Origin: Balneolia bacterium
Lineage (GTDB): Bacteria > Bacteroidota > Rhodothermia > Balneolales > Cyclonatronaceae
Direction of reading: 5' to 3'
Assembly: GCA_003555145.1 (NCBI GenBank)
Contig: PWID01000170.1
Span: forward strand, 1-35,206
DNA: 35,206 bases
Shown: positions 1-35,206 of the stretch, one piece after another
Position numbering within the stretch: position 1 is the stretch's first letter
Layout: each line of letters opens with the position of its first letter
The notes under the pieces: generated by a model
The model's database searches: none
What the model was told of the DNA's origin: nothing
The model's input: the letters and a program-made list of their open reading frames with translations, nothing else
Position numbers and translations under genes: made by a program

Positions 1-35
1 AAGGGCGGCGTCCTAGGCCTCTAGACGAACGCGGC
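1..35 (-). tRNA. tRNA-Glu, partial (5' half, cut by window edge)
   Basis: The reverse strand starts at 35 with a Glu-type acceptor strand (GCCGCGT), D arm and the 5' side of the anticodon stem. The window ends inside the anticodon loop, so the anticodon itself is incomplete. The 36 or so visible bases match the complete tRNA-Glu at 196-266 except for one D-loop base (t at 20 versus c there). It is the last visible gene of the minus-strand tRNA operon. Confidence 0.85.
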
Positions 36-80
36 ATAGAATATCGAACAGCATATAAGAACAATTAGTGCCACAAAATG

Positions 81-155
81 GGAGCCCAATGGGGATTGAA
101 CCCACGACCTCCAGGGCCACAACCTGGCGCTCTAACCAACTGAGCTATGGGCTCC
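81..155 (-). tRNA. tRNA-His (GTG)
   Basis: The reverse strand folds as a full cloverleaf with anticodon stem ccagg/cctgg around loop ttgtggc, giving anticodon GTG. The acceptor has eight pairs if the first base is counted as G-1 opposite C73, the hallmark identity element of tRNA-His. No CCA is encoded after the discriminator. It lies between the two tRNA-Glu copies. Confidence 0.95.
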
Positions 156-195
156 ATTTCATCCAGCAGGGTAGGGTAACCCCTACTGAACACTG

Positions 196-266
196 TACCG
201 CGTACGGGATTCGAACCCGTGACCGCCGTGAAAGGGCGGCGTCCTAGGCCCCTAGACGAACGCGGC
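196..266 (-). tRNA. tRNA-Glu (TTC)
   Basis: The anticodon stem is ccgcc/ggcgg with loop ctttcac, giving anticodon TTC. The T arm is acggg-ttcgaat-cccgt and the acceptor GCCGCGT pairs with ACGCGGT, with a terminal G-U and discriminator A. The gene is 71 nt because only two bases (TC) separate the anticodon stem from the T stem, where four or five are usual. CCA is not encoded. A near-identical copy is cut by the left window edge. Confidence 0.93.
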
Positions 267-303
267 ATTACATTTATTAATCGACAGAACAACAGGGCTT
301 TCG

Positions 304-374
304 AGGCGACAGGCGGGTTCGAACCGCCGTACGAGGTTTTGCAGACCTCTGCCTAACCACTCGGCCATGTCGCC
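304..374 (-). tRNA. tRNA-Cys (GCA)
   Basis: The anticodon stem gaggt/acctc encloses loop ctgcaaa, giving anticodon GCA. The acceptor ggcgaca/tgtcgcc is perfect, and the discriminator is U73, a known identity element of tRNA-Cys. CCA is not encoded. Confidence 0.95.
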
Positions 375-389
375 ATACTGAGTTGAGTG

Positions 390-463
390 TACGCCCGTCA
401 GGACTCGAACCTGAAACCTACTGCTTAGAAGGCAGTTGCTCTATCCGGTTGAGCTACGGGCGC
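390..463 (-). tRNA. tRNA-Arg (TCT)
   Basis: The anticodon stem actgc/gcagt encloses loop cttctaa, giving anticodon TCT, which reads AGA/AGG. The acceptor gcgcccg pairs with cgggcgt (terminal G-U), with discriminator A. CCA is not encoded. It is the second gene of the minus-strand tRNA operon. Confidence 0.94.
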
Positions 464-496
464 CCGAAGAATGTGTCAGTAATGTAAGAACTAAAG

Positions 497-570
497 TCGA
501 GGCGACAGGATTTGAACCTGCGACCCTCTGCTCCCAAAGCAGATGCGCTACCGGGCTGCGCTACGCCTCG
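497..570 (-). tRNA. tRNA-Pro (TGG)
   Basis: The anticodon stem tctgc/gcaga encloses loop tttggga, giving anticodon TGG. The acceptor cgaggcg/cgcctcg is perfect, with discriminator A and no encoded CCA. It is the first gene of the tRNA operon and starts about 35 bases after a Bacteroidota-type -7 element. Confidence 0.95.
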
Positions 571-604
571 AATTTATCTTTGCAATCGTGTAATGCAAAG
601 AACC

Positions 605-635
605 CAAATATATGACATCCTGAATCTCAATGCAA
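605..635 (-). promoter_or_regulatory. Promoter of the tRNA operon (Bacteroidota-type -33/-7)
   Basis: On the reverse strand TTG (633-635) is followed after exactly 20 bases by TATATTTG (605-612). This fits the Bacteroidota primary-sigma consensus TTG-N19-21-TAnnTTTG. Transcription would start near 598, about 28 bases before tRNA-Pro. The rest of the 571-764 gap holds no gene I can support. Confidence 0.75.
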
Positions 636-764
636 GCATAAAGGTCTAAAATTCTATATAAAATCGAATCATGAAAGACTCCGGAACCGACAAGTTTATA
701 GTTTGCTATACTTACATTTGCTGTTTATTCGAACGTTAACTTTCCGGATTTGTTTTTTCTTCTG

Positions 765-1775
765 TTAATCATAAAAGCTTTCTGTAAACGCATATTCTGT
801 TTTGTGGCCCCTGAGGGTGAAGCGGTACCATCCGAACATAAGGCCCAGGCCGTAACCGCTAAGCTGTACGAAAGAGGTTGCGAGGCTTAGAAAACTTACC
901 AGCAGGCTATTGGTGCAAATAAACGCGTGAAGTATCAATCCGAATGCTGCGGTCATACAGAAATATAAAACCCATGGCATCCATATTATGATTAGCGGTA
1001 GAAAAATTACAAAAAGAACAAAAAATGATGGGACCAGATGTACGGCCCTTAGCGTACCGGGATGCCGTCTGTTAAGCACAATCCTTGCCATACCCGAGTT
1101 AAAAACCTGCTTAAAGAATGCCTTAAGGCTCGTTCTTCTACGGTGAACTACCTCAAGTCCGGGCTCGAATAACGATTTACCGCCCCCGCTTAATATGCGC
1201 ATGCTTAAATCCAGATCTTCACCAAAACGCAGTGGAGCAAAGCCACCGGCATCATTAAAAGCTTGCTGGGATACAAGCATGTTAAACGATCGGGGATAGT
1301 ACTTGTCGAGCGCTTTTTTCGATCCGCGAATGCCACCGGTTGTAAGGGGAGAAGTCATAGCATAATTGATTGCCTTTTGCAGAAGGGTGAAATCTTCCCG
1401 GTCGATATCTGGTCCTCCTACAAGTGAAACTCCTTTTTCCTCAGAGTCATTAATTATCCGGAAAGCGGTTTTGAGGTAACCATCGGGCAGCTCGCAATCC
1501 GAATCCAGAAAAAGAAACCATTGTCCCCCTGCTTTTTGGGCGCCTGTATTTCGAGCCGGCCCCGGTCCCTGATTTTTCTGGCGTATAAAAGTTAAGGGTA
1601 CTTCAGCCTTATACTTTTCCGTTAGGTACTCCGGAGAGGTCTCTGAACCATCGTCCACCACGATTACTTCGTAGCCTTCATGGATAGCCTGTCGCTTAAG
1701 GCTATCTAACAGAGCGCTCAGCTCTTCATCCCGGTTATATACGGGCACAATCACAGAAAGCTTTATTTCACTCAT
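765..1775 (-). CDS. Family 2 glycosyltransferase with C-terminal membrane segments
   Basis: This 336-residue protein is probably an inner-membrane sugar transferase acting on a polysaccharide, glycolipid or similar cell-surface acceptor. The GT-A fold is visible: a SVIVPVYNR start at about residues 7-15, EVIVVDDGS at about 36-44, the GPGPARNTG nucleotide-sugar loop at about 71-79 and the metal-binding DSD at 91-93. A downstream FGEDLDLSMR segment matches the (E/D)-D catalytic-base region of the family. From about residue 245 to 320 the protein is strongly hydrophobic, with two or three membrane helices, so the catalytic domain should face the cytoplasm. It is monocistronic here and divergent from the secreted protein at 1894. 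Donor and acceptor sugars cannot be told from sequence. Confidence 0.9.
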   Translation of the reverse strand: MSEIKLSVIVPVYNRDEELSALLDSLKRQAIHEGYEVIVVDDGSETSPEYLTEKYKAEVPLTFIRQKNQGPGPARNTGAQKAGGQWFLFLDSDCELPDGYLKTAFRIINDSEEKGVSLVGGPDIDREDFTLLQKAINYAMTSPLTTGGIRGSKKALDKYYPRSFNMLVSQQAFNDAGGFAPLRFGEDLDLSMRILSGGGKSLFEPGLEVVHRRRTSLKAFFKQVFNSGMARIVLNRRHPGTLRAVHLVPSFFVLFVIFLPLIIIWMPWVLYFCMTAAFGLILHAFICTNSLLVSFLSLATSFVQLSGYGLGLMFGWYRFTLRGHKTEYAFTESFYD

Positions 1776-1893
1776 TACAAAGGATATTTATTATAAGTTT
1801 AGCAAAAGGCACGGAACCCTTATTTTAAGCCCACATAATACTGCTTAATAATTTCACACAGACCGCACAAAAACTATAGACTAATTCACTTTG

Positions 1894-3063
1894 ATGAAAA
1901 CTTTAATTTTTAAGCTCGCTGTACTAAGCCTGTTACTTATTCCATCTCAGTTAACCCTTGCTCAATCTGTTTCAGTCCAGACTCTACAGCAGCAGGAGCC
2001 TACAATGGTCCATTCATATCCCGGTCCGGAGACAGGGGATAAATGGAATATCCGCCATGAGGATGACGGCTCTTTTGTAAGCATGAGCCCGGCTCTCGAT
2101 TTCGGGTACGTGCTGGATTATGATTTTTCTCCTGATTACAGGCATCTTGCAGTACTGCGTGAAGATGAAAACCAAACGGAGCGTCCGTTTATTATTGAAA
2201 TATATAATAAGCAGGGAGAGCTTGTGGGCCTTCATACAGATGTGATCAATCTCGAAATCGGTGATCCCTCCCTTAAACTTTACCTTACAGATAACGGTAA
2301 TATTGTTATTCGTGACAACATTGTAGGTTTCTCGGTCTATGATTATTCAAATTTATTTATTGATCGGGTTTCAAATGCATCCGGCAGTGAAGACGGCGAA
2401 ACCATGTCGAGGCTGGTAAGTAGCAGCGACGGCAGCCAGATGTACGTGTACAACCCCAGAATTTTAAGGGGGGATGGCTTCTCATCGCGCATAAGTCGCC
2501 TTACTATGGATGCCAGACTGGATAACGTCTATGCAGATCCGGAGAGGGAAATCCTGAATCTTACGGCTACTGATGATGGTGAGTTTGTCTTTGCTGTATT
2601 TGGTAGCCAAAGCGGAAGTAAAGAGGTGCTTAAGATAAATAGCGAAGGCAATGTTGTAGCAAGGCACAGCAGTGACATGTCGGACCCGGGTTTTTATGTT
2701 CAGCCTTCGCTGGGTACTGTAACCTGGTTCGAAAACAATCAGGCACAGACGTATAATATCGAAACCGGTGAAAGAATCGCAAATGCTTACTTCCGCCAGC
2801 AGAATATCGTATTTGCCAAGTATAGCGAGCTAGACAATATTGTGATTACAATTACCGGTAGTCGCAGTAATCGGGATGGTGTAATTCAGGCAAACGGCAT
2901 CAGAATAGTCGATCTTGATGCACGGGAACTCATACACAGCGATGATTTAACCCATCGCTTCACTTTTAAGCCGGAGGATGAGCCAAGACTTCACCGTATC
3001 GACCGAAATCGTTATCACTTGCTTGGCGTATCTAATGCGGTAGAAGTAGTAATTAGCCGGTAG
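1894..3063 (+). CDS. Secreted protein of unknown function, possible beta-propeller
   Basis: I do not recognise a named family. The 389-residue protein starts with a classical signal peptide (lysine, a long Leu/Ile stretch, then TLAQS at about residue 24), so it should be exported to the periplasm or beyond. I chose the ATG at 1894 over the in-frame TTG three bases upstream. The mature part has repeated blade-like segments with DDG/SDG turns (DDGSFVSMSP, SSDGSQMYVY, TDDGEFVFAV, TDNGNIVIRD), suggesting a WD40-like or NHL-like beta-propeller; this is inference from pattern only. It has no T9SS sorting domain and no cysteine lipobox. It is followed by a bidirectional terminator and convergent clpC. 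Confidence 0.7.
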   Translation: MKTLIFKLAVLSLLLIPSQLTLAQSVSVQTLQQQEPTMVHSYPGPETGDKWNIRHEDDGSFVSMSPALDFGYVLDYDFSPDYRHLAVLREDENQTERPFIIEIYNKQGELVGLHTDVINLEIGDPSLKLYLTDNGNIVIRDNIVGFSVYDYSNLFIDRVSNASGSEDGETMSRLVSSSDGSQMYVYNPRILRGDGFSSRISRLTMDARLDNVYADPEREILNLTATDDGEFVFAVFGSQSGSKEVLKINSEGNVVARHSSDMSDPGFYVQPSLGTVTWFENNQAQTYNIETGERIANAYFRQQNIVFAKYSELDNIVITITGSRSNRDGVIQANGIRIVDLDARELIHSDDLTHRFTFKPEDEPRLHRIDRNRYHLLGVSNAVEVVISR

Positions 3064-3096
3064 AAGTTTTCATAACTATAGGTAGTTAGAAAAAGA

Positions 3097-3127
3097 AAGC
3101 CCTCACCGAATCATCCGGTGAGGGCTT
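3097..3127. terminator. Bidirectional terminator between the 1894 gene and clpC
   Basis: A perfect 12-bp stem (3097-3108 with 3116-3127) closes a 7-nt loop. The plus strand continues with ttatttg and the minus strand with a T-rich run (reverse complement of 3085-3096), so it can serve both converging genes. Confidence 0.85.
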
Positions 3128-3159
3128 ATTTGTAATATCTCGAAAATGGAAATAAGCGG

Positions 3160-5730
3160 TTAAGCTTCTTTCGAACTCGTTTCCTCTTTATCCTCTGCGT
3201 TCTTGCTGGCAGAGGTAGGCTCTGGATCTTTCCATTCAAAAATAAGATTATCACGTGATGCGTTCATCTTTATTCGAATAGTCGATCCTTCAGTTTTTTG
3301 TGAAGCAAGCAACTCTTCAGCCAGCGGATCTTCAACATAGCGCTGAATGGCTCTTTTTAGGGGCCTTGCACCATACTTGGGATCAAAACCTTTCTCACTG
3401 AGGAAGTCTTTGGCACCTTTCGTAATCTCTACATTGAAGTTGAGGTCGCGAATACGCTTGAACAGCTGATCGGCCATGTTGTCGATAATCTTGAAAATGT
3501 CTTCCTTCTCGAGTGGCTTGAAGACAATCACATCATCAACACGATTCAGGAATTCAGGGTTAAACACCTTTCGCAGCGCATCCTGAATTACAGACTTCAT
3601 CTTGGCGTAGTCAAAAGCCGTTTCCGTAGAGCTAAACCCAATACCCCGACCCAGATTTTTGATATCACGGGCACCGATATTCGAAGTCATTATAATTATG
3701 GTATTTCTGAAGTCTATTTTACGACCAAGTGAATCAGTAAGGGTACCATCATCGAGCACCTGCAACAGCAGGTTGAAAACATCCGGGTGGGCCTTTTCAA
3801 TCTCATCAAGAAGAACGACTGAATATGGTTTACGTCGGACTTTCTCTGTTAAAATACCGCCTTCTTCGTACCCTACGTAACCCGGGGGGGCTCCTACGAG
3901 TCTGGAGACAGAAAATTTTTCCATATACTCCGACATATCGATGCGGATAAGTGCATCATCAACGTCAAACAGATACTTGGAGAGAGTTTTAGCCAATTCT
4001 GTTTTACCTACGCCAGTAGGACCAAGGAAGATGAAAGAACCAATTGGTCTTGCAGGGTCTTTAAGGCCGGCTCTGGTGCGTTGAATAGCCTTGGAGAGCT
4101 TTACAATGGCTTCATCCTGACCAATTACGCTTTCAGTAAGCTTATCGCGCATTTTAAGAAGCTTTGAACCTTCACTTTGCGCAATCTTGGTAACCGGGAT
4201 GCCGGTCATCATTCCAATAACTTTGGCTACATCATCTTCAGTTACATCAAAAACAATCTTTTCAGATTCCAGTTCCCATTCTTTCTGGGCGCTTTCGAGT
4301 TCTTCAATCAGCTTTTTCTCGGAATCTCTCAGGCGGGCCGCGTCTTCAAATCTCTGACGCTTAACCATGGTGTTTTTTTCCTGAGTGGTTTTTTCGATTT
4401 GTTCCTCGAGATCGATGATGTGCTGCGGTACAGTGATGTTAGCCAGGTGAACACGTGCGCCTGCTTCATCCAAAGCATCGATGGCTTTGTCTGGAAGAAA
4501 GCGGTCGGTTACATATCGGTCTGTGAGTTTGACACAGCCTAGAATGGCTTCATCAGTATATTTAACTGAATGATGCTTCTCGTACTTGTTTTTTATCTGG
4601 TTCAGAATTGTAATGGTTTCTTCCGGAGAAGTTGGGTCGACCATTATTTTCTGGAATCGACGTTCAAGCGCACCGTCCTTTTCGATAAACTGACGGTATT
4701 CGTTCAGCGTAGTTGCACCAATTGCCTGTACATCGCCACGGGCCAGAGCAGGCTTTAGCATGTTTGATGCATCTAGCGACCCTGAGGCCCCGCCAGCTCC
4801 AACGATAGTATGGAGTTCATCTATAAACAGAATGACGTTACTTACCTTCTCGAGTTCTGTCATTACCGCTTTCATGCGTTCTTCGAACTGACCGCGATAT
4901 TTCGTACCAGCCACGAGAGCTGCCAGGTCCAGGGCTACTACACGTTTATCGTAGAGTACTCTGGAGACTTTTCGCTCGATAATGCGAATGGCCAATCCTT
5001 CAGCAATCGCTGTTTTACCAACTCCGGGTTCACCTATCAGAACCGGGTTGTTTTTTTTGCGCCTGCTTAATACCTGAGCTACGCGTTCAATTTCTTTCTC
5101 TCGCCCTACAATAGGGTCGAGCTTTGATTCTTCGGCGAGTTTGGTAAGGTCGCGGCCGAAGTTGTCTAAAACGGGGGTTTTTGTCTTTTCCATTTTTTTA
5201 CTGTCGCCACTGCCGGACGAGGATTTATAACTCTTTGAAGGTGGAATATCTGAAGCGGAAACTGTAGAACCAGAATCCTGATCATCGCGGGGTTTGCCCG
5301 ATATAATCATATCGAGTTCTTCGCGAACGCCATCATAGCCAACACTGAACTGCTGGAGAATTTGAGCGGCGATATTTTCGTCGTCGCGAAGAAGTGAAAG
5401 CAGCAAATGCTCGGTGCCAATGGTATCACTTTTATAGAGTTTGGCTTCCAGATACGTTATGCGCAGTACTTTTTCTGCCTGCTTGGTAAGCGGGATATTG
5501 CCTACTGTAACAGCACCTCCAGTTCCGCGAACGGTATCTTCGATGGTTTTTTTGAGCTTAAAAAGATCACAGTTCAAATTTTTAAGAATCCGAACAGCTA
5601 CTCCGTCTCCCAGTCTGATGATGCCAAGAATGAGGTGTTCTGTACCAATATAATCATGACCTAACCGGAGTGCTTCTTCACGGCTAAACTGAATTACATC
5701 GCGTACACGGTTGGAAAAATTTCCCTCCAT
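3160..5730 (-). CDS. clpC: ATP-dependent Clp protease ATPase subunit ClpC
   Basis: This Hsp100 unfoldase threads substrates into ClpP in the cytoplasm. The 856 residues show the full ClpC order: two Clp-N repeats (about 1-145), a Ser/Gly-rich linker (about 150-180), AAA-1 with Walker A GEPGVGKT at 233-240 and DELH at 304-307, a short middle domain with a UVR motif (about 454-480, [13 protein letters not shown]), and AAA-2 with GPTGVGKT at 570-577. The GIGF tetrapeptide at 696-699 lies where the ClpP-docking loop (VGF in other ClpC proteins) is expected, so it should partner ClpP rather than act as a ClpB disaggregase. The UVR motif and short middle domain also exclude ClpB. The C-terminus ends in an acidic Ser/Lys tail. 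It lies 165 bases downstream of gpmI, in an interval with two inverted repeats. No clpP is in the window. Confidence 0.97.
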
Positions 5731-5758
5731 AAGTGATATCTGCGTATTAAGGTGTGTT

Positions 5759-5766
5759 CAAAATTA
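5759..5766 (-). promoter_or_regulatory. Possible -7 element for clpC
   Basis: TAATTTTG on the reverse strand fits TAnnTTTG and lies about 29 bases before the clpC start. No TTG is found at the expected -33 distance, so this is a weak call. Confidence 0.3.
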
Positions 5767-5791
5767 AGTCTGCCACCATAACGAATGAGTG

Positions 5792-5822
5792 CATACATTA
5801 GTTCGTGTGAATCCAATGTATG
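5792..5822. repeat. Inverted repeat upstream of clpC
   Basis: CATACATT (5792-5799) is repeated inverted as AATGTATG (5815-5822), with a 15-base spacer. It lies 60-90 bases upstream of the clpC start and next to a second, longer inverted repeat. Confidence 0.5.
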
Positions 5823-5825
5823 GCA

Positions 5826-5861
5826 GCCAATACGTAAAATCAAGGTATGTTACGTATTGGC
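5826..5861. repeat. 12-bp perfect inverted repeat between gpmI and clpC
   Basis: GCCAATACGTAA (5826-5837) matches the reverse complement of TTACGTATTGGC (5850-5861), with a 12-base loop. No T-run follows on the minus strand, so it is not a standard intrinsic terminator of gpmI. It could be an operator, a processing hairpin or a stress-regulator site for clpC. Confidence 0.6.
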
Positions 5862-5895
5862 GTAATGCTTTTTGCAGTAATCCGTAAAAATTGCT

Positions 5896-7410
5896 TTAAA
5901 ACAGTGCTTTGCCAGTCATTTCGGCAGGTTGTTTCAGGCCCATAAGTTTTAGCAGCGTTGGGGCTACGTCTGCCAGTTTGCCGTCGTTCAGGGTGATATC
6001 TTTGCGATTATCATCAACGAGTATGCATGGTACAGGCTGGGTGGTGTGCGCCGTATGCGGGCTGCCGTCTTCTTCAATCATACAATCTGCGTTTCCGTGG
6101 TCGGCAATTACGATTGCAGAGTATCCGTGCTTCATTGCGGTAGTAATTACCTTTTCGAGCTGTTTATCAACTGCCTCAACGGCGGCTACAGCAGCTTCGA
6201 AAATGCCGGTATGTCCTACCATGTCGGGATTCGCAAAGTTCAGGACAACCAGATCGAACTCTTCGGTTGCTAAAGCTTTAGAAAGTTTTTCGCCAACCTC
6301 TGGTGCGCTCATCTCGGGCTGCAGGTCGTAGGTAGCCACTTTCGGGCTTGGAACCATAATCCGCTCTTCGCCCTTATTGGGCTCTTCTACTCCACCGTTA
6401 AAGAAATAGGTTACGTGCGGATACTTTTCTGTCTCTGCAATCCGTAGCTGCTTTTTGTTTTCAGCAGAAACTACTACACCTAATGTATTAACCAAGTCCT
6501 GTGGAGGGTAGGCCACGAGCACATTGTTGAAGGTGATATCGTACTGCGTAAACGTTACATAGTGCAGATTAAGTGGCTTTACGCCATCAAACTGATTGAA
6601 TCCTTCGCGGGTGAAGGCCTGAGTGATTTCCCGGGCACGGTCGCCTCTTATGTTGTAAAAGATAACCGGGTCGCCTTTTTTGATGCGACTTTGCTCCGAG
6701 CTGTCCAGAATAATAGGATTCATGAATTCGTCGGTTATGCCATCAGCATAACTTTTGGAAAACGCCTCATCTGCTGAATTAAATACTTCACCCTTACCAT
6801 GTACAAGCAGATCGTAAGAGCGCTGAACACGTTCCCATCGGTTAACTCTGTCCATGGCGTAGTAGCGTCCCACGATGCTTGCAAGCTTGCCTACCCCAAT
6901 CTCTGCAGCTTTTTTTTCAAACTGCGCAGCGTATGTCTTGCCTGAATGGGGAGGGGTATCCCTGCCGTCGGTAAACGCGTGCACGTAAACCTGTGGGATA
7001 TTTTGCTGCTTGCAAAGCTCAAGAATTGCGAACAGATGCTCGTTGTGGCTGTGTACACCACCATCAGAGAACAGGCCCATCACATGGATGTAACCTTTTT
7101 CTTTTGCAACCTCCAGGGCCTTCAGAAACTTCTCATTTTTGAAGAAGTCACCCGTCTCAATTTCATTATTGATACGGGATAGCTCCTGCCAGACAATCCT
7201 GCCCGCGCCAATATTCAGGTGTCCGACTTCAGAGTTTCCGAACTGACCGTCCGGGAGACCAACCGCTTTGCCGGAGGCAAGAAGCTTAGAGTGTGGGTAC
7301 TCCCTATATATACGGTCAAAAAATGGGGTGTTGGCTTTGTCCACTGCACTAACTTCTTTGTTTTGTGCAATGCCGTAGCCGTCTAAAATTACGAGCAGGG
7401 CGCGGGACAT
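5896..7410 (-). CDS. gpmI: 2,3-bisphosphoglycerate-independent phosphoglycerate mutase
   Basis: It interconverts 3- and 2-phosphoglycerate in glycolysis and gluconeogenesis, using two metal ions (usually Mn2+) and a phosphoserine intermediate. The 504-residue length is typical. Visible features are the metal-binding Asp in ILDGYG (residue 10), the catalytic Ser60 in GNSEVGH, the SDGGVHSHNEH substrate-domain motif near 115-125, DGRDTPP near 150, the RGDRARE stretch, and the ADHGNAD metal motif in the C-terminal third. The start is the ATG at 7410, which gives the standard N-terminus. It follows rpsT by 18 bases on the same strand and is probably cotranscribed with it. Confidence 0.97.
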   Translation of the reverse strand: MSRALLVILDGYGIAQNKEVSAVDKANTPFFDRIYREYPHSKLLASGKAVGLPDGQFGNSEVGHLNIGAGRIVWQELSRINNEIETGDFFKNEKFLKALEVAKEKGYIHVMGLFSDGGVHSHNEHLFAILELCKQQNIPQVYVHAFTDGRDTPPHSGKTYAAQFEKKAAEIGVGKLASIVGRYYAMDRVNRWERVQRSYDLLVHGKGEVFNSADEAFSKSYADGITDEFMNPIILDSSEQSRIKKGDPVIFYNIRGDRAREITQAFTREGFNQFDGVKPLNLHYVTFTQYDITFNNVLVAYPPQDLVNTLGVVVSAENKKQLRIAETEKYPHVTYFFNGGVEEPNKGEERIMVPSPKVATYDLQPEMSAPEVGEKLSKALATEEFDLVVLNFANPDMVGHTGIFEAAVAAVEAVDKQLEKVITTAMKHGYSAIVIADHGNADCMIEEDGSPHTAHTTQPVPCILVDDNRKDITLNDGKLADVAPTLLKLMGLKQPAEMTGKALF

Positions 7411-7428
7411 ATAAATAGAATTAAGATC

Positions 7429-7683
7429 TTATGAAAGCGAATTAACGTGCTTCACAAGGTTCGACTTTTTGTTGGCTGCATTATTTTTATGGATAATACC
7501 TTTAACAGCCATTCTGTCGATGTAAGATACAGCAGGACTCAAAGCTTTTTCAGCATCTGCTTTTGTTTCAGTAGCAAGTACATTTTTGTACAGTGTACGC
7601 ATTTTAGATCTTAGCGCGCGGTTGTGGATGCGGCGTTTTTTGTCCTGACGGACACGTTTGATGGAAGACTTATGCTGTGGCAT
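7429..7683 (-). CDS. rpsT: 30S ribosomal protein S20
   Basis: The 84-residue Lys/Arg-rich protein has the S20 pattern: MPQHKSSIKRVRQDKKRR at the N-terminus, the RALRSKMRT segment, and a C-terminal helix with GIIHKNNAANKKS. S20 binds the 5' domain of 16S rRNA early in 30S assembly. Length and start match the family. It is the promoter-proximal gene of the rpsT-gpmI unit and is divergent from cmk. No convincing promoter was found in the 136-base divergent gap. Confidence 0.97.
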   Translation of the reverse strand: MPQHKSSIKRVRQDKKRRIHNRALRSKMRTLYKNVLATETKADAEKALSPAVSYIDRMAVKGIIHKNNAANKKSNLVKHVNSLS

Positions 7684-7819
7684 TTCAGTTAATTTGAAAT
7701 ATGAAGTATATGGTTTTTATAACAGTTTGGTAAAATAACGTATTTTTGAATCTATATCAATATATTTAGTGTTCAAATAGAGCAGGTATCAGAGACAGTA
7801 TTAAAAACTTTAAGAGCAT

Positions 7820-8473
7820 ATGATTGTAACTATAGATGGACCCGCGGGATCCGGGAAAAGCTCAACCGCAAAAGCCGTTGCCAAAGAAACTGGATGGTAT
7901 TATCTGGATTCAGGTTCGCTGTACCGCACGTGGACACTACTTTATATAATGGGCGGGTTTGATAAAGACGTCTTTCTTGAGTTTCTGGATAATCATCGGA
8001 TTACTCTTGATGCAGGCGGCGGCGCTACCGAGCCTCTTTTAAATGGTGAGCGTGTAGGTGATGAAATTCGTACATCTGAGGTCTCTGATAATGTAAGTGC
8101 CGTAGCCGCGATGCCGGAAGTGAGAAGAAAAGTTGATGAAGAGATGAAACGTGCCGTAAAAGAGCATAATTTTGTGGCAGATGGAAGAGATTTGGGATCG
8201 GTGGTTTTTCCCGATGCAGCACTAAAGTTTTATATGATTGCAGATTTACAAGAGCGTGCTAAGCGAAGAAAGCGGGAGCTCGACGAAAAGGGAATAGAAG
8301 CAGATTACAACAGTATTTACAATAACCTGGCTGAGCGGGACAGGGCAGACAGCAGCAGGGAAGCTGCTCCACTGGTAAAACCGGATGGGGCTATTGAAGT
8401 AGACACAACGTCTATGAAATTCGAAGAACAGGTTCGTTTTATTTCAGAGAAGATTCAGAAAGTGCTTAACTAA
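7820..8473 (+). CDS. cmk: Cytidylate kinase
   Basis: It phosphorylates CMP and dCMP to the diphosphates with ATP in pyrimidine nucleotide recycling. The 217 residues carry the P-loop GPAGSGKSS at 8-16, the LDSGSLYR substrate segment at about 30-37, the DGRDLGSVVFP motif near 121-131 and the LID-like NLAERDRADSSR segment, all typical of bacterial Cmk. The start is the ATG at 7820. It precedes rpsA by 197 bases, the widespread cmk-rpsA arrangement. Confidence 0.96.
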   Translation: MIVTIDGPAGSGKSSTAKAVAKETGWYYLDSGSLYRTWTLLYIMGGFDKDVFLEFLDNHRITLDAGGGATEPLLNGERVGDEIRTSEVSDNVSAVAAMPEVRRKVDEEMKRAVKEHNFVADGRDLGSVVFPDAALKFYMIADLQERAKRRKRELDEKGIEADYNSIYNNLAERDRADSSREAAPLVKPDGAIEVDTTSMKFEEQVRFISEKIQKVLN

Positions 8474-8543
8474 CTTTGATAACCATTAAAAACAGCGCGT
8501 AAAGGTATCATTTTTAGAAATTAAACTGTATATTTAGGGCCGT

Positions 8544-8570
8544 GCTGGATTTGGAAGTACCAAATCCGGC
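8544..8570 (+). promoter_or_regulatory. Hairpin in the rpsA 5' leader
   Basis: An 11-bp stem (8544-8554 with 8560-8570, one G-U pair) closes a 5-nt loop, 100 bases before the rpsA start. No T-run follows, so it is not a terminator of cmk. A -7-like TATATTTA lies just upstream at 8529-8536 but without a -33 TTG. The hairpin could be part of a leader used for S1 autocontrol; this is inference. Confidence 0.4.
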
Positions 8571-8670
8571 TTCAAAGCTATTGAAATATTTTAGCTTACG
8601 CAATTAATAATCCTAATCCCGGCAACGTAAATTTAAACTGCCGCGGCCTACAAAACAGGAATAACCATAC

Positions 8671-10581
8671 ATGTCAGATGAGTTAAAAAACACAACTCAG
8701 GAAGAAACTGAAGTTAAAGAAGAATCTGTTGAAACGGTAGCAGAGACAACTGAAGCCCCTGTAAAAGAAGCCCCTGCTTACACACTCCCCGTATTTAGCG
8801 GTGAGCGTGGTAAAAAAGTATATACCCTGGATGAGTTGGAAGAAGCATCAGAAGATTATTCTGATGACGAGTTCCACAATATGGTTGGTATGTATGAAGG
8901 TACACTTACCTCCATCACAGAAAAAGAAATCGTTACAGGCCGCGTGGTTTCTGTAGACGATAAGTACGTGGTTGTAGATATCGGCTTTAAGTCCGAAGGT
9001 ATTGTACCTCTCAACGAATTTAAGAGCAGCGATGAAGTTAAGCCAGGCGACGAAATCGAGGTGTTCCTCGACAGAGTTGAAGATCGCGAAGGTCAGCTTG
9101 TACTTTCTCGCCGCAAAGCCAACACCCTGCGTGTATGGCAAAAAATTGAAGAAGTGCACGAACAGCAGGAAGTTATCGAAGGCCATATTAAGCGCCGTAT
9201 TAAAGGCGGTATGGTTGTTGATATCTTCGGAATCGATGCATTCCTTCCAGGTTCACAGATTGATGTTCGTCCGGTACGCGATTTCGATGCGTACGTTGGC
9301 CGTAACATGGAATTCCTGGTTGTTAAACTCAACATGTCCAGCGAGAACGTTGTTGTTTCTCCCCGTGCTCTTGTTGAAACCGACCTTGAAGATCAGCGTC
9401 AGGAAATTCTTGCCAGCATGCAAGCCGGTCAGATTCTCGAAGGTATCGTTAAGAACATTACCGACTTCGGTGTGTTTATCGACCTTGGCGGCGTAGATGG
9501 TCTTCTTCACATTACCGACCTCAGCTGGGGCCGCGTAGAGCACCCGTCAGAAATTTGCAAACTGGATCAGCGCCTGAACGTAGTTGTTCTTGAGTTTGAT
9601 GAAGAGCGCAAGCGTATTTCTCTGGGTCTCAAGCAGCTTCAGCCGCATCCATGGGATGAAATCGACTCCAAGTATCCTGAGAATACCAAGGTACAAGGTA
9701 AAGTCGTTTCTATCGCAGACTACGGTGCATTCATCGAGCTTGAAAAAGGCGTTGAAGGTCTTGTACATATTTCAGAAATGTCATGGACACAGCATATCAA
9801 GCATCCGTCTCAGCTGGTTGAGAAAAACCAGGTTATTGAGTGCGTGATTCTAAACATCAACAAAGATGAGCGTAAAGTTTCTCTTGGTGTTAAGCAGCTT
9901 GAAAACGACCCATGGCAGGAAATTACCGAGCGTTACCCGATTAACTCCAAGCACAAAGGCGTTGTTCGCAACCTCACCAACTTCGGTGTGTTTGTAGAGC
10001 TTGAGCCCGGTATTGATGGATTGGTTCACATCTCAGACCTGAGCTGGACCGATAAAATCAATCACCCAAGCGAAGTAGTTAATAAAGGTGATGAAATCGA
10101 AGTTTCAATTTTGTCAGTAGATTTCGACAACCGTCGTATCTCTCTCGGCCACAAGCAAATCTCCGATAACCCATGGATAAGCTTCTCAGAGGAATTCCAA
10201 CTCGGTTCAGAAATCTCCGGGACGGTTGACCGTCACACCGAAAAAGGTGCATTTGTGAAGCTTCCACACGGACTCGAAGGTTTCCTTCCTTCTAAAGAAG
10301 TCGACCAGCCTGAGGAATTCAAAAACAACTTTAAAGTTGGAAATGAAGTTACTCTGTCTATTGTTGAGTTCGATGAGCAATCCAGAAGCATCACGCTTTC
10401 TGAAAAGGAATCGACTCGCAAGAGTGCCGAAAAAGAAATGAAGAAAATCCAGAAGAAGCGTGAAGCAGGTGAACAGCCTACCGGAGCGCTAACACTGGGT
10501 GAAATGTCAGGACTTTCTGATCTCAAGAAAAAAATGGATGATGAAGACAAAGCATCCGGTGAGAAAGATTCTGACAAGTAG
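8671..10581 (+). CDS. rpsA: 30S ribosomal protein S1
   Basis: S1 binds single-stranded mRNA on the 30S platform and helps initiation on leaders with weak Shine-Dalgarno sequences, a common leader type in this genome. The 636-residue protein has an acidic N-terminal extension of about 80 residues, then six S1 (OB-fold) repeats starting near residues 88, 170, 255, 340, 427 and 513. Repeats three to five carry the classic FGVF(I/V)-L-G-(V/I)DGL(V/L)HI(S/T)DLSW pattern. The first two and the last repeat are divergent, as in other S1 proteins. A charged tail ends the protein. The length exceeds the 557 residues of E. coli S1 mainly through the two termini. It is followed by a strong terminator. 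Confidence 0.96.
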   Translation: MSDELKNTTQEETEVKEESVETVAETTEAPVKEAPAYTLPVFSGERGKKVYTLDELEEASEDYSDDEFHNMVGMYEGTLTSITEKEIVTGRVVSVDDKYVVVDIGFKSEGIVPLNEFKSSDEVKPGDEIEVFLDRVEDREGQLVLSRRKANTLRVWQKIEEVHEQQEVIEGHIKRRIKGGMVVDIFGIDAFLPGSQIDVRPVRDFDAYVGRNMEFLVVKLNMSSENVVVSPRALVETDLEDQRQEILASMQAGQILEGIVKNITDFGVFIDLGGVDGLLHITDLSWGRVEHPSEICKLDQRLNVVVLEFDEERKRISLGLKQLQPHPWDEIDSKYPENTKVQGKVVSIADYGAFIELEKGVEGLVHISEMSWTQHIKHPSQLVEKNQVIECVILNINKDERKVSLGVKQLENDPWQEITERYPINSKHKGVVRNLTNFGVFVELEPGIDGLVHISDLSWTDKINHPSEVVNKGDEIEVSILSVDFDNRRISLGHKQISDNPWISFSEEFQLGSEISGTVDRHTEKGAFVKLPHGLEGFLPSKEVDQPEEFKNNFKVGNEVTLSIVEFDEQSRSITLSEKESTRKSAEKEMKKIQKKREAGEQPTGALTLGEMSGLSDLKKKMDDEDKASGEKDSDK

Positions 10582-10614
10582 TTTTGTTATTCTTACTGAA
10601 TAGCTGAATCTTAC

Positions 10615-10647
10615 AAGAGGAACCCGGAATCGGGTTCCTCTTTTTTT
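10615..10647 (+). terminator. Intrinsic terminator of rpsA
   Basis: A 12-bp perfect stem (10615-10626 with 10631-10642) closes a GAAT tetraloop and runs into seven T residues (10641-10647). Confidence 0.93.
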
Positions 10648-10687
10648 GCTTAAAAAATGCAGTTTATCACCAATTCGTATTTTCGTT

Positions 10688-11734
10688 ATGAAGAATATAC
10701 AGGAAGCCGCAACCGTGAGCGAAACCTTTACGCTGTTAAAAGAGCGACTGCGGGATATGGTCCCGGAAGCCGAACTTTATGTTAAAGCGGAGCTCGCATA
10801 TGAAATAAACCGCCTTAAAAAGGAAAAGAATGCCGTTATTTTAGGGCATAACTACATGGAACCTGCACTTTATCATAGTATTCCGGACTATGTTGGCGAC
10901 TCGCTCGGCTTAAGCAGGATTGCAGCTGATAGTAAAGCCGACAGGATTGTTTTTTGTGGAGTCCGTTTTATGGCTGAAACTGCTAAAATACTTAATCCGT
11001 CGCGGATGGTTCTGCTTCCTGCAAAGGTAGCTGGTTGTTCACTTGCAGCAAGTATTACTGCACAGGATGTACGTGAACTCAAAAAGAGATACCCCGGTGT
11101 GCCTGTAGTAACATACATAAATACCTATGCTGATGTAAAGGCAGAAACGGATATATGCTGTACGTCGAGCAACGCTGTCGATATCGTACGGCAGCTGGAT
11201 TCGGACATGGTTATTTGCCTTCCGGATGAATTTCTTGCCAAGAATGTGGCCAGAGAAACAGGGAAAAAAGTGATTATGCCTTCAGAAGCTTTAAATAATA
11301 AAGCCGGAAAGAACAGCATGATTGTATGGGACGGAAAATGTGAGGTGCATGAGAAATTTACTGTTTCAGACATTGAATCCGCAAGACGTCAGTTCCCCGA
11401 AACGGTTGTCCTTGCTCATCCTGAGTGCCCGCCCGAAGTCGTGGAAGCCTCAGATTACAGCGGGTCTACAACTGCTATGGTAGACTACGTAGCCAAGTCT
11501 GATGCACAGAAGTTTCTCATTCTAACGGAGTGTAGCATGAGCGACAATATACAGGCTGAAAATCCTGATAAAGAAATGCTTGGGCTTTGCAGTATTCGCT
11601 GTCCGCACATGAATGAAATTACGCTGGAAGACACATTAACCTGCCTTCGCGAAGATAAATACCAGATTGAACTGGATGAAGATATTCGGGTTAAAGCGAA
11701 AAAATCTCTGGATCGTATGTTAGAGATGAGCTAA
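10688..11734 (+). CDS. nadA: Quinolinate synthase (NadA)
   Basis: It condenses iminoaspartate with dihydroxyacetone phosphate to quinolinate in de novo NAD synthesis, using a [4Fe-4S] cluster. I chose the ATG at 10688 (348 residues, as in E. coli NadA); the longer frame would begin with a TTG inside the rpsA terminator. By spacing, the three cluster cysteines are C117 (AGCSL), C218 (DGKCEVH) and C305 (RCPHMN), and the conserved HPE triad is at 244-246. GHNYMEP near 53-59 and the YINTYADVKAE stretch are also typical. Iminoaspartate needs NadB or an aspartate dehydrogenase, neither of which is nearby. It has no visible promoter of its own and sits just after the rpsA terminator, so it may depend on readthrough or a promoter I cannot see. 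Confidence 0.97.
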   Translation: MKNIQEAATVSETFTLLKERLRDMVPEAELYVKAELAYEINRLKKEKNAVILGHNYMEPALYHSIPDYVGDSLGLSRIAADSKADRIVFCGVRFMAETAKILNPSRMVLLPAKVAGCSLAASITAQDVRELKKRYPGVPVVTYINTYADVKAETDICCTSSNAVDIVRQLDSDMVICLPDEFLAKNVARETGKKVIMPSEALNNKAGKNSMIVWDGKCEVHEKFTVSDIESARRQFPETVVLAHPECPPEVVEASDYSGSTTAMVDYVAKSDAQKFLILTECSMSDNIQAENPDKEMLGLCSIRCPHMNEITLEDTLTCLREDKYQIELDEDIRVKAKKSLDRMLEMS

Positions 11735-11760
11735 AATACAGGGTCGTTTATAATAAATAA

Positions 11761-11795
11761 AAAAAGCCATTTTGATTGCTCAAAATGGCTTTTTT
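11761..11795. terminator. Bidirectional terminator between nadA and the 84-residue gene
   Basis: Stem 11766-11775 with 11780-11789 (loop ttgc) is flanked by an A-run on the left and a T-run on the right, so either strand reads hairpin plus U-tract. It serves convergent nadA (+) and the small gene at 11814-12068 (-). Confidence 0.92.
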
Positions 11796-11813
11796 AGTAT
11801 AAAAGAGATAGAA

Positions 11814-12068
11814 TTACTTCTTGTCTTTAAAGAAGAAAATCTTGCCATTCATAGCATCTTTTCCGCTTTTAACCTTATTTCCCGTTTCACGGTTGAACGT
11901 GTAAACGACATTACGCATCGAGTTTAACTCTTTTTCATTAGAGTAGGTTACCTCGATAGCGTCACCACCTGGTTGTAGATTTTGTAACGCATCAAGCAAA
12001 GGTCTGAATTTAGAAGAGCTTTTCTTGGTGATGCGAATATTAGATCTTGGAATTACTTTTATTTTCAT
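11814..12068 (-). CDS. Small basic protein of unknown function
   Basis: I do not recognise this 84-residue protein. It is rich in Lys, Arg, Ser and Asn, has no membrane segment or signal peptide, and ends in FFFKDKK. The middle (AIEVTYSNEKELNSMRNVV) followed by a basic YTFNRETGNKVKSG strand looks like a compact alpha/beta fold that could contact nucleic acid, but that is a guess from charge. It is a separate unit between a bidirectional terminator and moxR. A 15-base AT-rich palindrome (12122-12136) lies in the 104-base gap upstream. Confidence 0.7.
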   Translation of the reverse strand: MKIKVIPRSNIRITKKSSSKFRPLLDALQNLQPGGDAIEVTYSNEKELNSMRNVVYTFNRETGNKVKSGKDAMNGKIFFFKDKK

Positions 12069-12172
12069 AGTGCTTGAGTTTTAAGTCCATGTATGACTCT
12101 TAATTATAAAACTATTAACACAATAATTCAATTATTAATTTTTTGGGCTTAAATCCTATTAAATATCCTTCT

Positions 12173-13174
12173 TTAAGGAACGTGTATTTTGTTCATTAGT
12201 TTTTCGATTACATTTTCCGTGGTAATATCCTCGGCTTCGGCTTCATAGCTAAGTATAATTCTGTGTCTGAGTACATCCATTGCAACAGAACGAACATCAT
12301 CTGGTGTTACATAGCCTCTGTGCTCAAGAAAAGCATGTGCTTTTGCGGCGCGATTAAGACTTATTGATGCTCTGGGTGATGCACCGAAGCTTATCATGTT
12401 CTCTAGCTCAGGTATCTGATATTTGGCAGGGTTACGGCTGGCAAATACTAAATCTATAATGTATTGTTCAACCTTTTCGTCTATATAAATATCGTTAATA
12501 GTGTTACGGGCTTCTATAATGCGCTCGGGGCTTACTACTGTACCTAGTTCTTCTTTTTTTTGTGTGCCTGCCATTCGTCTCATTATTTCTAACTCTTCCT
12601 TTTCTGTAGGATAGCCGACTTTGAGTTTCATCATAAAACGGTCAACCTGGGCTTCGGGCAGGGGGTAAGTTCCCTCTTGTTCCACTGGATTCTGTGTAGC
12701 CAGTACAAGGAAAGGATCATCCAGCTTAAACGTCTGTTCACCAATGGTAACCTGCCGCTCCTGCATGCACTCCAGTAATGCGCTCTGTACTTTTGCAGGC
12801 GAGCGGTTAATTTCATCAGCCAGAATGATGTTTGCGAATATGGGACCTTTCTTAACAGTAAAGTCACTCAGCTTCTGGTTGTAGATTAATGTACCTACAA
12901 GGTCGGCGGGCAGCAGGTCCGGGGTAAACTGAATTCGCTGAAACTTGGTATCGATTACTTTTGCTAAAGAAGAAACAGTAAGCGTTTTGGCCAAACCCGG
13001 AACTCCTTCCAATAAAACATGCCCGTCTGTTAACAATCCTATGAGCAGGCGGTCGACCATGTAGGACTGGCCAACGACTACTTTGCCAATCTCTTTTCGT
13101 ACATCTTCAATAAATAAGCTGCTTTCGGCTATTCTTTCATTAAGGGCGGTTATATCAGTTGAGTATTCAGACAT
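12173..13174 (-). CDS. MoxR-family AAA+ ATPase
   Basis: MoxR ATPases act as chaperones that mature or activate partner proteins, often together with VWA-domain proteins. The 333 residues show Walker A GVPGLAKT at 57-64, a Walker B IILADEIN near 116-123, sensor 1 LATQNPVEQEGTYPLPEAQ near 164-182 and the C-terminal lid with the GASPRAS sensor-2 arginine. The length is typical. The DUF58 and VWA (BatA/BatB) genes that usually follow moxR are absent: the next downstream gene is an 84-residue unknown protein. Its clients therefore cannot be inferred from this locus. Confidence 0.93.
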   Translation of the reverse strand: MSEYSTDITALNERIAESSLFIEDVRKEIGKVVVGQSYMVDRLLIGLLTDGHVLLEGVPGLAKTLTVSSLAKVIDTKFQRIQFTPDLLPADLVGTLIYNQKLSDFTVKKGPIFANIILADEINRSPAKVQSALLECMQERQVTIGEQTFKLDDPFLVLATQNPVEQEGTYPLPEAQVDRFMMKLKVGYPTEKEELEIMRRMAGTQKKEELGTVVSPERIIEARNTINDIYIDEKVEQYIIDLVFASRNPAKYQIPELENMISFGASPRASISLNRAAKAHAFLEHRGYVTPDDVRSVAMDVLRHRIILSYEAEAEDITTENVIEKLMNKIHVP

Positions 13175-13334
13175 ATAGTAAACTTAGTTGCCTATTTAGA
13201 GTGATTGTTATTTACATATTCTTTAACTTTGCGGGCTGTTTAATGAGTAGCATATTACGCAGCTGATATAGCCCGCTACAGCGTTTGGCAATATACTATT
13301 TAATGCTAAAGAAGAACAGCAGGGGTAAGGGGTA

Positions 13335-13347
13335 ACGCACGGTGCGT
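13335..13347. repeat. Short palindrome upstream of the nuoJ promoter
   Basis: ACGCAC-G-GTGCGT is a perfect 6+1+6 palindrome, 62 bases before the -33 element of the nuoJ promoter. It has the size of a dimeric regulator site, but nothing else identifies a regulator. A wider GCGGGCT/AGCCCGC repeat (13231-13237 and 13270-13276) lies further upstream. Confidence 0.3.
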
Positions 13348-13408
13348 AACTCATTATTGATGAAAGCTGATTTTCGGTTATCAAACTTGTATTAAACGTA
13401 ATTGACTA

Positions 13409-13439
13409 TTGATGCCCGATATAAATTTGGGTACATTTG
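13409..13439 (+). promoter_or_regulatory. Promoter of the nuoJKLM-pcd-nuoN operon
   Basis: TTG (13409-13411) is followed after exactly 20 bases by TACATTTG (13432-13439), matching the Bacteroidota consensus. Transcription would start near 13446, about 24 bases before the nuoJ ATG. A second -7 match, TAAATTTG (13422-13429), lies just upstream with a TTG at 13402-13404 (17-base spacing) and could be an overlapping weaker promoter. Confidence 0.75.
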
Positions 13440-13469
13440 GGCACGAAAAATCACGGAATTAATTAATTA

Positions 13470-13994
13470 ATGGAAACCTTCTTTTTTGTATTTGTAGCCA
13501 CCTTTGCGATAGGTACCGCACTTGCGATGGTTCTTAGTAAAAATACAGTAAACAGTGCTTTGTTCCTGATTATGCACATGTTGTCAGTATCAGGATTTTA
13601 TCTTACGCTAAATGCGCAGTTTCTGGCTGTTATACAGATTCTGGTGTACGCAGGGGCAATTATGGTATTGTTTCTCTTCGTCATAATGGTGCTTAACATG
13701 GATGAAGATGAACAAATTGTTACAAGGGTGAATTTTAAACAAATATTCGCCCTCGTTATCACCTTGGTTGTTTTTGCTCAGTTGCTATATATAGCCGGCG
13801 ATTATTCCGGTATTCTGCCAGACTTGTCTCAGCAGGAGATGATAGCCGTAGGAACTGTAGAAGCTATTGGAGACGAACTGTTTACCACATTCCTGCTTCC
13901 GTTTGAAGCAACTGCTATACTGCTTACGGCTGCCGTTGTTGGCGCAATGCTGCTTGCTCAAAAAAATGTTAATGTCGAGGACGAAGAAGAATGA
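13470..13994 (+). CDS. nuoJ: NADH-quinone oxidoreductase subunit J
   Basis: This is a membrane-arm subunit of respiratory complex I that links the quinone-site region to the antiporter-like subunits. The 174-residue protein has five predicted membrane helices. The conserved third helix, with [19 protein letters not shown], contains the glycine/alanine-rich region where complex I structures show the pi-bulge. The start is the ATG at 13470, preceded by an AT-only leader with no Shine-Dalgarno. It is the first gene of this operon; nuoA-I are not upstream. It overlaps nuoK by 4 bases, suggesting translational coupling. Confidence 0.96.
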
Positions 13995-14293
13995 TAGGTT
14001 TAGAATGGTATCTGGGTGTAAGCGCCCTGCTTTTTGTAATCGGTGTGCTTGGGGTATTGACACGTAAAAACGCCATTGTTGTGTTTATGTGCGTTGAGCT
14101 TATGCTTAGTGCTGTAAATATTAGCCTGGTTGCTTTCAGCAGCTATATGGGAGATGTGCACGGTATGATTCTGGTATTTTTTGTGCTTTGTGTCGCTGCG
14201 GCTGAGGCTTGCGTGGGACTGGCTATTGTAATAGCTATATACCGGAATAACATTACTGCAGATATAAGCAAAATCAATCTGCTAAGATGGTAA
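13991..14293 (+). CDS. nuoK: NADH-quinone oxidoreductase subunit K
   Basis: The 100-residue, three-helix proton-channel subunit is MrpC-like. Both conserved membrane glutamates needed for proton transfer are present at the canonical positions: Glu36 ([11 protein letters not shown]) and Glu72 ([10 protein letters not shown]). The ATG overlaps the nuoJ stop by 4 bases. Length and sequence are standard for the family. Confidence 0.97.
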
Positions 14294-14355
14294 TGCTTCT
14301 CCGATTTCATAGCATACAGATTAATTACAGACAATCACTTATTTAATTGAATCCG

Positions 14356-16365
14356 ATGGCTGAATATGTTTGGCTAATTATTGCAATTCCCCTGGCAGGG
14401 TTTTTAATAAACGGGTTGATGGGACTCAGCTCTGAGTCGTATCGGCGTCAGAAAAGCGTTATTGGCTGGCTTGCCACAGTTGCCGTTTTTGTTCCGTTTC
14501 TAATTTCGCTTCAGATTTTCCTGAGCATGAACGCCGGCTCTGAAGCCACAGTCGTTCGTCTGTTCACTTGGATTGAAGCCGGAGACTTTACCTCAGAAAT
14601 AGCCTACAGAGTAGATCAGCTCTCTATACTGATGGCGCTGGTTGTAACTGGCGTTGGGGCGCTCATCCATCTGTACTCTATGGGGTATATGAAGAATGAT
14701 GAGGGCTACTGGAAGTTCTTTACTTATCTGAATCTCTTTATTTTTGCCATGCTGAACCTGGTTATGGCAAATAACCTGTTACTGCTTTTCCTTGGATGGG
14801 AAGGGGTAGGCGTCTGTTCCTACCTGCTTATCGGATTTTGGTATGGAGATATAAAGAAGTCGGCTGCCGCTAATAAAGCCTTTATTTACAACCGTGTGGG
14901 TGACTTTGCATTCCTGATTGCTATGTTCCTGGTTTTCAGAACGGTGGGCAGTCTGGATTTCGACGTTATCTTCAGTAATCTGGATCTGTTCCAGGGCGAT
15001 CTTGCATTCTGGGTTGCTGTACTGATGTTTATCGGTGCTACCGGTAAGAGTGCTCAGATTCCACTGTTTGTATGGCTGCCAGACGCTATGGCCGGTCCGA
15101 CTCCGGTCTCTGCCCTTATCCACGCGGCCACGATGGTTACCTCCGGTATTTACCTGATTACACGCTTCTCAGGTCTTTACATGACGTCTCCGGAAGCTAT
15201 GCTTCTGGTTGCCGTAATTGGTGGACTCACAGCTATAGTCGCTGCCACGATTGCCCTTACGCAACACGATATTAAGAAAGTTCTGGCATATTCAACTGTA
15301 TCTCAGCTTGGATTTATGTTTCTGGCGCTGGGATCTGGTGGTTTTGTCGCCGCTATGTTCCACGTTGTTACACACGCGTTCTTTAAAGCGTGTCTCTTCC
15401 TTGGTTCCGGTTCTGTTATCCATGCGATGCATCATGTTGAGCACGAGCTTGAGCATGAGGGCAAAGATGTGCATTTCGATCCTCAGGATATGAGAAATAT
15501 GGGCGGTCTTAAAGAATACATGCCTTCAACCTATAAGACGTTTCTGATTTCAACTTTTGCCATTGCTGGTATTCCTTTCTTATCTGGTTTCTTCTCGAAA
15601 GATGAGATTCTGGCCTACCTGTTTAATGCAGGTTTGGGCGAATTTGGTGCCATATATTTCGCACTTTGGGGTCTAGCTGTAGTAACGGCTTTCCTTACCG
15701 CATTCTACATGTTCCGCCTTACGCTCACAACTTTTCACGGTACGTTTAAACTGCCAACGAAGTTCAAGGGAGCTGAAAACGCAGCTAAGTATCTGCATGA
15801 AAGCCCGGCAAGCATGACTATCCCTCTTTGGGTTCTTGCAATTCTTGCCATCTTTGGTGGCTTTATGGGCGTTCCGGAATTCTTCGTCAGCACCTTTACC
15901 GGTTCTGAGTCGAACGTCAACTGGCTGTACAACTGGCTAAGCGGTGTAACAACACGTGCCGCCATCATCCTGCCGCTTGGCGTGAAGTGGATTCTGGTTG
16001 CATTCGCAATTCTGGTAGCCGTTGCCGCTACAATTATTGCCTACAAGAAATACGACAATGACAAAGGTGAAGAAACCGATGCTGCCATCAAGCAGCGCTT
16101 TGGCGGGCTCTACACCACATGGGAAGACAAGTACAAGTTTGATGAAGCCTACGAAGCTTCAATCATCCGTCCTGGTTTCAAACTGTCTGACCGGGTACTT
16201 GCCGTATTCGACATAAAAGTTGTTGATGGATTCGTAAACGCGATTGGCAGCATTGTTCAGTTCTTTGGCAGTCTGCTCCGCTTTGTACAAACAGGGGTGA
16301 TTCACACCTACGCTATTGCATTTGTGCTTGGCGTAATACTCATCATCGGATTGTTAATATTTTAG
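14356..16365 (+). CDS. nuoL: NADH-quinone oxidoreductase subunit L
   Basis: This is the distal antiporter-like proton-pumping subunit, with the long lateral helix. I start at the ATG at 14356 (669 residues) rather than the TTG nine bases upstream. Key channel residues are visible: Glu149 in LGWEGVGVCSYLL, Lys231 in GATGKSAQIPLFVWLPDAM, and the HAATMVTSGIYL helix. About 16 membrane helices are expected, with a C-terminal extension (about 560-669) that fits the lateral helix and final anchor. A soluble His/Glu-rich loop (HAMHHVEHELEHEG, near 360) is notable. It follows nuoK by about 60 bases and precedes nuoM by 15. Confidence 0.97.
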   Translation: MAEYVWLIIAIPLAGFLINGLMGLSSESYRRQKSVIGWLATVAVFVPFLISLQIFLSMNAGSEATVVRLFTWIEAGDFTSEIAYRVDQLSILMALVVTGVGALIHLYSMGYMKNDEGYWKFFTYLNLFIFAMLNLVMANNLLLLFLGWEGVGVCSYLLIGFWYGDIKKSAAANKAFIYNRVGDFAFLIAMFLVFRTVGSLDFDVIFSNLDLFQGDLAFWVAVLMFIGATGKSAQIPLFVWLPDAMAGPTPVSALIHAATMVTSGIYLITRFSGLYMTSPEAMLLVAVIGGLTAIVAATIALTQHDIKKVLAYSTVSQLGFMFLALGSGGFVAAMFHVVTHAFFKACLFLGSGSVIHAMHHVEHELEHEGKDVHFDPQDMRNMGGLKEYMPSTYKTFLISTFAIAGIPFLSGFFSKDEILAYLFNAGLGEFGAIYFALWGLAVVTAFLTAFYMFRLTLTTFHGTFKLPTKFKGAENAAKYLHESPASMTIPLWVLAILAIFGGFMGVPEFFVSTFTGSESNVNWLYNWLSGVTTRAAIILPLGVKWILVAFAILVAVAATIIAYKKYDNDKGEETDAAIKQRFGGLYTTWEDKYKFDEAYEASIIRPGFKLSDRVLAVFDIKVVDGFVNAIGSIVQFFGSLLRFVQTGVIHTYAIAFVLGVILIIGLLIF

Positions 16366-16380
16366 TAAACGATTGTATTG

Positions 16381-17997
16381 ATGGAAACTCTTTTAAACAT
16401 TACCATTTATTTGCCCCTTCTGGGCGTGCTGGCCATACTGCTCGCTAAGAGTGATGAGGCAATCAAATGGATTGCTTTGGCCATAACATCTCTCACGTTT
16501 GCTATTTCGCTTCCGTTGATATTCAATTTTGATGTCGCAAGTTCGGATGTAGCACAGTATGTAACCGAGTCAGGCCCGCTGGTATTTGGCCTGGATATAA
16601 AGTACATCGTTGGTCTGGATGGATTGAGCCTGCTTCTTTTCATGCTTACAACCTTCTTTGGTCCGATAGTTGTCCTCTCCGCCTGGACTTCGGTGAAAAA
16701 GCATGTAGCTGGTTTCTTTGCCATGCTTATGCTGCTTCAAACAGGTTCTCTGGGCGTTTTTGCATCACTCGATTTAGTTGTGTTTTACGTCTTTTTCGAG
16801 CTCACGCTTATCCCGATGTATTTCCTTATTGGTATCTGGGGCGGAGCAGACCGCATACAGGCAACTATTAAGTTTTTTCTCTATACGCTGGTCGGCTCGC
16901 TGATTATGCTTGTGGCGCTGGTTTATGTTGGTTATAACGCCGGCAACGTGTTAAACGACGGTGTTTTTCTTACCGACTGGAGAATGCTTTCAAGCATGGA
17001 TTATCAGCTTGGTCTGGTAGAACAAACCTGGCTGTTCCTCGCTTTTTCGCTGGCATTCTTCATTAAAGTTCCTCTTTTCCCGTTTCACACCTGGCTGCCT
17101 TACGCCCACACCGAAGCTCCAACAGCAGGTTCGGTTGTGCTGGCCGCGATTATGCTTAAAATGGGTACCTACGGCTTAATTCGCTTTTGCCTTCCGATGT
17201 TCCCGAACGCCATGATGGAGTTCGCGCCTATAATCGCATTCCTGTCTGTTATTGGCATTGTGTACGGGGCGCTTGTAGCAATGGTTCAAAAAGACGTAAA
17301 GAAGCTGGTTGCATACTCCTCGGTTAGTCACCTTGGTTTTGTGGTACTCGGCTTGTTTGCTCTTAACACTATTGGTGTTCAGGGAGCCATTATACAGATG
17401 ATTAACCACGGTCTGTCTACCGGAGCACTCTTCCTTATTGTGGGAATGATATACGACCGTCGTCACACCCGTCAGATTGAAGACTTCGGAGGTATTACGA
17501 GCGTGATGCCAATATTTGCCGTTTTCTTTATGCTTGCTACTTTTGCAAGTATTGGTCTGCCCGGCCTCAACGGTTTTGTGGGTGAGTTTCTAATTCTGAT
17601 GGGCGCTTTCACTTCTGAATCTATTGGAAATATCTGGTTTGCCATCGTAGCCACAACTGGCGTTATTCTGGCGGCCATTTATATGCTGTGGATGTTCCAG
17701 CGCGTGATGTTCGGTCCCGTAATTAAAGAAGAAAACAAGCTGCTCAAAGATCTTAATGCACGCGAAATCGGGCTGCTTATTCCGGTAATGATTTTCATCA
17801 TCTGGATTGGTATTCGCCCGACGCATTTCACACAGTATTCTGAACATCAGGTTGAAGTATTGCTCGAAGAGGCAGCGACTAAGCGAGCCTCAATACTCGA
17901 AGCTTCAAACCCTTCTGAACTGCCGGCATGGGCAAACCGCCTGTACGACATTACGCCAAACTACGCTGAACTATCCGGGGAGGATACCAATGAGTAA
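16381..17997 (+). CDS. nuoM: NADH-quinone oxidoreductase subunit M
   Basis: This is the middle antiporter-like subunit of complex I. From the ATG at 16381 (a TTG directly precedes it) it has 538 residues and about 14 membrane helices. Glu140 (VFFELTLIPMYFLIG) and Lys229 (FFIKVPLFPFHTWLP) are the conserved proton-path residues. The C-terminal 50 residues form a hydrophilic tail rich in Glu and Ala. The last 8 bases overlap the start of pcd, and the pcd Shine-Dalgarno lies inside the nuoM coding sequence. Confidence 0.97.
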   Translation: METLLNITIYLPLLGVLAILLAKSDEAIKWIALAITSLTFAISLPLIFNFDVASSDVAQYVTESGPLVFGLDIKYIVGLDGLSLLLFMLTTFFGPIVVLSAWTSVKKHVAGFFAMLMLLQTGSLGVFASLDLVVFYVFFELTLIPMYFLIGIWGGADRIQATIKFFLYTLVGSLIMLVALVYVGYNAGNVLNDGVFLTDWRMLSSMDYQLGLVEQTWLFLAFSLAFFIKVPLFPFHTWLPYAHTEAPTAGSVVLAAIMLKMGTYGLIRFCLPMFPNAMMEFAPIIAFLSVIGIVYGALVAMVQKDVKKLVAYSSVSHLGFVVLGLFALNTIGVQGAIIQMINHGLSTGALFLIVGMIYDRRHTRQIEDFGGITSVMPIFAVFFMLATFASIGLPGLNGFVGEFLILMGAFTSESIGNIWFAIVATTGVILAAIYMLWMFQRVMFGPVIKEENKLLKDLNAREIGLLIPVMIFIIWIGIRPTHFTQYSEHQVEVLLEEAATKRASILEASNPSELPAWANRLYDITPNYAELSGEDTNE

Positions 17998-18280
17998 CAA
18001 AGCCCTGAACAACGAAGAAATAAAAGAAGCCCTTTCTAAACTGGAAGGCTGGGAATTCGAGGATGATGCCATCACACTTGCGCTAACATTCGACGATTTC
18101 AGAGCGGCCATTTCCTTTATCGTAAGACTAAGCTTTGAGGCTGAAGAACTCGGGCATCACCCTGAGATAACCAATGTATATAATAACGTTGATATCCGCT
18201 TAACCACACACGACGCAGGTGATAAGGTTACCGCTAAAGACCTGGAGCTGGCGAAGCGAATCGATAATCTTGAAATGTAA
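17990..18280 (+). CDS. Pterin-4a-carbinolamine dehydratase within the complex I operon
   Basis: It dehydrates 4a-hydroxytetrahydropterin to quinonoid dihydropterin, recycling the cofactor of aromatic amino acid hydroxylases. The 96-residue protein has the family signature in one stretch: E, three residues, HHP, then Tyr, His and Asp at the expected spacing (EELGHHPEITNVY...H...D). I chose the ATG at 17990 because a strong GGAGG (17979-17983) lies six bases upstream and the resulting length fits the family; a longer frame reaching back to 17807 would overlap nuoM deeply. It overlaps the nuoM stop by 8 bases and precedes nuoN by 6. A pcd homologue among complex I genes was reported for Rhodothermus marinus; its role there is unclear. 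Confidence 0.93.
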   Translation: MSNKALNNEEIKEALSKLEGWEFEDDAITLALTFDDFRAAISFIVRLSFEAEELGHHPEITNVYNNVDIRLTTHDAGDKVTAKDLELAKRIDNLEM

Positions 18281-18286
18281 TTTTTA

Positions 18287-19738
18287 ATGGAACTCATTAA
18301 CGATCTGCTTCTTTTTCTTCCGGCCGCTGTTGTTGCAGCCGGAGGCCTTACCGTAATGATGCTGGACGGCTATAAAGCCAAATCCAGGACCATTTATTCC
18401 ACAACTATGATTTTTCTGGGTATCGCTTTAGTGATATCCTTCTACGATCTGCTTACTCAAACCCCTGAGCTGATTTTCAGTGATATGGCAGGAGCAGGCG
18501 GTACTGCTGCTTTTGGTACCTTTATTGTGGTTTTTGGAACCTTCTTTACGGTAATTCTTACGCACGATTACCTAATAGGCATCAAACACAACTTCCCTCA
18601 GGTATATCCGCTGCTGATGTTCTGTACGTTCGGGATGATTGTGCTTGCAACTGCCAATGATCTGGTGACAATCTTCATCGGTCTCGAAACCATGTCGGTC
18701 TGTTTGTACGCTCTTGCAGGTATCATCAGAGACAAACGTCTTGGTGTGGAATCTGCACTTAAGTATTTCGTAATGGGGGCCTTTTCAACCGGTTTCTTCA
18801 TTTATGGTATTACGCTTCTTTACGGAGCCACAGGATCTACATCACTTCCTGTAATTGGTGCTTACACAGATGGCGGGCTGATCTACTGGGGTGGCGTTTC
18901 CCTGCTTCTCGTTGCCTTCATGTTTAAGGTTTCTGCTGTCCCTTTCCATATGTGGACACCCGATGTTTATACAGGCTCGCCTACAACCATTACGGCCTAT
19001 ATGTCAACGGCTGGTAAAACCGCATCTTTTGTTGCCCTTGTGCTCGTACTCGATCGCGCCATGCCCTTTATTACTGCGGAGCTCACGACAGTCTTCACTG
19101 TAATAGCACTGCTTACCATGATTCTCGGTAACGCAGTCGCTATGGTGCAGGATAATGTTAAGCGAATGCTGGCTTACTCCAGTATTGCCCACGTGGGTTA
19201 CCTGTTCGTAGGTCTTGCTGCCGGATCAATCGCCGGATACAGCGCAGTGCTATTCTACCTGCTTGCTTATACCTTTATGAACGTTGGTGCATTTGGTGTA
19301 GTGGCGTACTACGAGAAAAATCACGATGTACACTTCAATAATGTTGAAAGTTATGCTGGTTTAGGATATCAGCGCCCGATTATGGGGGTTCTGCTAAGTA
19401 TTTTCCTCTTCTCGCTAGCGGGTATTCCGATTTCAGCAGGCTTCAATGCAAAGTATCTGGTGTTTTCGGCCGGTATTGAGTCCGGGCTAATTGCCTTGGT
19501 CGTTGTAGGCGTACTTGCGAGTGCTGCAAGTGCTTATTACTACCTCAGAGTTATGGTATACCTGTACTTCCGTGAAGCCAAAGAAAGTGTAACCTTGATG
19601 GAACCGAAGAGAGTATATTCATACTCACTGGTATTTCTTGCCCTGCTTACACTTTATTTCGGTGTCGTTCCTGCCGGTGTAACTGAGATGATTTACGGAT
19701 ACTTCTCAGAAAGTGCTTTAACGGCCGTTTCTCCGTGA
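18287..19738 (+). CDS. nuoN: NADH-quinone oxidoreductase subunit N
   Basis: This is the proximal antiporter-like subunit of complex I: 483 residues with about 14 membrane helices. The conserved IGLETMSVCLYALAGI helix carries the proton-path Glu, the MFKVSAVPFHMWTPDVYTG stretch carries the central Lys, and VQDNVKRMLAYSSIAHVGY is the family hallmark around helix 9-10. It is the last gene of the operon and is followed by a 15-bp terminator hairpin. Confidence 0.96.
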   Translation: MELINDLLLFLPAAVVAAGGLTVMMLDGYKAKSRTIYSTTMIFLGIALVISFYDLLTQTPELIFSDMAGAGGTAAFGTFIVVFGTFFTVILTHDYLIGIKHNFPQVYPLLMFCTFGMIVLATANDLVTIFIGLETMSVCLYALAGIIRDKRLGVESALKYFVMGAFSTGFFIYGITLLYGATGSTSLPVIGAYTDGGLIYWGGVSLLLVAFMFKVSAVPFHMWTPDVYTGSPTTITAYMSTAGKTASFVALVLVLDRAMPFITAELTTVFTVIALLTMILGNAVAMVQDNVKRMLAYSSIAHVGYLFVGLAAGSIAGYSAVLFYLLAYTFMNVGAFGVVAYYEKNHDVHFNNVESYAGLGYQRPIMGVLLSIFLFSLAGIPISAGFNAKYLVFSAGIESGLIALVVVGVLASAASAYYYLRVMVYLYFREAKESVTLMEPKRVYSYSLVFLALLTLYFGVVPAGVTEMIYGYFSESALTAVSP

Positions 19739-19744
19739 CTTTTT

Positions 19745-19790
19745 AATCCCATTTATATTTCACTGCTGTGGAATATAAATGGGATTTTCT
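19745..19790 (+). terminator. Terminator of the nuo operon
   Basis: A perfect 15-bp stem (19745-19759 with 19772-19786) with a 12-base loop is followed by ttct and further T-rich sequence. It lies seven bases after the nuoN stop. Confidence 0.85.
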
Positions 19791-19809
19791 TTATATTATA
19801 AATCTACCT

Positions 19810-19841
19810 GCCACAGGAAAGTCCTGTGGCTGTTTTTTTTT
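19810..19841 (+). terminator. Second terminator-like hairpin, just upstream of rpsF (possible attenuator)
   Basis: GCCACAGGA (19810-19818) pairs with TCCTGTGGC (19822-19830) around a three-base loop, followed by TG and nine T residues. It ends only about 20 bases before the rpsF ATG. It may back up the nuoN terminator, or act as an attenuator in an rpsF leader if the promoter lies at about 19787-19809, where I find no consensus. Confidence 0.75.
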
Positions 19842-19859
19842 AAACACCCGAAGGTAAAT

Positions 19860-20246
19860 ATGAAAACCAATTATTACGAACACCTTTTAGTCGTTAATGC
19901 TGTAATCGACGAAGAGGAAATTAAAACCACCGTTCAAACGTATGTCGACTTCCTTAAGGAAAACGGATGCGAGATAGATGAAGTGAACGAGTGGGGAATC
20001 CAGCGTCTTGCCTACGATATCGATGGCAAGAGAAGCGGTTACTATGTAAACCTGTACTTCACAGGACCGGCAAGCGTAATTGCGACACTTGAGCGTAAAG
20101 AGCAAATTGATGACAACATCATGCGCTACATCACGATCAAGTACGACAACAAAATGCTTCGCCACAGAGAGCTCCAGAAAAAAGGTGCTGTTCCTGAAGT
20201 ATTCCCTGATACCGATGAAGGCGAGTCTAAAGACGACGACGACTAA
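19860..20246 (+). CDS. rpsF: 30S ribosomal protein S6
   Basis: S6 pairs with S18 on the 30S platform. The 128 residues begin MKTNYYEHLLVVNAVIDEEE and contain the family segment NEWGIQRLAYDIDGKRSGYY, followed by an acidic C-terminal tail (ESKDDDD) as in many bacterial S6 proteins. I chose the ATG at 19860; the upstream frame would run through the hairpin and T-tract. GAAGG lies seven bases upstream as a modest ribosome-binding site. It is the first gene of rpsF-rpsR-rplI, without the ssb gene found between them in Firmicutes. Confidence 0.97.
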   Translation: MKTNYYEHLLVVNAVIDEEEIKTTVQTYVDFLKENGCEIDEVNEWGIQRLAYDIDGKRSGYYVNLYFTGPASVIATLERKEQIDDNIMRYITIKYDNKMLRHRELQKKGAVPEVFPDTDEGESKDDDD

Positions 20247-20297
20247 TCACGGTTTATCGCTCCGAATTTAAAAAATACATTTTAATACATAGTAATT

Positions 20298-20549
20298 ATG
20301 CTTAAAAACCCACAACACCCGAAAAAAGGGAATCTGCGCACTAAAGAGTGCAAATTCACCAAATCCGGAATTGAATACATCGATTACAAAGATGTTGAAA
20401 CGCTTCAGCGTTTTATTAACGACCAAGGCAAAATTTTGCCACGTCGTGTAACCGGTACAAGTGCAAAATTTCAGCGTCAGCTTTCACGCGCCATTAAGCG
20501 TGCTCGCCATATGGCCCTGATGAGCTTCGTAGTAGAAAACTTACGTTAA
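20298..20549 (+). CDS. rpsR: 30S ribosomal protein S18
   Basis: The 83-residue basic protein has the S18 core: [22 protein letters not shown], then [24 protein letters not shown]. It forms a heterodimer with S6 and binds 16S rRNA in the central domain. It lies 51 bases after rpsF and 17 before rplI. Confidence 0.97.
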
Positions 20550-20566
20550 TCTAATTTCAATTAACC

Positions 20567-21016
20567 ATGAAAGTACTCCTCAAAAAAGATGTAGAAAAGC
20601 TAGGCGTAGCTGGTGAAATTGTTACCGTAAAAGATGGTTACGGACGTAATTTTCTGGTACCTCAGGGCTTTGCAGTATTTGCAACTGCTGGTGCTGTTCG
20701 CTCAGCCGAAGAAGAGCTTCGTCAGAAGTCTCGCAAAGCTGATGCTACCAAAGCTCAGGCTGAAGACATTGCAGCTCAGATCAAAGACACTCCGCTAACT
20801 ATTACCGTAAAAGCCGGTGAAGACGGTAAGATTTTCGGTACAGTTACCAACCAGATGCTTGCCGACTCTCTAAACGAGAAAGGCTTTGAACTCGACAGAA
20901 GAAAAATCGAGCTGGATTCCGACGTTAAAAACCTCGGCGAATTCACCGCGACTATCGACCTTCATCCGGAAGTTAAGGCATCACTTAAGTTTTGGGTTGT
21001 TAAAGAAGAAGAGTAA
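20567..21016 (+). CDS. rplI: 50S ribosomal protein L9
   Basis: The 149 residues show the N-terminal rRNA-binding domain with VLLKKDVEKLGVAGEIVTVK and GYGRNFLVPQGFA, the long connecting helix (about 42-75, Ala/Glu/Lys-rich), and the C-terminal domain with GKIFGTVTNQMLAD. L9 binds 23S rRNA near the L1 stalk and helps keep reading frame. It ends the operon, with a terminator about 55 bases downstream. Confidence 0.97.
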   Translation: MKVLLKKDVEKLGVAGEIVTVKDGYGRNFLVPQGFAVFATAGAVRSAEEELRQKSRKADATKAQAEDIAAQIKDTPLTITVKAGEDGKIFGTVTNQMLADSLNEKGFELDRRKIELDSDVKNLGEFTATIDLHPEVKASLKFWVVKEEE

Positions 21017-21070
21017 TTAAATCTTCTTCTGATTGTTCGCTGTACAGGAACAACATATAAGCTTAAAAGT

Positions 21071-21105
21071 AAAAGGATACAGGCACTGCTTGTATCCTTT
21101 TTTTA
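21071..21105 (+). terminator. Terminator of rpsF-rpsR-rplI
   Basis: AAAAGGATACA (21071-21081) pairs with TGTATCCTTTT (21091-21101), and the T-run continues to 21104. The loop can extend the stem by three more pairs. Confidence 0.9.
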
Positions 21106-21209
21106 TTTTAGCCCGTTGCTGATGGTCAGCTCTGCAGTTTACAGCATGGTACCCGGTTTTGTGCGTTTCTGTCCGCTCTGCCAGGTAAGTACCCGATTAT
21201 TCAACCTTG

Positions 21210-24200
21210 ATGGCCCACATCAAAACCCGAAGTACATTTTTTAGCTTTTGCCGGTACATCTTCCCGATTGTACCCATCGGTTTGTTGTGTTTGTTTTTTA
21301 TGATGCTATCCACGACCGAACTGTATGCCCAGTCCGGCGAATCAACGCATTCGGTGCTCCAAAAAGTGATTGTGCCCGAACCCGGGATTACCGAATATTT
21401 TCTAGATACTTGGGTTATAGCTTCGGCAATCATTATTGAAATAAACGGGGAGATTCTGGAAAAGGGTGAAGGGTGGACTTACGATGAGCTTACCGGGAAT
21501 ATTAGCTTTGGTGATGAAACATGGCTTGAAGTTCCTGAAATCGTGGTGAAATATCGAAGGCTTCCTGTAGGACTGAGACTTCAGTATTACGAACGGATTC
21601 TTGCGATACCCGATGAGCCATTAATTGCAGCAGGAGATACTACAATTGGAACAGGAGAAGACGTGTTCATTGGCCGTAGAACCACTCAGGCTGATTTGTT
21701 CGGAAGTTCCAGCCTTCAGCGCAGCGGCAGTATCAGCCGTGGGATAACGGTCGGAAGCAATCAGGATGCCTCACTGGAGAGCGGACTTAGGTTCGAGCTA
21801 AGTGGTAACATTACCGAAGATATTGAGGTGCGGGCTTCCCTCACCGATCAAAGTACTCCTATCCAGCCGGATGGGAGTACGCAGAACCTCCGGGAGTTCG
21901 ATCAGGTCTACATACGACTTCAGCACGAGCGGGGAGTGCTTCAGCTGGGGGATGTGGATGTAAGCCTTCGAAACAGTGAATTCGCGCAAATAGAGCGACG
22001 TCTTCAAGGCATAGAGGCACAGGCTGATTTTGGCTCTTCAGGAGCCTATCAGGCTTCGGCCTCGGTAGTGCGTGGCCGGTTTCGTTCCATGGAGTTCAGC
22101 GGAAGAAACGGAGTCCAGGGGCCGTACCGTCTTACGGGATCCGGCGGCGAAACCTTCATTATTGTACTGGCGGGAACCGAGCGAGTATATCTGAACGGTC
22201 AATTGCTTGTAAGGGGAGAGGAAAACGATTACATCATAGATTATGCGCTTGGGGAGCTTTTATTTACCAATCGCAGAATGATTTCGGATAACAGCCGTAT
22301 TACGGTCGATTTCCAGTATGTAACCGAAGAGTATAACCGTACGCTTTTAACATCTGAAGCAGGTACAACCCACCTTGCTAATGATCGTCTTGCGGTAGGC
22401 GCCACCTTTATACAGGAGTCGGACAGCCGTCAGCTTAATTCAGAAGTTGGTCTAACTGACGAAGAGCTAAGAGTTTTACGCGAGGCTGGCGCAGACCTGG
22501 ATAATGCCTTCATATCTGGTGCAGATTCTGTCGGATTCAGATCAAACGCAGATTTCATTCTGTACGCAAAAGCAGACACTACTTTTCAGGGACAGTCATT
22601 TGATATTTTTAAAGCAATGCCGGAGGACTCAAGCGCCGTATGGCGGGTTCGTTTTAGCCGGGTACAGGATGGAAACGGAAGCTACAGACGTTCGGAAAGC
22701 ACGCTTAATGGTATAGTGTACGAATGGGTTGGCCCGGGGCGGGGCGCGTACGAGCCATTCCGCCGTGTTCCTGCGCCGCAGCAGCAGAGGATGCTGGCCG
22801 TTAGAAGCCGTTATCAGCTTACAGAGCAGCTGGAGGTTTTTGGTGAAACGGCTTTTAGCGAACAGGATGTTAATCGTTTTTCGAGCGACAGCGAAACGCT
22901 TCAGCAGGCAATGGCTTACAAGGCTGGTTTCAGGATGAATCCCACAGAGACTCGCTTTGGATCCTTTCGCGCTACAGTACAAAGACGTGAAACACAGAGT
23001 GGATTCACCTTTTTCGACCGTACCCGCGATGTTGAGTTCGACCGCCGGTGGAATCTGCTGCCAACCGATGAAGCACGAGAAACCCTCACTGATGCAGAAA
23101 TCGGCCTGGATGTAAGTACTTTTTCAGGCTTTAGACTTGGTGCCGGACTTCTCGAGCGCCCCGATCTGAATTCATTCAGGACCTTTGCCAGACTATTCAC
23201 TGCAGAACCGGGCGGCCCCGAGTTTAATCAGACGGCAGATTATGTACAAAGCAGCTATCAGCTGAATAATCGTGACAGCGAATGGTTTCGCCAGAATAAC
23301 AGCCTTAGCTACAGCTTTGATCTTCTTGGGATCGGTTTCACGCCTTCTTTGGCTACAGAAGGAGAAATACGGTCACAAAAAGCAGTAGGCTCAGATTCGC
23401 TTGAAGCAGGATCTTTCCGGTTCTTGGAAGTAAGCCCGGGGCTCAATACGCTGTTATCAGATCAGGTGCAGCTTGGGCTGCTGCTCACGTACCGGAACGA
23501 CGACAGGGTAGACGCAGGTATGTTCGGAAATGAATCTGAAACCTGGACAGGGCAGCTTCGCACTACTTATACCCGAGACGAAAACCTGGAGCTGTCCGGC
23601 AGCGTTATTTACCGTGAAAAAAACTTCAGCAATTTGACGTTTACGGAGGGAGCCGAAACTCGGGCAACTTCAGTTCTTGTAAATACGACAGCCGATTACC
23701 GAACCACCGAACGCTGGCTGGATCTGCAGTGGCAGTATGAGGCCGGAACAGAAAATAAACCGTTGCTGCAGGAGACATATATAGAGGTTGGGCCAGAGCT
23801 TGGAAATTATGTTTGGGTAGATCTGAATGGAGACGGCGTACAGCAGATAGATGAATTCTTTCCTGCACAGACGCCAAACGAGGGCACATTTATACGACAG
23901 TTTGTACCCGGCGATGAGCTTATACCGGTGGTGAGTGTTAATACCAGACTACGGTCTCGCTTCGAACCAGGCAATCTTTTCGATAATCCTGCGTGGAATC
24001 ACGTTAGCCTTAGCTCGGCGCTTGAAATACGGGAACAGAACCAGGGTGGCAGTATCGCCGACATCTTATTACTCAATCTGAGTGAGTTTCTCGACGATGA
24101 AACGACGCTCGAAGGCCGGATTTTCTGGCAGCAGGAACTTCAGCTATTCAGACCAAACCGGGACGTAGACCTCAGAATCAGATATGATCAGTTAACCGGA

Positions 24201-24761
24201 AAGAACCAAAGGGCTACCGGTTTAGAGGAAATACGTAATAAGACGTTAAAATCAGATTTCAGCTACCGTCTCGGGCAGTTTACTCAGGCGGGGGTTGAAC
24301 TCACCTATTCAGAACAGGAATTGCTGAATGAAAGGTTAAGCACCCGTGCCTATCAAATCAGGAGTTATGAAGCGGAACCGTTCGTCCGATATTCTTTTTC
24401 AAGATCACTTCAAACGACTACCGGGCTAAGGTATGGCAGGAAAAGAGACGTGCTTCCTTCCGATCCTGTATTACTCACTCAATATCGTGTATATAGCGAT
24501 GTACGCTGGTTTTACAGGGGGCAGTTCCAAACGAATGCACGCGTTGAGTGGAGACAGAACAGGGCAGAAGGACAGAGCAGTAGTCTGGGATTATTCGAGC
24601 TAACAGACGGTGCCGGATTAGGCAATACCTGGCAGTGGTCGCTACAGGGAACCTACCGAATAAGTAGTTATTTAAGGGCCAATATTAATTACGATGGACG
24701 TACAGTAATAGGAGCGCCTGCTGTTCAGATTGTAAGGTTTACATTAAATGCGGTGTTTTAG
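21210..24761 (+). CDS. Large outer-membrane beta-barrel protein, SprA-like features
   Basis: This 1183-residue protein (from the ATG at 21210; a TTG precedes it) has a signal peptide ending near ELYAQS (about residue 42), few other hydrophobic helices and a dense pattern of alternating beta strands with Tyr/Arg/Asp. It ends in Phe, as many BAM-inserted barrels do. The segment near residues 170-240 (RGITVGSNQD, then LTDQSTPIQPDGSTQNL and REFDQVYIRL) recalls the segment I know from SprA/Sov, the T9SS outer-membrane translocon. The later GPYRL and AGTERVYLNGQLLVRGEENDY stretches also recall that group. SprA is about twice this length, so this could be a shorter relative rather than SprA. A DLNGDGVQQIDEF loop near residue 870 looks like a calcium-binding EF-hand-type loop. 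Function is inference. Confidence 0.7.
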   Translation: MAHIKTRSTFFSFCRYIFPIVPIGLLCLFFMMLSTTELYAQSGESTHSVLQKVIVPEPGITEYFLDTWVIASAIIIEINGEILEKGEGWTYDELTGNISFGDETWLEVPEIVVKYRRLPVGLRLQYYERILAIPDEPLIAAGDTTIGTGEDVFIGRRTTQADLFGSSSLQRSGSISRGITVGSNQDASLESGLRFELSGNITEDIEVRASLTDQSTPIQPDGSTQNLREFDQVYIRLQHERGVLQLGDVDVSLRNSEFAQIERRLQGIEAQADFGSSGAYQASASVVRGRFRSMEFSGRNGVQGPYRLTGSGGETFIIVLAGTERVYLNGQLLVRGEENDYIIDYALGELLFTNRRMISDNSRITVDFQYVTEEYNRTLLTSEAGTTHLANDRLAVGATFIQESDSRQLNSEVGLTDEELRVLREAGADLDNAFISGADSVGFRSNADFILYAKADTTFQGQSFDIFKAMPEDSSAVWRVRFSRVQDGNGSYRRSESTLNGIVYEWVGPGRGAYEPFRRVPAPQQQRMLAVRSRYQLTEQLEVFGETAFSEQDVNRFSSDSETLQQAMAYKAGFRMNPTETRFGSFRATVQRRETQSGFTFFDRTRDVEFDRRWNLLPTDEARETLTDAEIGLDVSTFSGFRLGAGLLERPDLNSFRTFARLFTAEPGGPEFNQTADYVQSSYQLNNRDSEWFRQNNSLSYSFDLLGIGFTPSLATEGEIRSQKAVGSDSLEAGSFRFLEVSPGLNTLLSDQVQLGLLLTYRNDDRVDAGMFGNESETWTGQLRTTYTRDENLELSGSVIYREKNFSNLTFTEGAETRATSVLVNTTADYRTTERWLDLQWQYEAGTENKPLLQETYIEVGPELGNYVWVDLNGDGVQQIDEFFPAQTPNEGTFIRQFVPGDELIPVVSVNTRLRSRFEPGNLFDNPAWNHVSLSSALEIREQNQGGSIADILLLNLSEFLDDETTLEGRIFWQQELQLFRPNRDVDLRIRYDQLTGKNQRATGLEEIRNKTLKSDFSYRLGQFTQAGVELTYSEQELLNERLSTRAYQIRSYEAEPFVRYSFSRSLQTTTGLRYGRKRDVLPSDPVLLTQYRVYSDVRWFYRGQFQTNARVEWRQNRAEGQSSSLGLFELTDGAGLGNTWQWSLQGTYRISSYLRANINYDGRTVIGAPAVQIVRFTLNAVF

Positions 24762-24847
24762 AATGTTAAGTAGTTGATATCTACCTTTGTTCCCGTTATT
24801 TTTAGATGCTATATTATCGGATAAGCTACTTTCAAAAAAAAGTAACT

Positions 24848-24876
24848 TTGACATTTAGATATAATTAATCTATAAT
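24848..24876 (+). promoter_or_regulatory. Promoter of the exbB-exbD cluster (classical sigma-70 consensus)
   Basis: TTGACA (24848-24853) is followed by exactly 17 bases and TATAAT (24871-24876), a perfect match to the classical consensus. The start point would be near 24883, giving a leader of about 50 bases to exbB, with CGGAG about 12 bases before the ATG. It differs from the TAnnTTTG type seen elsewhere in this window. Confidence 0.75.
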
Positions 24877-24931
24877 TTCGCTTCAACTCAACGCTTAATA
24901 ATCAACTTAGAATAAAACGGAGTCTTAGAAT

Positions 24932-25651
24932 ATGACCTTCTCCTTTAGTGTTATCCTCATGCAGGTTTCTGCAGATTTGCAAAGTGAGGGCGCTTTTAGC
25001 CAGTTAGTACGATATTTTAACGAGGGTGGCCTGTTTATGTGGCCTGTACTCATTTGTGTGATCTTGGGACTGGCCATTTTCCTCGAGCGACTTGTAACTC
25101 TGAACCGCGCTGATATCGACACCAGACAGTTTATTGTGGACGTAAAAGAAGCCCTCGAAAATGGTGGAATTACAGCTGCTCAAGACTTATGTGCAAGTAC
25201 TCGTGGTCCTGTAGCCTCCGTTTTTAACGCTGGTCTTCTTCGTGCAGATGAAGGCTTTGAAGCTGCTGAAAAAGCCATTATATCTTACGGTTCTATCGAA
25301 ATGAGCTTCCTCGAAAGAGGACTTGTATGGTTGTCGCTATTTATTGCACTTGCCCCAATGATTGGATTTACCGGTACGGTAATTGGTATGGTTGAAGCTT
25401 TCGATGCTATCGAGAGCGCCGGCGATATCTCTCCAAGTATTGTAGCCGGTGGTATTAAAACTGCGCTCCTTACAACACTGGCCGGTCTGATCGGTGCTAT
25501 TATCCTTCAGGTAGGCTATAACTATTGCGTATCCAAAATCGACCGTCTTGTTGTTGACATGGAAGAAAGCTCAATAGTTCTTATCGATTCTATTTCAAAC
25601 CTTGAAAAAGGTAAGCCGATTACTGACATACCTGCAACACCGAGCGAGTAA
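24932..25651 (+). CDS. MotA/TolQ/ExbB proton-channel family protein
   Basis: This is an inner-membrane proton-channel subunit that, with ExbD-type partners, converts proton motive force into work on the outer membrane. The 239 residues show a first membrane helix near 35-52 (MWPVLICVILGLAIFLERL), a cytoplasmic domain of about 80 residues, and two further helices. FIALAPMIGFTGTVIGMVEAF (about 138-158) and AGGIKTALLTTLAGLIGAI carry the conserved Thr residues lining the channel. The start is the ATG at 24932; an in-frame Met at residue 10 is an alternative. It is separated from the next gene by a GC-rich hairpin, which could let it be made in excess over its partners, as ExbB pentamers require. 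Confidence 0.93.
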   Translation: MTFSFSVILMQVSADLQSEGAFSQLVRYFNEGGLFMWPVLICVILGLAIFLERLVTLNRADIDTRQFIVDVKEALENGGITAAQDLCASTRGPVASVFNAGLLRADEGFEAAEKAIISYGSIEMSFLERGLVWLSLFIALAPMIGFTGTVIGMVEAFDAIESAGDISPSIVAGGIKTALLTTLAGLIGAIILQVGYNYCVSKIDRLVVDMEESSIVLIDSISNLEKGKPITDIPATPSE

Positions 25652-25686
25652 ACTTAAAAGTAGCCGCTTTGATTATTAAGTGAACG

Positions 25687-25709
25687 GGCCGGGGTTAAAA
25701 GCCCCGGCC
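25687..25709 (+). other. GC-rich hairpin between exbB and the small membrane gene
   Basis: GGCCGGGG (25687-25694) pairs perfectly with CCCCGGCC (25702-25709) around a 7-base loop. No T-run follows, so it is unlikely to be a full terminator. It may stabilise or process the upstream exbB mRNA, or act as a weak terminator. Confidence 0.6.
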
Positions 25710-25783
25710 GGTTACTAAATCTCCGGTATACTTAGTTTAACTCTTCAATAACCGTCACGTAATCAATCAAATACATTACCATT

Positions 25784-26062
25784 ATGGAAGCTTTTTCCCA
25801 ATTTGCTCTCATCTTTACAATCGCCCTTTTGGTGATTTCTATACTGGGAGTTACTGTTTTTGGATTCAAAAACATTTTTCAGAGAAAACATAAGATTGGT
25901 CAGATTGCTTTTTTCTTCATTCCGGTTGCCGTTTTTGCAATCGCATACCTTGTTACAGGAATGATGGGAATTGCAGCTATTAATACACTGCTCATTATGA
26001 TCTCCCTTATGTTTCTTGGAATTTTGGTTTCAGGATCAAGAAGCCTTATCTCAAACTTTTAA
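25784..26062 (+). CDS. Small three-helix membrane protein of unknown function in the exbB-exbD cluster
   Basis: I do not recognise a named family. The 92-residue protein has three predicted membrane helices: about 5-27 (FALIFTIALLVISILGVTVF), 41-60 (IAFFFIPVAVFAIAYLVTG) and 62-83 (GIAAINTLLIMISLMFLGIL), joined by a short basic loop (QRKHKIGQ). It has no polar catalytic motif. It lies between the ExbB-like and the first ExbD-like gene, 18 bases before the latter, so it is probably an accessory membrane partner of the motor. It does not look like a diverged ExbD: it lacks the N-terminal helix with Asp and the periplasmic domain. Confidence 0.75.
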   Translation: MEAFSQFALIFTIALLVISILGVTVFGFKNIFQRKHKIGQIAFFFIPVAVFAIAYLVTGMMGIAAINTLLIMISLMFLGILVSGSRSLISNF

Positions 26063-26080
26063 ACAGAGGAACTCACCAAT

Positions 26081-26629
26081 ATGCTTAAAAAGAAAAGACC
26101 AAGAGAAGGAGCTGAAATACCATCTTCATCTCTCGCGGATATTGCGTTTCTTTTGCTGGTGTTCTTTCTCGTTGTTACCACTATCGACGTTGATACCGGT
26201 ATCGGCCTGGTGTTACCACCTCCGCCAGACCCGGAACAGCCACCACCCGAAGTTCGTGAGCGTAACATGCTTACTATCCTGATGAATGCTCAGGGAGCTA
26301 TTCTTATTAATGAAGAGCGTGCTTCTGTTCAGGACGTACAAGACCGCGTATTTCGCCATGTAACAAATAATGGTGAAAATCCGAATCTGTCTGAATCACC
26401 ACAGCAGGCTGTGGTCTCCATTAAAACGGATCGCCAAACCGAGTACGAGCGCTTTGTAGAAATGCTCGATGAAGTTATTGGCGCTTACCGCAGCATTTGG
26501 AGCACTGAAGCCAGACAGTTGGGCTACCGCGATTATCTTCAATACCGGACTGTTGAGGGCGAACCAAACCCAATCAGACGTCAGTTCCCGATGAACATCT
26601 CGCTGGCAGAACCTGATCCTGGATCTTAA
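26081..26629 (+). CDS. ExbD/TolR family protein (first copy)
   Basis: The 182 residues have the ExbD/TolR layout: a short basic cytoplasmic tail, one membrane helix (about 18-36) with the essential protonatable Asp20 (SSLADIAFLLLVFFLVV), then a periplasmic domain. A Pro-rich spacer (LPPPPDPEQPPPE, about 49-61) may work as a rigid stalk. The C-terminal 50 residues (about 135-182) are an extension beyond the usual periplasmic fold. GAGGAA lies 11 bases before the ATG. The second ExbD-like gene follows 20 bases later. Confidence 0.93.
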   Translation: MLKKKRPREGAEIPSSSLADIAFLLLVFFLVVTTIDVDTGIGLVLPPPPDPEQPPPEVRERNMLTILMNAQGAILINEERASVQDVQDRVFRHVTNNGENPNLSESPQQAVVSIKTDRQTEYERFVEMLDEVIGAYRSIWSTEARQLGYRDYLQYRTVEGEPNPIRRQFPMNISLAEPDPGS

Positions 26630-26649
26630 ACCTCAAATTGTACTAAACT

Positions 26650-27117
26650 ATGGCACATTTTAAAAAGAAACAGTCAGGTACGAGTCAGGAAATACCGACT
26701 ACATCCATGCCGGATATTATCTTTATCCTTTTGATTTTCTTCATGGTTGTAACGGTACTTCGCGAGGTTGAGCTTCTTGTTCGCCAGGATCTGACCGACG
26801 CTGAAAATATCGAACGTATTGAGGAGAAACGCCTTGTAAGCTATATTTACGTTGGCCCTCAGGTAGTCGCTCCGGGTGTGTACGGAGATACACGCGTTCA
26901 GGTTGATGATGCACTCGTCGATCCAAACGACTTCAGAGCAATTCAGAACGTAATGAGACAAAGACGAACAGACGAACCACGTCTTATTGTTTCTCTTCGC
27001 GTGGATTATGAGTCGGAAATGGGTATCGTAAGCGACATCAAACAAGAGCTCAGGCTCGCTGATGCGCTTCGTATCAACTATTCGACTCGTCGCGCCGAAG
27101 GTGCTACAGAGCTCTAA
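26650..27117 (+). CDS. ExbD/TolR family protein (second copy)
   Basis: The 155-residue protein has the same layout as its neighbour, with membrane Asp22 in MPDIIFILLIFFMVVT and a periplasmic domain ending in a sequence with SDIKQELRLADALRINYS, the family's C-terminal helix-strand unit. Sequence identity to the first copy is low outside the helix, so the two probably form a heterodimer or have distinct partners. It lacks the Pro-rich spacer. A terminator lies just downstream. Confidence 0.93.
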   Translation: MAHFKKKQSGTSQEIPTTSMPDIIFILLIFFMVVTVLREVELLVRQDLTDAENIERIEEKRLVSYIYVGPQVVAPGVYGDTRVQVDDALVDPNDFRAIQNVMRQRRTDEPRLIVSLRVDYESEMGIVSDIKQELRLADALRINYSTRRAEGATEL

Positions 27118-27150
27118 GCTGATCTGAAACTCAGTTTTATTCGAACCTGC

Positions 27151-27185
27151 AAAAGGCTGTTCATTCCGTGGACAGCCTTTTCTGT
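27151..27185 (+). terminator. Terminator of the exbB-exbD cluster
   Basis: AAAAGGCTGTTC (27151-27162) pairs with the segment 27170-27181 with one G-U pair, followed by a short T-rich tail (tct). Confidence 0.85.
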
Positions 27186-27218
27186 TATACAAAAGTATTA
27201 ATTTAAAAATTACCGGCC

Positions 27219-28253
27219 ATGCCGGAAGCTTCACGTATGGAACAAAACACTTTTACACCCATCGAAACTATTGGCCGGAAGGCTTTAATAAGCAAAATTG
27301 CTTCCCGGTTTGAACGCCACGGTGAAGGCCTTGTATTCGGAATCGGAGATGATGCCGCCGTACTAGATACCAATCGTCAGGGACATCCGCTCTTAAGTTC
27401 TGAAATCTATTCAGAAGGCGTGGATTTCGACTTAACCTACACTCCGTTGCAGCATCTTGGTTTTAAAACCGTATCCATGGCAATATCGGATATCTGTGCA
27501 ATGAACGGAACGCCGGAGTTTATCCTCATCAACCTTTCCCTTACAAATAAGATTTCGGTAGAGATGGTTGAGTTATTTTATGATGGCGTGAAGCGTGCCT
27601 GCGATCAGTATGGCGTTCAGCTGGCAGGTGGGGACCTTGCTGCTGCTCAGTCTGCAATGAGCGTTTCTGTGATGGTTTACGGGTCAGCAAAACAAACCGT
27701 GTATCGTTCAGGAGCTAATGCAGGAGATGCTATTTGTATAACCGGAGATCTGGGCGGAGCCAGCTGTGGTCTTATGATTCTCTTACGCGAGAAGCTGCAC
27801 TTCGATTCTTCAGAAGAAACGGTTTTAGATCCGGATTTGACACCATTTGAGTACGTTGTACGGCGTCAGCTTGTACCCGAGGCAAGAGTAGATTGTATCA
27901 AAAGCTTTGAAACTGCTGAAATTGTGCCAACTTCGATGTCTGATATAACCAAAGGACTCAGTACTACTCTAAACGAGATGATGGTTGCATCCGGTACGGG
28001 TTGTAAGATTTTTGAGGCTGCTTTACCAGTGAGCCCGGATACACGGCATGCAGCCGATGAACTCGAAAAAGACATCGATACTTTCTTATTGTATGGTGGG
28101 GAAGACGCCGAGCTGATCTTTACGCTGCCAGAAGAAGACGTAAAGAAGTTTAGTGATCTTTTCAAAGACTTCGTTGTGGTTGGCAAGGTTGAAGCAAAAT
28201 CACACGGCATTAAAATGCAAACTGCCGAAGGCCATCTTATGACGCTTACCTGA
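27219..28253 (+). CDS. thiL: Thiamine-monophosphate kinase
   Basis: It phosphorylates thiamine phosphate to thiamine diphosphate with ATP. The 344 residues have the AIRS/PurM-type fold: FGIGDDAAVLD near 40-50 (metal and ATP binding), AISDICAMNGTP near 88-99, QLAGGDLA near 135-142 and GDAICITGDLGGASCG near 168-183. The usual C-terminal (D)ISDGL motif reads DITKGL here (about residue 242), with Ser-Asp replaced by Thr-Lys. The start is the ATG at 27219; the ATG at 27237 is an equally plausible alternative. Neighbours offer no thiamine context. Confidence 0.92.
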   Translation: MPEASRMEQNTFTPIETIGRKALISKIASRFERHGEGLVFGIGDDAAVLDTNRQGHPLLSSEIYSEGVDFDLTYTPLQHLGFKTVSMAISDICAMNGTPEFILINLSLTNKISVEMVELFYDGVKRACDQYGVQLAGGDLAAAQSAMSVSVMVYGSAKQTVYRSGANAGDAICITGDLGGASCGLMILLREKLHFDSSEETVLDPDLTPFEYVVRRQLVPEARVDCIKSFETAEIVPTSMSDITKGLSTTLNEMMVASGTGCKIFEAALPVSPDTRHAADELEKDIDTFLLYGGEDAELIFTLPEEDVKKFSDLFKDFVVVGKVEAKSHGIKMQTAEGHLMTLT

Positions 28254-28436
28254 TTGCATCAGGAATGCATATTGCCGGGTTAGTGTTAAAACGCAGACAT
28301 CAGAAATTGGCCACATATATTCGTATATTTAGAAGCTGATCTATGTTGCAAAGAACGATTACAGTGCTAATAATTAGAGCATTCGTACGTTTTTAACATC
28401 ACATATTATTCTACATTTCAACAATCCTTACGGTTA

Positions 28437-30605
28437 ATGTCAGAGAAGAAACCTAACGAGACACAAAAAGACGATCAAAAGACAAAAGGGCCACGTTTTC
28501 CTATATGGATTTACGTTGCTATACTTGTTGGTCTTATAACTATTCAAATTTTTGCCTTTTCTCAGGATCATTCTACCCGGGTTGAGTACAGTGAGTTTTT
28601 GAACCAGGTAAAGCAGGGATGGGTAGAAAAAGTTACTATTGTTAATGGTGTACAGATTGAAGGTGTTTATCGTCATTCTGCCGTAGAAGCCGGACATGTA
28701 GGCAGCCTGCCCGACGAAGAAAGTCCCAGATGGCTGGCTTCGAGCCCGGATGCAGGAAATAAGTTTACTGCCACCATGATAGAGGGTGATGAGCTTCGCC
28801 CTTTGCTCGACGAGCATGATGTTATCTACGATGCCCGAATCGATGAAAACTGGTTCGGCAGTCTATTTATCTGGCTAATACCCATTGGTCTGATTATTCT
28901 GTTCTGGATTTTTATTTTCAAGCGTATGAATCCGGGGCAACAAGTACTGAACATCGGGAAGAATAAAGCGTCTCTGTACGATAAACAAAGCGAAAATAAA
29001 GTAACGTTTGCTGATGTAGCTGGCCTCGAGGAAGCAAAAGAGGAAGTTGAAGAAGTCGTGGAATTTCTTCGCAACCCTAAAAAATTCTCTACCCTTGGTG
29101 GTAATATCCCTAAAGGTGTGCTTCTTGTGGGCCCACCGGGTACGGGTAAAACCCTGATGGCAAAAGCTACAGCCGGTGAAGCAGATGTACCGTTTTTTAG
29201 CCTTAGCGGTTCTGACTTCGTGGAAATGTTTGTAGGTGTTGGTGCAGCCCGTGTTCGGGATTTATTCAAGCAGGCTAAGGAAAAAGCACCATGCATAATT
29301 TTTATTGATGAGATTGATGCTATAGGTCGCAGCCGCGGGAAGAATGCCATGGCTGCTTCTAACGATGAGCGCGAGAATACGCTAAACCAGCTTCTGTCCG
29401 AAATGGATGGCTTTAATACGGAAAAAGGCGTCATTATTATGGCAGCTACAAACCGTGCAGATATTCTCGATTCTGCACTCCTTCGCCCGGGACGTTTCGA
29501 CCGCCAAATCTTAATTGATCGGCCCGATCTTAAGGGGCGTCAAGCTGTGCTGAAAGTTCACATGGCCAAGATTAAGGTATCAGACGATATCGATTCTCAT
29601 ATGCTGGCATCACAAACGCCCGGATTTGCAGGTGCAGAACTTGCTAATATGTGTAACGAGGCAGCACTGCTTGCTGCCAGACGCGATAAAAAGCAGGTTG
29701 AGATGATTGACTTCCAGGATGCCATTGAACGCGTTGTGGCGGGTCTGGAGAAGAAAAATAAGATCATCAGCCCGAACGAGCGTAAAATTGTGGCTTACCA
29801 TGAGTCGGGCCATGCTATTGTTGGCTGGTATCTTGAGCATACCGATCCTGTTCTTAAAGTATCGATTGTTCCGCGTGGGCTTGCTGCACTTGGCTACACG
29901 CTTCAAACTCCTACGGAAGACCGTTTTCTGATGACCACTGAAGAGCTTTCTGATCGTATCTGCGCGCTGCTTGGCGGACGTGTTGCCGAAGATATAGTAT
30001 TCGGCAGAGTATCCACCGGAGCACAGAACGACCTGGAGCGCATTACCAATATGGCCATGTCGATGGTTACCGTTTATGGTATGAGTGAGAAAATCGGGAA
30101 TATTTCTTACTACGATTCCCAGAATGATGGCGGCATGTACGGCTTCAACAAGAAATACTCGGAGCATACAGCCCAGCTGATCGATGAAGAAATCAAAAAG
30201 ATTGTTGCGGATTGCTATAAGCGAACAAAAGAACTCTTGCTTAAGCATAGAGATACAATGACCAAGATGGCAGAAACGCTGCTCGAAAAAGAGATTCTTG
30301 GTTCCGCAGACCTCGTTGAAATGCTTGGTGATCGTCCACACGGAAATTACCCCATTAGTAAGGCAAGTATTGCTAAAAAGGCCGAAGAGGCCGAAAAGAA
30401 AGAAAAAGCCAAAAAAGCTGAAGCTGATAAAGAAGATGATTCTTCAGAGGCCGAAGAAACTGAAAATACGTCTGGAAACCCTAACTCTGTATCTTCAAAC
30501 GGAACCGGTAAGGGTGAAATTGAAACAGAGATTAAGACAGACGATTCAAAGTCAGATAACATTGATTCTGAAATTGAAAAAAACAAGGGTACTGATAAGC
30601 AGTAA
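28437..30605 (+). CDS. ftsH: ATP-dependent zinc metalloprotease FtsH
   Basis: This membrane-bound AAA+ protease degrades misfolded membrane proteins and short-lived regulators. The 722 residues contain membrane helices at about 23-41 and 141-162 around a periplasmic domain, a Walker A GPPGTGKT at 232-239, the pore loop FVGVGAA near 265, a Walker B FIDEID at 289-294, the second region of homology with [20 protein letters not shown], and the zinc motif HESGH at 455-459. After about residue 640 the protein ends in a low-complexity tail rich in Lys, Glu and Ser ([17 protein letters not shown] and further), longer than in E. coli FtsH. It is followed by a strong terminator. The 183-base gap before it holds no clear element. 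Confidence 0.97.
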
Positions 30606-30623
30606 TATACGTGGTGATTTATA

Positions 30624-30669
30624 GAAAGGGCCGTTGGAAAACTTCTTTCCGACGGCCCTTTCTTTTTTT
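30624..30669 (+). terminator. Terminator of ftsH
   Basis: A stem of about 17 bp (30624-30640 with 30646-30662, one G-U pair) closes a 5-base loop and is followed by seven T residues. Confidence 0.93.
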
Positions 30670-30730
30670 GTTTAAATTAAACTCGTTAGAATAAATTCAT
30701 CCCTCAAAATAACTAACCCAACAACCTGTT

Positions 30731-31363
30731 ATGCCATTAATAAAACAAACTTCAATAGCGTTTTATGCCGCTATATTAATTGTTTTTCTTGCATCCTGTG
30801 GAAATAGTGATACAGAAACCCCAGAAAACTTGCAGCCTCAGCAGGAAGCTTCCGTATATGATTTATACATGGATAATCTACGAGCGGAGTGTGGTAATGC
30901 CTATGCGGGCAGCCTTACACTTGAGCCTGAGGGCGATGATATGCTCCAGGGTGATGAGCTCCTGATCGTGCATTTTCGTGAGTGTGACGAAGACGGTGTC
31001 ATCAAAGTGCCGTTTCATATTGAAACATCAGAAGGGGAATGGGACAGATCCAGAACCTGGATCTTTACCCGCACGGAAGATGGAATCGATCTTCGTCATG
31101 ATCACCGGGAAATGGATGGCAGCGAATCGGATTTCACCATGTACGGCGGCCCGACACATAACGAGCCGGATGCAAACGTAATGGAGTTTATTTCTTTTGA
31201 GCGTACCGAAGAAACCGGAATCTACAGAGGATGGCGTATTATTATTGAGCCGGGAGAGCGCTACGTGTATGGAACGCATAGAGGAGGAGAGTGGTCCTGG
31301 CGCGTGGATTTCGATTTAACTGAGGCTGTAGAAGCCCCACCGGCTCCGTGGGGACACGAGTAA
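30731..31363 (+). CDS. Putative lipoprotein of unknown function
   Basis: The 210-residue protein has a lipobox: a hydrophobic stretch then LASC at about residues 20-23, so the mature protein should be lipidated at Cys23. A short Glu/Gln-rich linker follows, and then an acidic beta-rich domain rich in Trp, Asp and Gly (for example DGIDLRHDHREMDGSESDF and GWRIIIEPGERYVYGTHR). The acidic DDM/DED residues and aromatic pattern suggest a small ligand-binding beta-barrel, but I do not recognise a named family. It lies behind its own terminator after ftsH and ends at a bidirectional one. Confidence 0.75.
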   Translation: MPLIKQTSIAFYAAILIVFLASCGNSDTETPENLQPQQEASVYDLYMDNLRAECGNAYAGSLTLEPEGDDMLQGDELLIVHFRECDEDGVIKVPFHIETSEGEWDRSRTWIFTRTEDGIDLRHDHREMDGSESDFTMYGGPTHNEPDANVMEFISFERTEETGIYRGWRIIIEPGERYVYGTHRGGEWSWRVDFDLTEAVEAPPAPWGHE

Positions 31364-31387
31364 ATTATCTGAAATATCCGGACATTA

Positions 31388-31422
31388 AAAAAGGCACTCT
31401 GTATTATTCGGAGTGCCTTTTT
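31388..31422. terminator. Bidirectional terminator between the lipoprotein and the DUF2805 gene
   Basis: AAAAAGGCACTC (31388-31399) pairs with GAGTGCCTTTTT (31411-31422). The flanking A- and T-runs let it work on both strands. Confidence 0.85.
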
Positions 31423-31530
31423 GCTTTTTAAGTAAACAACTACTTTTTTAGGATACTGCTCTTTCAGATACAGATAGTTTGTGAATTCCTATACACCGCC
31501 AAACTAAGATGTGTCTGAATAACGGTTGTT

Positions 31531-31791
31531 TTATTTTTGGCCGGGTGCCTTAAAGCGAATCACATCATCCTTTCGTAGTTTTCTGTGTTTGGTCGTTCTG
31601 CCGCTTACCCGTTTGCGCCACATTTTGAAACTGGACCGCTTCATATGTGTTCTCATTATTTCTCTAACTTCGTTCTCGTTGAGCCCAAACTGAAACTCGA
31701 TGGCCTCAAACGGAGTGCGGTCTTCCCATGCCATCTCGATGATTCTTGAGATGTCGCCTTCATTTAGTGAATCTTGCTTATTAGTAATCAT
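31531..31791 (-). CDS. Conserved DUF2805/TIGR03643-type protein
   Basis: The 86-residue protein has the family pattern: ISRIIEMAWEDRTPFEAIE, QFGLNENEVREIM, then SSFKMWRKRVSGRTTKHRKL. The middle part resembles a helix-turn-helix with the NEV helix and a basic C-terminus, which could fit DNA or RNA binding, but the family has no established function. It is divergent from the SDR gene at 31913. Confidence 0.88.
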   Translation of the reverse strand: MITNKQDSLNEGDISRIIEMAWEDRTPFEAIEFQFGLNENEVREIMRTHMKRSSFKMWRKRVSGRTTKHRKLRKDDVIRFKAPGQK

Positions 31792-31912
31792 ATGGCTTTT
31801 CTAACATTGCTATATGTGTTACCGTTCGGTCTTTTAACAGCTTGTTGAGGAACAAATAATCTCTTCGTACTGTTAGTTGAGCAAATCCCATTCACTAAAA
31901 AAGATTGATTTT

Positions 31913-32632
31913 ATGAAAGATCAGGTTGTATTGATAGTAGGCGGCTCAGGCGGAGTAGGTACTGCTTCGGCAAAATTATTCTCGAAGGCGGGCGCGAAGA
32001 TTGTACTCGCAGCACGTAATCGTGATAAAGCTGAGGCAACAGCAAAAGAAATTAACAGTAGCGGCGGCGAAGCTTACGTTATTGATGTAGATGTAACGGA
32101 TTCCGAATCCGTAGATAAAATGACCAGTGATGTAATTTCCGAGCTTGGTAAGGTTGATGTACTCATAAATGCATTTGGCCTTGGTGTGATTAAGCCTCTT
32201 CTCGATGTTGAGCCGGCAAACGCTAAAGAGGTGATCGATGTAAACGTTTACGGTACTTTTTTGGTCACCCGTTCTGTATTAAAGCACATGGCTGAAGCCA
32301 AAAGCGGCAAAGTGGTGATGATACCCGGAATACTAGGCAAAGCCGTGATGAGAGGGTCATCTGTTTATTCTGCCAGCAAGTTTGCTGTAACCGGCATGAC
32401 AAAAGCACTTGTTGATGAGCACAAGCGCAGCAACGTGAAGTTTACACTTATGTATCTAGGAGGCATAGATACGCCATTCTGGGACAGCGATATGATTGAT
32501 ATGAGAGTTCAGCGCGACAAAATGCTTACCACAGATGAAGTGGCAAAAGCGATTTATTACGCAATCAATCAGCCCGGTAACTCTGTGTTGAACGAAATTG
32601 TGATTCAGCCGGATTCTCACCAAATGGTGTAG
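31913..32632 (+). CDS. Short-chain dehydrogenase/reductase (catalytic Ser not conserved)
   Basis: The 239-residue protein has the classical SDR order: the cofactor loop GGSGGVGTA near residues 11-19 (TGxxxGxG variant), DVDVTDSESV near 57-66 for the adenine pocket, NAFG in place of NNAG near 86, and YSASK near 148-152. The usual catalytic Ser, 13 residues before the Tyr, falls on Gly in MIPGILGK, so the triad is altered. The Arg in the first segment (AARNRDKA) hints at NADP preference. I chose the ATG at 31913 because the family's beta strand starts a few residues later; an in-frame TTG at 31877 is less likely. Substrate unknown. It is convergent with lat through a shared terminator. Confidence 0.85.
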   Translation: MKDQVVLIVGGSGGVGTASAKLFSKAGAKIVLAARNRDKAEATAKEINSSGGEAYVIDVDVTDSESVDKMTSDVISELGKVDVLINAFGLGVIKPLLDVEPANAKEVIDVNVYGTFLVTRSVLKHMAEAKSGKVVMIPGILGKAVMRGSSVYSASKFAVTGMTKALVDEHKRSNVKFTLMYLGGIDTPFWDSDMIDMRVQRDKMLTTDEVAKAIYYAINQPGNSVLNEIVIQPDSHQMV

Positions 32633-32655
32633 ACCTTAAATATGAATCTGTCATA

Positions 32656-32692
32656 AAAAAGCCCCTCACTTTGCTAAAGTAAGGGGCTTTTT
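32656..32692. terminator. Bidirectional terminator between the SDR gene and lat
   Basis: AAAAAGCCCCT (32656-32666) pairs with AGGGGCTTTTT (32682-32692), extended by five inner pairs after one mismatch around a three-base loop. It carries A/T runs on both sides. Confidence 0.9.
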
Positions 32693-32728
32693 AGTTCTGT
32701 CTGTTTGAACAGGACCGGAAAATCTACA

Positions 32729-34105
32729 TTAAGCCTTTCCGTTTTTCTTCACATTACGCATGTGGACCACCGGACAGCGAGATACGGCAGCTTTGTAGGA
32801 GCGTTCGATAATATCCATACCTTCATCAATATGTGCTGAATTAACAGTAAGTGGCGGACGGAATCGTACTGAATGCGTACCGCACTGAAGAATCATCAGG
32901 CCGTTAGCAAAACACTCGTCCGTGAATGCCTGTCTTGAATGGTGATCAGGAAAGTCGAACGCACACATAAGACCCTTGCCCCGGGCGTTGGTAACATACT
33001 CATACTGCCGGGTAAAGGCTTCAAGCTTTTCGAGCAGATAGGCGCCAGTGTTTGCGGCATTATCAACAAGATTTTCTGACTCAATGATTTCGAGGTAGCG
33101 CTGGAAACGAACCATGTCGACCAGATTGCCACCCCATGTAGAATTGATTCGGGATGATACGTTAAATACGTTTGTCTTAACTTCATCTATGCGTTTGCCG
33201 GCCAAAATACCACAAACCTGTGCTTTCTTGCCAAAGGCCAGAATATCTGGTTTTACATAGTGCTCGTGGCACCAGAATTTGCCGGTGAGACCAACGCCTG
33301 TCTGCACTTCATCATAAATAAGCAGAGCTTCGTGTTTGTCGGCCAAATCCCGTAATGCCTGATGGAACTGAGGACGGAACTGGTTATCGCCACCTTCACC
33401 CTGGATTGGTTCCAGTATGATGGCTGCAATATCATCCTTATGAATTTCGAAATAGCGTTCAGCCTGAGCAATAGCCAGACTTTCATTTTCGATTACGCTT
33501 CGTGTATTCTCATCGGTTACGGGGAATACCATTTTAGGGTTAGTGATCCGCGGCCAGTCAAACTTTGGAAACATTGCCACTTTACCTGGTTCCGTATTGG
33601 TAAGCGACATAGTGTAGCCAGTGCGACCGTGAAACGCCTGATTAAAATGCAGTATTTTATGGCCCTTTTCCTGACGATAGCCTTTCTGGTAGTTTTTTTG
33701 AACTTTCCAGTCGAAAGCAACTTTTAGCGCATTTTCTACGGCAAGTCCACCACCGGCAACGAAAAAGGCGTGGGGAAGATAGTCCGGGATACCCACTCTG
33801 TCGAATGTATCAACAAACTCGGCCATCTCACGGGTATAAACATCTGAGTTGGAAGGGTTGTTTATCGCAACCTTGCTGATTTTACGAACAAAATCTTCAT
33901 CCTTCATCATTTTGTGATTCATCCCAAGGGGATTGGAAGCAAAAAATGTGAAAAAGTCGAGATAGTTTTTTTTGTGTTTGGAGTCGTAAAGGTAAGGTCC
34001 TTCACTTTTGTCGAGGTCCAGAACCATGTCTAAACCATCGGCTAATATTCTTCGGCCAAGTACTTCATGGACCTGGTCTGCGTCGATAGATTGTTTAACA
34101 GTCAT
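32729..34105 (-). CDS. lat: L-lysine 6-aminotransferase
   Basis: This PLP enzyme moves the epsilon-amino group of lysine to 2-oxoglutarate, giving 2-aminoadipate 6-semialdehyde, which cyclises to piperideine-6-carboxylate. From the ATG at 34105 it has 458 residues. Visible features are FFVAGGGLAVENALK (PLP phosphate region), LIYDEVQTGVGLTGKFW, and the PLP lysine in AFGKKAQVCG, the same local sequence as in mycobacterial Lat, plus RINSTWGGNLVDM. These favour lysine 6-aminotransferase over ornithine or 4-aminobutyrate enzymes. An upstream in-frame Met would add 27 unlikely residues. A -7-like TATTTTTG lies at 34153-34160 without a good -33. Confidence 0.92.
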   Translation of the reverse strand: MTVKQSIDADQVHEVLGRRILADGLDMVLDLDKSEGPYLYDSKHKKNYLDFFTFFASNPLGMNHKMMKDEDFVRKISKVAINNPSNSDVYTREMAEFVDTFDRVGIPDYLPHAFFVAGGGLAVENALKVAFDWKVQKNYQKGYRQEKGHKILHFNQAFHGRTGYTMSLTNTEPGKVAMFPKFDWPRITNPKMVFPVTDENTRSVIENESLAIAQAERYFEIHKDDIAAIILEPIQGEGGDNQFRPQFHQALRDLADKHEALLIYDEVQTGVGLTGKFWCHEHYVKPDILAFGKKAQVCGILAGKRIDEVKTNVFNVSSRINSTWGGNLVDMVRFQRYLEIIESENLVDNAANTGAYLLEKLEAFTRQYEYVTNARGKGLMCAFDFPDHHSRQAFTDECFANGLMILQCGTHSVRFRPPLTVNSAHIDEGMDIIERSYKAAVSRCPVVHMRNVKKNGKA

Positions 34106-34295
34106 GCGAAATGCTTTATTTAGAAGGTTGGTGCATAAGCACGTGGATGTATCAAAAATATGCCTCAATATACCCAAAAAGCGCAATTTTGAACAAACAT
34201 TACTATTCAGGTTTAAACGTTTTAAAGCATGATTGGGATAAATTTATTAAGGGCTAACGGCTCATCTGACGAAACAGTTTGTCGTAATTAAGAAA

Positions 34296-34323
34296 AAGCC
34301 CGGCAGTTTGCACTACCGGGCTT
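34296..34323 (-). terminator. Terminator of the T9SS cargo gene
   Basis: On the minus strand AAGCCCGG...CCGGGCTT forms an 8-bp stem (34296-34303 with 34316-34323), extended by three inner pairs after a mismatch, and is followed by TTTTTCT. It lies about 30 bases after the stop of the gene at 34356-35206. Confidence 0.88.
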
Positions 34324-34355
34324 CAAATTAGCTGATGAATTAATACTCTTAAAAA

Positions 34356-35206
34356 TTACTTCACAAGCATCATCTTCTGAACCTGTGTGAAGCTGCCCGC
34401 CTGTAAGCGATACAGATACACACCCGATGCCAGTCTGTTGGCGTCGAAGGTTACAGTATGGCGACCCGCGTTCTGCTGACCATTTACAAGTACGGCCACG
34501 CGCTGTCCCTGAAGGTTATAAACCTCAAGAGTAACGTTTGCTGCCTCAGGCAGGGCGTACATGATGTTGGTGGTCGGGTTGAACGGGTTCGGATAGTTCT
34601 GACCCAGCGCGAACTCGGTCGGCACATCCATTTCAGGATCAAGGCTTACCGGGGTGTCTTCGTTGTTAAAGAACACAACTTCCAGGCTATGATCTTCGCC
34701 GGTCATTTCTATTTGCCTGTTAGTGGAATCGCCTTCACCTACATCGTCGCTTTCCCAGCCGGTGTTCGGCAGTTCACGGCCATCGCCGGCAAGAATGTAG
34801 TACTTGTATTCATGCATATCACCAGCTTCACCGGGCAGCTCATGCGTGAAGCTGTAAATTCCATCTTGGTCGCCTGTTAAGGCCTCGCCTTCGATAACAG
34901 ACCAATCGTTGAACGAGCCGCGCACGTACACTTCATCACCCAGAGACGGGTCGAAGTTTCCGGCGGATTGCTGTACCGACATGTCTACACGGAAGGTGAT
35001 CATTTCCGAAGCAAGGTCTTCTTCCAATACTTCTATGCTCACCGGAATTACGCCTACAGGAGTGGCCGGGGAGTTGGTCGTAATTTGGATTTCGGCATTG
35101 TAACTGCCTGCTTCGAATTCGAAGGTGTTCACCTCAGCCATCACTTCCACGCTCTGACCCGCTTCGATGGTTCCTGCAGACGGTTCGAATACGAACAGCC
35201 CGTCTC
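34356..35206 (-). CDS. C-terminal part of a secreted protein with T9SS sorting domain (5' end outside window)
   Basis: The frame runs open to the window edge, so the N-terminus is missing; at least 282 codons are visible. Reading from the edge there is an Ig-like/BACON-type strand set ([15 protein letters not shown], then [21 protein letters not shown]). Next is a starch-binding-like E-set domain ([34 protein letters not shown]). Last is a type A T9SS sorting domain: [47 protein letters not shown], ending KMMLVK. Proteins of this layout are exported by T9SS and either released or anchored to the cell surface. The catalytic or main domain is upstream of the window, so the enzyme class is unknown. 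A terminator follows. Confidence 0.92.

Follow-up and report, generated by a model that had tools for sequence, protein, structure and literature searches.

The window, as we call the whole analysed stretch of 35,206 nucleotides, contains on its forward strand an open reading frame (21210..24761, +, ATG at 21210 and stop at 24761) which encodes a giant barrel protein of 1183 amino acids with orthologues of the same length, and the reverse strand across 21210-24761 is interrupted by stops throughout. The genes rpsF, rpsR and rplI are located upstream, and downstream are exbB, a gene for a membrane protein of 92 aa, exbD in two copies, a thiL-like member of the AIR synthase family and ftsH. The protein begins with a putative signal peptide (residues 1-42, 21210..21335, +), recognized by eye as a long hydrophobic run up to LYAQS, and continues with an N-terminal beta module (residues 50-115, 21357..21554, +), which appears as strands in the structural model and has weak likeness to the SprA module as a secondary hhalign match (P 0.0007). 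Predicted barrel strands 1-7 (residues 169-288, 21714..22073, +; AlphaFold2 model and alignments) precede a SprA-like module found by sequence comparison (residues 303-375, 22116..22334, +; QGPYRL...RGEENDYIIDY..., pLDDT below 50). The main barrel of the AlphaFold2 model, strands 8-38 (residues 377-1182, 22338..24755, +), includes an EF-hand-like loop, DLNGDGVQQIDE (residues 871-882, 23820..23855, +), and the last strand carries the terminal Phe of the outer membrane insertion signal type (24723..24758, +; sequence, model and family conservation). The reading frame, the signal-peptide-like N-terminus, the terminal Phe and the segments quoted in the first-pass annotation (TPIQPDGSTQNL, EFDQVYI, GPYRL and ERVYLNGQLLVRGEENDYIIDY) were all confirmed in the 1183-aa protein, and the barrel-like strands reported there correspond to long strands between residues 169 and 1182 in the AlphaFold2 model. 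Elsewhere in the window a protein of 96 aa, which by eye resembles pterin-4a-carbinolamine dehydratase, is encoded between nuoM-like and nuoN-like genes (17993-18280, +); a gene of the same size occupies this position in at least eight Balneolales loci.

The neighbouring motor cluster (exbB, the 92-aa membrane protein gene, exbD, exbD; 24932..27117, +) begins 170 bases downstream of the barrel gene, as had been correctly pointed out, together with the suggestion that this proton motor might energise the barrel. Ten Balneolales loci share the arrangement rplI - short barrel - exbB - small protein - exbD - exbD, and in some of them dsbD stands between rplI and the barrel gene. The protein could accordingly be imagined as a nutrient or polymer uptake pore powered by the adjacent ExbB-ExbD-ExbD motor, an explanation favoured by the adjacency of the two in 10/10 Balneolales loci compared. 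However, a sigma-70-type promoter situated about 55 bases ahead of exbB (TTGACA-17-TATAAT, 24848..24876, +, 12/12 consensus match) belongs to the motor itself: among the ten barrel-bearing loci it matches the consensus at 12/12 positions in eight and at 11 and 10 in the remaining two, and in an 11/12 form it is retained in three barrel-less loci. Promoters of this type are unusual in Bacteroidota in the narrow sense. A terminator-like hairpin after rplI, found by a consensus scan (21071..21101, +), sets the barrel gene apart from those for ribosomal proteins. Furthermore, in seven genomes the barrel gene is missing at exactly this locus (G061, G081, G108, G119, G227, G250 and G266; loci L147-L153) and the order is rplI - dsbD - exbB - exbD - exbD - thiL - ftsH, with the motor and its flanks intact, exbB 68-71% identical and, in two of the seven loci, a further short frame where the gap lies. 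The comparison of neighbours did not find the barrel beside the motor outside Balneolales, and Pfam detected no plug, TonB-receptor or SusC domain in the protein. Since exbB has its own promoter, a hairpin follows rplI and the motor persists intact without the barrel, the motor is not dedicated to the barrel, which looks like a unit of its own inserted between two others. The promoter, the intact motor in barrel-less loci and the neighbour comparison speak against energisation by the motor; we consider the uptake pore quite improbable and the adjacent ExbB/ExbD motor probably unrelated to the barrel, their adjacency being explained by chance linkage within a conserved block of housekeeping genes. 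The seven barrel-less loci, which come from three Balneolales genera keeping SprA, represent clean lineage-specific losses between dsbD and exbB, and such losses are suited to a comparison of surface proteins.

When the contigs of GTDB genomes were scanned with the 1183-aa protein as query, 22 relatives were obtained, mostly from Balneolia/Balneolales (35-80% identity), with others from Bacteroidales and Lutibacter (MAGs or genomes, 24-30% identity). The relatives align along the full length and the size is kept: in 90 sequences the family length is approximately 1130-1280 aa with a median of 1174, and 84 of the 86 long members end in Phe. The original remark that the protein has half the length of SprA (about 2400 residues) therefore stands, and as 1183 residues is the family's own length, it is not a truncated or damaged SprA. 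Conservation is highest in the SprA-like module, where mean majority identity reaches 0.73 at residues 301-350. No Pfam or NCBIfam model spans the short-barrel family, the best hits being weak local matches, and no account of it was found in the open-access literature; subscription papers and preprints were outside this search, and the family may already be noted elsewhere.

A resemblance to SprA had been claimed from the segments mentioned above, and it exceeds chance. The NCBIfam model TIGR04189 matches residues 319-406 only (88 residues, E 1.6e-5), with 22.3 bits against a curated cut-off of 200 bits, and the Pfam domain PF14349 (SprA_N) is absent at E 10. In profile-profile comparison the RGEENDYIIDY module was aligned to SprA with E 1e-6 (41 short and 21 SprA sequences), and in the larger set (90 and 41 sequences) residues 320-402 were aligned to SprA approximately 712-805 with E 1e-7, and further blocks were aligned in the same order as in SprA. 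The SprA module also matches models of phage tail tube and distal tail proteins (NF052337, TIGR02217; L003 residues 731-780, short barrel residues 319-406), weakly in the short barrel and more strongly in SprA, which hints that a small beta module is shared. As the module resembles phage tail proteins too, it is unfit as sole proof of SprA kinship. The blocks were consequently scored separately against controls, in order to see whether the likeness exceeds one mobile module; 30 SusC proteins of related genomes were used, after the LptD model PF04453, tried as a second barrel control, had given no matches in 25 related genomes. The N-terminal strands (residues 184-298) scored 30.0 against SprA 266-372, 17.9 against SusC and 20.1 against the rest of SprA (C-terminal half), and 60 column shuffles gave a maximum of 21.6 (mean 15.5, sd 2.3). 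By eye, SGLRFELSG.I.D..EV.ASL of the short barrel can be aligned with NLKLNIAG.IGDKL.I..DW of SprA, and LQLGDVDV...RRLQGI.A...FG with IELGNVS....GSLFGI.A...LG. The C-terminal block scored 47.3 with SprA vs 31.6 with SusC, a match which is only suggestive because it is shifted relative to the C-terminus of SprA. The LptD result is a separate observation: as PF04453 has no match in 25 Balneolia genomes, these must either encode a divergent LPS assembly protein or lack one.

These results have to be weighed against the possibility that the kinship is false and reflects a recurrent beta module combined with generic barrel composition. Besides the phage tail matches and the C-terminal block out of register with the end of SprA, it could be argued in favour of this explanation that PDB searches by sequence, with the single protein and with the family profile, retrieved no SprA chain or barrel relative. 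Yet the separate N-terminal block, in the same order, beats SusC, the other half of SprA and all 60 shuffles, and the predicted strand number is near that of SprA, hence we regard a false kinship as unlikely. The collinear profile similarity covers more than one module and exceeds that to other barrels; by its sequence, the short barrel is a remote, collinear homologue of SprA.

The AlphaFold2 model, calculated from a 21-sequence alignment, has a mean pLDDT of 70.7 and a pTM of 0.50, and residues 520-1180 are mostly above pLDDT 85. It contains 38 predicted strands, each 8 residues or longer, from position 169 to 1182, a count which omits an inserted beta domain (residues ~410-520); the closed barrel is putative. 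The conserved module (residues 289-375) has pLDDT below 50; a prediction of residues 145-545 alone, made for the fold of the module, was worse (pLDDT 56.1) and was discarded. The SprA barrel has 36 strands (PMC10994853). In Foldseek the first PDB match was SprA (6h3i, E 2.8e-9, TMq 0.25), directly followed by SusC entries (E 4e-9, TMq 0.12). Since SusC nearly equals SprA in this search, a large barrel is supported by it but not SprA specifically, and the structural pointer to SprA would be the predicted strand number, not Foldseek. A TonB-dependent receptor fold, named at the outset as the outcome that would speak against the SprA reading, is at odds with 38 predicted strands instead of 22 and with the Pfam search, in which no TonB-receptor or plug domain was detected.

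A full-length SprA is encoded elsewhere in this genome (contig C321, 5259-12374); it scored 1518 bits with TIGR04189 and contains PF14349 (E 9.9e-93), and the only other TIGR04189 match in the genome is the short barrel (25 bits). Type-A sorting domains were matched 61 times in this genome, which has in addition a GldL-like protein with a score below the cut-off. A T9SS cargo had been reported in the window, and it is indeed there (34356-35150, minus strand), with a type-A sorting domain and a possible starch-binding-like domain; no relation was found between this cargo gene and the barrel. Because the genome possesses a full-length SprA together with 61 type-A cargo signals, the short barrel is not its translocon. 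From the options originally offered, that of a paralogue agrees with the SprA encoded in the same genome, and that of a minimal T9SS translocon is not supported, as this genome and 172/173 other carriers possess full-length SprA and the short barrel reaches 22.3 of 200 bits. The short barrel is a second giant barrel in this genome.

In a sample of 296 Bacteroidota genomes, searched with the 21-sequence family profile at E 0.001, the family was found in 179, and 174 were counted as carriers (~60%) after five weak cases (E 1e-4 to 8e-4), all from one Balneolales genus, had been set negative; the short barrel is mostly single copy per genome. SprA was above the cut-off in 227 of these genomes: both proteins occur in 173, the short barrel only in 1, SprA only in 54 and neither in 68 (Fisher P 9e-32, a nominal value inflated by phylogeny). 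One family supplies 19 of the 20 SprA-negative genomes listed. The 54 SprA genomes without the short barrel indicate that type 9 secretion can do without it. Moreover, whole Balneolales genera have retained SprA and cargo but not the short barrel, and Balneolales that lost the barrel keep type A cargo (33 CTD matches in G108 and 9 in G227). In G269 (f21, locus L091), a closed genome of one contig, the short barrel and GldL are present, no SprA was found either by profile or by a SprA query of the same family, and the cargo signals amount to two weak type-A and one type-B; its T9SS seems to have lost its translocon. The short barrel goes with T9SS lineages, but the T9SS does not require it and its link to SprA is not strict. 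A link to type B CTD cargo was rejected: there is no correlation across the 296 genomes, some SprA genomes are rich in type B cargo yet have no short barrel (e.g. G130, G134, G182, G190), and most Rhodothermia carriers of the short barrel have few or no type B CTDs. A T9SS cargo gene stands immediately downstream of the barrel in L079 (type B) and in L094 and L095 (type A), in a small sample and in genomes where such cargo genes are common. A consistently adjacent partner, cargo or T9SS gene was not seen, and beyond Balneolales the neighbours vary, with only scattered conserved ones.

This lack of a conserved cargo neighbour would also suit a structural or adhesive giant barrel, a calcium-stabilised surface scaffold that transports nothing specific and is similar in kind to Deinococcus SlpA/SDBC. 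The EF-hand-like loop is almost invariant (D871 in 88/88, N873 in 83/88 and E882 in 87/88 sequences), coincides with a weak Pfam match to SdrD_B and is probably a calcium site within a long loop, and Foldseek also matches the short barrel to the SDBC and SlpA barrels of Deinococcus (8agd, 7zgx, 8ae1) with TM scores near that of SprA. Nevertheless, conservation peaks in the SprA-like module and not in the surface-type loop, Pfam finds no SLH or other cell-wall-binding domain, and the sequence kinship points to SprA; a pure scaffold appears to us a rather doubtful explanation.

We prefer to regard the protein as a predicted outer membrane barrel of approximately 36-38 strands, from a compact branch of the SprA superfamily, serving next to the type 9 system as an accessory channel for export or surface assembly, a reading to which we would give roughly even chances. 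The short barrel would represent an ancient, compact, single-copy side branch, an unnamed family of its own. It would be exported by Sec and inserted by BAM via its C-terminal Phe strand, and a very wide pore would result. Such a wide pore must be sealed. The prime candidates for a plug or docking site are QGPYRL, RGEENDYIIDY and EFDQV, the segments of highest conservation, and the RGEENDYIIDY module with the EFDQV/QGPY segments would probably serve as a luminal plug or docking site. Considering the kinship to SprA, the protein would most likely serve to move or assemble a large component of the surface; we infer that the accessory channel may pass a particular large folded surface component beside the type 9 system and that the general cargo set would stay with SprA. 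It is a more tentative proposal, for which we see perhaps one chance in three, that the family forms a second, Bacteroidota-wide export channel of the SprA superfamily, compact, with its own substrate class, and overlooked because there is no family model.

Type 9 secretion centres on the giant channel SprA. With a second family of like predicted strand number and remote kinship, Bacteroidota would have kept two giant pores, and the carriers, about 60% of the sampled Bacteroidota, include many tractable Flavobacteriaceae-like genomes. The question arises what a minimal SprA-type barrel does without the extra 1200 residues of SprA, and the family may offer a way into the question of how the T9SS translocon arose.

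Among the known systems, SusC/RagA and other TonB-dependent receptors are likewise large outer membrane barrels of Bacteroidota with similar Foldseek E-values, but they consist of 22 strands and a plug domain, whereas neither Pfam nor NCBIfam detects a TonB-receptor or plug domain in the short barrel, and its profile score against SusC is at background. Deinococcus SlpA/SDBC are very large barrels too and are linked to it by Foldseek matches, but they belong to another phylum, no sequence match to them was found, and the short barrel has no SLH domain. The closest likeness is to SprA/Sov (TIGR04189): both have a signal peptide (putative in the short barrel), a giant barrel of about 36-38 strands like that of SprA is predicted for the short barrel, both carry the N-terminal strand block and the RGE/DY..DY module in the same order, and both belong to the phylum Bacteroidota, where they almost always share a genome. 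The short barrel differs from SprA/Sov by its half length, its score below the TIGR04189 cut-off and its lack of PF14349 (SprA_N), it usually ends in Phe whereas the SprA sequences compared end differently, it is not required wherever SprA occurs, and no T9SS gene stands alongside. It shares superfamily and scale with SprA, and differs from it in length, distribution and presumably role.
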